Source: Bifidobacterium thermophilum
GTDB taxonomy: Bacteria; Actinomycetota; Actinomycetes; Actinomycetales; Bifidobacteriaceae
Assembly: GCA_000741495.1 (NCBI GenBank)
Contig: JGZV01000004.1
Coordinates: 248,001 to 312,000 of the forward strand
Length of the DNA stretch: 64,000 nt
Direction of reading: 5' to 3'
The notes beneath the pieces are model-generated. The model had not been told where the DNA came from and did not search any database. It was given only the letters and a program-made list of their open reading frames with translations. The position numbers were made by a program, and so were the translations under genes. Position 1 is the first letter of the stretch. Each line of letters starts with the position of its first letter. Of the stretch, positions 1 through 64,000 are shown piece after piece.

Positions 1-433
1 GTCGCGTGATGATGACCGCGGCTTTCGCTTTGTTGCCGAGCAGGCCTTGCAGTTCGTCATCGAAGCTGGTTTCGATGGCGGATTCGCGTGTTTGCGCACC
101 GTTCGCGGCATTGTCGAGGTCTTCGATGCTGTCGAGGTTGTCGATATCGGAAGCGTCGGACACGTCGGATTCGGATGTATGGTCCGCGATCGGTGAATCC
201 GTGGTGTCATCGCTGTTGCCGCTGCCGGGACTGCCGCTGCCGGCATTATCGCCGGCCGTGTCTTGTTTGAATTCCCGCTCGAAATCAGCCATAGCCGCTT
301 CAAGTTCGGCATCGTTGAAATGCAGGTCGTCACCGTTGAGGTTGTCGGAAGCGCCCGAAGTGCCGTCAAAACCGGAGTTATCGGAAGACGGTGAGCCGTC
401 CGGACCGTCCGGTTTGTTGGTGTCGTCAGCCAT
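1..433 (-). CDS. Hypothetical acidic protein after hisB (partial, runs off window)
   Basis: The reading frame starts with an ATG that shares one base with the hisB stop (TGATG) and stays open to the window edge, so the C-terminus is missing. The visible roughly 144 residues begin [18 protein letters not shown] and are dominated by Asp, Ser, Gly, Asn and Glu, which suggests a disordered acidic tail. No catalytic motif or membrane segment is visible. Overlap with hisB implies translational coupling within the histidine operon; in bifidobacteria a gene of unknown role is expected here before hisH (recalled, not checked). No function is assigned. Confidence 0.6.
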   Translation of the reverse strand, partial: MADDTNKPDGPDGSPSSDNSGFDGTSGASDNLNGDDLHFNDAELEAAMADFEREFKQDTAGDNAGSGSPGSGNSDDTTDSPIADHTSESDVSDASDIDNLDSIEDLDNAANGAQTRESAIETSFDDELQGLLGNKAKAAVIITR

Positions 434-1032
434 CACAAGGCTCCCTTGGTGCTGGGAATGCCATCAACCCGCGGATCAGGCTCGATGGCGAATCGCAGTG
501 CGCGGGCGACTGCCTTGAATTCGGCTTCCGCGATATGATGCGGGTCACGGCCGGCAAGTAGCTGCAGATGCAGGCAGATGCCGGCGTGCAAGGCGATGGA
601 TTCCATGACGTGCCGGACGAGCGAACCGGTGAAATGCCCGCCGATCATGCAATATTCGAAGCCTTCCGGCTCGCCGGAGCATACGACGTACGGGCGTCCG
701 GAAATGTCGATAACCGCTTTGGCGAGCGCCTCATCCAGCGGGACGGTCGCGTCGGCGAAACGACGGATGCCGCGTTTGTCGCCGAGGGCTTGGCGCAGGG
801 CTTCGCCGAATACGATGGCGGTGTCTTCGACGGTGTGATGCACGTCGATGTCGGTGTCGCCGCTCGCCTTGATGTTCAAGTCGATGAGCGAATGCTTGCC
901 GAGTGCGGTCATCATGTGGTTGTAGAAGGGCACTGACGTGTCGATCTGGGTTTTGCCCGTGCCGTCAAGGTCCAGTGACAGGTCGATGGTCGACTCGCTG
1001 GTCTTGCGCACGATGTGGGCTGTACGTGCCAT
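433..1032 (-). CDS. hisB: Imidazoleglycerol-phosphate dehydratase HisB
   Basis: HisB dehydrates imidazole glycerol phosphate to imidazole acetol phosphate in histidine synthesis, in the cytoplasm. The 199 residues are the usual length for a monofunctional HisB without the phosphatase domain. The metal-binding His/Glu clusters are present: DVHHTVEDT near residue 64 and [12 protein letters not shown] near residue 162. A strong ribosome site (GAGGAGG) sits just before the ATG. The gene lies about 100 bp downstream of hisC and overlaps the following acidic hypothetical gene by one base, so hisD-hisC-hisB read as one minus-strand operon. Confidence 0.97.
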
Positions 1033-1131
1033 CTTTCCTCCTCAGCTCCGGCCTGCACTGGCAGGCCGGGTCGGTACGGTTCGGGTCAATGCTCGTGTCG
1101 TGATCCGCGTGGACGGGTTGCGTCGAGCGGG

Positions 1132-2298
1132 TTATTCGGCTTCCACGATGCGTAGCACTTGTGTGATCGCTTCGCGGAAGCGGGCCATCTCGTCGTCGGT
1201 GCCCATGCATACGCGCAACCAGCCGTCGGGGCCAACCACGCGGATGAGAACGCCGCGGTCAAGCAGTTCCTGGAAGATCCGCTCGCGGTTGTCGAAATGC
1301 CCGCCGAACAGCAGGAAGTTCGATTCGGAATCCGCGACTTCAAGCGGGATGCCCTTGTAGGTCTGGCTTTTCAACCATGCCGCGGTCTGGTTGCGTACTT
1401 CACGCAGGTGGGCGACGCGGCTGAGCTGTTCGTCGGTGTGTTCGAACGCGGCGAGGGCGACGGCCTGGGTCACGGCGGACAGGTGGTACGGCATGCGCAC
1501 GATGCGCACGCTGTCGATGATGCCTTTCGAGGCGGCGAGGTAGCCGACGCGGGCGCCCGCATAGGCGAACGCTTTGCTCATGGTACGGCTGACCGCGAGG
1601 TTCTCGTGCTTGTTGACGAGGGTGACCGCGCTCGGGGTGCCCGGATTGCGGAACTCCACATAGGCTTCGTCGATGACGAGGATCGGGTGCACTCCTGGCG
1701 CCGCGCCGGCGACGTCCGCCTGTTCGCAGGCGGCGAGCAGCCGTTCGGTGTCTTCGAGCGGCAGCGGCGTGCCGGTCGGGTTGTTCGGGCTGGTCAGCAG
1801 CACCATGGACGGCTTGATCTCGTTGATCGCTTCGATGGTGCGGTCCACGTCAAGCGTGAAGTCGGCGTTGCGGTGGACGACTTTCCATCCGGTGAACGTG
1901 TCGCGCGCGTACTCGGGGTACATCGAATACGTGGGGTCGCAGCTCAGCGCGGTGCGGCCGGGGCCACCGAAGGCCTGGAACAGCTGGAGCATGATCTCGT
2001 TCGAGCCGTTCGCACCCCACAGCTGGCTGATATCGAGACGCGCGCCGGATTCCTTGGCGAGGTAGTCGCTGAAGGCCTGACGCAGCTTAATATGCTCGCG
2101 ATCCGGGTAGCGGTTGAGCGTGGGCGCGATTTCGCGGACGCGCTCGACGATGGTGTCGATGACGTCCGGGTTCGGCGGATACGGGTTCTCGTTGACGTTG
2201 AGGCACACCGGTACGTCGAGCTGCGGGGCGCCGTAAGGCTCCTCGCCGATCAGGTCGTTGCGCAGCGGGAGGCTGGAGGGGATGGTGTTCTCGCTCAT
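1132..2298 (-). CDS. hisC: Histidinol-phosphate aminotransferase HisC
   Basis: HisC is a PLP-dependent class I/II aminotransferase converting imidazole acetol phosphate and glutamate to histidinol phosphate. The frame also stays open upstream inside hisD, but the ATG overlapping the hisD stop (ATGA) gives the natural protein MSENTIPSSLPLRNDL, 388 residues, the usual length. Visible signatures are the N-terminal LNVNENPYPP, the cofactor-site stretches GSNEIMLQ and LTSPNNPTGTP, and the Schiff-base lysine in SRTMSKAFAYAGARVGY. The overlap indicates coupling with hisD. Confidence 0.96.
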   Translation of the reverse strand: MSENTIPSSLPLRNDLIGEEPYGAPQLDVPVCLNVNENPYPPNPDVIDTIVERVREIAPTLNRYPDREHIKLRQAFSDYLAKESGARLDISQLWGANGSNEIMLQLFQAFGGPGRTALSCDPTYSMYPEYARDTFTGWKVVHRNADFTLDVDRTIEAINEIKPSMVLLTSPNNPTGTPLPLEDTERLLAACEQADVAGAAPGVHPILVIDEAYVEFRNPGTPSAVTLVNKHENLAVSRTMSKAFAYAGARVGYLAASKGIIDSVRIVRMPYHLSAVTQAVALAAFEHTDEQLSRVAHLREVRNQTAAWLKSQTYKGIPLEVADSESNFLLFGGHFDNRERIFQELLDRGVLIRVVGPDGWLRVCMGTDDEMARFREAITQVLRIVEAE

Positions 2299-3692
2299 CG
2301 CAGGCCCGCCTGCTCTTCCTGCTGCTTGATGGTCGCCTTGTCGTACGGGTCGGCGATGAAGCGGCTCAGCACGCTCTCGCCGTGTGCGGGCAGGTCCTCG
2401 GACACGGCGAAGGTGTTGATGCGGGCGGCGAGCGCTTTGAGGCCTTCCTCGTCGTATTCGATGACTTCGACCGGCTTCATGAAGGTGTGCACGCCGAGGC
2501 CGGAGGCGAAGCGCGCGGTGCCGGAGGTCGGCAGCACGTGGTTCGAGCCGGACATGTAGTCGCCCAGCGGGACCGGCGAGTACGGTCCGCGGAAGATCGC
2601 GCCAGCGTTCTTGATGCGCGGTACCACGGCGTCCGGGTCGGTGGTCTGGATTTCCAGGTGTTCCGCGGCGTACGCGTTGGCGGCGTCGATGGACTGGTCG
2701 AGATTGTCGGTCAGGATGATGCCGGACTGGCGGCCGGTCAGGGAGGTGGCGACGCGCTCGGCGTGCTCGGTGCGGGGCACGCGCTGGTCGAGGCTGGCTT
2801 GCACTTGCTTGGCGAGGTCCTCGCAATCGGTGATGAGGACGGAGCCGGCGAGCTCGTCGTGCTCGGCCTGGCCGATCAGATCGGCGGCGACCCAGCTGGG
2901 GTTCGCGTCCTTGTCGGCGATGATGGCGATTTCGGTGGGGCCGGCGACCGCGTCGATGCCGACGATGCCGGAAACCATGCTCTTGGCGGTGGCGACGAAG
3001 ATGTTACCCGGGCCGGTGATCTTGTCGACCGGCTCGCACAGGATCTCGCCGTCCTGCGGTTCGGAGCCTTTGGCGCCGTAGGCGAACATGGCGATGGCTT
3101 GGGCGCCGCCGACCGCGTACACCTCGTCAACGCCGAGGATGGCGCAGGTGGCGAGGATTGTCTTGTCGGGCAGACCGTCGGCGGTCGCCTTGCTCGGCGG
3201 GGTGGCGATGGCGAGCGATTCGACGCCGGCCGTCTGGGCGGGAACCACGTTCATGATGACCGAGCTTGGGTACACGGCCTTGCCACCGGGCACGTACAGG
3301 CCGACACGCTGGATGGGGATCCAGCGTTCCGCGACACGGGCGCCGGGCGCCAGATCAGTGTGGAAGTCCTGCGGCACCTGGGAGGCGGATACCGCACGGC
3401 TGCGGCGGACGGACTCTTCGATGGCGGCGCGCACCTCGGGGTCGAGCTCGTCGAGCGCCTGCTTCATCGCTTCAGCGGGTACGCGCAGATGCTCGGGACG
3501 CACGTGGTCGAATTTCTCCTCGAAATCACGCAGGGCCGCAGCACCGCGGTCACGGACATCGTCGAGGATCGGGCGCACCAGATCGGTGGCTTCCTTCGTG
3601 CCCATCTCGGCACGTGGCATCGCCGCCAGCATCTCGGCACGGGTGAGGCGCTTTCCGCGCAGGTCAATGATTCGCATCGTATTGTCACTCAT
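2295..3692 (-). CDS. hisD: Histidinol dehydrogenase HisD
   Basis: HisD is the zinc- and NAD-dependent enzyme that oxidises L-histidinol to L-histidine in two steps. Characteristic stretches are YVPGGKAVYPSSV, GPGNIFVATAK, GPTEIAII, the zinc/catalytic GQAEHD and SNHVLPTSG...GVHTFMK. Length (about 465 residues) is slightly above the usual 430. Two nearby ATGs compete: 3692 (MSDNTMRII), preceded by a GTGGGA-like ribosome site, and 3677 (MRIIDLRG), where family members usually begin; the first is chosen with modest certainty. It is the first gene of the minus-strand his operon; the upstream gap holds a palindrome array rather than a recognisable his leader. Confidence 0.95.
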   Translation of the reverse strand: MSDNTMRIIDLRGKRLTRAEMLAAMPRAEMGTKEATDLVRPILDDVRDRGAAALRDFEEKFDHVRPEHLRVPAEAMKQALDELDPEVRAAIEESVRRSRAVSASQVPQDFHTDLAPGARVAERWIPIQRVGLYVPGGKAVYPSSVIMNVVPAQTAGVESLAIATPPSKATADGLPDKTILATCAILGVDEVYAVGGAQAIAMFAYGAKGSEPQDGEILCEPVDKITGPGNIFVATAKSMVSGIVGIDAVAGPTEIAIIADKDANPSWVAADLIGQAEHDELAGSVLITDCEDLAKQVQASLDQRVPRTEHAERVATSLTGRQSGIILTDNLDQSIDAANAYAAEHLEIQTTDPDAVVPRIKNAGAIFRGPYSPVPLGDYMSGSNHVLPTSGTARFASGLGVHTFMKPVEVIEYDEEGLKALAARINTFAVSEDLPAHGESVLSRFIADPYDKATIKQQEEQAGLR

Positions 3693-3811
3693 AATCCCAC
3701 ATGGTAGCAACGGGCGAAAACCTTACCAGCGAAAACGCCGATTCGCTGTCACATGCTGAGATGCACCCGGCCGGGCTTACGCGTGGTCGCCACAGCCCGT
3801 TCCGACCGGAT

Positions 3812-4003
3812 GCTACCCGACTGTGGTGCGACCAGCCGGTTACACCGCAGCCAGATACCCCGACGATTCCGGCGGAGGCCGACGCTGCCCGGCCGCCGTG
3901 CGACGATGGTGTCACACCGCAAGCCGATATCTCCCCCGCGGCCCGCCCAAACCGAGGCATCCGCCCGCCATGCGACCGTTGCGTCACACGGCAGGCAGAT
4001 ACC
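3812..4003. repeat. Family A palindrome array, 3 copies, period 72-73 bp
   Basis: The 319-bp gap between dnaE and hisD holds three imperfect palindromes of 46-48 bp at 3812-3858, 3884-3931 and 3957-4003. Each has the core TGCGAC, 6-7 variable bases, then GTCACAC or GTTACAC, flanked by arms ending in a GATA-like block. Start-to-start spacing is 72 and 73 bp. The same unit recurs at 39.4 kb and 63.2 kb. The last copy abuts the dnaE stop. No gene is seen in the remaining 3693-3811. Confidence 0.8.
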
Positions 4004-4011
4004 CCCATGCC

Positions 4012-7000
4012 TCAGGCGGCGGGCAAGCAGCTTGGGCCGAAGAGAATCTTGATCTCCGCGAACAGCGACGTGTCACGCTTGACCCGGAACCGGTCGCCGA
4101 AGGTCAGCACCTGCGCGTCGCCCTTCTCCCCTATGATCGCGAGCTTCACCGGGCAGTACCCCGGATGGTTCATGAGCACGTGGCCGAGCTGCATCACATG
4201 CTCACGGTCAAGCGCCACCTGCGGCAAGGTGATCACCACCGGTCGAGCGTCCTCGGCGTCCAACGACGGCACTTGCATTTCAGTGGCGCGCAAACTCACC
4301 GTCTCATCACGAACCTCCACTTGGCCGCGCACCTGCACGACCTCGTCGATGGCCAGTTGTGCGGCGGCGGCTTCATACACCTTGCCGAAGAACATGCACT
4401 GGATGGAGCTTTCCATATCCTCCACCGTCACGATGGCCCACGGATTGCCTTTCTTGGACACGCGTCGATCCACGTTCGTGACCAAGCCGGCGATAGTGAC
4501 CTGCTGGCTGTCGCCCATGGTTTTCGCCCGATCGATCAGATGGGCGATGGACATTTCCCTGAGGTTCGCCAAAATCGCGGTCATTCCGCTCAACGGGTGG
4601 TCGGACACGTACAAGCCGAGCATTTCACGTTCGAAATTCAGCTTGGTTTTCTTATCCCATTCCTCGATGTCCGGAACCACGACCAGAGCGTCGCCCATCG
4701 TGTCGGCGCCCCCATCGTCATCATCGGCGAACAGATCAAACTGGCCTTCCGCCTGCTTGCGTTTGAGCCCGATCACCGATTCGATCGCCGTCTCATGGAT
4801 CTCGTAAAGCGCCCGACGGTTCGGGTCGATTGAATCGAACGCGCCCGCCTTGATCAAGGATTCCACCAGACGACGGTTCAACGCGGTCACCGGTACGCGG
4901 CGCACGAAATCCATGAAGTTCACGTACTTGCCGCGGCTGGTCTCACGTTCCGCGATGATATCCGCGACCGCCTTATCACCCACGTTGCGGATGGCGCCCA
5001 AGCCGAAACGCACGACATCGCCGACTGCCGAATACTCGAGCCGCGACTCGTTGACATCCGGTGGCAGCACCTTGATGCCCATACGTCGGGCCTCGCCCAA
5101 GTACAGTGCGGTCTTGTCCTTGTTCGTGCGTTCGTTTTGCAGCAGGGCGGCCATGAATTCGACCGGGTAATGCGTCTTCAGATACGCCGTCCAGTACGAA
5201 ATCAAACCGTATGCCGCGGAATGCGCCTTGTTGAACGCGTACCCGGAGAACGGAACCAGGATATCCCACACCGCCTGGGCGGCCTCCATCGAATACCCGT
5301 GTTCCTTCATGCCTTGGAAGAACGGGACTTTCTCCTTGGCCAGCACTTCAGGCTTCTTCTTACCCATCGCTCGGCGCAGCACGTCTGCCTTGCCCAGCGA
5401 ATACCCGGCGAGGATTCGTGCCGCCGACTGCACCTGCTCCTGGTAGACGATTAGACCGTAAGTCTCGTCCAGCACTTCCTTCAGTGGTTCAGCCACCTCC
5501 GGATGGATAGGCGTGATCTTCTGCAACCCGTTCTTACGTTTCGCATAGTTGTTATGCGAATCCATATCCATCGGGCCAGGCCGGTACAGCGCGATTAGTG
5601 CGGAAATATCGTTGAAGTTATCCGGCTTCAAGGTTTTCAGCAGCGCGCGCATACCGTCGGAATCGAGCTGGAACACGCCCAGCGTGTCGCCACGGGCGAG
5701 CAGCTCGTACGTCGGCTTGTCGTCAAGCGGGATCTTCGTATAGTCGATTGGCTCCTTGCCGTTATTGCGGATATTGGTCAGCGTGTCCCGGATCACTGTC
5801 AAGTTGGACAAGCCGAGGAAATCCATCTTCACCAAGCCGAGCGTTTCGCACGTATGGTATTCGAACGTGGTGGTGATGGTGCCGTCAGTGCGTTCCAGCA
5901 GCGGCGACGTGTCAGTGATCGGTTCGGAACCCATGATCGTCGCGCACGCGTGCACACCGGTCTGGCGGATCAGCCCTTCAATACCTTTGGCTTCCTCCGT
6001 GATACGCTTCGCATCCGGATCCGCCTCATACAATTCACGGAACTCGCGGGCCTCCGCATACCGCTTCGACGTGGGGTCGAAAATATCATGCAGGCTCGCA
6101 TCCTTGCCGTTCTTGCTGGGCGGCAGCGCCTTGGTGATGCGCTCGCCTACGGAGAACTCGTAGCCCATGATGCGCGCGGAGTCCTTCAAGGCCTGCTTGG
6201 TTTTGATGGTGCCGTAGATTACGCATTGGGCGACCTTGTCGTGCCCGTACTTGTTGGCCACGTAGTCGAGGACTTTCATACGCCCGTCAGGGTCGAAGTC
6301 GACGTCGATATCCGGCAGGGAGACGCGTTCTGGGTTGAGGAAGCGTTCGAAGATCAGACCGTGTTTGAGCGGGTCGAGTTCGGTGATGCCCATGGCGTAG
6401 GCGACCATGGAGCCTGCCGCGGAACCACGGCCCGGTCCGACCATCACGCCGTGCGATTTCGCCCAGTTGATGTAGTCGGCGACGACGAGGAAGTAGCCGC
6501 AGAACTGCATCTGGCAGATGACACCGCACTCGTAATCGGCCTGTTTGAGCACTTCGATCGGCGGATTGCCGTCGTAGCGGCGTTTGAGGCCTTCGTCCAC
6601 GTGCTTGAGGAACAGGGAGGTCTCATCCCAGCCTTCAGGGCAGTCGAAACGCGGCATGAACGCGCCGTCTTCGTGATCGTCGAAGATCACATTGCACCGG
6701 TCGGCGATGGCGAGCGTGTTGTCGCACGCTTCGGGCAGTTCTTTGAACAGGTCGCGCATTTCCTGCGCGGATTTAATGTAATAACCGGAACCGTCGAATT
6801 TGAACCGGTCCGGGTCGTCGAGCCTGGAGCCGGAGTTGATGCACAGCATCGCGTCCTGTGCGTCGCGGTCCGCCTCATGCACGTAATGGGAGTCGTTGGT
6901 GGCGAGCAGCGGGGCGTTCAGCTTCTTGGCGATATCCAGCAGGTCTTTGGTCACACGCTGTTCGATTTCCAAGCCGTGGTCCATGAGTTCGATGTAGAAG

Positions 7001-7593
7001 TTGTCTTTGCCGAAAATATCCTGCATCTCACCGGCGGCACGTAGGGCTTCGTCGAATTGGCCGAGCCGCAGCCGCGTCTGGATGATGCCTGACGGGCAGC
7101 CTGACGAGCAGATGACGCCCTTGTGGTAGCGCTGGAGCACTTCCTTGTCCATACGCGGGTAGCGCATGACGCGTCCCTCGAGATTGGCGACGGACGAGGC
7201 TTTGATGAGATTGACCAAGCCTTCGTCGTTTTCCGCCCACAAGGTCAAGTGGGTGATCAGACCACCGCCGGAAACGTCGTCAGGGTTGCGTTCGTGATGC
7301 GGTTGCGGCACCCAATTGGTGTCCCAGGAGACGCGGGTTTTGTCCTGACGCGCGGTTTCCGGCGTCACATACGCTTCGATGCCGATGATCGGCTTGATAC
7401 CCTGATCGACCGCGTTGCGCCATAGCTCATAGGCGCCATGCATATTGCCGTGGTCGGTGATGCCGACGGCCGGCATGCCAAGCTCTTTGACACGCTTGAC
7501 CAGATCCGGGATTTTCGAAGCACCATCAAGCAGCGAGTAATGCGTGTGGTTGTGCAGCTGAACGAAGTTTCCGGAATCTGTCATGCCGTCCAT
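4012..7593 (-). CDS. dnaE: DNA polymerase III alpha subunit DnaE
   Basis: DnaE is the catalytic subunit of the replicative polymerase. The frame is open beyond 7593, but that extension overlaps rluD and is not protein-like; the start chosen gives MDGMTDSGNFVQLHNH, 1193 residues, typical of actinobacterial DnaE1 (a second ATG lies three codons in). An N-terminal PHP domain begins LHNHTHYSLLDGASK. The polymerase core shows GPGRGSAAGSMVAY and PDIDVDFDPDGR, which contains the catalytic aspartates. Helix-hairpin-helix, OB-fold (VTIAGLVTNVDRRVSKKG) and C-terminal regions follow. It lies one base after the rluD stop, so it is probably cotranscribed with lspA and rluD. Confidence 0.97.
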   Translation of the reverse strand: MDGMTDSGNFVQLHNHTHYSLLDGASKIPDLVKRVKELGMPAVGITDHGNMHGAYELWRNAVDQGIKPIIGIEAYVTPETARQDKTRVSWDTNWVPQPHHERNPDDVSGGGLITHLTLWAENDEGLVNLIKASSVANLEGRVMRYPRMDKEVLQRYHKGVICSSGCPSGIIQTRLRLGQFDEALRAAGEMQDIFGKDNFYIELMDHGLEIEQRVTKDLLDIAKKLNAPLLATNDSHYVHEADRDAQDAMLCINSGSRLDDPDRFKFDGSGYYIKSAQEMRDLFKELPEACDNTLAIADRCNVIFDDHEDGAFMPRFDCPEGWDETSLFLKHVDEGLKRRYDGNPPIEVLKQADYECGVICQMQFCGYFLVVADYINWAKSHGVMVGPGRGSAAGSMVAYAMGITELDPLKHGLIFERFLNPERVSLPDIDVDFDPDGRMKVLDYVANKYGHDKVAQCVIYGTIKTKQALKDSARIMGYEFSVGERITKALPPSKNGKDASLHDIFDPTSKRYAEAREFRELYEADPDAKRITEEAKGIEGLIRQTGVHACATIMGSEPITDTSPLLERTDGTITTTFEYHTCETLGLVKMDFLGLSNLTVIRDTLTNIRNNGKEPIDYTKIPLDDKPTYELLARGDTLGVFQLDSDGMRALLKTLKPDNFNDISALIALYRPGPMDMDSHNNYAKRKNGLQKITPIHPEVAEPLKEVLDETYGLIVYQEQVQSAARILAGYSLGKADVLRRAMGKKKPEVLAKEKVPFFQGMKEHGYSMEAAQAVWDILVPFSGYAFNKAHSAAYGLISYWTAYLKTHYPVEFMAALLQNERTNKDKTALYLGEARRMGIKVLPPDVNESRLEYSAVGDVVRFGLGAIRNVGDKAVADIIAERETSRGKYVNFMDFVRRVPVTALNRRLVESLIKAGAFDSIDPNRRALYEIHETAIESVIGLKRKQAEGQFDLFADDDDGGADTMGDALVVVPDIEEWDKKTKLNFEREMLGLYVSDHPLSGMTAILANLREMSIAHLIDRAKTMGDSQQVTIAGLVTNVDRRVSKKGNPWAIVTVEDMESSIQCMFFGKVYEAAAAQLAIDEVVQVRGQVEVRDETVSLRATEMQVPSLDAEDARPVVITLPQVALDREHVMQLGHVLMNHPGYCPVKLAIIGEKGDAQVLTFGDRFRVKRDTSLFAEIKILFGPSCLPAA

Positions 7594-7594
7594 G

Positions 7595-8536
7595 CTAACC
7601 AAGCGAGTTGACCGGCGGCGTGGCGTGCTTGGCTTCCAGCGAATCCAGCGCGTGTTGCAGATCCGCGGGATAATGCGACTTGACGGTCGTCCACACGCGG
7701 GTGCGCGGATGGCGGAATTCCAGCTGCATGGCGTGCAGCCACTGGCGTTCAAGCCCTAGCTCTTTCGCCATCACCGGATTGGCGCCGTACATCGGATCGC
7801 CCACCAGGGGGTGGCCGATAGATGAGAAGTGGACGCGAATCTGATGAGTACGGCCGGTTTCAAGATTGATCTTCACCAACGTCGCTTCGCCGAAACGTTC
7901 GAGCACATCCCAATGGGTGATGGCTTCCTTGCCGGTGGGGGTCACGGTGAACCGGAAGTCGGAGACTTTCGCCCGCCCGATCGGCGCTTCAATCGTCGCT
8001 TTGTCTTCTTTCAAATTGCCTTGGACAAGCGCGTGATAGGTTTTCACGACCTCATGTTCGGCGAATTGCCGGCGCATCTCCTTATACGCGAGGTCGGATT
8101 TGCATACGAGCATAAGACCGCTGGTGCCGACATCAAGCCGACTGACGATACCTTGCCGTCCGGCCGCACCCATGGATGTGATGTGTACGCCGCGTTGCAG
8201 AAGGCTGCCGAGCACCGTCGGGCCGGTCCACCCGGCGGACGCGTGGGCGGCGACACCGACCGGCTTGTCAACGATAACGACGTCGTCATCCTCATAGACG
8301 ACGGCCATGTCTTCGGCGACCGGTTCCGGTTCCACGCGTTCCTCGGCGATATCGAATTCGACGATATCGCCGTCCATCAGGATGCTTGATTTCGCCATGT
8401 CACGGTTGAAGCCGCGCACCTGGTTGGTTTCAACCAGTTCGGCGGCTTTCGCGCGGGAAATACCGAGCATTTTGGAGACGGCGACATCGAATCGTTTGCC
8501 GATCAGCGCGTCTGGGGCGGGTGCGATGCGGCTCAT
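7595..8536 (-). CDS. RluD-family 23S rRNA pseudouridine synthase
   Basis: This is an RluA/RluD-type enzyme that isomerises uridine to pseudouridine in large-subunit rRNA. An S4 RNA-binding domain occupies roughly residues 10-70 (GKRFDVAVSKMLGISRAKA) and the catalytic domain follows, with VVDKPVGVAAHAS and the catalytic Asp in VSRLDVGTSGLML. The motif GRTHQIRVHFSSIGHPLVGD is also conserved. The 313 residues match the family. The ATG overlaps the lspA stop by four bases and a GAG-rich ribosome site precedes it. The order lspA-rluD is common in Gram-positives and actinobacteria. RluD is the best subfamily guess; exact target positions cannot be read from sequence. Confidence 0.93.
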   Translation of the reverse strand: MSRIAPAPDALIGKRFDVAVSKMLGISRAKAAELVETNQVRGFNRDMAKSSILMDGDIVEFDIAEERVEPEPVAEDMAVVYEDDDVVIVDKPVGVAAHASAGWTGPTVLGSLLQRGVHITSMGAAGRQGIVSRLDVGTSGLMLVCKSDLAYKEMRRQFAEHEVVKTYHALVQGNLKEDKATIEAPIGRAKVSDFRFTVTPTGKEAITHWDVLERFGEATLVKINLETGRTHQIRVHFSSIGHPLVGDPMYGANPVMAKELGLERQWLHAMQLEFRHPRTRVWTTVKSHYPADLQHALDSLEAKHATPPVNSLG

Positions 8537-9111
8537 CGGACCTCACTCCCCCGGCTGTTCACCCCGCGATCATGGTCCTGAGCGTTCTGACCGGCGTTCT
8601 CATCCGCGATATCCGAGGCGTGTCGGAACGGAACATCCCGCAACACGAGCACAACCGCGTAGACGCCGGCAACGCACAAGAAAATATCCGCGACATTACC
8701 GACCGACCAGCCGTAATCGATGAAATCCACGACCTTGCCGTTCAGGAAACCATCCGCGTAAACGATACGGTCAATCGCGTTGCCTGCCGCGCCACCGAAT
8801 GTGATGCCCAGCATCACCGCCCATTCCACCGAATCAGTTACAGCTGATGCGACAGCCAGCAGTATGCACACCACAATCGCGGCCAGCGCGATAATCCAGG
8901 TGTGCCCCGATGCGAAGCCCAATGATGCTCCCGGATTATGCACGAGAACAAAGTTCAGCAAACGCGGAATCACCTCAATGGTGCGCCCGTCTGCCAACGC
9001 CTGTTTCGCCCACGCCTTGCTCCCCTGATCAAGGATGAGCACGATGATTGCCGCTACGGCAAAGACGGCCACGTACAAACGACGTGGCCGTCTTGTTGCT
9101 AGGTTGTTCAT
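8533..9111 (-). CDS. lspA: Lipoprotein signal peptidase LspA
   Basis: LspA is the membrane aspartyl protease (signal peptidase II) that cleaves signal peptides from diacylated prolipoproteins. Four membrane segments are visible. The two catalytic aspartates lie in GGAAGNAIDRI and VGNVADIFLC, and the conserved LDQGSKAWAKQAL and NPGASLGF are present. Start: an ATG at 9111 (MNNLATRRP) is preferred over a TTG at 9120; neither has a strong ribosome site. About 192 residues. The C-terminus is charged and hydrophilic, a little longer than average. A perfect hairpin sits inside its first codons (separate entry). It overlaps rluD by four bases. Confidence 0.95.
   Translation of the reverse strand: MNNLATRRPRRLYVAVFAVAAIIVLILDQGSKAWAKQALADGRTIEVIPRLLNFVLVHNPGASLGFASGHTWIIALAAIVVCILLAVASAVTDSVEWAVMLGITFGGAAGNAIDRIVYADGFLNGKVVDFIDYGWSVGNVADIFLCVAGVYAVVLVLRDVPFRHASDIADENAGQNAQDHDRGVNSRGSEVR
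9062..9094 (-). terminator. Perfect 12-bp hairpin inside the 5' end of lspA
   Basis: The arms at 9062-9073 and 9083-9094 are perfectly complementary over 12 bp with a 9-nt loop. On the minus strand the stem is followed directly by TTTGCC. It lies within lspA codons about 7-17 and about 60 bp after the divIVA stop, so it could terminate divIVA transcripts or attenuate lspA. The terminator role is inferred; the palindrome is directly visible. Confidence 0.5.
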
Positions 9112-9152
9112 AGAACCCAAACCTGACGAACCTGTACCAGTGTCGGCTGCGC

Positions 9153-10553
9153 TCAGTGCTTGCGCGGGCCGGACTGGGACTGGTCCACCTTGCTGTACGC
9201 GTTCGAATCGGACACCTGGTTCATCAGCTGGCCGAGGAAGTCGGTGAGCCGCGTACGGTATTCGGTTTCGAACTGCTTGAGACCCTGGATGTTGCCTTCG
9301 ATGACCTTCACCTGGTTCTCGAGCTCGCCGCGAACCTGCTTGGCGTAATTGTCGGCACCGGTGCGGGTCTTGTTGTCGTAATCGGCGGCACGACGCTGGA
9401 CTTCAGCCTCGTAATTGTCCGCCTCTTCACGCTTGTTCTTGGCGTACAGGTCAGCATCCTGACGGGTCTTGACGGAGTAGCCGTCAGCTTCGGCATGCAC
9501 GCGCTTGTTGTACTCGTCAGCGTCAGCACGGGCACCCTTGCTGTAATCGTCAGCCTCGGTGCGAGTGCGGCTGGAGTAGTCGTTCGCCTTGGTGACGAGC
9601 TCCTCATACTTGGCTTGGCTGGCTTCGGTGATTTCCTTGGCCTTCGCCTTGCCCTTGTCAACGTACTGGTCATGCAGCTGCATGGCGAGGGTGAGCATTG
9701 CGGTGGCGCGCTCAGGCTCGCTGGACGCACCCTGCGCAGCGCCGGCGATTTTCTGCAGGCTGCCGGTTTCAGTGCTCGGCTCGACCTTCTCAATCTGCGT
9801 ACGCAGCTTGTTCTCGCGTTCGCGGGACTCTTCGAGCTGACGCTGCAAATCCTTGACCTGATTGCCGGTCTGCTGCTGGACTGCCAGCTGCTGACGGGCG
9901 GTGGCCAGCTCACGGCTGAGGTTCTCGGTGTCTGCGCGGAACTCGTCGCGTTCACGCGTGACGGCGGCCAACTGAGCGGCGACATCCTTGTTACCGGATT
10001 CCTTGGCGGCCTGCGCGGTCAACTGGTCAACCTGAGCGCTGAGACGTTCAAGCTGGGTCTTGAGTTGAGTGTTCTGAGCCTTAAGCTGCTCAGTCTGGGC
10101 CTTCGCCTGCTCATTCTGCGAACGCAGCTGGTTGCCTTGAGCGATGAGCTGCTCGTTCTGGCGCTTGAACTGATCGTTCTGCGATGCGAGCGCACGATTG
10201 TTCTCTTCGGCCTTGCTCAGATCGGCTGCGGCCTTCGCGGCCTTCTCAGCATCGGCAGCATTGCCGGCAGGAGTTGCGGGAGCCGCAGCAGCGGAAGCCT
10301 TGAGCCCGGCGTTTTCCTTCTTGAGCGCTTCAATCTGGTTGTTCAGCTCAGAAATCTTGGCGTTGAGATTCGCCACATCTTGCCCAAGCGGCTGCGTGGC
10401 GGGGCCATTCTGCATCGCCTGCTTGCCGAGAGCCTCCACAGTCTCGGTTACCTGGTCAAGGAAGTCATCAACCTCGTCGACGTCATAGCCTTCCTTGAAG
10501 CGTACCGTTTGGAAGGTATGCTCCCTAATATCTTTAGGCGTCAAAAGAGGCAT
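9153..10553 (-). CDS. divIVA: DivIVA/Wag31 polar growth and division protein
   Basis: DivIVA binds curved membrane at poles and septum and organises peripheral wall synthesis in actinobacteria. The frame extends upstream, but an ATG at 10553 with ribosome site GGTGGAG gives the canonical N-terminus MPLLTPKDIREHTFQTVRF with the DVDEVDDFLDQV membrane-binding domain. Length is 466 residues. A Gln/Asn-rich heptad coiled coil (about residues 140-230, QLKAQNTQLKTQ) is followed by eight tandem 11-residue repeats at about 321-405, such as EADDYSKGARA and DADEYNKRVHA. It lies directly upstream of lspA. It is distinct from the DivIVA-repeat protein at 47-48.7 kb. Confidence 0.93.
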   Translation of the reverse strand: MPLLTPKDIREHTFQTVRFKEGYDVDEVDDFLDQVTETVEALGKQAMQNGPATQPLGQDVANLNAKISELNNQIEALKKENAGLKASAAAAPATPAGNAADAEKAAKAAADLSKAEENNRALASQNDQFKRQNEQLIAQGNQLRSQNEQAKAQTEQLKAQNTQLKTQLERLSAQVDQLTAQAAKESGNKDVAAQLAAVTRERDEFRADTENLSRELATARQQLAVQQQTGNQVKDLQRQLEESRERENKLRTQIEKVEPSTETGSLQKIAGAAQGASSEPERATAMLTLAMQLHDQYVDKGKAKAKEITEASQAKYEELVTKANDYSSRTRTEADDYSKGARADADEYNKRVHAEADGYSVKTRQDADLYAKNKREEADNYEAEVQRRAADYDNKTRTGADNYAKQVRGELENQVKVIEGNIQGLKQFETEYRTRLTDFLGQLMNQVSDSNAYSKVDQSQSGPRKH

Positions 10554-10591
10554 AAATCTCCACCTCGCTTTGAGTAATGCCCTCGCTGTGA

Positions 10592-10605
10592 CGGTATCTA
10601 TACCG
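10592..10605. promoter_or_regulatory. Inverted repeat in divIVA promoter region
   Basis: A 6-bp inverted repeat with a 2-bp spacer (CGGTAT-AG-ATACCG on the minus strand) lies about 40 bp upstream of the divIVA start. It contains a TATAGA hexamer resembling a -10 box; no convincing -35 box was found. It could be an operator or simply part of the promoter. Confidence 0.3.
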
Positions 10606-10814
10606 ATGCTAGCACGACCTCCATGCATTTCTGACCGTTTTCGGAGTCTTTTTTTTACGTGTCACGTTTGATGTTATGGCGACAGGCGACTTGCGGCAGC
10701 TGCTTGCGACATCTGCTTGCGGCCGGATGATATCCGATTGCACAGATGCCGGCGTATGCTTCCCGAGGCGATCGGAACGTTACGTGCAGACAGGACGCCA
10801 ACGGGTATCATCCC

Positions 10815-11010
10815 GGTTTACGTGGGAGATTATCGCGATTATGCCGATCCGCGGGAAAACTCCCAGCGACAGGATTATGCGACCCGCATGATTTCAACGA
10901 TGTGATTGGGAGTTCTTGCGAAACACCGTCGGATTGTGCAATTGTCCCGGAAGATTACCATCGTGTCGGCGGATTCGGCGCTTTTCTCCCGCATCCGTCG
11001 GGAATCCTGC
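10815..11010. repeat. Diverged family C element in the divIVA-yggT gap
   Basis: The 553-bp gap between divIVA and yggT carries a run of short GGGA/TCCC palindromic modules. Examples are GTGGGAGATTATCGCGATT near 10822, GCGGGAAAACTCCC near 10851, TTGGGAG near 10906 and TTCTCCCGCATCCGTCGGGA near 10984. The module GGGAG(A/G)TTATCG(A/C)G is shared with the 250-bp elements at 49.2 and 54.9 kb, but overall identity is much lower. No gene is seen in this gap. Confidence 0.55.
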
Positions 11011-11106
11011 GCCCATAGAATCCCCCCGAGACTCACCGACACCCCGCGTGAGACGCTCGGGCGGGCAGGTTACGCACCGGAACACACCAAGACGGAATCG
11101 GTAGGG

Positions 11107-11409
11107 TCAGATCAGCACTTGGAGGATGACCAGCACGAAGTACAGCACCATGAAACTCAGATCGAAAGCGATCGGCCCCATTTGCAACGGCGGGATATAC
11201 CGGCGCAGCCATCTGAGCGGCGGCTCGGTCAGATCGTAGATGACGTTGATGATGTCGGCGACTACACCGCTCGGCCGCCAGCGCGGGGCGAGCATGAACG
11301 CCCAGTCAAGAATCATGCGAATGAACAGAACGGTGATATACGCACCAATAGCCCAATCGATGATTCGGAAAACGATGGCAACCGCAGAGGAAATCATAGG
11401 GGCAAGCAT
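11107..11409 (-). CDS. YggT family membrane protein
   Basis: A 100-residue integral membrane protein of the YggT family with two hydrophobic hairpin regions, roughly residues 5-40 and 75-100. The family signature is the pair LDWAFMLAPRWRPSG and LTEPPLRWLRRYIPP. YggT commonly sits beside sepF and ftsZ in Gram-positives and actinobacteria; its role is unclear, with proposed links to division or membrane-protein biogenesis. A second ATG at 11397 is possible and neither has a clear ribosome site. A strong hairpin separates it from sepF upstream, so it may need its own promoter. Confidence 0.88.
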   Translation of the reverse strand: MLAPMISSAVAIVFRIIDWAIGAYITVLFIRMILDWAFMLAPRWRPSGVVADIINVIYDLTEPPLRWLRRYIPPLQMGPIAFDLSFMVLYFVLVILQVLI

Positions 11410-11413
11410 AGCA

Positions 11414-11451
11414 GGAGGGCTTCGGTGATTTCGCGCTCACCGAAGCCCTCC
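11414..11451 (-). terminator. Perfect 15-bp hairpin between sepF and yggT
   Basis: The arms at 11414-11428 and 11437-11451 are perfectly complementary over 15 bp with an 8-nt loop. It lies 70 bp after the sepF stop and directly before yggT, consistent with an intrinsic terminator of the ftsZ-sepF transcript. No long T run follows. Confidence 0.7.
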
Positions 11452-11520
11452 GCAACGTGATATCCCGTACGCTGCCGGCATCAGGAGACAGGTGCGCCAG
11501 CGGACAGGCTTATCGGGCGG

Positions 11521-12003
11521 TCAGTCGTTGAACAGGTCGCGTCCCGCCGTCTTCGATTCCGGTTCCTCAACCTTGATGTTGATTTGCGCTGGGCTGAGCA
11601 GGAATACGCGTGGCGTCACACGTTCGATGGAACCGCGCACGCCGAACACCACGCCGGCGGAGAAATCGACGATGCGATACGCGATGGCTTCCGGCACACC
11701 GGTGAGGTTCAGCACCACGGGAACGCCGTCGCGAATCGCGCGACCCACCATTTGCGCGTCATCGTAGGTTTTCGGGTGAATCGTCGTGATGCGATTGACA
11801 CGGTTCGGGAACGGGTTCGCTCCCCTGCTCGCGGCGGATGCCGCTTGGCTTGTGGGTTGCGACGACGACATGGGTGCGACCGTGTGATCCGAGTCGAACT
11901 TGGATTCCTTGTCGTCATCCGTCTGCTCAAGCAGATCATCATCGTCGTCGACCACGTCGGACATGCCCAGATAGGACATCGCGTTCTTCATGAACCCAGC
12001 CAT
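11521..12003 (-). CDS. sepF: SepF cell division protein
   Basis: SepF is a membrane-binding protein that anchors and bundles FtsZ filaments; many actinobacteria use it in place of FtsA. The N-terminus MAGFMKNAMSYLGM is the amphipathic membrane-targeting helix, followed by an acidic linker (about residues 15-75). The conserved SepF core is at about 80-150, with IHPKTYDDAQMVGRAIRDG and VVLNLTGVPEAIAYRIVDF. The 160 residues are typical. Ribosome site AAAGGAG precedes the ATG. It is 35 bp downstream of the restored ftsZ stop, so probably cotranscribed. Confidence 0.95.
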   Translation of the reverse strand: MAGFMKNAMSYLGMSDVVDDDDDLLEQTDDDKESKFDSDHTVAPMSSSQPTSQAASAASRGANPFPNRVNRITTIHPKTYDDAQMVGRAIRDGVPVVLNLTGVPEAIAYRIVDFSAGVVFGVRGSIERVTPRVFLLSPAQINIKVEEPESKTAGRDLFND

Positions 12004-12038
12004 CTCAGCTCCTTTTGCTTACTCGTGCCGTATGCTGC

Positions 12039-13359
12039 TCACCGAAGGAAATCAGGGATGTCAAGATCGCCTGCCGGATCGTTCGGCGGGATGATCTGGT
12101 GTTCGGTGGTCGCATCTCCATCGTTATTGTAGCCGTTGTTGCCGTAACCATAGGTTTGCGGGTTCGGCGTCTGCTGTGGAGCCTGCTGGGGGAATGTACG
12201 GCGCTGCCGGACGCTGCGGTTGGGCGGCGGCGGGATTCTGCGCACCGGCGTCGATCAGGTTGCCGCTCGGCGTCGGGTTCGTGGACGCGGTTGAAGCCGG
12301 TTGAGCAGAAACCGCTGCGGCGTTGGCGGTGTCGGCTGCGGAAGCGGTGGACAGGTCAGCAGCTGCTGCCGCGGCCGCGGCTTCAGCCTCCTTGGCGGTC
12401 TTGTCGAAGCCTGCGGCGATGACGGTGACGCGCACTTCGTCGCCGTACGCGTCGTCGAGCGCGAGACCCCAGATGATCTGCGCTTCGGGGTGGATGGCTT
12501 TGCGCACGAGTTCGACCGCAGCGGACGCTTCGAGCAGTTTGAGATCGGTCGGGCCGGAAATGTTGACCAATGCGCCTTGTGCGCCTTCGATGCTCTCTTC
12601 GAGCAGCGGGGAGCTGATGGCGATTTCGGCGGCCTGAGTAGCGCGGTCCTCTCCACGGGCGGAACCGATGCCGAACAGCGCGGTGCCGGCGCCGCGCAGA
12701 ATCGTGGTGACATCGGAGAAGTCCACGTGGATGTAGGAGTTCATGGTGATCAGGTCGGTGATGCCTTGCACGCCGGCGAGCAGCGCGGTATCAGCGGTTT
12801 TGAACGCGTCGACGATACCGATGGACTTGTCGGACAGTTCGAGCAGGCGATCGTTCGGGATGACGATGATGGCGTCAACTTCTTTGCGCAGGTTTTCAAT
12901 GCCGAGCTTGGCGGACGCTTCACGGCGCGGGCCTTCGAAGCTGAACGGCTTGGTGACTACGGCGATGGTGAGCGCACCCTGCTGCTTGGCGGCGCGGGCG
13001 ACGATCGGGCTGGCACCGGTACCGGTGCCACCGCCCTCGCCGCAGGTCACAAAGACCATATCGGCGCCCTTAAGCGCTTCTTCAATATCGGACTGGTGGT
13101 CTTGCGCGGCTTTCGCACCCTTCTCCGGGTCGGCGCCCGCACCGAGACCACGGCTGGAGGCATCGTTGAGCGAAATCTTGATGTCGGCATCGGACCGCAT
13201 GAGGTCCTTTGCATCGGTGTTGATGGCCACAAACTCGACGTTTTGCAGACCTTCGGCAATCATTCGGTTGACTGCGTTGCCGCCGGCGCCGCCGACCCCC
13301 ACGACCTTGATGTTGGTCTTGTCGTTGAAATTGTCTGTCTGGGCAATCTCGCTCACCAT
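12039..13359 (-). CDS. ftsZ: Cell division GTPase FtsZ (apparent frameshift near C-terminus)
   Basis: FtsZ is the tubulin-like GTPase that forms the Z-ring. The GTP-binding motif GGGTGTG, the T7 loop and NTDAKDL are intact in the frame from the ATG at 13359 (ribosome site AGGAGA). That frame closes at 12124 after 411 residues with a non-homologous end. The conserved C-terminal peptide DIPDFLR, the partner-binding tail, is encoded in a second frame ending at 12039. Reading the five-G run at 12188-12192 (plus strand) as four joins the two as ...PYIPQQAPQQTPNPQ..., a 439-residue FtsZ. A sequencing or assembly error is the likeliest cause, since loss of the tail would be damaging. Confidence 0.93.
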
Positions 13360-13477
13360 TGTCTCCTGTCACTTACGGTTATGCTCAACTGTAGCGCAAA
13401 ACCAGTAGAACATACGTTATTTCTCGGTATGTACCGCGATTTGTTCACGTGTCGCAAACACGCCGCCAATCATCCTG

Positions 13478-14713
13478 TCAATAGCTTACGTCCATCGGGT
13501 CATCGCCGAAGAGTGTTTCACGTTGCTCGTGGGTGGTGGTTCTCGATTCCAGCCAACCATATGGAACATGTACTTTTTTCGCGTAACGTACCCGTCCGCG
13601 AGGCTTGTCGATGACCCGCGACGGGTATGGGGCTTGTGGATCGAGCCCTTCCATAACCCGCTTGACATCCGCAATATTTTCACATTCCATGAATGCTTTG
13701 CGCGTCGAACCGCCAACCGGGAAGCCTTTGAGATACCACGCGATATGTTTGCGCAAATCATGCACGGCCATCCGCTCGTCGCCATCGTAAAACTCCACGA
13801 GCAAACCGGCGTGGCGCACAATCACCTGGCATACTTGGCCCAGGTTCGGGTTCGTGCGCTCGTCGCTTCCTTCGAACGCGTGTTTGATGTCAGCGAACAG
13901 CCACGGGCGGCCTTGGCATCCACGACCGATAGCCACGCCCGCACAACCGGTCTGCCGGACCATGGCGAGAGCATCATCAGCACCCCAAATATCGCCGTTA
14001 CCGAATACCGGGATATCCAGATGTTCCACAAGTTCGCCGATACGGCTCCAATCGGAGTGGCCGCCATAATATTCGGCGGTAGTGCGCGCGTGCAACGTCA
14101 CAGCAGCGCACCCCTCCTCCTGCGCGATATGCCCCGCATCGAGGAACGTCTCATGCTCATGGTCGATGCCGACACGGATTTTCGCGGTCACCGGAATGCC
14201 TGCCGGCTCGCACACGGATACGACACGGTGGATGACTTCAGTGAACAGGTCGGTTTTCCATGGGAGTGCCGAGCCGCCGCCGCGACGCGTGACTTTCGGC
14301 ACCGGACACCCGAAGTTGAGGTCGACATGGTCGGCCATATGGTTGTCTACGACAATGCGGGCGGCCTGCTCCACGATGGACGGGTCAACCCCATACAGTT
14401 GCAGGGAACGAATCTTCTCGCTGGGAGCAAAACGGCACAGTCGCAACGCTTTAGGGTTGCGGGCGACCAGTGCACGGGCGGTGATCATTTCGGCGACGTA
14501 CAAGCCGTCCGGCCCGTAGCTTTCACAGATGACGCGGAACGGCCAGTTGGTGACCCCCGCCATCGGGGAAAGCATGACCGGGGTCGGCACGTGGATGCGG
14601 CCCAGGTTTACCGGATTGATGCGTACCGGACCGGCGACGGCTGTGGAACGAGGGTCCTCGCCGAGTCGAGAATCGCCGCGCTCGTCGATGATGTCCTCGT
14701 CGTGTTTGCTCAT
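13478..14713 (-). CDS. dus: tRNA-dihydrouridine synthase
   Basis: A flavin-dependent enzyme that reduces uridine to dihydrouridine in tRNA D-loops. The TIM-barrel Dus signatures are SPMAGVTNWPFR, LNFGCPVPKVTRRGGGSAL with the catalytic Cys, HARTTAEYYGG and GVAIGRGCQGRPW. The frame is open upstream, but the ATG at 14713 (MSKHDEDIID) with AAGGA/GAGG upstream fits best, giving 411 residues. It lies between ftsZ and glyS, an order recalled from other bifidobacteria. Confidence 0.93.
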   Translation of the reverse strand: MSKHDEDIIDERGDSRLGEDPRSTAVAGPVRINPVNLGRIHVPTPVMLSPMAGVTNWPFRVICESYGPDGLYVAEMITARALVARNPKALRLCRFAPSEKIRSLQLYGVDPSIVEQAARIVVDNHMADHVDLNFGCPVPKVTRRGGGSALPWKTDLFTEVIHRVVSVCEPAGIPVTAKIRVGIDHEHETFLDAGHIAQEEGCAAVTLHARTTAEYYGGHSDWSRIGELVEHLDIPVFGNGDIWGADDALAMVRQTGCAGVAIGRGCQGRPWLFADIKHAFEGSDERTNPNLGQVCQVIVRHAGLLVEFYDGDERMAVHDLRKHIAWYLKGFPVGGSTRKAFMECENIADVKRVMEGLDPQAPYPSRVIDKPRGRVRYAKKVHVPYGWLESRTTTHEQRETLFGDDPMDVSY

Positions 14714-14811
14714 ACCCTCGTTGTCCTTGTGTGTGTTGTTCGATGCCTCGCCCGCTACTGCGGCAGAGGCGTGAATACGCGTTTCCCAGTAACACCCCAC
14801 GGTGTAACGTC

Positions 14812-14854
14812 CCGCGGTCTGGTTGCGCTGGATTTCCGGGCAACCAGACCGCGG
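14812..14854 (-). terminator. Terminator hairpin after glyS
   Basis: The arms at 14812-14825 and 14841-14854 form a perfect 14-bp stem with a 15-nt loop, 16 bp after the glyS stop on the minus strand. The position suits a glyS terminator upstream of dus. Confidence 0.7.
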
Positions 14855-14870
14855 TAGCTTATCGGGACGG

Positions 14871-16391
14871 TCAGTACAGGCCGCCGGCTTCGGCGATCTT
14901 CACCGGCTGGGTTTCGTCGATGCCGCTTTCCTTCGAAACGTCCACGCCACCGTCTGCCGCCTTCACGCCAGTCACGCTGGCCGGGCCTTCAGGGTAGCGT
15001 ACGCGCTTCTCGCTGACACGGTCCGCCACATAATCGGCGACCTTGTCAAGGCTGACGCGCTCCTGTGCCATGGTGTCACGCTCGCGGATGGTGACCGCGT
15101 TGTCGTCGATGGTGTCGAAGTCGACGGTGATGCACAGCGGGGTGCCGATTTCGTCTTCACGACGGTAGCGACGGCCGATGGCGCCCGCCTCATCGTAATC
15201 AATCATCCACTCGTGCTGACGCAGGTCTGCGGCAAGATTGTGGGCGATGGTTTGCAGCTGCGGCTTCTTGCTCAACGGCAGCACCGCGGCCTTGACCGGG
15301 GCCAGACGCGGGTCGAGACGCAGCACCGTGCGCTTGTCCACGCCACCCTTGGTGTTCGGGGCCTCGTCCACGTCGTAGGCGTCCACAAGGAAAGCCATCA
15401 GGGAGCGGGTCAGGCCGGCGGCCGGCTCGATCACGTACGGCACGTACTTTTCGCCGGTAGCCTGGTTGAAGTAGCTCAAGTCTTCGCCGGAGTGCTTCGC
15501 ATGCGCGGACAGGTCGAAGTCCGTACGGTTGGCGATGCCTTCAAGCTCGCCCCAATCGGAGCCCTGGAAGCCGAACTTGTATTCGATGTCCACCGTGCGC
15601 TTGGAGTAATGTGCGAGCTTCTCCTTCGGATGCTCGTAATGGCGCAGGTTGGCCGGGTTGATGCCTAGGTCAAGGTACCAGCGGGTGCGGGTGTCGATCC
15701 AGTACTGATGCCAACCCTCGTCAGTGCCGGGCTCGACGAAGAACTCCATTTCCATCTGTTCGAACTCACGCGTACGGAAGATGAAGTTGCCGGGCGTGAT
15801 CTCGTTGCGGAAGGACTTACCCATGTTCGCGATGCCGAACGGCGGCTTGGAGCGGCTTGCCATCATGACGTTCTTGAAGTCCACGAAAATGCCCTGCGCG
15901 GTTTCCGGGCGCAGATAATGCAGGGAGTTCTCGTCCTCGACCGGGCCGAGGTGGGTGCGCAGCATCATGTTGAAGTCACGCGGTTCGGTCCACTTGCCGC
16001 GTACGCCGCAATCCGGGCACACGATGTCGGCGAGACCGTTCTCCGGCATCTTGTCGCCGTGCTTTTCGGCGTAGGATTCTTGAAGCTTGTCGGCGCGCTG
16101 GCGCTTGTGGCAGTTGAGGCATTCGATGAGCGGATCGTTGAACACGGACACGTGGCCGGATGCGACCCACACTTCCGGCGGCAGGATGATGGAGGTGTCG
16201 ATGCCGACGACATCGCCGCGCGTGACGACCATGGAACGCCACCACTCGCGCTTGATGTTGTCTTTCAGCGCGACACCAAGCGGGCCGTAATCCCACGCGG
16301 AACGGGTTCCACCGTAGATCTCGCCGGCGGGGAATACGAACCCGCGACGCTTGGCGAGGGAGACGACTTCATCGAGTTTAGAACTAGCCAC
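14871..16391 (-). CDS. glyS: Glycyl-tRNA synthetase (single-chain dimeric type)
   Basis: A class II synthetase charging tRNA-Gly. The single 506-residue chain is the alpha2 (eukaryote/archaea-like) form, which actinobacteria use instead of the alpha2-beta2 enzyme. Visible features are the N-terminal [20 protein letters not shown], a zinc-site region with CLNCHKRQR and CPDCGVRG, motif 2 around [21 protein letters not shown], and motif 3 near [14 protein letters not shown]. The C-terminal anticodon-binding domain begins about residue 390. No T-box leader was recognised upstream. The gene has its own terminator. Confidence 0.96.
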
Positions 16392-16497
16392 AATGCACCT
16401 TCTGGTTTGACGGTTTTGTTGACGTATTAGGCATGCTTAGTTTACCGGCATACGATGACAGCTTGCGACGGGGGGCACTGTGCAATCGGGCGGGGGC

Positions 16498-16605
16498 GAT
16501 TTGTGAGCGAATCCTCACACGATGACAGCCGGACCAGCCCCACAGACCGATTTCAAACCACCCGACCGCCAACGTGTGAGCGAATCCTCACAGGGTGACG
16601 GCTGG
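16498..16605. repeat. Family B palindrome pair, period 73 bp
   Basis: The 412-bp gap between pilO and glyS carries two copies of a palindrome with core GTGAGCGAATCCTCAC, at about 16498-16532 and 16569-16605, spaced 73 bp. Each is followed by a conserved GATGACAGCCGG or GGTGACGGCTGG tail. The same unit occurs three times at 55.2 kb. The core resembles family A (TGTGA, eight bases, TCACA). Nothing gene-like was seen in 16606-16803. Confidence 0.7.
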
Positions 16606-16803
16606 TGGCGCGGCAGTCATCCCGACACGGCTACTCACGCCAGCCACCTCCCCCTCAGCCGCCCCGGGCATAAAAGATCCGGACGCGTGCCGCCTGTCCA
16701 TAGGGGGATAAGAAGGGAGGTGGCGCGCGCCCGGAAGCGTGGAGTGGCGGCCGGCCTGTCGAAGAGGTCCGCGATGGGCCGGCCGGATGGCTGTCAACGC
16801 AAC

Positions 16804-17454
16804 TCAGTTACCTGAGGAGGATGACGAAGAGGAGGCCGACGAGTCTGAGCTGACTGAAGCGTTCGCGGAGTGCGAGACTTCGCTTGACAGAAGCGCCCAG
16901 ATGTAGCTGTTGATGGAGACTGTCGACTGGTTGGGGTCGTCACCGATGCTGTAGCTCACGTTGGTGGCGAGGTCGATGCGTTCGATGTGCTGGATACCGT
17001 TGACGAAGTTTCGCAGCGCATCGTAGTTGCCGGAAGCGGCAATGGTGACCGGCACTTGCACAAGTCGACCAGTGCTGATGTTGTTGGATGCCGCGGTGGG
17101 CAGCTGCGCGTCGACGGCCGAGGAGAAGCTCACGCTGGAGATGGTCACGCCGGAGTCGGCGGCCGCCTGGTTGAGTGAGGCGATGAACTCGGACTGGTTG
17201 TAGGTTGCCGGAATCTGCCGCTGGATTTGTGCGAGTCGGCTTTTCTGCAGCTGAATGTTGATGCTTGCGACGCTGAGATCTCTGATTTCGTCGCTGAGCT
17301 TCTTGTTCTGCTGTTCGATTTGCGCGGTTTGCGCGTTGGCTTCGGCGATCTGTTGGCGTCTCGGCGAAACGCCGACGAGCCACATGATAAGCAGCACGAC
17401 GACGATAGCTGCGGCGAGTACCATCCAGATGATTTTATGCTTGTTGATCTTCAT
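16804..17454 (-). CDS. PilO-like type IV pilus alignment protein
   Basis: Predicted partner of PilN in the inner alignment complex linking the cytoplasmic motor to the assembling pilus. A short cytoplasmic start, one membrane helix (about residues 9-27), a coiled coil (about 30-80) and a ferredoxin-like extracytoplasmic domain (about 85-190) follow the PilO layout. The chain ends in a Ser-rich tail (SSDSSASSSSSSSGN). 216 residues, ribosome site AAGGGA. It is the last gene of the pilA-C-X-D-M-N-O order, 15 bp after pilN. Assignment rests on architecture and neighbours more than on sequence identity. Confidence 0.8.
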   Translation of the reverse strand: MKINKHKIIWMVLAAAIVVVLLIMWLVGVSPRRQQIAEANAQTAQIEQQNKKLSDEIRDLSVASINIQLQKSRLAQIQRQIPATYNQSEFIASLNQAAADSGVTISSVSFSSAVDAQLPTAASNNISTGRLVQVPVTIAASGNYDALRNFVNGIQHIERIDLATNVSYSIGDDPNQSTVSINSYIWALLSSEVSHSANASVSSDSSASSSSSSSGN

Positions 17455-17469
17455 CGTTCACGTCCCTTC

Positions 17470-18459
17470 TCACTTGCTGGAGCTGGAGCTCGAACTGCTC
17501 GAGCTGCTAGAGCTGGAGCTTTCGGTCTGGTTGCCACCGGCAAGGTCTTCAAGTTGTTCACGCAGCTGCTTGAGCAGCTCACGGTCGGCCTTGTCTGCGC
17601 CTGCGGAGCCGTCGGAACGGTCGGTGGTGTACGGTTCAAGCTTGAATGACAGGGTGCCGGTGTACGTGTACCCGCTGTCGGCGTCTCCGGAGACGGAGCT
17701 GATGTCGCCGGTCACGTATCCGGGCAGCTGCATGAAGCTGGAGATGAAGGTTTGTGCGGAGATGAAGTCACCGGATTTGACGGTGAACTGCACTTGGATG
17801 GCACCGTTGTTGCCCCACACGCTTTGTTCGCTTCCGGATTCGCCTGCGCCCGTGGTGGCGTTGTATTCGCTCAGCGAAACGCTCTGGTAGGAGCAGTTGG
17901 GCGGCAATGCGCTGTTGAGGTTGTTGGCCACGTCTGCCCAGTCGACTTCCGCGTACAGGGTGGCGAGCACGGATTGGCGGGTACCGGCGAGCGAGTTGAG
18001 GACGTCTTCCACGTCTTTGTATTCGGCTTTTTTGCGTTGCAGGGACATTTGTTCCTGCTGGGCGTCGGCGGTGGCGCTGCGTGCGTGTCCGACGGCGACT
18101 TGCATGCCGATGGTGACGATGATGGCGACGACAACAACGCCGGCGAGTACGAAGCTCATGATCCGTTGGATGTCGCGGTCACGGTTGAGCGCGATGATCG
18201 ATTTGGGCATGAGGTCGGCACGGTAGGTCCACTGGTCTTCTGGCGTGGGCTTGCCGGCGCGGCGGGTTTTGCCGAGTTGTGAAAGGTCCATGTTGAGCCC
18301 GGACTTTTTGCCGTGCTCTTTGCTTGTGCCGCGATTGTTGCGGCCTTTGGGCGCGCTTGCCCGTTGGGCTTTGCGTGAGGCGCTCTTCGCGGTGTCGGCT
18401 TCTTTCGGGGTGGTGTTGTCTGGCTGATGGTTGCCTTTTTTATTGTTCAGCAGGCTCAT
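17470..18459 (-). CDS. PilN-like type IV pilus alignment protein with poly-Ser tail
   Basis: PilN normally binds PilM through its cytoplasmic N-terminus and pairs with PilO outside the membrane. Here a basic, disordered N-terminus of about 100 residues contains YRADLMPKSIIALNRDRD, followed by a membrane helix at about 105-125, a coiled coil, a globular extracytoplasmic domain, and a tail ending in about 16 consecutive serines before a final Lys. The serines use mixed codons, so this is not a simple tract of one repeated triplet. 329 residues, longer than a usual PilN (about 180-200). Ribosome site AAGGAG. It overlaps the pilM stop by four bases. Confidence 0.8.
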   Translation of the reverse strand: MSLLNNKKGNHQPDNTTPKEADTAKSASRKAQRASAPKGRNNRGTSKEHGKKSGLNMDLSQLGKTRRAGKPTPEDQWTYRADLMPKSIIALNRDRDIQRIMSFVLAGVVVVAIIVTIGMQVAVGHARSATADAQQEQMSLQRKKAEYKDVEDVLNSLAGTRQSVLATLYAEVDWADVANNLNSALPPNCSYQSVSLSEYNATTGAGESGSEQSVWGNNGAIQVQFTVKSGDFISAQTFISSFMQLPGYVTGDISSVSGDADSGYTYTGTLSFKLEPYTTDRSDGSAGADKADRELLKQLREQLEDLAGGNQTESSSSSSSSSSSSSSSK

Positions 18460-19502
18460 CGCGGTCTCCTTCCGAGCGCGAGTCCCAGCACGACGGCGTA
18501 GTCGGCCGCGTGCACGGTCATGTTCTGGTCCTTGGCTTCTTGGGACAGTTCGAATGGTGCGAACGGGTCGGCGATTTTGACGACTTTGCCGATCGAACTG
18601 GCCAGTACCGGCGGCAGGCCGACGAGTACGGAGCCAGGGCCGGTGAGGAGGACTTCGGTGACTGGGGATTGTGCGTGCTGCTGGTCGTAGGAGTTGAGGG
18701 TGTTCCTGATGCCGACGACGAGCTGGGCGATGGTTTCGCGGATGGCTTCCTCGGCTTTTTCGAGTCGAGCGTCGCCGACCACGTTCTGCAGGCCGATGTG
18801 GCGTTTGATTTCGAGCGCTTGCTCGTAGGTGACGCCGATGGAGTTGGAGATGGCGTCGGTGACGTCGTCTCCGCCTGACGGTACGACGCGCATGTAGGCG
18901 AGTCGCGTGTGGTCGATGATGACGACGTCGGTGCTGTTGCCACCGATGTTGACGACTGCGGCCGCATGGTCGACGGCTTGCCCGCTGAACAAGCGGGCGA
19001 GTGAGAATGCGCTTGCGTCGATGGATTCGATGGTGACGCCTGCTTCTTCAACGGCTTGCGCGGTGTGTTCGACGCCGTTGCTGAGGGTGGCGACGATGAG
19101 CCCGTGCAGGAACGCTCCGCCTTGGGTTTCTTCACGCCGGATGGGTACGAAGTCGAGCAGGGATTCGTTGACGGGTAGCGCGATCTTGTCTTTTGCCTGG
19201 AACGGCAGGGTTTCGCGCAGCTCCGGCAGCGGCATTTCCGGGAAGCTTGCTTCGCGGAAGATCATGCGTCGGCTGGAATACACCATGTAGACGTCTTCTT
19301 TGGGCAGGTCGCCGTATTTGACCATGTTTTTGATGAGTCCGGTGACGGCGTTGCGGTTGGTGGCTTCGCCGTCGACGACTGCCCCGTGCGGCAGCGGTAG
19401 CATCTTGTATTTTTTGATGACCGGTTTGCTGGTGAATGGCTCCGCTATGGTTGCCGCACATATGGAGTCATTCGATATGGTCAGTGCCCCTATGGACTTC
19501 AT
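18456..19502 (-). CDS. pilM: PilM type IV pilus assembly ATPase-like protein
   Basis: PilM is an actin/FtsA-fold cytoplasmic protein that docks on the PilN N-terminus. The 348 residues show the actin-like phosphate-1 stretch VVNIGGNSTDVVIID, SGGDDVTDAISN, and a third conserved segment EVLLTGPGSVLVGLPP. The N-terminal TISNDSICAATI replaces the classical DIG start. Ribosome site GGAGGG. It is followed by pilN with a four-base overlap, the typical M-N-O order. Confidence 0.88.
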   Translation of the reverse strand: MKSIGALTISNDSICAATIAEPFTSKPVIKKYKMLPLPHGAVVDGEATNRNAVTGLIKNMVKYGDLPKEDVYMVYSSRRMIFREASFPEMPLPELRETLPFQAKDKIALPVNESLLDFVPIRREETQGGAFLHGLIVATLSNGVEHTAQAVEEAGVTIESIDASAFSLARLFSGQAVDHAAAVVNIGGNSTDVVIIDHTRLAYMRVVPSGGDDVTDAISNSIGVTYEQALEIKRHIGLQNVVGDARLEKAEEAIRETIAQLVVGIRNTLNSYDQQHAQSPVTEVLLTGPGSVLVGLPPVLASSIGKVVKIADPFAPFELSQEAKDQNMTVHAADYAVVLGLALGRRPR

Positions 19503-19526
19503 AGTCCCTCCTGTGTTCTCTTCCTT

Positions 19527-20417
19527 TTACGCGAGTCCGACCAGTTGCAGGTAGGCTTGCGCTATCGGCATGCCGAACAGTATGCCGACCCAGGCTCCGA
19601 TGACCATGGACGGTCCGAATGGTATGCCGCCATGGATGGTTACGCGCTTCGTTGCGAGTAGTATGCCGCTGATTGCACCTCCGATGATGAATGCGGCGAA
19701 TCCGCCGACGATGAGTTGTTGCCAGCCGAGCCATCCGAGGTTGAGTCCGATGAGCACGGCAAGTTTGACGTCTCCCATTCCCATGCCGCCTGGCCAGAGG
19801 AATCCGAGGAGCAGATAGAACAGTGCGAGCACTACTCCGGCGATGGCCGCCCGTCCGAGGGCCGGCCATAAGCCGGTCCCCCATGAGGCGAGGACCAGCA
19901 GGAGGAGTGTGACGATGATGGACGGGTAGATGATGACGTTGAGGATCTTGTGGAAGTCGAAGTCGATGAACGCGACGACGATGGACAACCACGCAAAGAA
20001 CAGGAGATCCGGCAGCATCCACAACGGGTAGGCGTGCCATGCGCCGCCGAGCACGACGGTGAGGGCGGCGAGCCCGCCGAGCAGTTCGACCGCCGGGTAG
20101 CGCCCGGAGATCGGCTGATGGCAGTGGCGGCATTTGGCGCGCAATACGAGCCACGAGATGAGGGGGATGTTGTCGTACCACACGATCTGCGCTTTGCAGT
20201 TCGGGCAGAAGCTGCGCTTGGGGTTGACGAGGCTGATATGGTTCGGCACCCGCCAGATGACCACGTTGAGGAACGAGCCGATTACGCAGCCGAGCACGAA
20301 CGCGAATACGGCAGCCACCACCGTGGTCACAGTATCACCGTAGGCGAGGGTACTCTCCCCCATGCTTTGCGCAGATACCGTGAGCATACGGAATGATGTT
20401 ACAAGTACCGGAGCCAT
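19527..20417 (-). CDS. pilD: Type IV prepilin peptidase PilD
   Basis: A membrane aspartic protease that cleaves prepilin leaders after Gly and methylates the new N-terminus. The N-terminal domain has the paired cysteines CPNC and CRHC (about residues 70-98) typical of the methylating form. The catalytic aspartates are in FIDFDFHKI and GMGMGDVKLA. About seven membrane helices, 296 residues. The start overlaps the stop of the large PilX-like gene by one base (TGATG), implying coupled translation. It should process all five prepilin-like proteins of the locus. Confidence 0.95.
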   Translation of the reverse strand: MAPVLVTSFRMLTVSAQSMGESTLAYGDTVTTVVAAVFAFVLGCVIGSFLNVVIWRVPNHISLVNPKRSFCPNCKAQIVWYDNIPLISWLVLRAKCRHCHQPISGRYPAVELLGGLAALTVVLGGAWHAYPLWMLPDLLFFAWLSIVVAFIDFDFHKILNVIIYPSIIVTLLLLVLASWGTGLWPALGRAAIAGVVLALFYLLLGFLWPGGMGMGDVKLAVLIGLNLGWLGWQQLIVGGFAAFIIGGAISGILLATKRVTIHGGIPFGPSMVIGAWVGILFGMPIAQAYLQLVGLA

Positions 20418-23035
20418 CAGATGCTCCCGTCCCTGGTGAGCTCACGGGTAAAGATGAAGCCGTTGGAGCCTGCGGTGGTCGGCCCGGGAACGACGGTGGT
20501 GGTGCCACCACTGCCGCCGCTAGGGCCTGACGAGTTGAATGCGACATCCGCGTTCCAGATTTGGGACTTGATGGCACGGCCGCGATAATCCTTGACGATG
20601 TAATCGGTACCAGCTGTGGCGCACTGTACAAGGGCGACAGCGGTACGACCGTCTGTTCTTGGATACGCTGCAGTGCCGTTGATGGTGTCGCCGGGGTAAA
20701 TTTCCGTCAGGCACTTACCACTGGCCGTTTGCAGGGTTCCTTTCTTGTACTGGTCAGATGCCTTGCTGCTGTATCGTGTGAAGTGCGTCGCAGCGGCCTC
20801 TGAATCGACGAGCTTCGGAGCGGTAAAAATACCAGACGATGACCATTCGGAGAACTGGTAGTACTTTTTCACTGCATTACCGTTATTGCCGACCCAGGTC
20901 CACAAGGTTGTCGGCACACCGTTGCCGTCAGGATCCTCGTTGTATTGCACAACATCGTTCTTCCACGGGAAGGCGTCTGGACCTGTTACAATGTTTTCAT
21001 TCTCAAGTTTTGTCTGTTTCTTATTATGCCGGTTCCTTGCTGTTCCGACATTTGCCTCTGTCGGACTGAGAGACGTAGCACAACCCGTTGCCTGATTGGT
21101 ATCCTTATCGCCGACCTTGTTGACGAATTCGGAGACATAACAATATGGGTTCCAATCGCCGGTTCCCACGTAGCAGGTGTCGCTGTACGCGTCATTGCCG
21201 TCGTTCGTGGCCATGAGGCAGTATCCTGATGTTTCGCTGACCAACTGATTGGTTGCGCGGCCGGACTCACCAGCTTGTCCAAAGGATGCGGTTGCATCCT
21301 CCGTAGCACCGCTGCCATCCCACCAACCGGTATTCGTCAAACGATTATGGTCCCATTTGGTAGACATGAGATAATGGTATTTACCGCTGGCGAAATCTTG
21401 ACTGAAGCCAGTGACACTACCACCGCTGAATCCACCGTTGTTAGGTAATAGCTCCTTCTTGGCATCCGAAAGATACAGATATTGTATTTTCGTGTCGCCA
21501 TCGCCGGATTGTGAATCCTGGATTCCGCCAAGCGAATATCCGGATTCCTCAGGCAAGCTGTCGAAAGAGCTTCGTTGATCAGCAGTAAGTTTCGACTTGA
21601 ATTGCGAAATATAATCACTCTTCTTTTTTACATTGTCGTTGAGATATCCGGCATTAATGAATCCGTTGTAGAACACCCACTTCTGATACTTATTGAGCAG
21701 ACTCTTTGAATCGGCCTTCTCGGCAATCTGCGCCTTATGGTCAGGATCGGTATAATAATCAGATTGATTATTCGGACCATACGAATTGCCGCACTTTTCC
21801 AGACGAGCAGGCATATCATCGGACGAGGTGATATCCACACCGGTCACGCACAAAGTCAGACGCGAAGTCGGGCGAATGCTGTTGTCTTTCCAATACACCC
21901 AATTGTTCAGGTTCTTATATGCACCATTCGACTGGCACTGTTCGGTATAGGTGTACTTGTCTTTGCCGCTGCTCGCTCCTGAGAAGTAGGCCTGTGGTAG
22001 AATAAGCAGAATTGAACCTTCCTTGGGAAGCGGGTCAGGGTCGGAGAGATTCACGATATCGTTGAGCGACAGATTGTCATTCAAGCGGAGGTCTCCTCGC
22101 GTCGTAGCCACCATACAGGTCTGGTTGGCGGGATTCATGACGCTGGAGCCATTGAGCTGCTTCGAATCGCTGTCTTTTACAGCATTGGAAAATGCCACTT
22201 CTCCCGATAGCACGGCATCTGCTGCAGTTCCAGGAGCGATGCTAACATCGCCCCATGTTGGCTGGGTCTTTCTACCAAAAATGCTGAACGGCGCCGCAGC
22301 ATAGAAGCCCATGCCTAGGCGGCCGCCGCCACCGCCGCTGACGGTTGGCGTGGTGATGGTTGTGGTGCTGCTGACGCCGAACTGGTAGACAGCCCACATT
22401 ACACGAATCGGCTTGATGCTAGTTGTACGGCCGCTTCCATAGCGGTTGAAGTATGCGCTTGAGGTTACCGCGGCATAGTTGATATCAGTGCCGCTGTTCA
22501 CTTGGCCTTTGGTAAGCGGAGTTGCAGACGTGGTGGTGGCGGGATTGTCTTTGTAGAACTGGATGGTGACGCTGTAGGTCCAGTTGCGGGTGGTGTAGTC
22601 GGCGGTTGATGCGGTGGATGTGGTTGAGGTGGTGTCGGACGCGTTGTTCAGCACGACTTTCACACCACTCGATGATGTGGCGTCAACTGTGTACTCGTCA
22701 TCCAGAGCCGCTTTGCTCGTGTCCGTGGTCGTGGACGGCAGCAGGCTGGACGATCCCCCGCTCGCTGCCTCGTCCTCAACCTCACGCAGGTAGCTCAGGC
22801 CGCTTTGCAAACCGTTCTCGGCCACTACGGCCGCCTGAGCGTTCTGCGTGTTCCTGCGGTACGGCGCGAATTGAGCGATGAGCACGCTCGCCACGAGCGT
22901 GGTGGTCACGATGAGGATCACCACGAAAATCAGCGCCATGAGCATGGCGACACCGGTTTCATTGCCGCGCATCATACGCCGCACCCGGTCGCCGACCCGT
23001 GATTCAACGTGCTTCCATAGCCATGACTGCTTCAT
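20417..23035 (-). CDS. Giant PilX-like minor pilin, candidate tip adhesin
   Basis: The N-terminus is cytoplasmic and basic, then GNETGVAMLMALIFVVIL with a long hydrophobic helix, then QNAQAAVVAENGLQSGLSYLRE, the pattern of PilX/GspK-like minor pilins. The remaining roughly 780 residues form a Cys-containing extracellular region. Segments such as SGKCLTEIYPGD...VALVQC...SQIW (to about residue 827), SGYCLMA and RLTLCVTG...YQKWVF (about 450) recall the Cys and QxW pattern of ricin-type beta-trefoil lectins; this is inference. At 872 residues it is far larger than normal PilX (about 170-200). The central part is less GC-rich than its neighbours. Ribosome site AAGGA; it sits between pilC and pilD. 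Confidence 0.7.
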   Translation of the reverse strand: MKQSWLWKHVESRVGDRVRRMMRGNETGVAMLMALIFVVILIVTTTLVASVLIAQFAPYRRNTQNAQAAVVAENGLQSGLSYLREVEDEAASGGSSSLLPSTTTDTSKAALDDEYTVDATSSSGVKVVLNNASDTTSTTSTASTADYTTRNWTYSVTIQFYKDNPATTTSATPLTKGQVNSGTDINYAAVTSSAYFNRYGSGRTTSIKPIRVMWAVYQFGVSSTTTITTPTVSGGGGGRLGMGFYAAAPFSIFGRKTQPTWGDVSIAPGTAADAVLSGEVAFSNAVKDSDSKQLNGSSVMNPANQTCMVATTRGDLRLNDNLSLNDIVNLSDPDPLPKEGSILLILPQAYFSGASSGKDKYTYTEQCQSNGAYKNLNNWVYWKDNSIRPTSRLTLCVTGVDITSSDDMPARLEKCGNSYGPNNQSDYYTDPDHKAQIAEKADSKSLLNKYQKWVFYNGFINAGYLNDNVKKKSDYISQFKSKLTADQRSSFDSLPEESGYSLGGIQDSQSGDGDTKIQYLYLSDAKKELLPNNGGFSGGSVTGFSQDFASGKYHYLMSTKWDHNRLTNTGWWDGSGATEDATASFGQAGESGRATNQLVSETSGYCLMATNDGNDAYSDTCYVGTGDWNPYCYVSEFVNKVGDKDTNQATGCATSLSPTEANVGTARNRHNKKQTKLENENIVTGPDAFPWKNDVVQYNEDPDGNGVPTTLWTWVGNNGNAVKKYYQFSEWSSSGIFTAPKLVDSEAAATHFTRYSSKASDQYKKGTLQTASGKCLTEIYPGDTINGTAAYPRTDGRTAVALVQCATAGTDYIVKDYRGRAIKSQIWNADVAFNSSGPSGGSGGTTTVVPGPTTAGSNGFIFTRELTRDGSI

Positions 23036-23132
23036 TGCCGCGGTCCTTCCCTCAGGTTCCTCGTATTTCTCGTGTAGTGGTTCGTTTGCTTATCGTGGGG
23101 TAGTTCGGTTGGCTTGTGCGCCGCCGTGCAGG

Positions 23133-24392
23133 TCAGGATGCCATGCTGTTCATGGCGTCGAACATGTGGAACATCGGCAGGTACAGGGCGACGACCATGA
23201 AGCCGACAACAACACCAAGAATGCAGATCATGATTGGTTCGAGCAGCGAGGTGAGCTGCTTGGCGATGCTCTGGACTTCGTCCTCGTAGGCTTTGCCGGC
23301 GCTTTCCACCATCTGGTCGATGGCACCGGAATCCTCGCCGATGGAAACCATTTGCACGAGCATCTGTGGGAACACCGGTTCCCTACCCATGCTGTCTGCC
23401 AAACGGTAGCCTTTCTCCACGTCTGCGGAAATACGGATGGAGGCGGTTTCGATGGCGTAGTTGCCGGACGTCTTACCGACAATGTTGAGCGCCTCGAGGA
23501 TTGGTACGCCGGATCGCAGCATGGAGGAGAAGTTGCGGCAGAAGCGGCTCAATGCGACCGCCGTGTTCAACTGGCCGAACACGGGAACGCGCAGTTTGAA
23601 CGGCTCCCACCAGCTGCGGATATAATCCTTGTTGCGGTTCTGCCGCCAATAGATCGAGAATCCGAAGATTGCGACAAGCAACAGCGGAATGACGATTGGC
23701 GCGGCCTTGCCCATCGCAACCAACACCATGGTCAGGGCCGGCAGTTGGGCACCCATGGACTCATACATGGAAGCGAAGCTCGGCACGATGGTGAGCAGCA
23801 TGACGCCGACCAGGATGAACGCGATGACGAGCACGATGACCGGGTATGCCATAGCGGATTTGATCTGGCCTTGGAGCCGGACGTCGGATTCGAAGTTGTC
23901 GGCCACGGTTTTCAGCGAGTCGTCCAGGAAGCCGCCAGCTTCACCGGCGCTGACCATGTGGATCATGATGGGCGGGAAAATGTCACCGCTCTGACTCATG
24001 GCGTCGGAGAAGGAGCTACCGCTTTCGATGAGGCTCGCGCAGGAGCGGAGCGCGTCGCGCAGCTGCTGGTTGCGGGTCTGTTCGGTGACGATATTAAGGG
24101 CGCGAATCAAAGAGACGCCCGCGCCGACCATGGTGGCGAGCTGGCGCGCCATGACGGCGAAGTCTTTTTTCGACGGGTAACGTTTGAAGCCTGGGATTTC
24201 GAGGTTCTTGTTCAAGCCTGACGCTTGGGTGGGATCGACCACGTTGAGTGGGACCAGCCCGAGTTTCTGGATGCGTCCGATCGCCTGGTCGAGTGTCATC
24301 GCCTCGACAGTGCCTTTGGTTTTCGTAGTGCCATCAACACTGATGGCCTCATACTTCCACTGCACCGGTTTTGCTGCAACTTCTGCTGGCAT
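23133..24392 (-). CDS. pilC: PilC type IV pilus platform protein
   Basis: A polytopic membrane protein of the GspF/PilC family on which the PilB and PilT motors act. Two T2SSF domains are visible (about residues 75-200 and 275-400), each ending in membrane helices. Motifs include MARQLATMVGAGVSLIRAL, SAGEAGGFLDDSL, CRNFSSMLRSGVPILEAL and SIGEDSGAIDQMVE. 419 residues is the typical length. Ribosome site AAGGGAG. It lies about 190 bp after the pilA1 terminator hairpin, so it is probably expressed by read-through or from an unseen promoter. Confidence 0.96.
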   Translation of the reverse strand: MPAEVAAKPVQWKYEAISVDGTTKTKGTVEAMTLDQAIGRIQKLGLVPLNVVDPTQASGLNKNLEIPGFKRYPSKKDFAVMARQLATMVGAGVSLIRALNIVTEQTRNQQLRDALRSCASLIESGSSFSDAMSQSGDIFPPIMIHMVSAGEAGGFLDDSLKTVADNFESDVRLQGQIKSAMAYPVIVLVIAFILVGVMLLTIVPSFASMYESMGAQLPALTMVLVAMGKAAPIVIPLLLVAIFGFSIYWRQNRNKDYIRSWWEPFKLRVPVFGQLNTAVALSRFCRNFSSMLRSGVPILEALNIVGKTSGNYAIETASIRISADVEKGYRLADSMGREPVFPQMLVQMVSIGEDSGAIDQMVESAGKAYEDEVQSIAKQLTSLLEPIMICILGVVVGFMVVALYLPMFHMFDAMNSMAS

Positions 24393-24490
24393 CGGTACTC
24401 CCTTGTTCGGCTTCGATACGCGTCAGTCCGGCCCGTCCCCGCGGTACCGGCACATCTGGTTTATGTTGTGTGATTGGTGAATGGAAACGT

Positions 24491-24535
24491 GTAAGCGGTC
24501 TGTGCGGACCTGCTTGGTCTGCACAGACCGCTTAC
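24491..24535 (-). terminator. Strong hairpin after pilA1
   Basis: The arms at 24491-24505 and 24521-24535 are perfectly complementary over 15 bp, and the 15-nt loop can pair further. It lies 50 bp beyond the pilA1 stop on the minus strand, before pilC. It probably ends or stabilises an abundant pilin mRNA while letting some transcription into pilC. No long T run follows. Confidence 0.7.
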
Positions 24536-24584
24536 TCGGTGAGTCTCAGACTAGTCAACGGCTATACCGCCAACTGTTCTATGC

Positions 24585-25058
24585 TCAGTTATGGGAAACA
24601 CTGCCGACCGAGGAATCATAGTAATAGGTCTTCAAGCTATCGTCATTCCCGTTGGTACCGACGATAACATACTTGTTATGCGCGTCATCGAAAGTGAACG
24701 TCAACGTTACACCCTTGGAAAGGGTAATCTTATTCCCGTCGATTTCGCAGACAGGCATGGCGGTAGCATTAGTAGCATAGGCGCAGGTGTAGGGGCCGGA
24801 ACCGGAAGCACCAGCGCCGGAAACAGTAAGGTTATACTTACCGCCATTGGTTGTCGTAGCGGACTCGACCACGAGGCTGGCGTTCTTGACGTCGGACTCG
24901 GTGGAGCCGTTCCAAGCGGACTTGCGCTGGTTGAGGTAAATCGGGACAGCGATGGCGGCGAGGATGCCGAGGATGATGACGACGACGAGAAGCTCGACCA
25001 GGGTGAAGCCCTTTTCATTGTCGGCGCGACGCTTCAAAGCCTTCTGTACGCTCTTCAT
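24585..25058 (-). CDS. pilA: Type IV pilin PilA1 (prepilin)
   Basis: A major-pilin candidate. The start at 25058, with ribosome site AAGGAA, gives the leader MKSVQKALKRRADNEKG, cleaved before the mature Phe of FTLVELLVVVIILGILAA. The Glu at mature position 5 is present. The hydrophobic helix is followed by a globular domain with a Cys pair (CAYATNATAMPVC). 157 residues. It has its own promoter candidate (25176-25203) and is bracketed by two strong hairpins. The first about 50 residues nearly match PilA2, while the rest diverges. Confidence 0.94.
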   Translation of the reverse strand: MKSVQKALKRRADNEKGFTLVELLVVVIILGILAAIAVPIYLNQRKSAWNGSTESDVKNASLVVESATTTNGGKYNLTVSGAGASGSGPYTCAYATNATAMPVCEIDGNKITLSKGVTLTFTFDDAHNKYVIVGTNGNDDSLKTYYYDSSVGSVSHN

Positions 25059-25175
25059 TGTGTGTTCCTTCCACTCCGGCTGCCACGTGGCAGCCACTTT
25101 TGGACTACGCAGACCCAACGTCGGATATGCGCTCCGGACTCTCGCCCGTTCAGCTCGTCAATGCTGATGGTTATG

Positions 25176-25203
25176 AATATAGCAGTTTTGCAAACGATGT
25201 CAT
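25176..25203 (-). promoter_or_regulatory. Promoter of pilA1
   Basis: On the minus strand, ATGACA (five of six to TTGACA), a 16-bp spacer and TATATT (five of six to TATAAT) lie about 120 bp upstream of the pilA1 start, leaving an untranslated leader of roughly 110 nt. It sits just downstream of the pilW terminator hairpin. Confidence 0.55.
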
Positions 25204-25290
25204 CGGCGTGTCGCGCATCGAACGTTTGACGTTTTCCTTTTCAACCACCTTTCGGCGTGTCTTTCCGGCCAGTTTCGCAAACACCCAGAC

Positions 25291-25335
25291 ATAGCGCGTC
25301 CCGTCTGCGGCATTTTGCAGGTGGGGACGCGCTAT
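25291..25335 (-). terminator. Hairpin after pilW
   Basis: The arms at 25291-25302 and 25324-25335 form a perfect 12-bp stem, with additional CTGC/GCAG pairing inside the loop. It lies just after the pilW stop on the minus strand and separates the pilA2-V-W unit from pilA1. Confidence 0.65.
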
Positions 25336-25359
25336 GCGAAGAAGCGTTGTCACTTACGA

Positions 25360-26046
25360 TCACGGACAATGCTTGGCAATCGTCCAATCAGGATCAGCAC
25401 CGGCATTGCCTACGGGGAACCGGCTCACAGTATTGCTGGTCACCGCCTGTCCGCCAGCATAGCCTCCGACAACAGGCGCAAAGGTAACGGCATTGGTTGT
25501 TGAGTCCAACGTGAACATCTTCTGCCGGTATATGCCGGATGCAGATGTCGGAGCCGCACTCTCATTATTGAACAAGGATGACAGGAGCGCGCCACGATCA
25601 GTGAACGCACTGACTGTCTCGTCACGCGACTGCCATTTCAACGTGCCGTAGGTATTCACAGTGTCTCCGGACCATGTGGCAGGTGTGTAAGTCAAGGCGA
25701 TACACTGACCTACCCCCGTAGTGCCCACATTGGCTTTGGTCGCCGCTTCACCGGGAATATAGAGTGTCAAGATATCCCCAGACGGGTCGACTGCAGCGTC
25801 GGATGCGTACCGCACCATGCGCTCTATACGTTGAGAAGCGGTTGTCATGGAGCTGCTCGAAACCGACCTCAGCCGGCTTGCGGTTGTCGCACGCGTAAAG
25901 GAAACCACCGAAGCGACGAACATCGAGGAGAACAGCATGAAAATCCCCAAAGACACCATCATCTCAACCAAAGTCATACCGCTCTCGCCCCGGTTGACCC
26001 GCCGCACATGGATGCGCAGCAACGATGCCAGACTTCGCTTACCCAT
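25360..26046 (-). CDS. PilW-like minor pilin
   Basis: The start at 26046 has a clear GGAGGG ribosome site, preferred to an ATG eight codons upstream that overlaps the pilV stop. The leader is processed at NRGESG before MTLVEMMVSLGIFMLFSS, with Glu at mature position 5. This is followed by SSSSMTTASQRIERMVRY, typical of PilW/ComGF-like minor pilins, and a beta-rich domain. 228 residues. It probably joins PilV and the PilX-like protein in a priming or tip complex; the letter names reflect family pattern only. Confidence 0.82.
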   Translation of the reverse strand: MGKRSLASLLRIHVRRVNRGESGMTLVEMMVSLGIFMLFSSMFVASVVSFTRATTASRLRSVSSSSMTTASQRIERMVRYASDAAVDPSGDILTLYIPGEAATKANVGTTGVGQCIALTYTPATWSGDTVNTYGTLKWQSRDETVSAFTDRGALLSSLFNNESAAPTSASGIYRQKMFTLDSTTNAVTFAPVVGGYAGGQAVTSNTVSRFPVGNAGADPDWTIAKHCP

Positions 26047-26070
26047 GGCTTTCCCTCCATTCGCATTCAT

Positions 26071-26829
26071 TCAGATCGCCTTATCTTCATTCGGGTCAAT
26101 CAGTCGGGACGTCGCGTAGACGCAGGTTTTTGTCGAACCACCGACGTCAGGCCAGGTGACCGCGACCATCACCCGCAGCATAGGAATATACTTAACTGTG
26201 CCATTGTTGAATGGTGCGATCGGCATATCGGTATTCGACCACACTTGCGACGACACATCGGCAGAGCCGGATCGCAGACCACCGGTCGGCAATCCCAACG
26301 CACTGGCGGACTTGCACGCCGCCGTGCCCTGCTTGCGATAGCACTTGCCCAGCACGGTGTACACGGTGAAGGTACCGCTACGGGATTCCTCAGGTTGCGC
26401 CGTGCGTTTGACTGTTACGCCACCGGTATCGGACGTGGAATCCGACTGGTAGAACAGATCCATATCGTCAGCGGACACCGCACCCAAATCTGAGACGGCC
26501 TTCCACGCTGCTTTGGATTCGCTCTCCTTGACACCTTTGACCAAGGTCTGGGCATAATCCTGAGGTTTATTCGACCCCAACAACGCTTCAGCCTGTTCCA
26601 GCGAGCCGTTGGCGATATTCACTGCGGCAGCGCGTTGCTGCTGAGCGTGAGAGGTGTGAATGGCAGTGATGGTGAACTGCGCTGCAGCCAGACCGGCCAC
26701 CAATACCAAGGCAATGGATACGATGACCTCGATCAGAGTAAAACCCCGCTCATTCCGCCACCGTTTGCGGGCACGTCTGCCGAGTGCCCTGATTCTGGAT
26801 ATCGATGACGACTGCTGATCCATCACCAT
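26071..26829 (-). CDS. PilV-like minor pilin
   Basis: The frame extends upstream, but an ATG at 26829 with GAGGAG five bases before it gives MVMDQQSSSISRIRALGR; a second ATG two codons in is possible. The cleavage site is WRNERG before FTLIEVIVSIALVLVAGLA, with Glu at position 5. The downstream sequence (NIANGSLEQAEALLGS) matches PilV/GspI-like minor pilins. About 252 residues, with two cysteines in GKCYRKQGTAACK. It sits between pilA2 and pilW. Confidence 0.82.
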   Translation of the reverse strand: MVMDQQSSSISRIRALGRRARKRWRNERGFTLIEVIVSIALVLVAGLAAAQFTITAIHTSHAQQQRAAAVNIANGSLEQAEALLGSNKPQDYAQTLVKGVKESESKAAWKAVSDLGAVSADDMDLFYQSDSTSDTGGVTVKRTAQPEESRSGTFTVYTVLGKCYRKQGTAACKSASALGLPTGGLRSGSADVSSQVWSNTDMPIAPFNNGTVKYIPMLRVMVAVTWPDVGGSTKTCVYATSRLIDPNEDKAI

Positions 26830-27000
26830 TGGTTCTCCTCTGTTTCGCCGACTCTGGACTCCGTGGCCGGCGCCTATGCGTGCCACAGAAATAGCCCTGA
26901 ACGTCATTATATCGGCTGGTTTTCCGCACCCCAGCGCCAAACAATGAGACCATGCCATTCCCCGCATCACATGGTGTAACGTTTGACTCCATAACGCACA

Positions 27001-27045
27001 AGGCCCCGCGCAGCAACGCCTGACAGCATTCCCGCGCGGGTCTTG
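27001..27045 (-). terminator. Hairpin after pilA2
   Basis: The arms at 27001-27012 and 27035-27045 pair through AAG/CTT plus a 7-bp GC stem with one mismatch. It lies about 20 bp after the pilA2 stop, analogous to the hairpin after pilA1, and probably separates abundant pilin mRNA from pilV. Confidence 0.5.
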
Positions 27046-27065
27046 ACACGACACGCCGATACCGC

Positions 27066-27536
27066 TCACGGAGTTTTCGGCCGCCACTTCGTCGTGCCAG
27101 TGGAACCGTAATAATAATAGTGGTAGTTATCACCAATACCATCGTTCCAACCATCAACTGTCATGTATTTGCCTGGGACATTGATAGTCACCTGTACCTT
27201 GTTTCCACTGGAAATCGTTACGGTATTCTTGCCGATCTTCCCGGCATTACCTTGAGTGAACGTGCAGTCGGTATTCGAGCACGATTCGCCGCCGGACATG
27301 GTGATTTTGCTATAGTCGCCCTTCTCATCGGCGAGCGCCGTTTCCATCACCATCGAGATATTGCGCACATCCGACTCCACCGAGCCCCGCCAAGCCGCCT
27401 TGCGCTGGTTCAAGTAGATCGGCACCGCAATGGCAGCCAGAATACCGAGAATAATAACCACAACCAGCAGCTCAACCAGGGAAAAACCTGACTCGCCGCG
27501 GCTCCTGCGTCGCAACGCCTGTTTCACGCACCGCAC
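27066..27536 (-). CDS. Type IV pilin PilA2 (prepilin)
   Basis: A second major-pilin-like protein. The start codon is GTG at 27536, eight bases after GGAGG, giving the leader MRCVKQALRRRSRGESG; an upstream GTG at 27545 overlaps the ribosome site and is less likely. The mature protein begins FSLVELLVVVIILGILAA with Glu 5. The C-terminal domain has a Cys pair (CSNTDC) and ends in a Tyr-rich strand (NYHYYYYGS). About 156 residues. It is first in the minus-strand pilus operon, with a TATACT -10 candidate upstream. The N-terminal helix matches PilA1 at protein level, but codons differ widely. Confidence 0.92.
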   Translation of the reverse strand: MRCVKQALRRRSRGESGFSLVELLVVVIILGILAAIAVPIYLNQRKAAWRGSVESDVRNISMVMETALADEKGDYSKITMSGGESCSNTDCTFTQGNAGKIGKNTVTISSGNKVQVTINVPGKYMTVDGWNDGIGDNYHYYYYGSTGTTKWRPKTP

Positions 27537-27628
27537 CGTGAACACCTCCGAAACTCACCGCCCTGTGTATGTAGTCAGGGCAACAACACCACCCTCCGCT
27601 ACCGTTGGACGGGGGTATGAACTCTTTC

Positions 27629-27634
27629 AGTATA
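27629..27634 (-). promoter_or_regulatory. -10 candidate for pilA2
   Basis: TATACT on the minus strand, about 93 bp upstream of the pilA2 GTG. No good -35 hexamer is seen at 16-18 bp. It lies in the 286-bp divergent region shared with pilB. Confidence 0.4.
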
Positions 27635-27741
27635 GGTCACGACACACCGCGTGCAGCCACGCATGAGCTTCTCACCGAGAGTAGAACCTTTGACGTTCAC
27701 CAAATCGCCGGAAAAGTCGAACAACACAACACGTATGAGCT

Positions 27742-27747
27742 ATAGTG
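27742..27747 (+). promoter_or_regulatory. -10 candidate for pilB
   Basis: TATAGT (five of six to consensus) on the plus strand, 75 bp upstream of the pilB ATG, with only a weak -35 candidate. Together with the pilA2 -10 box it would make this a divergent promoter pair controlling pilins and motors. Confidence 0.4.
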
Positions 27748-27822
27748 AAAGTGAATCAGTCGGCACGGTATTTCCGCATCCCCATGCAGTGGCGTATGGG
27801 GCACAGCAGAGGGAGAGAAGTC

Positions 27823-29583
27823 ATGAGCGCCTCAGGTGGATTCTTCTCATTCGGACGAAAGAACAACGAGGACGACCATACCCCCGAACCAACCTCCAAC
27901 ATCGGGGCAACCTATGGCAACACCCCGGACCCCAACACTCCGGGCACCAACACGGTATTCACGCCGAGCACGCCGCGGCACGCCGCCACCAGCCCGGACT
28001 CCCCCGACGACACCGAGAGCGAAGAAACCGGTGTTGTTGACGAGCAGACCGAGCGTGACAAGGCGATGGACCTTGCGCGGCATATGAGCCTGCCGTTCGT
28101 TGACTTGGACGAATACCAGGTCGATCCAAGCGTCGTCAACATGGTGCCTGACGATTTATGCCGCCGCAGCAAGCTGCTACCGATCTCCATCATCAATGGG
28201 CGGCTCGCCCTCGCCATGGCTAGGCCGAACGACTTCGCCGCCATCGACGACATTTCCGCGTCCACCGGCATGCAAGTCATCCCCATGGTCGCCACCGCGT
28301 CGCAAGTCCAAGCAGCCATCAACCGGTTCCTGCGCGCCAACGCCGAGCTCAACGAAATCTCGCACGAAGTGGCGGCCAGCGCCAAGAAAATCGTCGACAC
28401 TTCAAACGATGAGGAAGAAGACGTCTCCCCCGTCGCCAGGTTCGTCAACCTGCTCATCAACCAGGCCATCGACGACAACTGCTCCGATATTCATATCGAA
28501 CCGCAGGAAGACGGCCTCGAAGTACGCTACCGTATCGACGGCGTGCTCCACGTGTTCCAGAAAGCCCCGAAAGCCATGATCCAAGGCGTCATCAGCCGTA
28601 TCAAAGTCATGGCCGACCTTGATATCGGCGAGCGCCGCAAACCACAGGACGGTCGTATTACCGTGCGCCATGCGGGCAAGAGCGTGGATTTGCGTGTGGC
28701 CACGCTGCCGACCGTGTGGGGCGAAACAGTGGTCATGCGTATTCTCTCCACGCCTGCAGGAAACCTCAAAGTGGAGGATCTGAACTTCTCGAAGCGTAAT
28801 TTCGAGGTGTTCCAGAAAGCGTATAGCAGGCCGTACGGCATGGTATTGGTCACCGGTCCGACCGGTTCCGGTAAGTCCACCACCCTGTATGCGACGTTGG
28901 GTGATGTGGCGAAACCGGAAATCAACATCATCACCGTTGAAGACCCGGTGGAATTCCGTATGCGCGGCATCAACCAGGTGCAGGTGAACAACAAGGCCGG
29001 ACTGACCTTCGCCGCGGCATTGCGTTCCATTCTGCGTGCCGACCCGGATGTGGTGCTTATCGGCGAGATTCGAGACCAGGAGACCGCAACCATTGCTATT
29101 GAAGCGTCGCTGACCGGCCATTTGGTGTTGTCCACGCTGCACACCAATGATGCGCCGAGCGCCGTGACACGACTCAGCGAAATGGGTGTGGAGCCGTTCC
29201 TGGTGAGCTCGTCTCTGGCCGCGGTGATGGCCCAGCGTTTGGCACGCCGCTTGTGCAAGCGGTGCCGCAAGGAAGACAAAGCCACCCCGGCTGAGCTTGC
29301 CATGATGGGTATTCCGTACAAGCCGGGTGACGAACTGCCGACCGTGTGGCGGCCGGTCGGATGCCGTGAATGTTCCAACACCGGGTATAAGGGCCGTGTA
29401 GCCATCCAGCAGGTGATGGGCGTGGACACCACCATGGAAGAGCTCATCGCCAAGGGCGCCACCTCATTGGAAATCGAGGAGGCCGCCAAGGCGAACGGCA
29501 TGACCAGTTTGCGTGAAGACGGTTGGGCGAAAGCCTTGGCGGGCATCACCTCAGTGGAAGAGGTGTTGCGCGTTACCGTATGA
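27823..29583 (+). CDS. pilB: PilB type IV pilus extension ATPase
   Basis: A hexameric secretion ATPase powering pilin polymerisation. The start at 27823 follows GGGAGAG; upstream in-frame ATGs lack a site. An N-terminal domain (about residues 95-190) follows a disordered Pro/Thr-rich start. The ATPase core shows Walker A GPTGSGKSTT near residue 345, the Asp box, Walker B (VVLIGEIRDQETA) and the His box. The PilB-type zinc site is CKRC (about 477) with CREC (about 513). 586 residues. It diverges from the pilA2 operon and precedes pilT by about 100 bp. Confidence 0.96.
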   Translation: MSASGGFFSFGRKNNEDDHTPEPTSNIGATYGNTPDPNTPGTNTVFTPSTPRHAATSPDSPDDTESEETGVVDEQTERDKAMDLARHMSLPFVDLDEYQVDPSVVNMVPDDLCRRSKLLPISIINGRLALAMARPNDFAAIDDISASTGMQVIPMVATASQVQAAINRFLRANAELNEISHEVAASAKKIVDTSNDEEEDVSPVARFVNLLINQAIDDNCSDIHIEPQEDGLEVRYRIDGVLHVFQKAPKAMIQGVISRIKVMADLDIGERRKPQDGRITVRHAGKSVDLRVATLPTVWGETVVMRILSTPAGNLKVEDLNFSKRNFEVFQKAYSRPYGMVLVTGPTGSGKSTTLYATLGDVAKPEINIITVEDPVEFRMRGINQVQVNNKAGLTFAAALRSILRADPDVVLIGEIRDQETATIAIEASLTGHLVLSTLHTNDAPSAVTRLSEMGVEPFLVSSSLAAVMAQRLARRLCKRCRKEDKATPAELAMMGIPYKPGDELPTVWRPVGCRECSNTGYKGRVAIQQVMGVDTTMEELIAKGATSLEIEEAAKANGMTSLREDGWAKALAGITSVEEVLRVTV

Positions 29584-29680
29584 CCGTATGATTGTATGGC
29601 CGCCCGCCTGTTGCCACGAGCGCCAGACGGGCGGCCCGAAGACTTCATCCTCTCAATTACACTGACGTAAAGGACCGGAC

Positions 29681-32035
29681 ATGACCGATGACAATAACAC
29701 CAACCCCACGTGGGATGAGTATTCAGGTGAAGACAGCGGGTATCTCGCCGATCTCAAAGGCGTGACCTTCCCCAGCACCGCCCCCGATTTCAGCGATGAT
29801 CCCAAGCGGGGACGCCACTCTTCCGACGAGGACGCTTTACAAGCCACCGACCCGCAGATGCAAAGCATTTTCAGCGTATTGAACACGCCCGACCATGTGA
29901 TGCATGTGACAGAAAACGACTTGCCGCAATCCATCAGGGATGATGAGCGCAAACGCAAAGAAGAGGAAGAGAAAGCACGCGCCGAAGCCCAAGCCCAAGC
30001 GGAAGCCGAGCGGGAAGCGCAGGAGGCGGCAGCCGCGGAAGCACGAGCGCGGGCAGTCCGCGAAGCGGAAGCCGCCCGAGCTGCACAGCGCGAAGCTGAA
30101 CTGCAACGGCAGAAAGAAGCTGAACTCGCTGCGGCACGCGGACAAGTCCGCCAGCAGGAACAGGCACGCGAAGCGGCATTACGCCAACGTCAAGCCGAAG
30201 AGCAGGCTGCGGCACAAGCAGCTGCTCGAGCCGCAGCACAGGAGGAGGAACGCCGCAAGCGGCAACTGCAAGCCGAATCCCCGTATCCTGAGAAAACCGC
30301 GGAATCCGGGTTCCTTGGCAATGACACCGCTTTGAAAGCGCGGCAAAGCTACTCGCAAACCGCTCCCACCGCGCAGGACGTGCATAGCGCCCAGAATGCA
30401 CAGGGCAACGCTCAAAGCGCTCAGACCGATCACCGTGACGACACCGTTGCGGCAGAGCATACCCACACCGCAAACCAAGGGGGACACCAACCGCTGTTCG
30501 CCAATCCAGCGAAGAAACAAGCGAACGCCGACAACGGGCACTCCCCCGCGTCGAACCCAACACCACAACAAGCCGAACAAGCAAGGAACAGCACCATGAA
30601 TCGCTCCTTCTGGCATCAGCGTGACGCGCGCAAAGTCGCACCCGCCGAACCTGACCCGCGTACCGCACAAACCCAAGCCATGCCGCGTGTGGCAGCCGCC
30701 GCAGCATCCCCCAACCTGATGTCCGGCATGCCGCGGCAAGCGGAATCCATCGGCCTGCGCCAACCGGCCGCACCAGGAGCGTACGGGCGTCCAACAGACC
30801 CCAACCCCATCGGGGAAGCAACCATGCGAGTCGCCCGGCCAGCCAACCCGAACCAGCCAACCTTCATTGTTCCGCAAACCAACGGCAAAGACGGCAAACC
30901 CACCTCCACCAAAGAGCAGAAGGAACGGGCCGCACTCGTCGCGAAAACCATGCGCGAAGAATACCCGGACGCCGATGAGGAATTCGTGGCCGCTGTCGAA
31001 CAGCTGGTCGAACTGAAAGCATCCGACTTGCACCTAGTGGTCGGCGACCATCCGATGCTCCGCGTGGACGGCAAACTCCAGCCCGCACAGCACACCAGTG
31101 TGTGGGACAAAGAGCATACGCTCGCCGCCACACGCGTCATCACCACCGACGAGGAGCTCTCCCGCTTCGAACGCGACCTGGAACTCGACGTATCCTTCTC
31201 CATCGGCGAGCTGGTGCGATTCCGTGTCAACGTGTACCAGGACCGTTCCGGCGTAAGCATCGCCCTGCGAACCATTCCGCTGGAAATCAAGGATGCGCAG
31301 CAGCTCGGCCTCGACCCGCGCATCGCCAACCTCGCGTTGCTGCCGCGTGGCCTCGTGCTGGTGTGCGGCCCTACCGGTTCCGGTAAGTCCACCACCCTTG
31401 CGGCAATCGTGGACAAGGCGAACCGTGAGCGGCACGACCACATCATCACCATCGAGGACCCGATCGAATTCGTACACCACCACAAGAACTGCATTGTCAG
31501 CCAGCGTGAAGTCGGCACCGATACGCTGAGCTTCGCCGAAGCGCTCAAACACGCGCTTCGTGAAGACCCTGACATCATCATGGTCGGCGAGCTTCGAGAC
31601 CTCGAAACCATCTCCACCGCACTAACCGCAGTGGAAACCGGCCACCTGGTGTTCGCCACCCTGCACACGCAGGACGCGGCCAGCACCGTCGACCGTCTCA
31701 TCGACGTGTACCCGGAAAACCAGCAGCAACAGATCCGCGTACAGGTGGCATCCACCCTGCAGGCCGTCATTGTGCAAACCCTGCTGCCGCGTGCCGAAGG
31801 CCGTGGCCGCGTGCCCGCCACCGAAGTCATGTACGCCACGCCCGCCATCGCGGCACTGATTCGCGGCGAGAAAGCCTACCAGATCCGCAGCCAGCTGCAG
31901 TCCGGAGCCGACAAGGGCATGCACACGCTCGACCAGGATCTCGCGCGTCTGGTCAACGAAGGCAAGGTCAAGTACGAGGACGCCCTGACCCGTGTACAGG
32001 TCAAGGAGGACTTCGACAAGATGACCACGCACTGA
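29681..32035 (+). CDS. pilT: PilT retraction ATPase with very long N-terminal extension
   Basis: PilT depolymerises pili for retraction. Residues from about 425 to 784 form a full PilT: SDLHLVVGDHPMLRVDG, Walker A GPTGSGKSTT near 563, IEDPIEFVHHH, Walker B DIIMVGELRDLET, and ATLHTQDAASTVDRLID. Ordinary PilT is about 350 residues, so the first 420 are extra: an acidic start, a highly charged Ala/Glu/Arg/Gln coiled coil at about 87-200, then a low-complexity linker rich in Gln, Ala and Pro. The extension is in frame and its ribosome site (AAAGGA) is at 29681, so it is probably translated. Confidence 0.94.
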   Translation: MTDDNNTNPTWDEYSGEDSGYLADLKGVTFPSTAPDFSDDPKRGRHSSDEDALQATDPQMQSIFSVLNTPDHVMHVTENDLPQSIRDDERKRKEEEEKARAEAQAQAEAEREAQEAAAAEARARAVREAEAARAAQREAELQRQKEAELAAARGQVRQQEQAREAALRQRQAEEQAAAQAAARAAAQEEERRKRQLQAESPYPEKTAESGFLGNDTALKARQSYSQTAPTAQDVHSAQNAQGNAQSAQTDHRDDTVAAEHTHTANQGGHQPLFANPAKKQANADNGHSPASNPTPQQAEQARNSTMNRSFWHQRDARKVAPAEPDPRTAQTQAMPRVAAAAASPNLMSGMPRQAESIGLRQPAAPGAYGRPTDPNPIGEATMRVARPANPNQPTFIVPQTNGKDGKPTSTKEQKERAALVAKTMREEYPDADEEFVAAVEQLVELKASDLHLVVGDHPMLRVDGKLQPAQHTSVWDKEHTLAATRVITTDEELSRFERDLELDVSFSIGELVRFRVNVYQDRSGVSIALRTIPLEIKDAQQLGLDPRIANLALLPRGLVLVCGPTGSGKSTTLAAIVDKANRERHDHIITIEDPIEFVHHHKNCIVSQREVGTDTLSFAEALKHALREDPDIIMVGELRDLETISTALTAVETGHLVFATLHTQDAASTVDRLIDVYPENQQQQIRVQVASTLQAVIVQTLLPRAEGRGRVPATEVMYATPAIAALIRGEKAYQIRSQLQSGADKGMHTLDQDLARLVNEGKVKYEDALTRVQVKEDFDKMTTH

Positions 32036-32050
32036 TTTGTACGCATTGCT

Positions 32051-32142
32051 GGTTTCGCCGCTGGTGCCGAAACGCAAGCGGCGAAACCCCTGAAATACAT
32101 AACGCTGGTGTCGTTGAGCACATGTTCAACGACACCAGCGTT
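32051..32142. terminator. Tandem hairpins between pilT and the GT-C gene
   Basis: Two perfect hairpins lie between convergent genes: arms 32051-32062 with 32077-32088 (12 bp), and 32101-32117 with 32126-32142 (17 bp, 8-nt loop). They suit a bidirectional terminator. Confidence 0.75.
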
Positions 32143-32200
32143 GCGTATAAGAAACCATGTTGTGTGGGCGCGCCGCAGTGACGTGCCCACACACAGCCGG

Positions 32201-34078
32201 CTATCCCCTCGGAGCTCCCGGATGATTCGCCCACACGGAATCATCGATACCAGAAGCCGGCGGATCCTTATGGAAAATCTTCTTGTAGATGTCCTTGCGG
32301 ATGTAAATCTCGACTTCTCCGCGATGCCAGGTATCCTTCCACGGAGAGACTGTAGTGGTAATGTAATACTTCACATAATCATTGCGGTCATAGCCGAGTG
32401 TCGTAAAATAAAACGGCTCATATATCGTGTCATAAAACTCAGGCTCAGGCTTGGACCGCCAGTCGGCGATATCCTGCGCGGCACGCTGCTTCTGGTCGAT
32501 CATCCACTCCCACGACATATACGTACGTCCACGATAGGGATTGCCTATCAGATTGCTATCAAAATACGGGTTTGCAACCATCAGCGATCCGCCTGACCAC
32601 GATGTGAAATCCGCACACTTTTCCGTCTTACTCGCGCAGTACACATTCCCGTTCTGCGCCTTATACCACTGGTTGAAGGAACTATTCGGAACCTTCGAGG
32701 ATATTCGGCTCCACCCGGTCATCCAACGGTAATGCTCCAAATGGTAGCGTTCGATGAACGAGGCTACTGCACGGGAACTGCTATAGGCATAGCGAATATC
32801 GCAGATACTTGAATACGCGGTCCAATACACGCCAATCAACAACGGCAGCACGACCAGCACCGAACACGCACGAGCGCATCGACGAGCATAACGTTCCCCA
32901 CGCCGCTCCGCAACAGCCTTCATACCGGCATCCCAACGGGATACCAGCCGCCTGGGGATATCGTCACGAGACAACGGCCGCCGGGCGCAGCACATGGTGA
33001 GTACCATGAGCAGATAGCCAAGCACCACGCCGATATGGTGCGCGTACGCGTGTGAACAGAACACCAGGCTCAACACCGTGTACGGGACAAACAATTCAGC
33101 CAGCAAGCCACGCCTGCGGGCGATCCATCCCAGTACCGCCCACATGAGCAGCGATACCACAGCGGCATACACTAAGTCAGTCCACGCAGGACGCATGAAC
33201 AAGATGTTGATGTCATCGGTAAATGAAGTGAACAGCGTATCCGAAGGGAAGAATAGCCACACATACCCCCATCGCTGCACCCACGGGACAATCGGCGCAT
33301 TCACATCAAGAATACCGTGGTACACGTTCTTCGCCGGCAGCACGTCCAACAGCAAGGCCACCGCAACAGCCAACAGTGTCAGCCATGCCACGAATCTGGC
33401 TGGAGACGACACCAGATTCCGCATCATCGCGCGTATACCACCATGTTTCGCGGAAAGCAGCACATCAAGCACCCATATGATAGCGAGACCGGCACAAATC
33501 GCCAGACCATACGAACTGGCCAAGCACAGCAGTATCATGCTCAGCACCAGTCGCCAAGGATGCTCGTCCTTGTGCTCCCAAGCGAGACCGATCAGCAACA
33601 TCGCGGCAATAATCAACGCATACGGACGCGAAATCACGCCATACTGATAGCACAAGAAATACGTGAACGGCAGTACCACTTTCAGCAATTCAGGCAACGC
33701 CGTGCGGAAGACCAGTAGCCAAATCATCAGGGCGGCGGTCAGCAGCTGCACGCCTTTCAGACCGATCTCATACGGAACGCCGGTCTTCGCGGGAATCGCC
33801 AGCAGTGTCCACCACAGTGGGGGATGCCCCTCGTAATGCGTGCGAGAAAACAGCAAATCATGCCAAGAACAATCGCGGGCAATCAGCCATGACTGCGCTT
33901 CATCAAACCACGGCTCATGGAAACACATCACCGTGATCACCACAGCAAGATACGCCACCAACACCCCAAGATGAAGCAGATTCTTTGGGACAGCCAGCCA
34001 CTTGCGAATACGGTACATACAACGCTCATCAGCAGACCGCCGCGAGGTCGAGATGCTCATTCCAACAGCGTTACTCAT
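32201..34078 (-). CDS. GT-C-like integral membrane glycosyltransferase (putative)
   Basis: About 625 residues with a dozen or so hydrophobic segments in the first 420, then a soluble extracytoplasmic domain. The first loop after helix 1 reads FHEPWFDEAQSWLIARD, the acidic DEA pattern of GT-C/PMT-like transferases that use polyprenyl-phosphate sugars, and EGHPPLWW follows. Start: ATG at 34078 with GAAGGG eight bases upstream, inside the acyltransferase end (8-base overlap), preferred to a GTG three codons earlier. Convergent with pilT. A role in glycosylating pilins or other surface proteins is an inference from proximity. Family is moderately secure, substrate unknown. Confidence 0.65.
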   Translation of the reverse strand: MSNAVGMSISTSRRSADERCMYRIRKWLAVPKNLLHLGVLVAYLAVVITVMCFHEPWFDEAQSWLIARDCSWHDLLFSRTHYEGHPPLWWTLLAIPAKTGVPYEIGLKGVQLLTAALMIWLLVFRTALPELLKVVLPFTYFLCYQYGVISRPYALIIAAMLLIGLAWEHKDEHPWRLVLSMILLCLASSYGLAICAGLAIIWVLDVLLSAKHGGIRAMMRNLVSSPARFVAWLTLLAVAVALLLDVLPAKNVYHGILDVNAPIVPWVQRWGYVWLFFPSDTLFTSFTDDINILFMRPAWTDLVYAAVVSLLMWAVLGWIARRRGLLAELFVPYTVLSLVFCSHAYAHHIGVVLGYLLMVLTMCCARRPLSRDDIPRRLVSRWDAGMKAVAERRGERYARRCARACSVLVVLPLLIGVYWTAYSSICDIRYAYSSSRAVASFIERYHLEHYRWMTGWSRISSKVPNSSFNQWYKAQNGNVYCASKTEKCADFTSWSGGSLMVANPYFDSNLIGNPYRGRTYMSWEWMIDQKQRAAQDIADWRSKPEPEFYDTIYEPFYFTTLGYDRNDYVKYYITTTVSPWKDTWHRGEVEIYIRKDIYKKIFHKDPPASGIDDSVWANHPGAPRG

Positions 34079-35387
34079 GATATTCACCCTTCTGTGTCGT
34101 CCACGAGCCCTTCACCGGTTGAAGCGAAGCACGCAGCCATTGTGCAAGCCTGCAACCGCACAGCCAACGATACGTCGCATCAAACCAAGTATTGAAATGC
34201 TTATCAATAGTCATTGCAAACAACAGCTGACGAAGAATGTCAACAATTGTGCCGAAAATAACCACACCTAGAATGACAGCAATAAATATGGGGATAGGTG
34301 CCTTCTGTTTCGCAATCTGTTCTACTGATAGAATATCAGTCCATAACATATCTCGAAGGAGCACATTGTCATGGAACAAGTACACTCCGAACATTGCAGA
34401 GGCGAAGATATTCACTGCGATGATGTGACGATGACAGCGAACAACAAGCGAGACCACGCCGAAGGCGACAAGCAACACGGGGAGTTTCCCCTCATTAGTT
34501 AAGTACAAATGACCGAAATCGATATAGCTTCGATTTCCCGTGTATTTAAAGGCAACCTCGCAAGAGATAATGTGTATGGCAAGTATCAGACATCCCATCA
34601 AAGTTATGAGCCAAGCTGAAGAAACTGAAATCTCACGCAAATACCATCGATAATACGACAACAATATATACAGGTAAATAAAATATAGAAAATTCCGTTC
34701 AGGGAATTGCCACATCCCATATCGCGTCAGACCATACCAGATACCCCAAATCACGAATAACAGCAATGCCAAACGGGCATGCAATACAGGTCCAAGAGCG
34801 CGCAATCCCGTCGTGACGAATGGGTATACCAACAGAAACAAGATATACGCCGTTGCATACCAATTCGAGCCCGATGAGACGGGAAACACGCTACCGATAA
34901 TACTCTCCAACGGCAATGACGCGTTCGGAACAATAACATGATATTCTACAAGAAAAACAACATTATAAAGCAATACTTCAAGTTCAAGATAGCATGCTTT
35001 TCGCAATGATGCCCGAAATGTTGGCGCTTTACGCTCGCATAAATACCAAGCTGTAATGAGGAAAAAAATAGCGACGCCAGTCTTCCCAAACGAATTTACC
35101 ACCAACAAGAAGATTCCAAATGCAGATGAGCCGAGAAGCATATTCGTGCCTACAGCACCATACAAATATGCGTGATACGCAACAATCATCGCCATAGCGA
35201 CGATGCGCAAGCCCTCAACACCTGACTCACGGCTCCTCCATCGTCGTATTACGGGGCTGAACGGTGAGGATGAAGAAGTATCGCGCGATGATGAACGTGA
35301 TCCCTTGAGGATCTCCGCAGCGTGGATTCCAGCACGGCTTTCAGAATCTGCGGATGCCATCGTTTGCACATTGTTTGCTGGATTCAA
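34071..35387 (-). CDS. Acyltransferase-3 family membrane protein
   Basis: About ten hydrophobic segments and the family start GLRIVAMAMIVAYHAYLYGA, with the putative catalytic His. FGKTGVAIFFLITAWYLCERK and FGVYLFHDNVLL also fit acyltransferase-3 proteins that O-acetylate surface glycans. Codon use is clearly more AT-rich than the flanking genes, which suggests horizontal origin. Start: a TTG at 35387 with AAGGGA five bases upstream, or an ATG at 35360 with no site. It overlaps the GT-C gene by eight bases, so the two probably form one unit. Confidence 0.75.
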   Translation of the reverse strand: MNPANNVQTMASADSESRAGIHAAEILKGSRSSSRDTSSSSPFSPVIRRWRSRESGVEGLRIVAMAMIVAYHAYLYGAVGTNMLLGSSAFGIFLLVVNSFGKTGVAIFFLITAWYLCERKAPTFRASLRKACYLELEVLLYNVVFLVEYHVIVPNASLPLESIIGSVFPVSSGSNWYATAYILFLLVYPFVTTGLRALGPVLHARLALLLFVIWGIWYGLTRYGMWQFPERNFLYFIYLYILLSYYRWYLREISVSSAWLITLMGCLILAIHIISCEVAFKYTGNRSYIDFGHLYLTNEGKLPVLLVAFGVVSLVVRCHRHIIAVNIFASAMFGVYLFHDNVLLRDMLWTDILSVEQIAKQKAPIPIFIAVILGVVIFGTIVDILRQLLFAMTIDKHFNTWFDATYRWLCGCRLAQWLRASLQPVKGSWTTQKGEYHE

Positions 35388-35882
35388 CGCAATCCCTTAT
35401 CTCTTATTCTCTAGCTCTCTCAGGGCGGCACACTCTACCACGTTGGAATCGCGCGCCATGCTGTGTCCAACGACGGCAATCCCGACATTAGGATGCAATC
35501 GCTGTCATTGTTTCACACTGTACAACATGCTGCCAACCGTGGACGGAATGTATCATTCGGTGGAACGGAGCAAAGCGTGGGCCGGAGCGGGTTCCCAGTG
35601 CTGGACGGGCTCTTCGATTCCACAGCGGGCAGTTGCGCGGGTAATGCGCGTGGTATGGAAAAGTAACCATGGAACAAAACGATCCGGCGGATTGGGCAGC
35701 GATGCCACATCGTTGATGTTCCGCGGTTCTGTGATATGTGAGGATAGCGAGCGCCGCACGATGCAACCGCCAAGGTCTCCACATCCGCAATATCGCATAC
35801 CGAAATGCGTCGTACGGAACGGGAGCCGGAGCAAGGTGCCCGTGTCCACGGCGAACCTTAGCATGGCACCCGTAATGCAGTG
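35388..35882. other. Intergenic region before the TPP riboswitch
   Basis: About 495 bp between the divergent acyltransferase gene and the thiamine riboswitch. I see no convincing coding region and no copies of the palindrome families. It must contain the promoter of the thi transcript, but no clear -35/-10 pair could be chosen. Confidence 0.4.
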
Positions 35883-35968
35883 CAGGGGAGCCGAACCGGA
35901 AGGCTAGGCTGAGAAAGGCATGACGCCTGACCCTTAGAACCTGTTGGTTAGAACCATCGTAGGGAGCA
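35883..35968 (+). ncRNA. TPP riboswitch (THI element)
   Basis: The conserved core is visible in order: GGGGAGCC at the 5' side, GGCTGAGA, a variable P3 stem, ACCCTTAGAACCTGTT, then the P1 return strand TAGGGAGCA. TPP binding would report thiamine status. The last element (AGGGAG, 35961-35966) is also the ribosome site of thiM, starting at 35973, so control is probably at translation initiation. Confidence 0.93.
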
Positions 35969-35972
35969 GCAC

Positions 35973-37007
35973 ATGAGCCTGAACGTCTCATCTGACCAGT
36001 CATATCAGCCATACCATTGCGTCGCCGCACCCATTGGCATGGGCGGATCGTCACCGACTCCATCCGCGGCGGCACCGGTCGTTCCAACGCCAAACACCGC
36101 AGCATCACAGTCCGGCGAAACCCAACCGCATATCGATGACCTGCGCCACCGGATCGAAACAGCAACCACGCGAGTACGCGGCACCACCCCGCTCGCGCAA
36201 TCCTTCACGAACTTCGTGACCATCAATCTGGTCGCCAACGCGCAGCTGGCATCCGGCGGGACCGCAGCCATGAGCTTCCTGCCTGACGACGTGATTGACA
36301 CGGCCGCCATCGCCGGATCCACCTACATCAACGTCGGTACACTGCTGCCGTTCTTCAAGGACGCCCTCACGCAAATCGCCCACCGATTCCACGAGATGAA
36401 GCATCCGTGGGTGCTGGACCCGGTCGCCGCGGGCATCGGCGCCACGCGTACCGCCATTCTCACCGACTTCAAAGCCGCTCCCCCGACCATCGTGCGCGGG
36501 AACGCGTCTGAAACCATCGCGCTTGCCGACATGTGGAGTCTCAATACCAACACCGTCATCGGCGGTGCCAATACCCCCGAACCCAGCACGCGACCGGCCG
36601 GCGTGGAAGCCGTTGACGACGTCGATTCAGCGCAGAATGCCGCGGTCCAGCTCGCCCGATACCTGCGTGACCATAACGGGCTCGGCCATGCCGCAGTGGC
36701 CGTATCCGGCGCAACCGACCTGGTCACCGACGGCGACACCATCTACCGGCTGCCCGGCGGCAGTGCCATGATGACCAAGATCACCGGGGCAGGCTGCTCC
36801 CTTGGCGGCGTCACCGCCACGTATCTTGCCGTCACCGACCCGCTGACCGCGGCAGTCGGCGCATCCGCCCTCTACAACCGTGCCAGCGAGCAGGCCGAAC
36901 GCGTCAGCCACGGTCCGGGCAGTTTCCAAACCGCGTTCCTTGACGCCCTGTGGAACACGAGCGCGCGAACAGTCGCCCAGTCCACAATCACCGCGAGCGC
37001 AGCCTGA
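35973..37007 (+). CDS. thiM: Hydroxyethylthiazole kinase ThiM
   Basis: ThiM phosphorylates 4-methyl-5-(2-hydroxyethyl)thiazole for thiamine salvage. The ribokinase-fold enzyme shows SFTNFVTINLVANAQLASGGTAAM, HPWVLDPVAAGIGATRT, IVRGNASETIALA and the C-terminal anion hole KITGAGCSLGGVTATYLA with its catalytic Cys. The N-terminus carries about 50 extra residues rich in Pro, Ser and Thr before the kinase domain. 344 residues. Directly controlled by the TPP riboswitch, with thiE-thiD next. Confidence 0.94.
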   Translation: MSLNVSSDQSYQPYHCVAAPIGMGGSSPTPSAAAPVVPTPNTAASQSGETQPHIDDLRHRIETATTRVRGTTPLAQSFTNFVTINLVANAQLASGGTAAMSFLPDDVIDTAAIAGSTYINVGTLLPFFKDALTQIAHRFHEMKHPWVLDPVAAGIGATRTAILTDFKAAPPTIVRGNASETIALADMWSLNTNTVIGGANTPEPSTRPAGVEAVDDVDSAQNAAVQLARYLRDHNGLGHAAVAVSGATDLVTDGDTIYRLPGGSAMMTKITGAGCSLGGVTATYLAVTDPLTAAVGASALYNRASEQAERVSHGPGSFQTAFLDALWNTSARTVAQSTITASAA

Positions 37008-37265
37008 CACGACGCACCGCACGGCCATCAGCTCACCCGTTTCATCCGGCCTGTCAACCCAGCAACGTGGCGCTCCGGTGATAAGCGGATGCAGCGCCTT
37101 CATCCCGCGGCAACATCAAGCAAACGTAATCATAATGCCGGTTGATATCCCTACACCATCGCCGGTATCAAGCGGATGAATCGTTAGCATACTCGCCCAG
37201 TCCCCAAGAACGCATCAACCACACGTCGGGAACCCAAAGCAGCTCCCATCAACAGAAGGAACACC

Positions 37266-38882
37266 ATGACCAACCCATCCAACCCCTATCCCTACGCCTC
37301 CATGCGTGACACCTTCGACCTGACCGCCTACTGCATCCTCGGGTCTCAGGACACCAAAGGCCGCCCGGTCGGCGATATTGTCGACGACGCGCTGCAAGGC
37401 GGCGCCACGTTCATCCAGTTGCGAGACAAAACCGCGGACGCCAAGCAGCTGACCGAAACAGCGCGGGACATCGCGCAGATCATCGAGGACAACGACAAGT
37501 CCGACACAGTCGCATTCGTGATCGATGACCGTGTGGATGTGGTCTGGCAGTGCCGCAACCTCGGTATCAAAGTCGACGGCGTGCATATCGGGCAGGACGA
37601 CATGGATCCACGCGAAGCACGGCAACTGCTCGGCGACGATGCGATCATCGGCCTGAGCGCGGAGACCGAAAGCCTCGTCAAGCTCATCAACGAGCTGCCG
37701 AGCGGATGCATCGACTACATCGGGGCCGCACCGCTGCATCCCTCCATCACCAAGCCGGATGCCATCGTCGTCGAGGATGACGGCAGCACGCATTTCCTGA
37801 GCATCGACCTGATCAACACGATTTGCATGGCAAGCGATTATCCGGTGGTCGTCGGCGGCGGTGTGACGCTTGCTGACATGCATGATCTGGCGGTGTCCAA
37901 GGCGGCCGGCTGGTTCGTGGTTTCGGCGATCGCCGGGGCGGACGATCCGAAAGCCACCACGCAGGCCATGGTCGATGCGTGGCGGAGCGTTCGCGGCACG
38001 GGACACCACGGGTATGCGGCGCGTGCCGTCTCGCATGCCCCGGCAGCAGGGACAGCATCTGTGGAGGACACCGATGAGGTGCCCGCAGTGCTCACCATCG
38101 CCGGCAGCGACTGCTCCGGAGGCGCGGGAATCCAAGCAGATCTGAAGACCATGCTCGCGTGCGGGGTCTACGGCATGAGCGCCATCACCTCGATCACCGC
38201 ACAGAACACCCAAGGCGTCAGCGCGGTCGAAGATGTGAGCCCGGACATCCTCGCCGCCCAGCTGGATGCGGTCTACACCGATATTCCGCCGGCGGCCACG
38301 AAAATCGGCATGGTTTCCAATGCTCGGCTCATCGCGGTCATCGGTGATGCATTGCGCAAGTACCAAGCACCGAATGTGGTGCTCGACCCGGTCATGGTCT
38401 CCTCCAGCGGCACGCGGCTGCTCGACGCGAATGCCGAGAGCGCGTTGACCGGACTGTTCGGGTTGTGCCGGCTCATCACCCCTAATATTCCCGAGGCGGA
38501 AGTGCTGTGCGGGCAGGGCTTCGGTGCAGGTTCCATCAACACTGCGGATGCGATGGCGGAAGCCGCCCGACGTCTGGTTTCGCAGTACGGATGCGCGGTC
38601 CTGGTCAAAGGCGGGCACAGCGTGCAGGGCGCAAGCGACGTGCTCGCCGAACCGGACGGGAATTTGGTGTGGTTCCGTGGCGAACACATCGACAATCCCA
38701 ATACGCATGGCACCGGATGCACGTTGTCCAGCGCGATTGCGAGCGCCCTGGCGCGGAGTGAAACGCTCAGTTCAGCGATTCGTGACGGCAAAGCGTATCT
38801 GACCGGAGCCATCGCCGCAGGACTGAATCTGGGACACGGCTCAGGGCCGATGGACCACGCGTGGCGGTGGCGGACACGCTGA
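37266..38882 (+). CDS. thiED: Fused thiamine-phosphate synthase / HMP-P kinase (ThiE-ThiD)
   Basis: A bifunctional enzyme. Residues about 15-235 are ThiE, which joins HMP-PP and thiazole phosphate: FIQLRDKTAD, VHIGQDDMDPREAR, DYIGAAPLHPSITKPD, VVVGGGVTLADM. After a linker, residues about 272-535 are ThiD (HMP/HMP-P kinase): VLTIAGSDCSGGAGIQADLKT, VLDPVMVSSSG, LITPNIPEAEVL, THGTGCTLSSAIASALA. Ribosome site GAAGGA. It lies 258 bp after thiM with no recognisable second riboswitch, so it may share the thiM transcript. Confidence 0.95.
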   Translation: MTNPSNPYPYASMRDTFDLTAYCILGSQDTKGRPVGDIVDDALQGGATFIQLRDKTADAKQLTETARDIAQIIEDNDKSDTVAFVIDDRVDVVWQCRNLGIKVDGVHIGQDDMDPREARQLLGDDAIIGLSAETESLVKLINELPSGCIDYIGAAPLHPSITKPDAIVVEDDGSTHFLSIDLINTICMASDYPVVVGGGVTLADMHDLAVSKAAGWFVVSAIAGADDPKATTQAMVDAWRSVRGTGHHGYAARAVSHAPAAGTASVEDTDEVPAVLTIAGSDCSGGAGIQADLKTMLACGVYGMSAITSITAQNTQGVSAVEDVSPDILAAQLDAVYTDIPPAATKIGMVSNARLIAVIGDALRKYQAPNVVLDPVMVSSSGTRLLDANAESALTGLFGLCRLITPNIPEAEVLCGQGFGAGSINTADAMAEAARRLVSQYGCAVLVKGGHSVQGASDVLAEPDGNLVWFRGEHIDNPNTHGTGCTLSSAIASALARSETLSSAIRDGKAYLTGAIAAGLNLGHGSGPMDHAWRWRTR

Positions 38883-39000
38883 CCTCGGCAAACCTGCGGG
38901 CGGCGGACGTTCGTCATTGTGGACGCCGATAATCGATAACGACACAGCAGACCCAGACAATGATCGCATCAAGCGGTATCCATGAGAAAGGACAGGAGAT

Positions 39001-39384
39001 ATGACCCTCGATCGTAACGCGGAACGGCAGGAAGTGCCGGTCGACCCGGAAACCGGTAAGCCGTACATCAACACGGTGGCGGCCGTGGCCATCAGCCCGG
39101 CCGGGGCGAGCCCCGAGAAATCAACGTATGTGGCGCAGGCAGTTGACGTGATCCGTCAATCCGGCCTGCCGAACGAGACCAACGCCATGTTCACCAATAT
39201 CGAAGGTGATCTTGACCAGGTGCTCGCCACGATCCGCGACGCGACGATGAAGCTCGCCGGCCAAGGCTACCGCACTGATGTGGTCATCCGGCTGGACATC
39301 AGGCCGGGATTCAGCGGGCAGATCCACGCCAAGCAGGAGCTTGTCGACGAAATCCTCGACGGGAAGACCGACCAAGGCGAGTGA
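39001..39384 (+). CDS. MTH1187-family thiamine-binding protein
   Basis: A 127-residue protein of the UPF0045/MTH1187 (YqgV-like) family, small ferredoxin-fold proteins that bind thiamine or HMP. Recognisable segments are VAAVAISPAGASPEKSTYV, NAMFTNIEGDLDQVLATI and YRTDVVIRLDIRPGFSGQ. Ribosome site AGGAGA. It lies 118 bp after thiE-thiD, so it is presumably part of the thi unit. The exact role (binding, delivery or enzyme accessory) is not known from sequence. Confidence 0.8.
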   Translation: MTLDRNAERQEVPVDPETGKPYINTVAAVAISPAGASPEKSTYVAQAVDVIRQSGLPNETNAMFTNIEGDLDQVLATIRDATMKLAGQGYRTDVVIRLDIRPGFSGQIHAKQELVDEILDGKTDQGE

Positions 39385-39392
39385 CGGCGGCT

Positions 39393-39585
39393 GCTATCTT
39401 GCCGCGGTGCGACGGTATGATCACACCGCGGCAAGATAGCGGCGGGTACGGGGGCTGGACGCGAGATATCAGGCCGCCGTGCGACGCAACAGTCACACCG
39501 CAACCCGATACCATCAGGACAACAGGCAAAACAGCCGGTATCGCCCCGTTGTGTGATGATGCAGTCACACCGCGGGGCGATACCA
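39393..39585. repeat. Family A palindrome array, 3 copies, period 72-73 bp
   Basis: Three copies at 39393-39440, about 39465-39510 and 39538-39585. The first is a near-perfect palindrome with 17-bp arms (39393-39409 with 39424-39440); the third has 12-bp perfect outer arms. Shared core: GTGCGAC or GTGTGAT, variable bases, then CACACCG. Spacing is 72 and 73 bp, as at 3.8 kb. The first copy, 9 bp after the thiamine-binding gene, could also terminate the thi transcript. The remainder of the 314-bp gap to lacI contains a promoter candidate only. Confidence 0.85.
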
Positions 39586-39684
39586 TTACGGGGGTGTCCT
39601 CTACACCCACCCCCCCTTCCATGATTTACCCAGTTATTATTGAAGTTTCGCTGTTTTTGTTCACATCTACAGCTGAATCTTTAG

Positions 39685-39690
39685 TACAAT
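39685..39690 (+). promoter_or_regulatory. -10 box of lacI-type gene
   Basis: TACAAT (five of six) lies 8 bp before the ATG at 39699 and 17 bp before an in-frame ATG at 39708. The transcript would be leaderless or have a leader of about 11 nt containing the G run. No good -35 box is seen. Confidence 0.4.
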
Positions 39691-39698
39691 GGGGGGGT

Positions 39699-40835
39699 AT
39701 GGTCACCATGAAGGATATTGCAGCAAAGGCGTGCGTATCGATCTCCACAGTCTCGCTGGTCATCAACCACCGTGACAAAGGTCGCGTCAAACCCGACATC
39801 GCGGCGACTATTTGGAAAGTCGCCGAAGAACTCGGATATCATCCGAACGCCATGGCCCGCTCATTACGCAGCGGCCGGACACACACCATCGCTTTTATCA
39901 GTGATCAAGTCGCCACCACCCCGTACGCGGGCGAAATCATTCACGGTGCCGAAGACGCAGCCCGCCAACTCGGGTACATGATGTTCATCATCGATGCCGA
40001 CGACGAACGCGACATCAGCGGCGACATCGACCGCATGCTCAGCTGGAGTGTGGACGGCTACATTTACGCCAAATTCGCCAACCGGTACATCAGCGTGCCG
40101 CCGATGCTTGACGATTTGCAGGTCGTCGTCATCAACGCCGAGGAGCGTACCGTCATCCACCCGCGAATCGAGCCGGACGAATTCTCAATCGGATACGACG
40201 CCACAACACGACTGATCCGCGCCGGATGCCGCCGCATCGCATACATCGGCTGCGATGAGCCTGCCATCGCCCAAGTCGGACGGTTCAAAGGGTATCGTCA
40301 AGCGCTGAAAGACGCGGGAATACCATTCGACAAGCGGCTGACCAACAGGGTCTCCCACGGTCGCCCCGCCCTCGAAGCCGTGTGCAAACTGCTGGACGAC
40401 ACACATCCGGACGGTGTGTTCGCGTTCAACGACGCGCGTGCGGTGTACGTGTATGCTTACGCGTTCCAGCATGGGCTGACCATCGGCGAGGATCTGTCAG
40501 TCATCGGCGTGGACAATCATGAAGTCATCTGCGATACCACCGTACCGGCGTTAACCAGCGTGGAACTGCCCCACTACGAAATGGGCTTCTGGGGAGCGTG
40601 CAAAATCATCTCCATGATCGAAGGCACCGACCCGATCGCGCAAGATCGTGTCACCCCCGCATACAATGCCGCACCCACGCCGCCGCTGGACAATGACGGC
40701 CCCACACTTATCCGCTGCGCGATCATCGAGAAAGAATCCATCGTCGGCGGACCGCTCAAAGACAAGGATTCCACGCCGGCGCGAGCCGAGGAGACCTCGG
40801 AACAGACCGCAGCTGCTGCCGTCGCCACGGCATAG
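39699..40835 (+). CDS. LacI-family transcriptional regulator
   Basis: N-terminal LacI helix-turn-helix (MKDIAAKACVSISTVSLVIN) with the hinge helix NAMARSLRSG, then a periplasmic-binding-protein-like effector domain (about residues 60-340) with FKGYRQALKDAG and VFAFNDARAVYVYAYA. 378 or 375 residues depending on which of two adjacent ATGs is used; the longer open frame upstream is not protein-like. The C-terminus has an Ala/Thr-rich tail. No sugar-use or transport genes are adjacent, so its regulon lies elsewhere or it regulates itself. Confidence 0.92.
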   Translation: MVTMKDIAAKACVSISTVSLVINHRDKGRVKPDIAATIWKVAEELGYHPNAMARSLRSGRTHTIAFISDQVATTPYAGEIIHGAEDAARQLGYMMFIIDADDERDISGDIDRMLSWSVDGYIYAKFANRYISVPPMLDDLQVVVINAEERTVIHPRIEPDEFSIGYDATTRLIRAGCRRIAYIGCDEPAIAQVGRFKGYRQALKDAGIPFDKRLTNRVSHGRPALEAVCKLLDDTHPDGVFAFNDARAVYVYAYAFQHGLTIGEDLSVIGVDNHEVICDTTVPALTSVELPHYEMGFWGACKIISMIEGTDPIAQDRVTPAYNAAPTPPLDNDGPTLIRCAIIEKESIVGGPLKDKDSTPARAEETSEQTAAAAVATA

Positions 40836-40859
40836 GCCCCGTCCGACCGACAGCCAGGC

Positions 40860-40903
40860 GTGTGCGGGACCGGCAGGTAAGACCATCCACCGGTCCCGCA
40901 CAC
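40860..40903. terminator. Bidirectional terminator, lacI-type gene / uppS
   Basis: A perfect 14-bp GC-rich stem, arms 40860-40873 and 40890-40903 with a 16-nt loop, lies between two convergent genes. Confidence 0.75.
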
Positions 40904-40911
40904 GCCGAATC

Positions 40912-41703
40912 CTACTTCTTCACTCCGCCGAACCTGCGGTCGCGATGGATGTAATGGTCGATCGAACGCCAGAACGCTTCACGCCCATAATCAGGGAACA
41001 GTTCAGGCACGAAATCATACTCCGCGTAAGCGGCCTCCCATGCTAGGAAATTCGACGTGCGCTGCTCGCCCGACGTGCGGATCACCAGATCACAATCAGG
41101 AATATCCGGGTTATACAAGTGCTCGGCAATCATCTTCTCCGTGACACGATCGCCTTTGATCCTGCCCTCACGCACCTCACGCGCAATATCCGCGCACGCG
41201 TCCGCAATCTCCGCACGACCACCATAATTGATGCAAAACACCACATCAATCACCTTGTTGTTCTTCGTACGTTCCATTGCGGATTCAAGCTCATCAATCA
41301 CCGACTTCCACAATTTGGGACGACGGCCAGCCCAACGCACGCGCACACCCCACTCATCCATCTGCGCGACACGCCGCCGGATGATATCACGCGAAAAGCC
41401 CATCAGGAAACGCACCTCCTGCGGAGAGCGCTTCCAATTCTCCGTCGAAAACGTGTACAAACTCAAATACCGGACCCCCGCCTCAATCGCAGCGGCAATC
41501 GTGTCAAACACCACCGGTTCAGCAGCCTGATGGCCTTCAGTGCGGATCATGCCACGCTGTTTGGCCCAGCGGCCATTGCCATCCATAATGACACCCACGT
41601 GGCGCGGCACTTTATCCTTCGGAAAATCCGGGATGATGGAAGGATCGGAAAAAGGTGCCGCCGGCACGTCCAACGACTGGTAATCCACATGTTCAAAAGC
41701 CAT
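40912..41703 (-). CDS. uppS: Undecaprenyl diphosphate synthase (cis-prenyltransferase)
   Basis: Condenses isopentenyl diphosphate into the long-chain carrier lipid for peptidoglycan and glycan export. The start at 41703 gives MAFEHVDYQSLDVPAAP, 263 residues; the longer open frame overlaps recO. Catalytic signature VGVIMDGNGRWAKQRG, then LSLYTFSTENWKR, VVFCINYGGRAEI and DLVIRTSGEQRTSNFL are all present. It sits 2 bp after recO, in the order ispG-(hydrolase)-recO-uppS. Other actinobacteria make decaprenyl or shorter products with paralogues; chain length cannot be read here. Confidence 0.95.
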   Translation of the reverse strand: MAFEHVDYQSLDVPAAPFSDPSIIPDFPKDKVPRHVGVIMDGNGRWAKQRGMIRTEGHQAAEPVVFDTIAAAIEAGVRYLSLYTFSTENWKRSPQEVRFLMGFSRDIIRRRVAQMDEWGVRVRWAGRRPKLWKSVIDELESAMERTKNNKVIDVVFCINYGGRAEIADACADIAREVREGRIKGDRVTEKMIAEHLYNPDIPDCDLVIRTSGEQRTSNFLAWEAAYAEYDFVPELFPDYGREAFWRSIDHYIHRDRRFGGVKK

Positions 41704-41705
41704 AG

Positions 41706-42428
41706 CTACGAATCTAACAAGCGCAGCGAACGAATCGGCCGCTCCATGTAGTATTCGCCCCATTCCTCGACAAGTTTGCGCGTGTCGGGGCGTTCCGGGT
41801 CGGCATCGAGAATCGTCCAATCCCCCTCAACCAAAGCCTGCAACCGTTCACGCGTATCCAGCGTGATCCGCCGGGAGCCCGGCACATGATCCTTCGCACA
41901 CATCACACCACCCGACGGCACGGAGAAAAACTCCAGCCGGTCGCGCCCGCCACACACGACACACGCGTCCAGGCGCGGCGTCCAACCGGCGAGCGCCAAC
42001 GCGCGCAACACGTACGAGTCGCCGATGGTGTGCGCCGGATGGGCGTGCCGGGCCAGAGCGTTCAACGCGCCGGCAAGCAGCAAGTATTGGGCGGGCGCAG
42101 GCTCGTTTTCCGTGGAAATCAGCCGGTCGGCGGTTTCCACGATTTCACAGGCCGCCGCGTACGCGTCAAAATCGCCGACAATACCCGCAGCATACGCGGA
42201 AATCGAAGCCGCTTGCGAAACAACATCAAGCGAACGGCCTTCAGCAATCAGCAGGTCGTCACGCATGAACGGTTCAAGACGCCCCCCGAAGCGTGATTTG
42301 ACGCGGCGCACACCCTTAGCGACCGCGCGAATCTTGCCATGATCGCGCGTGAGAATCGTGACGATGCGGTCCGCTTCGCCAAGTTTGATTGTGCGCAACA
42401 CCACGCCTTCATCACGATACAGCGGCAT
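41706..42428 (-). CDS. recO: DNA repair protein RecO
   Basis: RecO anneals single strands and loads RecA with RecR in gap repair. It has an N-terminal OB-fold (YRDEGVVLRTIKLGEADRIVTILTRDHGK), a helical domain, and a zinc finger of the form CVVCGG...GGVMCAKDH (about residues 157-182). 240 residues is typical. It starts one base after the hydrolase stop and is followed at 2 bp by uppS, a common recO-uppS pair in actinobacteria. Confidence 0.95.
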   Translation of the reverse strand: MPLYRDEGVVLRTIKLGEADRIVTILTRDHGKIRAVAKGVRRVKSRFGGRLEPFMRDDLLIAEGRSLDVVSQAASISAYAAGIVGDFDAYAAACEIVETADRLISTENEPAPAQYLLLAGALNALARHAHPAHTIGDSYVLRALALAGWTPRLDACVVCGGRDRLEFFSVPSGGVMCAKDHVPGSRRITLDTRERLQALVEGDWTILDADPERPDTRKLVEEWGEYYMERPIRSLRLLDS

Positions 42429-42429
42429 G

Positions 42430-44166
42430 TCAGTACAGGAACAAGCCCCAGAACGCGAAGAACAGGAGCACGTGGAACATGGCGAACGCGGTCACCCAGA
42501 ACAGGACGCGGGCCAGCCGCGTGGACGCGAGCACAGGCTCCCGGCCACTGACCACATCATTGATCGCACCTTTCCGCGGCGGAATCTGCGCGATACCACG
42601 AGTTTGTGCAACCTCAATAAGTCGCGTGAACACGCGCGACCACGCCCACACCACCAGCGTGCACACCACTTGAATAACCGGCCAGCTCCAATACATCATG
42701 CCCGGATCCTCAGCGGGAGCACCACCCCACGCAAGCTGGACGATACCCATAATCACCTGGCCAAGCCCGCCGCCGAACAGGAGCAGCGTTGCCAACGTAG
42801 TAATCGTCAAACTCAGCAAGGCGCCGCCGAAACCGTATTTGAAGCCGAGAGCCGGGCCTTTACGGCGAACAAGGAACACGATTTTCTTGATCAGCGCGAC
42901 GGCTGCGACAATCAGCGTGAGCAGCAGGGTGACCACCATGGCCAGATGAACCCACGCACCATACACGGTGAGCGCTCGATCCGCATGCAAATCCTTCGGC
43001 ACGGCAATCGACTGGTAGAGCGTCGAACCGGCGGCACGCTCGCTGGTTTGGTTGAGTCCTGCCGCCGTACCGACCATCCACGTGACCATGTCGTTGACAT
43101 AGTCGTCGGCGAAGCCGGTGCCGGCATCCGCCTCATTGCCCAAACGCAACACGTGGTTCGCCACCGGGTAGCTGCGGATGGTCACATCCCAGTTGCCGGC
43201 CTGATGAGCCAAATCAAGGATTTTGCGCGTACCTTCAACCTGCGCGGTCATCACATCCTTCGACCCGTAGGCGACAAACGTGGGGATACGGTACGCCGCG
43301 GGCCGCTCGATATCGAGGTCGAAGTTCTTCAAGCCGAACATCGTCCCATCCATATCGAAAACACGGCGGACAATCGACTGGTAGCCGCTGTGTGCACCGA
43401 CCAGCGTGAAATCCTGGGAAGCGAGGAAACCCAAGGATTGCCTCGGAGAGAACACCATCGGGCTGAGCAGCACTTGGAACGCGACCTTCGGATCCTGCTG
43501 CAACAGGTATGAGCTGATCCACGTGCTTTCGGATGTGGCGTAAATTCCGACATTCTTGGCGTTGACCTGGCTGAGGGAGCGCAGATAGTTGATGGCCTGA
43601 TCGTAGATGGTCGCGGAAGCCGGATAATCACGGGTGATATCGTTGGTGGACCAGACCGGTTTGTCGATAACCGCGGTGACGAAACCGGCGGACGACAACG
43701 CGTACGCGACATCGCCGAAGGAGTTGTCGCACGTACCGTATCCGGCGCCATGCATGAACACGACACCCGGACGGTTCGTCCCCGCGCCTTTGGGCTCGCG
43801 GATCAGCATGCGGATCTTCTGAATTTCACCCGTCGATGGGCGTTTCGCGGTGATGGTGGTATACCGTTGCGTCACTTTGTACGTGTTGAGCGTCGGCAGC
43901 GTGCTACCGGCGTGGGTGCGGAAGGCGACGGAGGTGTCGCCGGTCAGCATCGCCATGGTTTGGCCTGTCGGCTGGATATCGGCGCTGACGGCCGTAATAT
44001 GCGAAACGCCAACAAGCATGCCGAGCAGGATAATGAAAATGGGGACACTTACCGCAAGCCGATGACCACGCGACCATGAGCCCGGCGCCTGCTGCTGCGA
44101 TATCTGCCGCTCCTGCTGCGCAGGACGAGCGGCGGTATGCTCTTCCTGATTCGACACATCGTTCAT
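42430..44166 (-). CDS. Membrane-anchored alpha/beta hydrolase
   Basis: An N-terminal membrane helix (about residues 40-60) is followed by an extracytoplasmic alpha/beta-hydrolase domain (about 100-385). The oxyanion region is PGVVFMHGAGYG, the nucleophile elbow YATSESTWISS (SxS rather than GxSxG), the acid VAYGSKDVM and the His in VANHVLRLG. Four or so C-terminal membrane helices follow. About 578 residues; ATG at 44166 preferred to a GTG five codons upstream. The substrate is unknown. It lies between ispG and recO, so it may be cotranscribed with envelope-lipid genes. Confidence 0.75.
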   Translation of the reverse strand: MNDVSNQEEHTAARPAQQERQISQQQAPGSWSRGHRLAVSVPIFIILLGMLVGVSHITAVSADIQPTGQTMAMLTGDTSVAFRTHAGSTLPTLNTYKVTQRYTTITAKRPSTGEIQKIRMLIREPKGAGTNRPGVVFMHGAGYGTCDNSFGDVAYALSSAGFVTAVIDKPVWSTNDITRDYPASATIYDQAINYLRSLSQVNAKNVGIYATSESTWISSYLLQQDPKVAFQVLLSPMVFSPRQSLGFLASQDFTLVGAHSGYQSIVRRVFDMDGTMFGLKNFDLDIERPAAYRIPTFVAYGSKDVMTAQVEGTRKILDLAHQAGNWDVTIRSYPVANHVLRLGNEADAGTGFADDYVNDMVTWMVGTAAGLNQTSERAAGSTLYQSIAVPKDLHADRALTVYGAWVHLAMVVTLLLTLIVAAVALIKKIVFLVRRKGPALGFKYGFGGALLSLTITTLATLLLFGGGLGQVIMGIVQLAWGGAPAEDPGMMYWSWPVIQVVCTLVVWAWSRVFTRLIEVAQTRGIAQIPPRKGAINDVVSGREPVLASTRLARVLFWVTAFAMFHVLLFFAFWGLFLY

Positions 44167-44280
44167 TCTAACGACAACCACGACCGTTCAGCCAGCCGCA
44201 AGAATCCCGCATGCACGCCACAACATCCTCAACCCGCCTGACCGCGACCGCCCCCCCCCGTCAACCCGCTACCCGCCACT

Positions 44281-44316
44281 TCTGCCGACGCTCACACCAC
44301 CGCCAGCGTCGACAGA
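44281..44316 (-). terminator. Terminator hairpin after ispG
   Basis: The arms at 44281-44292 and 44305-44316 pair over 11 of 12 positions (one C/A mismatch). The ispG frame as given ends inside this stem, whereas the alternative frame ends 22 bp before it. Confidence 0.55.
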
Positions 44317-45593
44317 AGGATGGGGATGGGGGTGGGTTTAGCGGGTGGGGTAGGTGCCGTCACCGGTGATGGGGGACAACGACGGGGCCACTTTGCGGGG
44401 GTGACTGTGCCGTTGGCGGCGTTCTCACGTTCGAGACGGTCCGCGATCTCATGCGCATGCTCAAGCAGCGTGGGGACGATACGATCCTCCGGGACGGTTT
44501 CGATGACCTTGCCTTTGATGAAAATCTGCCCTTTACCGTTGCCTGAAGCCACACCTAAGTCGGCTTCACGCGCCTCGCCCGGGCCGTTGACGATGCAGCC
44601 CATAACCGCCACGCGGATCGGAGCTTTGATATCCTTCAACCCGTCGGTCACCTGTTTGGCGAGCTCAATCACATCAACCTGCGCACGACCGCAGCTCGGG
44701 CAGGAAATAATATCAAAATGCCGCTGACGAAGACCCAAATATTCAAGAATCTTGCAGCCGACCTTCACCTCCTCAACCGGAGGTGCGGACAGGGACACGC
44801 GAATCGTGTCGCCAATACCCTCAGCCAGCAGCGCGCCGAACGCCAGACACGACTTGATTGTCCCCTGCCATGCCGGACCGGCCTCGGTCACACCTAAATG
44901 CAGCGGCCAATCCCCCTTGCTCGCAAGCAGACGATACGTCTGCACCATAGTGACCGGATCGTGGTGCTTAACGGAGATCTTGAAATCATGGAAGCCGACA
45001 TCCTCGAACATGCGGGCTTCCTTCAACGCCGAAGCGACCAGCGCCTCAGGGGTCGGGCCACCATACTTCGCGTACAGTTCCTTATCAAGCGAGCCGGCGT
45101 TCACGCCGATGCGCAGCGAAATGCCCGCATCCGTGGCCGCCTTGCAAATCGACGGGCCGACCTCGTCGAACTTGCGGATATTGCCAGGGTTGACACGCAC
45201 CGCGGCACACCCGGCATCAATCGCCTGGAACACGTACTTGCTCTGGAAATGGATGTCGGCAATCACCGGAAGCGGGGATTTCGCGACAATCGCAGGCAAC
45301 GCGTCCGCATCATCCTGACTGGGCACCGCGACGCGGACAATATCGCAACCGGCCTGTGCAAGCTCACCGATCTGGCGGAGCGTAGCGTTCACATCCACCG
45401 TCGGCGTGTTGGTCATCGACTGCACGGAAACCGGCGCACCACCGCCAACCGGCACCGGACCGACCATAATGCGGCGGGACTTGCGCCTCGGGTGCAACGG
45501 GCTTTCACTGATATCAGGGGTTCCAGTCTTGCGGAACCCCGCCTCGGCGCCTGCGGTCAATTCATCGTCTTGAATGCTGATGCTTTCCTTCAC
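44292..45593 (-). CDS. ispG: 4-hydroxy-3-methylbut-2-enyl diphosphate synthase IspG (C-terminal frame suspect)
   Basis: The [4Fe-4S] enzyme of the MEP pathway that converts MEcPP to HMBPP. TIM-barrel stretches [20 protein letters not shown] and [10 protein letters not shown], and the cluster cysteines in CPSCGR and [11 protein letters not shown], are intact. The last about 35 residues as read are Pro-rich and run into the terminator stem. Adding one G to the five-G run at 44397-44401 (plus strand) would give a tail [17 protein letters not shown] ending at 44338, 418 residues, which looks more natural; this is inference. Its start overlaps the dxr stop by four bases. Confidence 0.93.
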
Positions 45594-46777
45594 ACTTGCT
45601 TGTTTATCAAAACATCAGCACGTTGGCGCGCCTCACGCTCAACTTGCCCCATTTCCTCCACGGATGCGAACAGCGGATTGCCGCGAAGCTCGGCATCCAT
45701 GTGGTCGATCACCGCCTTGACCGTGTCCACGATACCCAGATACGGCAGCCGGCCGTCGAGGAACGCGTGAACCGCCTGCTCGTTCGCAGCGTTCAATACC
45801 GCCGTATGCTTCTCGGACGCGGCAAGGCACTGCCGGGCGAGCGAAACCGCAGGGAACGCCTCGTTGTCCAGCGGCTCGAAGGTCCATTGCGCGGCTTGCG
45901 TCCAATCGCACGCAGCAGCCACGTTTCCAAGCCGCTCGGGCGCAGACAGGCCGAGCGCGATCGGCAGACGCATATCAGGCGGCGACATTTGTCCGATAGT
46001 CGCACCATCGCGGAATTCCACCATCGAATGGACAATCGACTGCGGGTGAACCGTCACTTCAATACGCTCCGGGGGAATATCGAACAGGCGGCTCGCCTCA
46101 ATAACCTCCAACCCCTTGTTCATCAGCGTAGACGAATTGATCGTGACCACCGGGCCCATATGCCACGTGGGATGGTTCAACGCTTGCGCGGGCGTGATGT
46201 CAGTCATCTCGTCGCGGCGCATCCCGCGGAACGGTCCGCCTGAAGCCGTGACAATCAGTTTCGCGACCTCGCCGTGGCTGCCGGAACGCAGCGACTGCCA
46301 AATCGCGGAATGCTCGGAATCCACCGGGTTAATCTGCTGGTCACGCACCTGAGCGCTGAACAGCAGGTGTCCGCCGGCGACCACCGACTCCTTATTCGCC
46401 AACGCCAGCTGGGACCCCGCCTGAAGCGCGGCAATCGACGGTTCAAGACCGATAGAGCCGGTGATACCGTTCAGTACCGTGTCCGCACCGCAACCAGCCA
46501 AAGCAACCACCGCCTGGCGGCCTGCATGAATGGCGGTGTTCGATGCTCCGGCCTGATTGAGCGCCTCACGAAGCGCCCCGACCTTGGATTCATCGGCAAT
46601 CGCGACCTGCGGTACGTGGAACAATGCCGCCTGTTGGGCGAGCAAATCAACATGGCCGCCGCCGGCAGCGAGCCCGGTTACCGTGAACCGGTCAGGATGA
46701 CGGGCGATGACATCAAGTCCTTGCGTGCCGATCGACCCGGTCGACCCCAGTACGATAACAGTGGATTGTCTGATCAC
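45590..46777 (-). CDS. dxr: 1-deoxy-D-xylulose 5-phosphate reductoisomerase
   Basis: Dxr (IspC) makes MEP from DXP with NADPH, the committed step of non-mevalonate isoprenoid synthesis. The NADPH motif [17 protein letters not shown], the catalytic-site region [35 protein letters not shown] and the metal-site [24 protein letters not shown] are present. 395 residues. It overlaps ispG (ATGA), so two MEP steps are translationally coupled upstream of recO-uppS. Confidence 0.96.
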
Positions 46778-46996
46778 AGTGGATGCTTCCTACTTCTTGC
46801 GGTTGTCCGGCGCAATGCCCGGCAGCCTTCCGGTCCCGTATGTGCGCATCAGGAAGTGCGGGCACTCCCCTTGGCCCGGTTCACATAATACACGCGACGG
46901 ATTCGAGCAACGTGCCAGCCGACCACACGATACGGCAGCCGGCTGCTTGACACGTGTATGACCCCGTCTCGCAGTGTCGGACGGAACCGTGTGATA

Positions 46997-48749
46997 TCAC
47001 TTGCCGGACGAATTATCGTCATTCCACGCGGGGAACGACAAATCCGGGATATCGAAACCAAAACCGGAATCGGCAGCGGCAGGATTCGCTTCGGGGAACA
47101 ATCCGACCGACGTGGGTTTCGCGGTCTTCTGGCGGTCCGGTGTCTGCTGCTGTGCGGCGGACGTGGTGTCTGCAGCGGCAGCGGCCGTTGAGGAATCCGT
47201 AGTGGCTGGCGCGGACGGCTGCGATTGCGAAGCGACTGGGGATACCGGCTCCTGTACGGCTTGAGCTGAAGTATCAGCGCTGAGGGGGGGATGCGAATGC
47301 GGTGGTCGGCGCGGAATCGAACGAAGCCGGGGAAACACTGGATTCGGTGGAAACCGGGGAGACTGGAACCGCTGGAGTGTCCGGAGTGAATGCGGATGAC
47401 GGTGCGGGAGCGTACACGCCCGGGATTTCGCCCAACTTCTGGCGTGACTGCGTGCTGCCGGATTCCTGGGCGAATCCTGAACCGAATGCCGGGGTGATGG
47501 ACGGCGAAGCCGCAGCGGCAGACTCGCCGGTTCCAAACGACGGGGTGACCGACGGGGTTGCGGCGGCAGACGCCGGCGTGGACGCATGGCTGCCGGCGAG
47601 CGCCGCCAGTGAGGGGCTGCCTTGCAGGCTTTCCTGTGCCGCACGAATCGCCGAATCGGAGGATGGGGCGAATGACGGCAGGTCGGCGGCCTGCTGGGTG
47701 GGAATCGTCTGCTGGTTCACGGCTGCCGCATCGAAGGACGGAACTGATGATACCGGTGAATACGCGGTGCCAGCTGGCGGAACCGGAGCGACCGGCGTGG
47801 ACTGGTCGAACAGGCTGGTTGTCTCGGATGCCGGCTGGTCGGACTGGCCGAACACCGACGGGGTTTGCGACTGCGTCTGGGTGAAAATCGCTTGTTCTGC
47901 TTCGTGGAGCGCGTCGAAGGATTGTGTGGCTTCGGCGGCGGGAACCGTTGAGGCGGCAGCGGATGCCGCTGCGAGTGACGCCGCTGCCGATCCGGGAGCG
48001 AATTGCGGGAGTTCCTGATCTTGACCGGACTGCTGGCCGGACTGGGCGAACAGCGGCTTGACACCGTTATCGGCGTGCTGTTGGGCGGCTTGCTCATCGG
48101 GGGTGCCGACATAATCGGCTACGCGGGCGTACGATTCGATGCGGCTGAGCAGTTGGACGCACGCGTTGATGTAGTAGTCGACCTGACGTTCGTCATACCC
48201 GCGATGGCCGCGACGCTGCGTGAAAATCACATTCGACACGCGTTGGGCGTTCAAATCGATGTCCTTTTTCGCACGGTCCTGATCCGCTCCCCCGATACCA
48301 AGTTCGGCGGCGGCTTTATCAACAATCTGGTCGACCAGACGATCGACCTGCTTGCGGTCGTATGACGGCTGCTTGCCGGTGCCGGCGGCGAACCGCTTGC
48401 GCTGCGGGCGCTTGGCGTGTTCGGCAATCTGACGGTACAGCTCCTCGGTCTGGGCTTTCCACGCCACGCGTCCATGCTGCGTGATCTCCCACGTGGTTTG
48501 CTTGTCGACCACCGCACGCTCCAAGCGTGTCAATGCGGCGTCGACCTGGGCGATGGCGTACCCGCCCTTGCGCATGTCGAAGGACACGTTTTGGATGTCC
48601 TTTTGCGTCAGCTGCATGCCTTCACTGTCGTACAGCTCGTGCGCGTGCTCAAGAAACTTGTCGACCTGGGGCACGTCATAGCCCCATTTGCGCTTGCTGA
48701 CAAGCGCAATACCTGACGCACCCTGCTCGGTTTCAGGTTTCTTAGCCAT
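46997..48749 (-). CDS. DivIVA-domain repeat protein (apparent frameshift)
   Basis: The N-terminal 200 residues hold four spaced DivIVA-like motifs: GYDVPQVDKFL, GYAIAQVDAAL, SYDRKQVDRLV and GYDERQVDYYI. This is the pattern of actinobacterial DivIVA-repeat proteins, probably membrane-curvature or cell-pole associated; function is unproven. A long Ala/Ser/Pro/Gln-rich region follows. The main frame stops at 47274 just after a seven-G run (47284-47290, plus strand). Reading six G joins it to a second frame ending at 46997 with the acidic-hydrophobic tail FDIPDLSFPAW, 583 residues in all. Ribosome site TAGGAGG at the start. The gene lies between dxr and tRNA-Val. Confidence 0.8.
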
Positions 48750-48913
48750 TGGCTACCGACCTCCTAGACATATGTTCTGATGGCTCAACTCTACGTGACT
48801 GTTTAGACTCTTCGGCTGGGAAAATACATAAACCGCACGGTATTGGCACGCCGTCCAGGTGTGCGTTGACGAGTGAACACGCCGGTATGCGACGGGTTCG
48901 ACGCGGCATGCGG

Positions 48914-48919
48914 TAGAGT
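48914..48919 (+). promoter_or_regulatory. -10 candidate for tRNA-Val
   Basis: TAGAGT lies 10 bp before the tRNA 5' end, a suitable distance. No convincing -35 hexamer is seen. Confidence 0.35.
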
Positions 48920-48929
48920 GGAAAGTCGC

Positions 48930-49003
48930 GGGCGATTAGCTCAGTTGGCTAGAGCGCCACCTTTACACGGTGGATGTCGGGGGTTCGAGCCCCTCATCGC
49001 CCA
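48930..49003 (+). tRNA. tRNA-Val (anticodon UAC)
   Basis: Full cloverleaf: acceptor GGGCGAT (48930-48936) pairs with ATCGCCC (48996-49002), discriminator A at 49003. The D arm GCTCAGTTGGCTAGAGC, the anticodon stem CCACC/GGTGG with loop containing TAC, and the T arm GGGGGTTCGAGCCCC are all present. UAC reads GUA and related Val codons. The CCA end is not encoded. Confidence 0.96.
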
Positions 49004-49155
49004 CTTGATACGCGGTGCATACGTGGTGCCGCAAACATGGGTTTTGCGTGTGATGCGCGTCGCCGACACAGCATCAAAATCAAGGCGGTCTTTTGACCTT
49101 AGGCGTCATGGTCGCGGCGATTGTTTTGAACACACACCCACCTAATTCGGCGGCC

Positions 49156-49403
49156 TTTGTGTGGGAGAACTCGACGATTTCCTGATTCGGCGTTGTTCTC
49201 CCGCGATCGGCGTGGGAGGTTATCGAGATTCTGTGCCGTCACGACAGTTCTCCCAACGGGAACGTTGGAATTCCGCGGTTCTTGGATGGCGCCTGTGAAG
49301 CCGTTTTCGGGAGGATGTCGCACAATCCGCCAATCGGCGACAAACTCCCACGAAACCACGGGACTTTATTCCCGATACAGCCCAATCGCAGTAATCTCCC
49401 GCA
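49156..49403. repeat. Family C element, copy 1 (about 250 bp)
   Basis: Nearly identical, by manual alignment above 90 percent, to the reverse complement of 54867-55113. It is built of palindromic modules with GGGAG and CTCCC ends about every 51 bp (49163, 49214, 49309, 49360), and degenerate modules continue to about 49470. No coding capacity is apparent. The 632-bp gap between tRNA-Val and the DUF3052 gene is otherwise empty apart from one hairpin. Confidence 0.85.
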
Positions 49404-49500
49404 TCAGTGCGGGAAGTTATCCGGCATCCGGCGTATACGATACAAATTCCCCGTCGCATTTGCGCGGGAATCCACCATACGCCACGCACCGCCTTGCCAA

Positions 49501-49536
49501 ATCGGTTACGCCGGAACCAATCCCCGCGTAACCGAT
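49501..49536 (-). terminator. Hairpin after the DUF3052 gene
   Basis: A perfect 11-bp stem, arms 49501-49511 and 49526-49536, 100 bp beyond the DUF3052 stop on the minus strand. Confidence 0.5.
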
Positions 49537-49635
49537 CGCAGGAAGATGAAATGACATCGACCGGTATTGACGCAAACCCGTACGCCCGACATGCCAGCCG
49601 GACGACACCGCCAGCCGACTCAGTCCGTCAACCGG

Positions 49636-50058
49636 TCAGTGCGCCGAACCTTTGCCGAAGGCACGCAGCTGGATACCGTTCCAATCCTTGCTCACCGTCA
49701 ACGGCGTGGCGGCATTCATGCCGGCGGTCTGCGCAGCGGACTGCACAGTACTCGCATTCGGAGCCCCCTCACGACCGGGCTTCGGGCACAACACCCACAT
49801 CGGGCCGTCATCGCCCAACACCGCATACGCATCAACGATAGTGTCGGCGAGCTCATCCTCGTCATCGCCGTCACGCCACCAAATGATGACCCCATCGACG
49901 GCGGAATCATAATCCTCGTCAACGAGTTCCTCGCCCGTCAACGTTTCGATCTTCTCGCGGATCGAATCATCGACGTCATCATCCCACAGCCATTCCTGCA
50001 CGATGTCCCCGGAGCGGAAACCGAACTCTTCAGCGTTTTGAAATGCCGTTTCAATCAC
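49636..50058 (-). CDS. DUF3052 family protein
   Basis: About 140 residues matching the actinobacterial DUF3052 pattern: FGFRSGDIVQEWLWDDDVDD, ELVDEDYDSAVDGVIIWWRDGD, MWVLCPKPGREG and a C-terminal VSKDWNGIQLRAFGK. Function unknown; members are small acidic cytoplasmic proteins. Start: a GTG at 50058 lies seven bases after TATATT, so the mRNA may be leaderless. A TTG at 50100 would add 14 residues but lacks a good site. It lies immediately downstream of ylbL on the same strand. Confidence 0.82.
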   Translation of the reverse strand: MIETAFQNAEEFGFRSGDIVQEWLWDDDVDDSIREKIETLTGEELVDEDYDSAVDGVIIWWRDGDDEDELADTIVDAYAVLGDDGPMWVLCPKPGREGAPNASTVQSAAQTAGMNAATPLTVSKDWNGIQLRAFGKGSAH

Positions 50059-50103
50059 GTTGCACAATATAGCAAGACACGCGAACTTATGTGTTACCAA
50101 GCC

Positions 50104-51013
50104 CTATGCGTGGACATCGCGTGCAGCCGCACACCCATCGCACGCCAAACGCAAGCCCCGATTCACACCGTGCAGTGCGGCAGCTTCTCCCCCCTTGCCT
50201 TGCCCGATAGCCACCAGCGCCTGATACGCCTCATCAAGCGTGGACACTTTCACGTCCCGCAAGCCGGATGGCACGTGGCCGACAACCTCATCACAGTTGG
50301 ATGCGGGAGCAAGGAACCATGCGGCGCCATCACGCTTCGCTCCAAGCATTTTCAGCCGAATACCGCCAATCGCGCCGACTTTGCCACCGTTTTCCATCGT
50401 CCCCGTACCGGCGATGATCTTACCGCCGGTCTCATCACGCGCCGTGAGCTTACTGATCGTACCAAGCGTGTACATCATGCCCGCGGACGGACCGCCAATA
50501 TCATCAATATGCATACGCACACGCACGCCACTGGTATCCACACCAAGCCGTTTCGCATACGCGAGCGCCTGCTTGGTAGCGGATTTCTGCGATCCGGACA
50601 TCTCGTGATGAGACTCCTTGTCGTAGTCCTCCGAACTTTGACCGGGCGGGAATACCGCTTCGCTGGGCAGTACGGTGGTGTCCGAACGCATATACATGGC
50701 AAGCGTCTCAATATTGGGCATCGCATACCCGGGGACGCCTGCGGCGTTGACCGTCACCATGAGCAGTTGCCCGGACTGCTTATGCGTCGCCACCCCCGAA
50801 ATCGCGATGATCTGCTTGCCGTCCGACGTACCGAGCACGTTGCGCGTGGGGCCGGGGGTTTCAACAACGTACGGGCTGGGCATGATCAGCACCAGAACAC
50901 ACAACAGGACACAAAACGCCCCCGGCATAGTAGCCGAGACTACGACGGTTGAAATCGCTACGGGCGCGGCGCAAAGATGCCACGGTGGCGCGGCGGATAC
51001 GTGTCAAGCTCAT
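50104..51013 (-). CDS. YlbL-like PDZ/Lon-type membrane protease (apparent frameshift)
   Basis: A membrane-anchored serine protease with a PDZ-like middle and a C-terminal Lon (S16) domain. The catalytic Ser is in DDIGGPSAGMMYTLG and the Lys in VGAIGGIRLKMLGAKRDGA. The mature start VPSPYVVE-like segment reads MPSPYVVETPGPTRNVLG. The frame holding the domains opens at 50928, but the basic N-terminus MSLTRIRRATVASLRRARSD is in another frame, joined if the five-C run at 50919-50923 (plus strand) is read as four (302 residues). ATG at 51013 lies seven bases after TAGTAT, a possible leaderless start. Divergent from the DUF2342 gene, a pairing recalled from other actinobacteria. Confidence 0.82.
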
Positions 51014-51180
51014 ACCCGCCATACTAGCCAGCACACCTGTCGAAGCGTCGCCGGCGATACGCCGCTGTAAGAGCTTGGCACCGGTTTCCTCACCTTGAGC
51101 GAACACGGGTGCAAAGGACTGTAGTATTGGGGATACTTAAGGCAATAACCGCGGCACATGCATACAAAGGATGACAGGTC

Positions 51181-52845
51181 ATGGACGAAAACGCGATACA
51201 CCAATGGCTCATCGATTGTTTCGGCCAAATCCAAGGGGAAATGGCCTGGCAGCAGCTTTCCCAGCTTCCGCAGGAGGTGCGCGACCAGCTGGCGCAACAG
51301 AATCCGGACAACCTGCCCAAACCCGATGAAGTACGCGCGATGATGAAAGCCTTCACCGAAGGCGGTCTCAACTCGCTGATGGATATGCAGCAGGCAGTCG
51401 ACCGCGGGCCGATCAACGTGAAACTCGCCAGCACCATCGCGCTGGAGCGCGCCAACGATGAGGAATCCTGGCATACCGTCAACGCGCAGGATGCTGCAAG
51501 CGTCCGCCGTGCGGCAAGCGAAGCGAACCTGTGGCTTGACAGCGCGTGCGCTTTCGACCCGGCTCCCGGCGAACCCGACGTGCTGACGCGAGCCGATTGG
51601 GTCAACGGGACACTCAACTCATGGGCGACATTCGCGGCACCAGTCGCCTCGGCGATGAATGAGGCACTCGCCTCGGTTGTCTCCGAACGATTGGGCGACA
51701 CGTTCGGCGGGGAAATCGCCGGCGTGTACGCAGGCCCCATTCCGATACCGATTCCTGACAATCTCAAGGATCCAGGCCAAATCGTCAAACTGCTGGCCAA
51801 CACCTCATTCGCCATGCAGCTCGGCCACGCCGCTGGCGATCTGTCTCACGAAGTACGCGGCAGTTTCGATCAAAGCGTGCCGCTGCTCGGCAATCCGGCA
51901 GGCGGAATCATCGCGCAAAACGCCATTGAATATGCGCGCTCACTGGACATCGACCAAAGTGAAGTGCTCGCGTTCCTCGCTTTGCAGGAGGAAGCGCACG
52001 CACGCCTGTTCGCGGCCGTCCCATGGCTCATGCCACGTTTTGAAGCACTGATCGGCAAGTATGCGCGTGGCACCCGCATCGACTTGGATGCGATGGAAGA
52101 ACAGCTGCGTGACGCGCAAATCATGAATCCTGACTCCTTCTCCGGGGCTGTGAACCTGACCAACGTGGCCATTCCGGACACTCCGGAACAGCGTGAAGCG
52201 CTGTCAAGCCTCGAACGACTGCTCGCCGCAGTGGAAGGCTGGGTGGATTGCGTCACGTGGAAAGCCGGCATGGCGCACCTGCCGCATCTTGACCAGTTGC
52301 GTGAGATGATGCGTCGTGAACGTGCCGTCGGCGGGGTTGCGCAACGCAGCTTCGAATCGCTGCTCGGCTTGCAGTTGCGCCCCAAGCGGCTGCGTGAGGC
52401 GGCTGACTTGTGGGCAAGTATCGACGCGCAATCCGGCATGGGGGAGCGCGACGCAAGATGGTCGCATCCTGATCTGTTGCCGCAACTGCCGAGCGAAACA
52501 GCAGCCCCGCACGCGGCATCGTCGCACAGTGACACGCCCGCCGATACGGCGACCGACGACACGCAGACCGCGTCCAGCATTGATTGGGATGCTGAATTGT
52601 CCAAACTGCTCGATGAGGATGCCCGGCAGCATGCAGAGTCCGAAACCGGTGACAGCGCCAATGCCGGTGGCAGTGATGCCAGTGATATCAAAGCCAGCGA
52701 TGCCAAAGCCGGCGGCAATACTCCGGCGCATGATGCCGGGAATTTGCGCAGCTCAGGCGATGCCGACAACACGAACGGCGACGCCGACGGCAAGCCCGGG
52801 CAGGAAGGTGAAACCGGCGCGGACGAGCCAGGCGAAAGCCGGTAG
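51181..52845 (+). CDS. DUF2342 zincin-like protein (degenerate HExxH)
   Basis: A zinc-dependent-metalloprotease-fold protein of the DUF2342 family, about 554 residues. The family core at about 150-390 includes DTFGGEIAGVYAGPIPIPIPDN, DQSEVLAFLALQEEAHARLF and a following VPWLMPRFEALIGKYARG. The usual HExxH zinc motif is QEEAH here, so the first His is missing. As I recall, one actinobacterial subfamily similarly has REAAH, so peptidase activity is doubtful. The C-terminal 130 residues are acidic and low-complexity. It diverges from ylbL; ATG at 51181. Confidence 0.82.
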   Translation: MDENAIHQWLIDCFGQIQGEMAWQQLSQLPQEVRDQLAQQNPDNLPKPDEVRAMMKAFTEGGLNSLMDMQQAVDRGPINVKLASTIALERANDEESWHTVNAQDAASVRRAASEANLWLDSACAFDPAPGEPDVLTRADWVNGTLNSWATFAAPVASAMNEALASVVSERLGDTFGGEIAGVYAGPIPIPIPDNLKDPGQIVKLLANTSFAMQLGHAAGDLSHEVRGSFDQSVPLLGNPAGGIIAQNAIEYARSLDIDQSEVLAFLALQEEAHARLFAAVPWLMPRFEALIGKYARGTRIDLDAMEEQLRDAQIMNPDSFSGAVNLTNVAIPDTPEQREALSSLERLLAAVEGWVDCVTWKAGMAHLPHLDQLREMMRRERAVGGVAQRSFESLLGLQLRPKRLREAADLWASIDAQSGMGERDARWSHPDLLPQLPSETAAPHAASSHSDTPADTATDDTQTASSIDWDAELSKLLDEDARQHAESETGDSANAGGSDASDIKASDAKAGGNTPAHDAGNLRSSGDADNTNGDADGKPGQEGETGADEPGESR

Positions 52846-52942
52846 TACCGGCAATCCCCGGTAATTACGGCAGTTGACAGTACCGTACAGCCGACCATCC
52901 CACAAGGCGCAGAGCACCATGATGCCCTGCGCCTTCAGTATG

Positions 52943-54463
52943 TCACGCAAGGAACCGGCTGGGGCGACGCCTCACCCCGCTGCCATTGGACTGACGGTCC
53001 GCGAATGACAAGTGCAGCGTATCCTCCGCACGCGTCACCCCCACATACATCAATCGACGCTCCTCCTCAAGCGCCTCCCCCGGCGCCGGCGAACCATACG
53101 GCAGCAGTCCTTCGGAACATCCGATAAGAAACACATGCTTGAATTCCAAACCCTTCGACGCATGAATCGTGGACACGGTCACCGCACCCTTCGTGCCCGC
53201 AATCCCCAGCGCTTCAAGCATCGCCGCCTTCTCCTGAGCGTCATCGGCAAGCGAAGAAGCCTGCCAGCCTGCATCACGACGGACACGAAAACGGACGCCT
53301 TGCGCACGCAACGCCGCACACACCGGCTGCTGCTGCGCGTTGATCCTGGACAGGACCGCGATATCCGACGCCGGTACGCCTTGGGCGATCAGCCGGGCGA
53401 TATGCGTGGCAACCCCCTGCGCCTCCTGCTCATCATCAGCATATCGTGTGCTCGCCACACGTGAACCGTCACCACGGCCGGATTCCAAGCGCAAATAATC
53501 CCCACGCTCCGGCGAAGCGGCAAGCACACGGTTGGCATATCCGACAATCTGCGGCGTAGAACGGTAATCCGTACGCAAACTGATATCAGCGGCGACCGGA
53601 GCGAACTCCCGTGTGAAATGCAGCAGATCATAGCTACTTGCCCCGGCGAACGAGTAAATCGTCTGCGCAGGATCGCCCACCACACAAATATTGCGGTTAT
53701 CCCCCAGCCAGCGGGTCAACAGGCGATGCTGCAACGGTGAGACATCCTGGTATTCGTCAACCGTCAGCCAACGGATCGACGAGCGGATGACGCGGGCGGC
53801 ATCAGCATCATCATCAATGACATGGCACACCATGAGCAGGATATCGTTGAAATCAATCTCCCCTTTCGAAGATTTTTCAATCTCATACGCGGTATACACG
53901 TCGGCAAACTGTCCGGCCTCCAAACCGATAGGCGGGCGGCGGCCGACCGCGGCGCATACTCGTGCATAATCGTCCGGAGCGACAAGCTGAACCTTACACC
54001 AGTTGATTTCGGCAAGCACATCACGCACTGCGGCGGACCCCGTCTGAGACGGGTCAAGTCCTTCAGGATTAATCGTGCGGCGCAACGCATTCGCCGTCAG
54101 CTCGTGGGGACGATTGGTGACATGCGGGAACGGAGCCTCACCGCACACGTCAGGCCACACCCGACGAAGCTGGTGGAGAGCCGCCGAATGAAACGTCGCG
54201 GCAGTGACCTGATCGCCCACCCCGAGAGAAGCAAGCCTGGCGCGCATTTCAGCCGCCGCCTTGACCGAGAAGGTGACCGCGAGCACGCCGCGGGTATCCC
54301 ACACACCCGACGTGCACGCATATGCGATACGCCGGGTGATGGTGCGCGTCTTACCGGCGCCAGCGCATGCCACAATCCGTACAGGCCCCTCAAGTGTCGT
54401 CGCGGCTTGACGCTGCGCGTCATCCAACCCGGCAAGCACATCATCGTCAACCGTCTCATCCAT
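52943..54463 (-). CDS. UvrD/PcrA-like superfamily 1 DNA helicase
   Basis: An ATP-dependent 3'-5' helicase. Motif I VACAGAGKTRTITRRIAY, motif II LTVDEYQDVSPLQHRLL, motif III VVGDPAQTIYSFAGAS, motif V TVSTIHASKGLEFKHVFL and motif VI RRLMYVGVTRAEDTL are intact. 506 residues is short, with reduced 1B/2B insertions and no HRDC tail, resembling the smaller actinobacterial UvrD2-like enzymes. The start follows CACAAT by eight bases, so translation may be leaderless. Convergent with the DUF2342 gene. Confidence 0.93.
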   Translation of the reverse strand: MDETVDDDVLAGLDDAQRQAATTLEGPVRIVACAGAGKTRTITRRIAYACTSGVWDTRGVLAVTFSVKAAAEMRARLASLGVGDQVTAATFHSAALHQLRRVWPDVCGEAPFPHVTNRPHELTANALRRTINPEGLDPSQTGSAAVRDVLAEINWCKVQLVAPDDYARVCAAVGRRPPIGLEAGQFADVYTAYEIEKSSKGEIDFNDILLMVCHVIDDDADAARVIRSSIRWLTVDEYQDVSPLQHRLLTRWLGDNRNICVVGDPAQTIYSFAGASSYDLLHFTREFAPVAADISLRTDYRSTPQIVGYANRVLAASPERGDYLRLESGRGDGSRVASTRYADDEQEAQGVATHIARLIAQGVPASDIAVLSRINAQQQPVCAALRAQGVRFRVRRDAGWQASSLADDAQEKAAMLEALGIAGTKGAVTVSTIHASKGLEFKHVFLIGCSEGLLPYGSPAPGEALEEERRLMYVGVTRAEDTLHLSFADRQSNGSGVRRRPSRFLA

Positions 54464-54532
54464 ATTTCGCTATTGTGTCAGCCGGCACGGCTTGACGCAA
54501 ACCGGCTGAAGGTCCGTGGGAAGCGGGCGGGA

Positions 54533-54725
54533 AGGGTGCAGTGGGGGGGTGCGGGGGCATACGGGAGCACGTGAGGTCTGAGAGGTGCGGGGAGATGAGG
54601 GAGGTGAGGTGAGGAATAGGGGGGGTGTGAGAGGTGTGTGGGTGTGGGGGTGTGCGGAGTGCGCGGGTGCAGAGCGTGGGATGCGGGGTGTGAGGATGCG
54701 CGTGGTGTGGTGGGGGCAAGTGGGA
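54533..54725 (+). other. G-rich, GT/AG-biased tract (possible G-quadruplex region)
   Basis: About 190 bp in which the plus strand is almost free of C and holds repeated runs of three to seven G separated by short GT or GA tracts. It lies upstream of the helicase gene within the roughly 1-kb gene-free stretch 54464-55479. Open frames on either strand here are low-complexity and not protein-like. Confidence 0.6.
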
Positions 54726-54866
54726 ACGAATGCTTGGGATGCGCGAATCGTGCTTGACGGCGTGTCGCGTATGGCAACTGCTGTGCGTGGGATTTCTGTG
54801 CTTGAGGCTTCCGTATGTGGGATTGCCGCTTAAACACGGGGTCGCCGTGCGCGGGCTTCCGTGCCG

Positions 54867-55113
54867 ATCGCGGGAGATTACCGCGAACGGGTTGTATCGG
54901 GAATAAAGTCCCGTGGTTTCGCGGGAGTTTGTCGCCGATTGGTGGATTGCGCGACATCCTCCCGAAAACGGCTTCACAGGCGCCATCCAAGAACCGCGCG
55001 ATTCCAACGTTCCCGTTGGGAGAACTGTCGCGACGGCACGGAATCTCGATAACCTCCCACGCCGATCGCGGGAGAATAGCGCCGAATCAGGAAATCGCCA
55101 AATTCTCCCACAT
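54867..55113. repeat. Family C element, copy 2 (inverted)
   Basis: Reverse complement of the element at 49156-49403 with only scattered substitutions. It shows the same GGGAG/CTCCC modules: CGGGAGATTACCGCG at the left end, GCGGGAGTTTGTCGCCG, and AATTCTCCCACA at the right end. The two copies bracket a 5.5-kb block from the DUF3052 gene to the helicase gene. Confidence 0.85.
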
Positions 55114-55174
55114 AAACGCCGCCGTACAAGCCGCTCCATTCGGGCTCCCGTTCACACCGACACCTAACAGCCCG

Positions 55175-55350
55175 ATGTGTGAGCCAAACCTCACAAAACG
55201 ACACCCACACCGACCGAATCGGCGCACACACCACAACCCAACCCGCCACCGTGTGAGCCAATCCTTACAAAGTGACGGTCGGCCAGACCGAACCACCACC
55301 ACAGGAACGTCACAACCGCCACCGTGTGAGCCAAACCTCACAGGTGACCC
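55175..55350. repeat. Family B palindrome array, 3 copies, period 73-74 bp
   Basis: Three copies of GTGTGAGCCAA(A/T)CCT(C/T)ACA with GTGAGCC cores at 55179, 55253 and 55326, spaced 74 and 73 bp. They match the pair at 16.5 kb. The last copy ends about 130 bp before the phosphotransferase-like gene. Confidence 0.75.
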
Positions 55351-55479
55351 ATCGGGCAGTGGCGCAACCATGCATCGGGATTTCTTTCCGCACGGAATAC
55401 GCTCGCGGGAAGCGACACTGACATCCCGAAATACCGTATACGGCTCGATTCAGGCGAATCCCTGTATTACTGTGGAACT

Positions 55480-57444
55480 GTGAATCAGCGAAGCGATCTT
55501 ATGCTGGCGGCCTTGGCATCAGCCGTCATGCCGGACATTTCCGTGGCGGGCGTACGAGCCAGCGACCAGGGCAATGCCACCGATGAAACCAGAGGTATCG
55601 ACCATGCCGTTGTTCAAGACGCCTCCGGGCGTTTGTACGACGTCCATGCCAGCGACACTGATGCCGGACGCAAGCATCTACGCGGACGCATCAAAGCAGC
55701 GCAAGCGTTGCAGCGGGCGAAGGAGCCTGCCGCCCTGGGCTTCGCCATCGACCAGGTTCTCGCCAGTTCAGCCGGCGACGACCCGCACGGTCCGACCGGA
55801 ACCACCGCGGTCATGATCGCGCCCCACCGCGAAGGCACCGCCCGTCCACTGGATTTGCTGACTTTGGATGATTGCGCGAGCATCGGCACGGCCATCGGGG
55901 CGATTCACCGACTCAACCCGGCGTTCATCCAGCGCGAACACTACCCCGTGTATGCAACCGGACAGATCAGAGCCCAACTGGTCGCCTGGATCAAACGGCT
56001 GCGTCAAGCCGGGCATATCCCACCGGAAATCACATCCAGCTGGACCGCAGTGTTGGATACTGACGGATTATGGTCGTTCTCCACATGCCTGGTCCACGGT
56101 GGTTTCCATGACGGTGACGTCCTGTTCTCCGGTTCAACCATTACCGCAGTCACCAACTGGCAGGACATGCAAATCAATGATCCTGCGCGTGATCTCGCGT
56201 GGATTTTCAGCAAACTCGACGAATCGCATCGCAACGCGGTACTGTCGGCGTACGGGCGCATGCTCGGTTCACGCCTTGACGACCTGATCATGCTGCGCGC
56301 CAACCTGTGGCTGCAAATGGAGCAGGTCGGTGAGTTCATCCAGGCGTTGAGTGACGCAGACAGCCAGAAAATCATCCAGTTCAAAGCCCAGGTCGAGCGT
56401 CTCGCCCACCAGCTGAGCCTTGCCACGGATTCCCGTTCAACCGCGGCGTCCATGCACCGTTCGGGAGCCAAGCCGCCAAGCACCATCACCGTAGGCACGC
56501 TGCTGGATGCCGGTGAGCGGCGCAATGCGCAACGCCGTGAAGAGGAGCGTCGCCAAGCGACTGAACGTCAGGGCAGTGATGACACCAACGCCGGGGCGTC
56601 CGATCAGACCAATGAAACCGATCGCACCGGTTCCGCCAACATCGCGCAGGCTGGTCACCGTGAGGGCGTGGAGGCTGATGATTCAACGGCAAGCCGCCCG
56701 GTGCAAGCCCATGCCGGTGACCATCATGATGAGCCGACAATTGCGATCAAACCGCCAAGTTTCAGCATTCGCGGTATCCATCTGGGTCGTGGTCGCGTCT
56801 CGCAGGATGCTGCGGATGGACGTGACGATACGAAGAGTTCGACGATTGCCGCGGCTTCGGAGCGTTCCGGGCATCCACAAGGGCAGGATGAGCGTCCGAT
56901 TCCACGAACCGCGCAATCGGCGCAATTCCCGGTCCAACAGGTCACCTCTCCCGCACGCGAGGGGGTGCGTCAGACCGATGCCGCATCATCTCAGACGCAT
57001 AGCGCCGCCACCGCGGATACCGCCACGAAGAATGATGCCACGCATGGGCAGGCGTATATCGAAGCGCAAGTCAGAGTAAAAGCCGAAGGTCGTGACGAGG
57101 CGGAAGCGTTCCAGGATAGTGAGGCGGAAACCGTCGCGTTCCGGACGCCGCAGCATACCGACGGTCATGATGATGGAGCCGGCACCGAGCATGCGCCGGA
57201 AACCATTCTGATTCCGCTGCTTGAGCGTGAGGAGCAGGCGATGCGGGATGCGCGCAAGAACTTGGAAGCGTCGAAGCATCAGAGCGAAACGCATGATACG
57301 CGCGATGCGCAAGCCACTGATGCTGCTCACGCGGACGCTGGCGGGACCGGTTCCGTCAGCGACACTGACACCGACGCGAGCGGTGATACGAACGCCACCG
57401 AGCAGCCCGGTGAACAGCCTGATGACACCACGCCGAAAGCGTAA
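55480..57444 (+). CDS. Phosphotransferase-like protein, probable pseudokinase with long disordered tail
   Basis: Residues about 1-310 have the APH/choline-kinase layout. However, the catalytic loop HGDxxxxN reads HGGFHDGDVLFSG, so the catalytic Asp is Gly, and the metal-binding Asp of the following DW motif is Asn (VTNWQDMQINDPARDLAW). This suggests loss of phosphotransfer. The remaining about 340 residues are low-complexity (Asp, Thr, Ala, Gln, Glu) and probably disordered. 654 residues, GTG start, no clear ribosome site. It precedes DUF3107 by about 110 bp; an APH-like gene next to UvrD2-like helicase and DUF3107 is a known actinobacterial arrangement (recalled). Confidence 0.7.
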   Translation: MNQRSDLMLAALASAVMPDISVAGVRASDQGNATDETRGIDHAVVQDASGRLYDVHASDTDAGRKHLRGRIKAAQALQRAKEPAALGFAIDQVLASSAGDDPHGPTGTTAVMIAPHREGTARPLDLLTLDDCASIGTAIGAIHRLNPAFIQREHYPVYATGQIRAQLVAWIKRLRQAGHIPPEITSSWTAVLDTDGLWSFSTCLVHGGFHDGDVLFSGSTITAVTNWQDMQINDPARDLAWIFSKLDESHRNAVLSAYGRMLGSRLDDLIMLRANLWLQMEQVGEFIQALSDADSQKIIQFKAQVERLAHQLSLATDSRSTAASMHRSGAKPPSTITVGTLLDAGERRNAQRREEERRQATERQGSDDTNAGASDQTNETDRTGSANIAQAGHREGVEADDSTASRPVQAHAGDHHDEPTIAIKPPSFSIRGIHLGRGRVSQDAADGRDDTKSSTIAAASERSGHPQGQDERPIPRTAQSAQFPVQQVTSPAREGVRQTDAASSQTHSAATADTATKNDATHGQAYIEAQVRVKAEGRDEAEAFQDSEAETVAFRTPQHTDGHDDGAGTEHAPETILIPLLEREEQAMRDARKNLEASKHQSETHDTRDAQATDAAHADAGGTGSVSDTDTDASGDTNATEQPGEQPDDTTPKA

Positions 57445-57552
57445 CACGCATCCGGTGGGCACAATAGAAACATCGATTCAGCAGACACACGCCGTGCATA
57501 CGATTGCACACGCATCGCCCGCACGGCACAGCCTCTAACGACAGGAGCAACA

Positions 57553-57777
57553 ATGGATATCGAGCTGGGAATCCAGAACGTGGCGCGTCCGGTGAGCTTC
57601 ACCTCCGACGACACCGCCGAACATATCAGCGCCATCATCGATGACGCGGTGGCGAATGGCAAAATCATCGACCTGGTGGATACCAAGGGACGGCATATCG
57701 TCGTCCCCGGTGCAGCACTCGGCTACGCGCTGATCGGTTCGGAAACCAAGCATGCGGTCGGATTCGGCGCGCTGTGA
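57553..57777 (+). CDS. DUF3107 family protein
   Basis: A 74-residue cytoplasmic protein with the family pattern MDIELGIQNVARPVSFTSDD, then VDTKGRHIVVPGAALGYALIG. It has a good ribosome site (AGGAG). The function is unknown; the family is a small conserved actinobacterial protein near UvrD2-like helicase genes. It is followed by a bidirectional terminator. Confidence 0.88.
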   Translation: MDIELGIQNVARPVSFTSDDTAEHISAIIDDAVANGKIIDLVDTKGRHIVVPGAALGYALIGSETKHAVGFGAL

Positions 57778-57816
57778 GCCACTAACCGCGTGAATCCGCG
57801 ACGGTAATACATACAG

Positions 57817-57851
57817 AACGCCCGGCTACTGGTGATGCCAGACCGGGCGTT
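57817..57851. terminator. Bidirectional terminator, DUF3107 / PHP
   Basis: The arms at 57817-57825 and 57843-57851 form a perfect 9-bp GC-rich stem with inner CTGG/CCAG pairing, between convergent genes. Confidence 0.65.
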
Positions 57852-57944
57852 ACCGTATCTGCCAGCATGCCGCCGGGCGCGTCCCATCCGCGTCGCATCG
57901 TATGTACCGACGCACGACGCGACGCGATCGCCGGCATGGCGGTG

Positions 57945-58838
57945 TCAGCGTGGCAGAATCGGCGGGATGGCGCCCCGTTCGATAATGCATGCGACGGTGT
58001 CATCATCAGTCAGATTCTCACCCAACTTGTTCGGTTTGCCTCCCTTGCCATGCCAGTCAGACCCGCCGGTGACCAGCAGGTTATGGCGGCGGGCGAGCGC
58101 GAGCAAACGTTCACGCTGCTGCGGCGGATTGCCGCGATGCCACACTTCCAAACCGTCAAGCCCAGCATCAATCAACGTTTCGATGTCCGCGTCAGACAGC
58201 AGCCTGCGATTGCGGCTCGGATCACCGGCATGGGCGATAACGCTCACTCCCCCGGCCTGACGAACCGCACGCACCACATCAGCGGCATCCGGCGACGGGG
58301 TCGGAATGTAATACGGGCTACGAGAGCCGACTGCCCCGGCAAACGCGGCGGAACGATCCGGGTAGGCGCCGGCGGCGACCAGTGCATCAGCGATATGCGG
58401 ACGACCGACCGTCGTCTCATCGCCTTCGCGAATCTGCGCGAGCACATCATCCCACGTAATCGGATAATCCTTCGAAATCAGTTCGACCATGCGTTTGGTG
58501 CGTGCGAGACGGGCAGCACGCAGCGAAGCGAACAAGTCGACGATACGCGCATCGCACGGATCATACTGGTAGGCAAGCATGTGCACGGATATGCCGGAAG
58601 CGTCCGCGGTCACTTCAGTGCCGCGAATCAACGGCAACCGATATCGTTCGGCCGCCTTCACGGCATCGGCCCATCCTGCGGTCGTGTCATGGTCAGCGAT
58701 GGCCACTCCGTGCAGGCCGCACTCGTAGGCTTCACGAACCATATCATCAGGCGTCTGGCGGCCATCGGAGAACACCGTGTGACAGTGCAAATCCCATCCG
58801 GCGGACGGCGGAGCATCGGGAATACGCGCAAGAGTCAT
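57945..58838 (-). CDS. PHP-domain phosphoesterase
   Basis: A stand-alone PHP protein of about 297 residues, related to YciV/TrpH-type enzymes that act on 3',5'-bisphosphonucleotides or RNA 5' ends. Metal ligands are visible in DLHCHTVFSDGRQTP, AIADHDTTAGW, GTEVTAD, VIAHAGDPSR and GGSDWHGKG. The start MTLARIPDAPPS at 58838 lies about six bases after TACGAT, with no ribosome site, so it may be leaderless. The long upstream frame is antisense to VKOR and not protein-like. Confidence 0.9.
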   Translation of the reverse strand: MTLARIPDAPPSAGWDLHCHTVFSDGRQTPDDMVREAYECGLHGVAIADHDTTAGWADAVKAAERYRLPLIRGTEVTADASGISVHMLAYQYDPCDARIVDLFASLRAARLARTKRMVELISKDYPITWDDVLAQIREGDETTVGRPHIADALVAAGAYPDRSAAFAGAVGSRSPYYIPTPSPDAADVVRAVRQAGGVSVIAHAGDPSRNRRLLSDADIETLIDAGLDGLEVWHRGNPPQQRERLLALARRHNLLVTGGSDWHGKGGKPNKLGENLTDDDTVACIIERGAIPPILPR

Positions 58839-58966
58839 ACGACCATCGTAAGCTGATTCAAGAACACCGGTCAACGACACGCGCAGAGGCGTGGCACGAG
58901 GCGGCGGAAATACACCGCCCGGCTCGGACACCGGCGTCGGCATGATTTGGCGAGAAAGGCAACATC

Positions 58967-59647
58967 GTGAGCGAACGTACACCAGCAGACACCACACCAC
59001 CGCAGACAAGCCAGCAGCGACAAAACGCCTCAGACCCGGCGCTTTCCGGCTGGCGACACGGCAGCACATGGACCTACCTGATTATGCTGCTCGCCTCTGC
59101 GGCGGCTCTGTTTGTCTCATTCATGCTGTCTGCGGAAACGCTTCGCTTGGCACGCAAACCGAACCAGCTGCTCGCCTGCGATATCAACAGTGTGCTCTCC
59201 TGCTCCGATGTCGCCAAATCCTGGCAGGCGGAACTCGTGAAACTCGGCGATTTGAGTTTCCCGAACGCGTTCTTCGGTATTGCGGCGGAAAGCGTGTTCG
59301 TCACCATCGCGGTGATCGGTCTCGCACGAGTGCGCGTACCCCGGTGGTTCGCCACCTGCACGTGGCTTGGTGGGTTTGCCGCGCTGCTGTTCTCCTATTG
59401 GCTGACCGTGCAATCCCTGTTCGTTATCAGGGCGTTGTGCCCGTGGTGCTTGGGACTGATGTTCTCGACCACCATCCAGTTCATGGCGTTGAGCCACGCG
59501 ACCGTCACCGTGCAGGATATTGCGCATGACCGCCGCGGCCTGCGCACGTATTACCGGTTGAATTACGATCTGATGGTCGATGTCGTGTGGCTGCTCGCCA
59601 TTATCGCCGTGATCCTGGTGAAGGACGGCAGCGCGATCTTCCGGTAA
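58967..59647 (+). CDS. VKOR family disulfide-generating membrane protein
   Basis: A bacterial vitamin K epoxide reductase homologue, which reoxidises DsbA-like thioredoxin proteins using quinone. About five membrane helices. The paired cysteines lie in ACDINSVLSCSDV (loop after helix 1) and the redox site is CPWC (about residue 150). GTG start at 58967 with AAAGG upstream, 226 residues; a polar 30-residue N-terminus precedes the first helix. Divergent from the PHP gene, convergent with dapF. Confidence 0.92.
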   Translation: MSERTPADTTPPQTSQQRQNASDPALSGWRHGSTWTYLIMLLASAAALFVSFMLSAETLRLARKPNQLLACDINSVLSCSDVAKSWQAELVKLGDLSFPNAFFGIAAESVFVTIAVIGLARVRVPRWFATCTWLGGFAALLFSYWLTVQSLFVIRALCPWCLGLMFSTTIQFMALSHATVTVQDIAHDRRGLRTYYRLNYDLMVDVVWLLAIIAVILVKDGSAIFR

Positions 59648-59692
59648 TCGTCCAAGTCCCGTCGCCGTGTCTACACGCCGTCCGTTTTCCCG

Positions 59693-59745
59693 CCGCCTGT
59701 CCACGCTCAGCAGATGCTCAGCAAATGCTCAGCGTAGACAGGCGG
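59693..59745. terminator. Bidirectional terminator, VKOR / dapF
   Basis: The arms at 59693-59707 and 59731-59745 pair over 15 positions with one G-U. The loop holds three direct copies of GCTCAGC, and a further copy of CGTAGACAGGCG follows. Confidence 0.65.
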
Positions 59746-59816
59746 TCAACGTAGACAGGCGATGTGCGAGAGACAACCGCGAGAATCATGGAACCACCAG
59801 GCGGTGTGGCGGCGAA

Positions 59817-60716
59817 TCAGAGCAATTCGACGCGGCCGACAAGGGTCGCCGAACCGGTGAGGAACACGCGGTCGTCGCTGACATCCACCAACAGCGTGCC
59901 GCCGCGCACCGTAATCGTCCAATGATGGATACCGGTTTTGGCCAGCAGCGTGACGCCCGTAGCGCACAAGCCGGTACCGCATGACAGGGTTTCCCCGACG
60001 CCACGCTCATTGACCCGCATGGTGGCGCTGCCATGGTCGGACGCCTCATCGGTCGCATCGATACGGACGAATTCGGCGTTCTGGTCGGACTCCAACACCG
60101 GGTTGACCACCGGTTTGACCACAAGATTCAGCTCGTCGACCGCAGGCAAGGATGAGACGCCGTCGCCGATGACACTGACCACGTGCGGGTTTCCCATATC
60201 AACGAACGTGCCGCGCGCCGAACCGTCAGTACCCGGAATCGTCACAGTGAACGCGTCCGTCTCGCCACGCTTCCACTCCCCCATATCAACGCGGAACACG
60301 TCATGGCCGCAAGGAGTGACATCACCAAGCGATACCAGCGTTTTCACGCCGGCACGCGTACCTAGCCGCAATGGCTCGCCACCAACGCCGTCGGCATATC
60401 CGAGCCGCTGGGCGAACAATGCGGTGGCACGCGTACCATTGCCGCACATTTCCGCCAAAGAACCGTCAGCGTTACGATAATCCATGAACCATTCGGCACC
60501 GTCCGACTCCAGTCGTGCGACCGTATCGGCATCAAGATCGCTGACGAAACGCGGGTGGGTCAAACGCAACAGCCCATCGCCGCCAATACCGAAATGCCGG
60601 TCGCACAGGAACCGCACCTCATCCGGCGTCGGTTCGAACGTGCCGTCCGGATCCGCGTAGATAACAAAATCGTTGCCGGTGGCGTGCGCCTTGACAACCG
60701 TCTGTGGAATGCTCAT
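59817..60716 (-). CDS. dapF: Diaminopimelate epimerase DapF
   Basis: Interconverts LL- and meso-diaminopimelate for lysine and cell-wall precursors. The two catalytic cysteines lie in EMCGNGTRA and TLSCGTGLCATG. The N-terminal VVKAHATGNDFVIYAD and the middle GTFVDMGNPHVV are family hallmarks. 299 residues is slightly above the usual 275. Interestingly, many bifidobacteria have lysine or ornithine in the peptide stem and would need DapF mainly for lysine (inference). Confidence 0.96.
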   Translation of the reverse strand: MSIPQTVVKAHATGNDFVIYADPDGTFEPTPDEVRFLCDRHFGIGGDGLLRLTHPRFVSDLDADTVARLESDGAEWFMDYRNADGSLAEMCGNGTRATALFAQRLGYADGVGGEPLRLGTRAGVKTLVSLGDVTPCGHDVFRVDMGEWKRGETDAFTVTIPGTDGSARGTFVDMGNPHVVSVIGDGVSSLPAVDELNLVVKPVVNPVLESDQNAEFVRIDATDEASDHGSATMRVNERGVGETLSCGTGLCATGVTLLAKTGIHHWTITVRGGTLLVDVSDDRVFLTGSATLVGRVELL

Positions 60717-60896
60717 GCCCCGAGTCTACCCATGCGCGGGGAGGAATCGCCGAGCGCGAACCGGATAGCGGGACAGCGGGTACGACGCCGATACAATCAG
60801 CGCAATCCCCAAACATGCGACTATCCCCGCACCGACGACGCTGACGAACTGTCAGGCGTCACCGAAGCGGGGATAGCGATTGGCCGAAGCGTGAAG

Positions 60897-62012
60897 TCAC
60901 TCAGCGTCGGCTGCAGCCCCGGAAGCCTTGCTGGCGGAATACATCGACCAGATGCGACGCGCATACAGGACAGCGGGAACCGCCGCAACCAGCGCACATG
61001 CCGCGGCAATCAGCACGGTCGGACTGATACCGGTTTTGGCGAGCGCCCCGGCGATACCGCCCTGCTGGGGCGTAGCGTGGGACGCGGAAGCGTCGGATTG
61101 TGCCGTTGTGGATGCAGGGGCTGCGCTGTTCTTCTGGCTTGCGGCGTTCTTCGCGGTTGCGGCGGCGGTCGACGCCTGCTTGCCGTCAGTCGAAGTGGCG
61201 GCAGTCTTGCCGGTGGAATGTTCGGCCGTGTTCGACTGATGGTCAGCGTCGGTATTGCTTGCGTTGTTCACTGTGTCGTCAGCCACCTTGTTGCCGACCG
61301 CTTCAGCCAAATCAAGCTTCGCTTTGGTGAACGCGGCTTTGGCGGTGGCCACGTCCGCGGCGGACTGGACGAGCGTTGCATCCGCTTGGACTTTCGCCTG
61401 CGTGGCGGCAGCGAACTCCTCACCCGCTTTCACACGCGCCGGGGCATCCGCGTCAGCCTGCTCATCGGCGTGACGTTTGGCTTCAAGCGCCGCGACATTG
61501 GCTTGGCGTGCGGCATCCCGCGCCTGCTTGGCCTGATTGAGCCGGGCATCCGCCTGTTTGACGGCATCACTATCAGCAGGATTGTGCAGTCTTGCGGATA
61601 CATCATTCGCATACGCGTCCGCAACGACGTTCTCCGCGCTTTTGAGCGCTTTAGCGGCAGCGATGGCTTCAGCTCCGGCAGCGACCGCTTGCCGTTTGCT
61701 TGCTTTGGCCGTATTGAGCGCCGATGTGGCGGCGACAAGCCGTTGCGTGGCCGACCGGCTGGCGTTCTGGGCGTTCTTGTGATTCGCAACGGCTTGACGG
61801 TACGCGTTCTGCGCCGCCGTGTAATCAGCTTTCGCGCTCTGATACATGTCATCAGCCGACGTTTTGGTGCTGCTGGAATCGGTGTTGCTGGAAGACGCGG
61901 CGACAGTGGACGGGCTGGCGGCAGGTTGCGCCGCGTTCGCCACGATTGCCGAGCCGGGTGCAAGCAGCATCGCCGCGGCAATCAAGATACCGACATACTT
62001 CGGATTGCTCAT
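60897..62012 (-). CDS. Sortase-anchored Ala-rich coiled-coil surface protein (LAKTG)
   Basis: The signal peptide (about residues 1-28) ends near SAIVANAAQ. A charged Ala/Lys/Gln coiled-coil rod (about 55-245) follows, then a Ser/Thr/Ala linker and the sorting signal GALAKTG, a hydrophobic helix and the basic end YARRIW. LAxTG is the motif of class E sortases, common in high-GC Gram-positives. Ribosome site AAGGGGA. 371 residues with an extra acidic tail after the RR. Probable wall-linked rod or spacer; binding partner unknown. Confidence 0.85.
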   Translation of the reverse strand: MSNPKYVGILIAAAMLLAPGSAIVANAAQPAASPSTVAASSSNTDSSSTKTSADDMYQSAKADYTAAQNAYRQAVANHKNAQNASRSATQRLVAATSALNTAKASKRQAVAAGAEAIAAAKALKSAENVVADAYANDVSARLHNPADSDAVKQADARLNQAKQARDAARQANVAALEAKRHADEQADADAPARVKAGEEFAAATQAKVQADATLVQSAADVATAKAAFTKAKLDLAEAVGNKVADDTVNNASNTDADHQSNTAEHSTGKTAATSTDGKQASTAAATAKNAASQKNSAAPASTTAQSDASASHATPQQGGIAGALAKTGISPTVLIAAACALVAAVPAVLYARRIWSMYSASKASGAAADAE

Positions 62013-62348
62013 ATCGTCCCCTTAACTCCACAGCGTATCGTCCGTGACAGTCCGGTACGCCACCCGTGGTGCGGCACGCTCACGCCACCGCATCCACGGT
62101 GATGGTCAGTTCTATCTGTATTATCGGTCACAACTTACGACATCGACTACCGGTTATTCGACACATGCCCACGACACGCCCAACACGCCAACGGGATTTC
62201 ACCATACACGGAGCGCGTATGCGGCATTTCACGCCGGTACGCCGATGGGCGGATGGCAAGACGCGGATGGTGTTACTATCACGGTAGCCAATCAATACAG
62301 GCTCGTACTATGAGGCCCGCAATCGCGACAGCCTGACAAGGAGGATCA
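62013..62348. other. Intergenic region between surface-protein gene and murI
   Basis: A 336-bp divergent gap. No repeat family copies or RNA genes were recognised. It must hold promoters for both genes; a TACTAT box near 62307 is a possible -10 for murI but lacks a -35. AAGGAGG lies just before the murI ATG. Confidence 0.4.
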
Positions 62349-63125
62349 ATGACTTCCACTGCACCAATCGGCGTGTTTGATTCCGGCTTGGGCGGTATCT
62401 CAGTGGTACGCGAACTGGTGAAGGATCTGCCGGACGAGCAGGTCCTGTACTTCGGAGATTCCGCGAATGCGCCCTACGGTACGAAAACCCCGGAGGAGGT
62501 GCGTCGTCTCGCGTTCGCAATCGTCAACGATTTCGTGCGCGAAGGCGTCAAAGCCGTGGTCATCGCCTGCAATACGGCGACCTCGGCGGCGGTGGACGCA
62601 CTGCGTGAACAGTTCAGCATCCCGATCATCGGTATGGAACCGGCGTTGAAAGTCGCGTGCGACCGTGGGCATGGCGTTCCCCAGCATGTCATCGTCGCTG
62701 CGACCCCATTGACCTTACGTGAGCGGAAATTCGCCAAGCTCATGGCCAGGTTCAACGCGGATAACGTGATTTACAAGCAGCCTTGCCCGGCGCTGGTGGA
62801 AATCGTGGAACACGGGCAGCTTGACGACCACGAACTGGTTGAACGCACCCTGCACGGGTATTTCGACCAGTATGATCTCGAAACCATTGATTCCGTAGTA
62901 CTCGGTTGCACGCATTTCCCGTTCTTCCGCGAGTATTTCCGCCGTCTCATGCCCAGCAGCACCGCCATCATTGACGGTAATGAAGGAACCGTACGCCACT
63001 TACGCGTGGTGTTGGAAGCACTGGGCAAACTCGCACCGGAAGGAGCTGCAGGCGGCGTTTCGCTGTCCAATTCCGACACCAGCGAACGCATGGCCACGCT
63101 GATGGAGCAGTTGCTGACACGGTGA
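62349..63125 (+). CDS. murI: Glutamate racemase MurI
   Basis: Makes D-glutamate for peptidoglycan. The catalytic cysteines lie in [11 protein letters not shown] and [11 protein letters not shown]. The N-terminal [16 protein letters not shown] and [13 protein letters not shown] are hallmarks. 258 residues. Very good ribosome site (AAGGAGG). No partner gene is coupled; a family A array follows. Confidence 0.96.
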
Positions 63126-63210
63126 GCGGCTGGCGGCCGGGGGGGTGACGGCCAGCGGGGTGACGGCAGGCGACGGCAGGTGACGGGGATCTGCCTGCCA
63201 AGTACGCGAG

Positions 63211-63474
63211 GTATCGGCTTGTCGTGTGACCGGACCGTCGCACCACAGACGGATAGCAACGGAACCCGCATGACACCAGCGACCCATCTGCCCGCCATGT
63301 GACCGGACCATCGCACAGCGGGCAGATAGCGGCGACGGTTGACGATTCCGCAGACGTATCTGCCCGCCATGCAACCAGACCGTCGCACCACAGACGGATA
63401 GCTCCAGGAATCAGCTGTTCCGGCCTGGTATCGACCTACTGTGTAACGATTCGGGTACACTGAGGGCGGATAGC
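63211..63474. repeat. Family A palindrome array, 4 copies, period 71-74 bp
   Basis: Copies at 63211-63257, 63285-63330, 63356-63402 and a degenerate one at 63428-63474, spaced 74, 71 and 72 bp. The asymmetric core appears as TGTGACCGGACCGTCGCAC, the reverse of the orientation at 3.8 and 39.4 kb. Outer arms read GTATCTGCC...GGCAGATAGC. The 475-bp gap murI to patatin gene otherwise shows GC-rich tandem-like sequence at 63126-63190 and a probable promoter area. Confidence 0.8.
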
Positions 63475-63600
63475 GGCGAGCATTGTTCGACATCCGAATA
63501 TCATCTGTCTGATTTTTGCGCGGTTGTCCACGTGTGGCCCGTAAGCTCGCCGTAAGTGCGCATCGGCACACTACGGATGCGCTCACGTGAGGGAGACAAC

Positions 63601-64000
63601 ATGGCACGAACAGCATTGATCGATGTCGGCGGCGGCTACCGGGCGATTTTCGGAGCCGGAGTCATGGACAGGCTCATGGAAATGCACATCGACTTCGACC
63701 ACTGCTACGGCGTCTCCGCAGGAAGCGCCAACATGGTCGGCTATATCGCCCATCAACCCTACCGCAGCCACAAGTTCTACACCGAATACGCCAACCGCAA
63801 GGAATACGCAAGCGTCCAGAACTTCAGAAAACACCATAACTTCGTCGGGCTCGACTATGTCTACAGCACACTGTCGAACCATGACGGCGAATACCCGGTC
63901 GATTTCGACGCGTTCGAAGCGAACCCGACCGGATTCACCGTCGTCGCTTGCAATGCCGAAACCGGGCAACCCAAATACTTCGACAAGTCGGACGTCCACT
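63601..64000 (+). CDS. Patatin-like phospholipase (partial, runs off window)
   Basis: The open frame starts at 63601 with AGGGAG upstream and continues to the window end (133 residues visible). ALIDVGGGYRAIFGAGVMD carries the Gly-rich oxyanion loop, and YGVSAGSANMVGYIAHQP holds the GxSxG nucleophile of bacterial patatin/RssA-like lipases. The catalytic Asp (DGG/DGA) lies beyond the window. Substrate unknown; such proteins hydrolyse phospholipids or acyl esters at the membrane. Confidence 0.85.
   Translation, partial: MARTALIDVGGGYRAIFGAGVMDRLMEMHIDFDHCYGVSAGSANMVGYIAHQPYRSHKFYTEYANRKEYASVQNFRKHHNFVGLDYVYSTLSNHDGEYPVDFDAFEANPTGFTVVACNAETGQPKYFDKSDVH

Follow-up and report, generated by a model that had tools for sequence, protein, structure and literature searches.

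Intergenic DNA of the window, by which we mean the whole 64,000-nucleotide stretch analysed (G000:C4:248001-312000, from a genome of 2.10 Mb in 12 contigs with 60% GC), carries small arrays of palindromic units that, judging by their sequence, are probably DNA-level binding sites of a DNA-binding protein with two-fold symmetry, scattered between genes much as BIME and REP elements are. The units of the first family (A) are 46-48 bp long, with the half-sites TATC-N8-GTGYGAC and GTCRCAC-N8-GATA facing each other across N6. At locus 1, the gap between hisD and dnaE, three palindromes of 48 bp lie on the minus strand at 3812..3859, 3884..3931 and 3956..4003 (the last 8 bp from the dnaE stop codon), separated by 24-bp linkers at 3860..3883 and 3932..3955. 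The initial annotation was right about three units here, but its spacings of 72 and 73 bp both measure 72 bp. It had also reported the same arrangement at two further loci, and this was confirmed. Locus 2 has minus-strand units at 39393..39440 (a near-perfect palindrome with 21-bp arms), 39465..39512 and 39537..39584, and locus 3 has minus-strand units at 63210..63257, 63283..63330, 63355..63402 and 63427..63474, spaced by 73, 72 and 72 bp including a degenerate fourth unit with 3 core mismatches. A second family (B) has the core TGTGAG-N6-CTCACA and a pitch of 73-74 bp, and is interleaved in phase with family A. It was first seen at a B. apri locus, where the core TGTGAGYSRATCCTCACA recurs 73-74 bp apart, in phase after A units. 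In the window, family B cores lie on the plus strand in an array of two units (TGTGAGCGAATCCTCACA at 16502..16519, and 16575..16592, 73 bp further on) and in an array of three (55178..55195, 55252..55269 and 55325..55342, at steps of 74 and 73 bp). Two other features of the window are a TPP riboswitch at 35874-35982, scoring just at the gathering score and located upstream of the reading frame at 35973-37007, and a cumulative GC skew maximum with a change of AT skew sign near position 24000, a possible replication terminus.

A genome-wide search for an excess of cores and a preferred spacing had been set beforehand as the refuting test, and both the excess and a 72-73 bp peak were found. In the window genome, the core GTGYGAYN6RTCRCAC with up to two mismatches gave 237 matches versus 63 for the reversed control pattern, the exact core gave 25 versus 0, and a model of A units gave 150 strand-matches. 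Reading the stretches around matches showed that family A units form arrays of 2-7 units, and isolated single units also occur. Across the arrays that were read, which come from four genomes, adjacent A units were 72 bp (97 pairs), 73 bp (49) or 74 bp (4) apart, with six other distances found once each, so that 146 of 156 pairs were spaced by 72 or 73 bp; units in this count were partly chosen for their proximity to multiples of 72 bp, and the bare pairwise histogram peaks alike, the distances between all unit pairs (up to two mismatches) clustering at 72/73, 144-146 and 216-218 bp. The family B core, again with up to two mismatches, gave 74 strand-hits versus 1 for the control, and B-B neighbours were 73 bp (26) or 74 bp (12) apart. 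In mixed arrays, A and B neighbours lie 72-74 bp from each other in one shared phase. All family A units of an array have the same strand sense, and in a few B arrays a single unit is flipped.

Comparison between species points to the property that is maintained in these units. The conservation profile of family A units is dyad-symmetric, and between the window genome (G000) and B. boum (G014) divergence is 2.9% at the sixteen symmetric core positions, 8.7% in the linkers and 9.8% at other unit positions (core versus linker substitution, odds ratio 0.31, p=2e-6); the remaining two genomes follow the same trend of a slower core (p=0.003). This test carries a small bias, since one of the two genomes supplied the units through matches to a core pattern. 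The outer TATC/GATA positions played no part in unit detection, are free of this bias and likewise evolve slowly (13 changes in 411 cells). Between species, purifying selection acts on the sixteen dyad-symmetric positions and not on the arms. A slow symmetric core combined with arms that change at linker rate shows that what is selected is two-fold symmetric base identity rather than arm pairing, a pattern that would be expected of contact between protein and DNA.

The linkers had been described as non-conserved, which is correct for sequence identity (0.288 between linkers, close to the 0.262 of shuffled ones) but misses a helically phased composition. The 24-bp linkers have two A/T-rich places, ~10 bp from each other (0 of 5000 shuffles were as strong), and the A/T step, which can occupy either place and point either way, is usually GATTC or GAATC. 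These motifs are enriched 9-17 fold, with 25 occurrences versus 2.9 expected in family A linkers and 14 versus 0.8 in family B linkers, and the linker profiles are mirror-symmetric about their midpoint (correlation 0.95 for A and 0.89 for B). Including TATC/GATA, A/T steps fall ~21, 31, 42 and 52 bp from the unit centre. The phasing is pronounced on the array sides of units (amplitude 1.67 versus a null maximum of 0.45) and absent outside terminal units (0.46 versus a null maximum of 0.59). Constant spacing and similar linkers can partly be inherited from tandem duplication; the linker phasing between units is the best evidence that the geometry of neighbours matters, and an inherited ancestral repeat would be expected to show one orientation and uniform decay.

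Dense A and B arrays were found in only four of 112 Bifidobacterium genomes, namely the window genome, B. boum, B. apri and G101. Exact A and exact B cores pick out the same four, and a covariance model of A units gave at least 54 matches in these and at most three weak matches elsewhere in the genus, of which those in G027, G034, G035 and G064 turned out on reading to be unrelated hairpins and were rejected as family members. Among 297 genomes of the order, only two boum-group members match the B-pair pattern, and a search of viral contigs with this pattern found none. The DNA polymerase III alpha protein encoded beside locus 1 shares 97-99% identity with its counterparts in B. boum, B. thermophilum and B. 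apri, which places the window genome in the B. boum group. One B. saguini contig carries two dnaE-like loci (L070 and L106), 84% and 77% identical to the window protein.

Array positions are largely shared among these relatives and array sizes vary. The compared relatives mostly have an array at the same site, and of 20 B. boum arrays selected for their score, about 19 share their position with a window-genome array. In the dnaE-hisD gap, the units sit between the dnaE stop and a conserved region upstream of hisD and number four in B. boum, three in the window genome and two in B. apri, and the compared B. thermophilum has degenerate traces only. Unit number changes between species in steps of ~72 bp, with breakpoints of gain and loss mostly within units and at varied positions, so that ordinary recombination or slippage between neighbouring units explains the changes in size. 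Site-specific recombination at the N6 centre was rejected, since the breakpoints are spread across the unit rather than central. The earlier statement that the arrays are not a simple tandem duplication is partly wrong as history, since exact 72-bp units come and go by neighbour recombination. Pieces of arrays have also been duplicated locally, in the C10 arrays and in G049. The latter genome carries two B arrays in a ~7-kb segment, 6.7 kb of which is 96% identical to the window genome, indicating horizontal transfer of array-bearing DNA rather than independent spread; the idea that these B arrays represent, in a relative, the ancestral lone site next to its cognate regulator was rejected, because they came with the transferred segment. 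Some gene-content differences start or stop at arrays (L205 in G101 compared with G000:C5:90340-99178, and L227 at B. apri C1:321.5-326.6 kb compared with window locus 2), as does the transferred 7-kb segment (L214 in G049), resembling favoured recombination boundaries.

No examined array falls within a called gene. Their contexts, which rest on simple in-house gene calls, are 26 tandem, 11 convergent and 8 divergent, and the arrays are mostly closer to gene ends than to gene starts, with some within 30-40 bp of gene starts. Their neighbours are functionally unrelated and comprise dnaE/hisD, purF, recQ, recG, glnE, phosphoketolase, pgi, murA, ettA and others, which speaks against a regulon and favours a structural or topological role. 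Such a role (intergenic insulation, supercoil management or nucleoid anchoring) is likely, rather than the control of one gene set.

The initial annotation had offered a protein-binding array or a repeated RNA stem as alternatives. The dyad core, core-only purifying selection, seven-turn spacing, phased linkers and shared phase of A and B units favour the DNA and protein option, and the RNA stem is weakened. Transcribed hairpins serving as mRNA stabilisers, terminators or sites for RNase III or an RNA-binding protein would suit the very stable folds of single units on one strand (to -41 kcal/mol, z -8.8 and -11), the excess of G.U over A.C pairs on one strand of each array, some near-perfect palindromes and a B unit with a terminator-like T run. 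The stable folding makes hairpins possible, yet it is not the conserved property. The proposed check for covariation in the stems found none overall, 77.6% of cells being paired across 72 oriented units versus 76.8% (sd 0.6) in column shuffles, with simulated power such that compensation of 10% of mispairs would have shown; the palindrome is thus a symmetry of the consensus, not of individual copies. A larger set (204 A and 64 B units) gave weak covariation at positions 8-14 only (z 3.8 for A, 3.3 for B), much of it carried by near-perfect palindromes, of which family A has 8 versus 1.9 expected. This mid-arm signal may reflect relatedness, quasipalindrome correction or the co-option of single units as terminators, and leaves room for hairpin-related processes. 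Arm positions, however, diverge as fast as linkers, helically phased linkers would make no obvious sense for an RNA, and the array strand opposes the flanking genes in 4 of ~15 tandem cases. Orientation by G.U over A.C was rejected as an RNA sign, since it tracks a wider G/T skew that runs on into the linkers in ~25 of 28 arrays. The units matched no Rfam family, and with covariation absent or weak an RNA hairpin family was rejected; we regard the hairpin explanation as very unlikely. As separate observations, the B unit with the T run (L164:700-760) has extended perfect arms followed by TTTTTT and resembles an intrinsic terminator built from an array unit, and the G/T-rich array strand keeps its sense over long contig stretches (minus on C1 and C4, plus on C5), perhaps following the direction of replication. 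A different regulatory explanation would make the units operators of a lineage-specific transcription factor, e.g. a tetrameric repressor looping the 70-73 bp between operators. Operator pairs in LacI-type looping have dyad half-sites at looping-range spacing, which the TGTGA-N8-TCACA half-sites and the pitch of the arrays recall, and the arrays at most 30-40 bp from gene starts would fit. Dozens of arrays next to unrelated housekeeping genes, the mixture of tandem, convergent and divergent contexts, and the tendency toward gene ends rather than starts make this explanation quite improbable.

Non-autonomous mobile element remnants or tandem duplications without present function, i.e. selfish or decaying repeats, would account for the restriction to one clade, the gain and loss of units by neighbour recombination and the local duplication of array pieces. 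They would not account for a core that evolves about three times slower than the linkers, and decay would not yield phasing only between units. Moreover, Y1_Tnp (RAYT, PF01797) had no match in the window genome, which is 99% complete and in which positive controls worked, and dispersal by a REP transposase was rejected for this reason. A search for half-sites gave 82 matches versus 0 for the control, and the places listed were all inside dyadic units; MITE- or IS-derived ends were rejected, as neither lone half-sites nor IS-like ends accompany the arrays. Absence of function is unlikely in light of these points. A functional alternative is that the arrays act as gyrase landing strips, a counterpart of BIME-2, where gyrase or another DNA-wrapping topoisomerase binds the units, wraps the phased linkers and absorbs supercoils between transcription units. 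The E. coli gyrase motif is symmetric and ~130 bp long; its centre measures 36 bp and is flanked by two arms of 47 bp with a GC periodicity of 10.75 bp, and BIME-2 elements are enriched in gyrase cleavage sites (PMC6379681). This symmetry, periodicity and enrichment, the A/T steps at the four distances from the unit centre given above and the location of arrays between functionally unrelated genes all speak for gyrase. Against it, a gyrase acting alone would require phasing outside terminal units, and none is present there; the E. coli motif is degenerate, unlike the units with their strong, short palindromic core; and the enzyme is expected in all bifidobacteria while the arrays are confined to one clade. 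We consider a gyrase target rather unlikely.

The preferred reading remains that of binding sites for a two-fold symmetric protein, which would be dimeric or of higher order. Neighbouring units would be bound on one face of the helix, 72-73 bp corresponding to seven helical turns, and the proteins bound to them would touch each other. The linker between neighbours might be bent or wrapped, with the minor grooves of the A/T steps facing inward, so that two units and their linker (~120 bp) would form one nucleoprotein module. Array size changes through recombination between neighbouring units. A fuller version, possible but doubtful, would have clade-specific, sequence-encoded nucleoprotein arrays in which a dedicated dimeric or tetrameric DNA-bending protein, two palindrome classes, one continuous seven-turn register and bend-shaped linkers build phased, chromatin-like modules between transcription units. 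If the binding-site reading is right, the arrays provide a natural genome-wide set of phased sites in which both site and linker shape are encoded, and could lead to a bacterial complex that organises the chromosome and whose geometry would be directly testable. The arrays show BIME-like dispersal without a REP transposase, and they give boum-group bifidobacteria fast-evolving, species-shared markers that may bound regions of gene exchange. We found no earlier description of such arrays in the literature, as far as open papers are concerned.

Several known systems share parts of this architecture. Like CRISPR arrays, the arrays combine 48-bp palindromic repeats with variable stretches of ~24 bp, but the repeats are ~70% alike rather than near-identical, the arrays are tiny and number dozens, and the spacers are phased instead of random. 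As in LacI-type operator pairs, dyads lie ~7 helical turns apart, and on visual comparison only, the family B core looks like the lac operator half-site; in contrast to such pairs, the arrays occur genome-wide beside unrelated genes. With the gyrase motif and BIME-2 sites of E. coli they have in common two-fold symmetry, a module of ~120-130 bp and A/T where the minor groove would face the protein. They differ in their strong short dyad consensus, in a period fixed by the array at 72-73 bp and in having periodic flanks only on the side facing another unit, whereas in the gyrase motif both flanking arms are periodic. Among known kinds of repeat, the REP/BIME class (PMC2817692) comes closest. 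The REP or PU sequences and BIMEs of enterobacteria and pseudomonads are likewise clustered, many-copy (in the order of 100 per genome), palindromic and intergenic, mix more than one unit type, occupy sites common to related species, lie near gene ends and are clade-specific. The arrays described here are set apart by a 46-48 bp palindrome, a fixed pitch of 72-74 bp and helically phased linkers, and their family A units share one sense within an array, whereas REP units alternate in BIMEs. Since both a RAYT gene and alternating orientation are lacking, we call the arrays BIME-like rather than members of the REP/BIME class.

Follow-up and report, generated by a model that had tools for sequence, protein, structure and literature searches.

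The two inverted repeats that bracket a 5.5-kb gene block in the window (the 64,000-nucleotide stretch of contig JGZV01000004.1, assembly GCA_000741495.1, that was analyzed here) are not a private pair; they are two members of a dispersed family. Our best explanation of this family, which we rate as about evenly balanced between right and wrong, is that its members are BIME-like, helically phased putative docking arrays in which a lineage-specific word is arranged around a shared core. Judging from the layout of the sequence, the words around the core probably serve as docking sites of a DNA-binding protein.

The inverted pair and the repeat family

A repeat search of the window placed the arms of the pair at 49148-49402 and 54870-55124 (255 nt each, 93% complementary, separated by 5467 nt). 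The arms agree at 237 of 255 positions, the longest uninterrupted match being 48 nt; when the entire window was shuffled five times by mononucleotide, inverted exact matches reached no more than 15-20 nt. This confirmed the pair reported in the preliminary description, where 'near-identical' stands for 93%. The repeat ends given there are accurate to a few bases, as family model R1 delimits one copy, E1, at 49160-49403 on the plus strand (178.2 bits) and the other, E2, at 54869-55112 on the minus strand (174.2 bits). A degraded partial further copy lies at 10788-10935 on the minus strand (model R1, E 1.4e-10). E1 has a tRNA-Val(tac) gene directly upstream (48930-49004, plus strand; Rfam and ARAGORN) and the 3' end of a convergent DUF3052 gene on its other side, while E2 separates a divergent pair, the helicase gene and an APH-domain gene. 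According to Pfam, the enclosed genes (49636-54463) are those named earlier: DUF3052 (minus), YlbL-like Lon_C (minus), Zincin_2, formerly given as DUF2342 (plus), and a UvrD-type helicase (minus). The Zincin_2 protein is 99% identical between the window genome and Bifidobacterium boum, which places the two close together. None of five open reading frames tested over E1 and E2 matched a Pfam family, which agrees with the earlier statement that neither repeat encodes a transposase.

It had been proposed that recombination between the repeats could invert the block, which would make it a phase-variation cassette. The 255 bp of inverted homology at 93% and some sites suggestive of conversion between the two copies fit this idea, but blastn synteny, with one genome per species, revealed the same orientation in four out of four species, both where the pair is present (the window genome and B. 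boum) and where it is absent (B. thermophilum and G046). The gene content, moreover, is of a housekeeping type, and Pfam identified no recombinase in the four genes of the block or in the neighbor on the right. We therefore reject block inversion at the species level and regard a phase-variation cassette as very improbable. The preliminary description had set against its own proposal the joint finding of a single orientation and no copies elsewhere; the single orientation was indeed found, yet copies elsewhere are many. Since E1 and E2 belong to a dispersed family, their inverted arrangement calls for no explanation of its own.

The dispersal itself, including the non-autonomous character suggested earlier, is borne out by the number of copies. 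E1, used as a query against its own genome (2.1 Mb in 12 contigs), matched 12 places at E < 1e-10. Model R1, a sequence-only model built from 13 aligned copies, matched 9 of 112 genomes of the genus at E <= 0.001. Four of these genomes, hereafter the window clade, had 17-18 matches each (18 candidates were scored per genome), and the other five had one or two matches each, all weak. When the window clade was searched more deeply, 61 strong copies were obtained (E <= 3.3e-18): 15 in the window genome (G000), 13 of which are the training set of the model, and 46 in three relatives, namely 22 in B. boum LMG 10736 (G049), 12 in B. thermophilum DSM 20210 (G119) and 12 in G046. The genes flanking the copies are arranged convergently, divergently or co-directionally, so that no single regulatory role is indicated. 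Inspection by eye of the open reading frames around 11 array loci revealed no recurrent neighbor gene.

Architecture and helical geometry of the arrays

In the window clade the element measures about 245 bp and is built from GGGAG and CTCCC half-sites, inverted with respect to each other and set at constant offsets that are mirrored about a core. The palindrome mosaic of the preliminary description is thus correct, and the pattern is more regular than was described. The half-sites start at offsets 2, 38, 54 and 90 on one side and 149, 185, 200 and 236 on the other; their orientation alternates, and the steps of 36 and 16 bp add up to a period of 52 bp. These offsets are mirror-symmetric about the middle of the element, and the model recognizes many of the copies on either strand. 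Outside the words the consensus has little self-complementarity: its best value is 40%, the shuffles average 36%, and 20 of 1000 of them do as well. All eight half-sites are exact pentamers in one copy (L006), while every other copy misses at least one. The core, AAWCGTTGGAAWTCCGCSRTTCT (also given as AACGGGAACGTTGGAATTCCGCGGTTCTTG), sits between offsets 90 and 149.

E1 illustrates the layout on the plus strand. Its first module (49163-49202) pairs GGGAG at 49163 with CTCCC at 49198 (offsets 2 and 37), and the second (49214-49254) has the same words at 49214 and 49250 (offsets 53 and 89). The core follows at 49263-49281 (G000:C4:297263-297281; window positions are C4 minus 248000) as CGTTGGAATTCCGCGGTTC, an exact match to the genus-wide pattern. 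The third module (49309-49349) has GGGAG at 49309 and CTCCC at 49345 (offsets 148 and 184), and the fourth (49361-49400) opens with a degenerate GGGAC and closes with CTCCC at 49396 (offset 235). In E2 the core lies at 54991-55009 on the minus strand and reads CGTTGGAATCGCGCGGTTC, with two differences from the genus-wide pattern in the four-way alignment.

The spacing of the words follows the DNA helix. When 36 distinct same-orientation spacings of no more than 130 bp, each counted once per genome in 11 genomes, were tested for periodicity, they gathered at multiples of 10.4 bp and not of 11.5 or 12 bp. For 10.4 bp the Rayleigh test gave R 0.60, a phase of -14 degrees and p 2e-6, a p value that shared descent makes too small. 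G005, G041 and G050 have different words but share steps of 34 and 17 bp, which give a period of 51 bp, and in G051 the steps are 33 and 18 bp. In G062 and G071 they measure 20 bp and point outward on either side of the core. The whole-turn spacing points to proteins that may sit on one face of the DNA.

Helical phasing is expected of DNA and not of RNA, and so it counts against a further proposal of the preliminary description, a structured non-coding RNA family of GGGAG...CTCCC hairpins. It might be argued that facing words are able to pair and that the E1 strand folds slightly better than its shuffles (z -2.2). However, there is no Rfam match at either gathering or E-value thresholds. In the consensus fold the 5-bp stems formed by the half-sites are invariant rather than covarying, and compensatory changes fall almost only in weak minor stems; under permutation of arms among modules, none of six genome groups displayed arm-to-arm covariation. 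The RNA reading is thus unsupported by the consensus fold, Rfam and the arm-permutation test, and we consider it improbable.

The core and its words across the genus

The core was recognized through the weak matches of the model in other species. With up to one mismatch allowed, its 19-base pattern is present in 74 of the 112 genomes of the genus and the reversed control pattern in none. In a sample of the order the pattern was found in 15 of 297 genomes, that is, in 7 of 14 belonging to the genus and in 8 of 283 others (control, 0). Unselected flanks of 77 core loci from 32 genomes outside the window clade gave an extended consensus of approximately AAWCGTTGGAATTCCGCCRTTCT, and the conserved core is about 23 bp long.

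Words other than GGGAG/CTCCC accompany the core outside the window clade. Of the 77 core loci, a nonrandom set in which multi-core genomes were deliberately oversampled, 26 (from 11 of the 32 genomes) contain an 8-mer that occurs four or more times and in both orientations; the same criterion was satisfied by 12 of 7700 shuffles and by 3 of 56 real control windows. With one locus per genome, 6 of 28 pass (L119, L120, L129, L130, L140 and L146). No word is repeated four times at the remaining 51 of the 77 loci, array-less cores being common. The words include CGCGTGACA in G005, ACCGTGGCA in G041, TGGGACAA in G050, GGGACTCA in G051, ACCGCCCGA in both G062 and G071, and GTCCCGGAA in G093 and others; GGGACAAC and GTCACGCG are words of other arrays. 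Several loci within one genome share a word and some genomes have more than one, while across genomes the words are mostly different. The E2 locus of B. thermophilum carries an array that has a variant core and is built from a further, different word, and a second, weaker place occurs elsewhere in that genome.

Tentatively, these observations may reflect a genus-wide nucleoprotein system with a conserved core, in which phased word arrays are replaced wholesale between lineages and the specificity of an undescribed protein, or set of proteins, co-diversifies with its sites. We hold this broader proposal to be possible, though on the unlikely side. Such co-diversification would resemble that of RAYT and REP, or partition incompatibility.

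Constraint, history of the copies and known systems

Orthologous copies indicate that the words are under constraint. In 13 ortholog pairs between the window genome and B. boum, differences affect 16 of 510 word cells, 15 of 325 core cells and 221 of 2350 other cells (word versus other, p 5e-7). In 15 further pairs, which share genomes and are therefore non-independent, the corresponding counts are 25 of 563, 27 of 375 and 421 of 2614 (p 1.6e-15). The half-sites thus change three to four times slower than the remaining sequence, with the reservation that word columns were chosen from the family consensus, which biases them toward conserved columns. Even so, the words are retained while the surrounding sequence drifts.

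Across species the copies group mostly by locus and not by genome, which means that most of them are old. At the window locus both E1 and E2 are present in the window genome and in B. boum, and neither is there in B. thermophilum or G046. A four-way comparison of E1 and E2 gave three sites that group paralogs (in the center), seven that group orthologs (mostly near the ends) and none of the third type. This pattern is what gene conversion would give and suggests it, but the sites are few. The case is clearer for two unlinked copies of the window genome, C1:400505 and C2:142139, which are 95.6% identical; compared with their B. boum orthologs in a two-locus quartet, they have nine paralog-type sites and one ortholog-type site, and at each locus both flanks are orthologous to B. 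boum. Paralogous copies have thus been homogenized by gene conversion.

The same data bear on whether the family is mobile but non-autonomous, in the manner of MITEs or BIMEs; its words would then bind a trans-acting transposase or recombinase, with lineage words tracking lineage enzymes. The dispersal of the copies, the variation of copy sets between species, the presence of the window pair at its locus in only two of the four species and the near-identical paralogs at unlinked loci all agree with mobility. So does one B. boum copy that lies within a stretch of about 640 bp flanked by a direct repeat of about 13 bp, single in the window genome; however, this repeat, the one ambiguous case obtained from two B. 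boum copies compared with the window genome, is explained equally well by a deletion in the latter. The clustering by locus, which makes most copies old, argues against mobility. Clean ends or target duplications were not found around E1 and E2, the ends of which carry the word, and the intergenic flanks of B. thermophilum and G046 are too diverged to yield an empty site. In addition, the constraint extends to all words and not to the ends alone, and the Y1 transposase (PF01797) was found in only 1 of 15 genomes and in none of the four clade genomes. We therefore find a mobile element rather unlikely.

With regard to known systems, the closest likeness is to BIMEs. PMC2817692 describes them as regularly spaced REPs in alternating orientation that bind several proteins, coevolve with the RAYTs that mobilize them and are proposed to be non-autonomous mobile elements. 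The bifidobacterial element, too, has palindromic words, alternating orientation, regular spacing and an intergenic location, and as in BIME/REP sequences its words are species-specific. It differs in its core, which is constant across the genus, in its whole-turn spacings, in the mirror arrangement about the core and in that no GTAG/CGTC tag was seen. There are 12-22 strong copies per genome, whereas REP/BIME sequences usually exceed 100. The Y1 search, negative in 14 of the 15 genomes, provided no cognate RAYT, and a RAYT/REPIN system was rejected. Because both the enzyme and the copy number differ, we do not class the element as a member of the BIMEs.

REPINs consist of two inverted words with a variable spacer. 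The bifidobacterial element shares the inverted words, but it has four modules and a core, lacks a RAYT and is mostly inherited in place. MITEs are likewise small, non-coding, dispersed and built with inverted repeats; unlike in them, no defined terminal repeats or target duplication were found for the element apart from the ambiguous direct repeat in B. boum, and its words are internally repeated and conserved. BOX elements of Streptococcus pneumoniae are modular intergenic repeats as well, and they are not known to arrange lineage-specific words about a conserved core. We found no description of the present elements in the literature, mostly openly accessible papers.

Plasmid partition sites such as F sopC and P1 parS combine phased inverted repeats, specificity that differs between lineages and sometimes a host-factor site between the arms. 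By analogy, the elements could be dispersed sites of a centromere-like or recombination-like kind, resembling partition sites or attP, with specificity that diversifies as in incompatibility. The core with its mirrored arm words, the size of about 245 bp, the helical phasing and the lineage-varying specificity fit this possibility, as does the tRNA gene located within 1.5 kb of 6 of the 13 aligned copies. On the other hand, unlike with sopC and parS, there are 12-22 copies on each chromosome, no partner partition or integrase gene has come to light, and the arrays are complete and not split into attL and attR. We give this alternative only a small chance.

Under the docking-array explanation, a lineage-specific DNA-binding protein would recognize the words and assemble cooperatively along a single face of the helix. 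The core would be recognized by a separate, more conserved factor. The outcome might be a BIME-type nucleoprotein node that alters local chromosome structure or insulates adjacent genes. New copies would arise rarely, most would be inherited vertically and gene conversion would homogenize them; the inverted orientation of E1 relative to E2 would be incidental. Counting against this explanation are the core loci that lack a repeated word, the weak self-complementarity outside the words and the mixed gene arrangements around the copies. Inverted repeats such as these should accordingly not be taken by default as invertible switches. Provided that the words are binding sites, the chromosomes of bifidobacteria hold a dispersed set of phased docking arrays in which the recognition sequence turns over between lineages while the geometry and the core persist. 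If true, this would be a rare and directly testable instance of DNA recognition that co-diversifies in the absence of a known transposase.

A second array type beside the inverted element

Next to E2, the minus-strand member of the inverted pair of GGGAG/CTCCC elements in the window (the other being E1), lies an array of an 18-bp dyad, TGTGAGNNNANCCTCACA (55178-55342), which also occurs in arrays at 16502-16592. The arrays comprise up to 11 units each, with a period of 73-74 bp, corresponding to seven helical turns. The window's own genome has 44 dyad sites and B. boum has 46; G046 (the fourth genome of the clade) has 117 and B. thermophilum (G119) 65. In six other species the same count found none. 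Judged by sequence, the TGTGAGNNNANCCTCACA arrays are a second phased array type, specific to the clade and neighbouring E2.

Further element copies and other intergenic features

A degraded, partial element copy matches the element model at 10788-10997 (minus strand). By raw count, 6 of the 13 copies aligned from the window's own genome (loci L001, L004, L005, L007, L008 and L010) have a tRNA gene no more than 1.5 kb away. Between the helicase gene and E2 there is a low-complexity stretch, strongly G-rich on the plus strand (54520-54720); the corresponding place looks different in B. thermophilum and G046. A TPP riboswitch is predicted at 35874-35982, with a score barely above the gathering score. 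A separate recurrent intergenic motif, TTGGCCTATAACC-like and accompanied by GACACACA, is present in the window's own genome and in G071, a genus genome outside the clade (L109 and L028).

Cores from genomes outside the genus (L211-L214) are flanked by their own words in mirrored pairs, GTGTCCAC/GTGGACAC and CGCACGTAATT/AATTACGTGCG, the latter common to two species within one genus.

Inverted copies and array expansion

In B. boum, two more inverted element copies lie 2.4 kb apart (L074, G049:C15:152600-159600), and the 633 bp beside them show 100% identity to each other in inverted orientation. This locus is a better candidate for inversion than the window pair, which the preliminary description had considered potentially invertible. 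On contig C7 of B. thermophilum, GGGAG...CTCC modules form a long tandem expansion (L094:12600-14000), which suggests growth and shrinkage of arrays by recombination.
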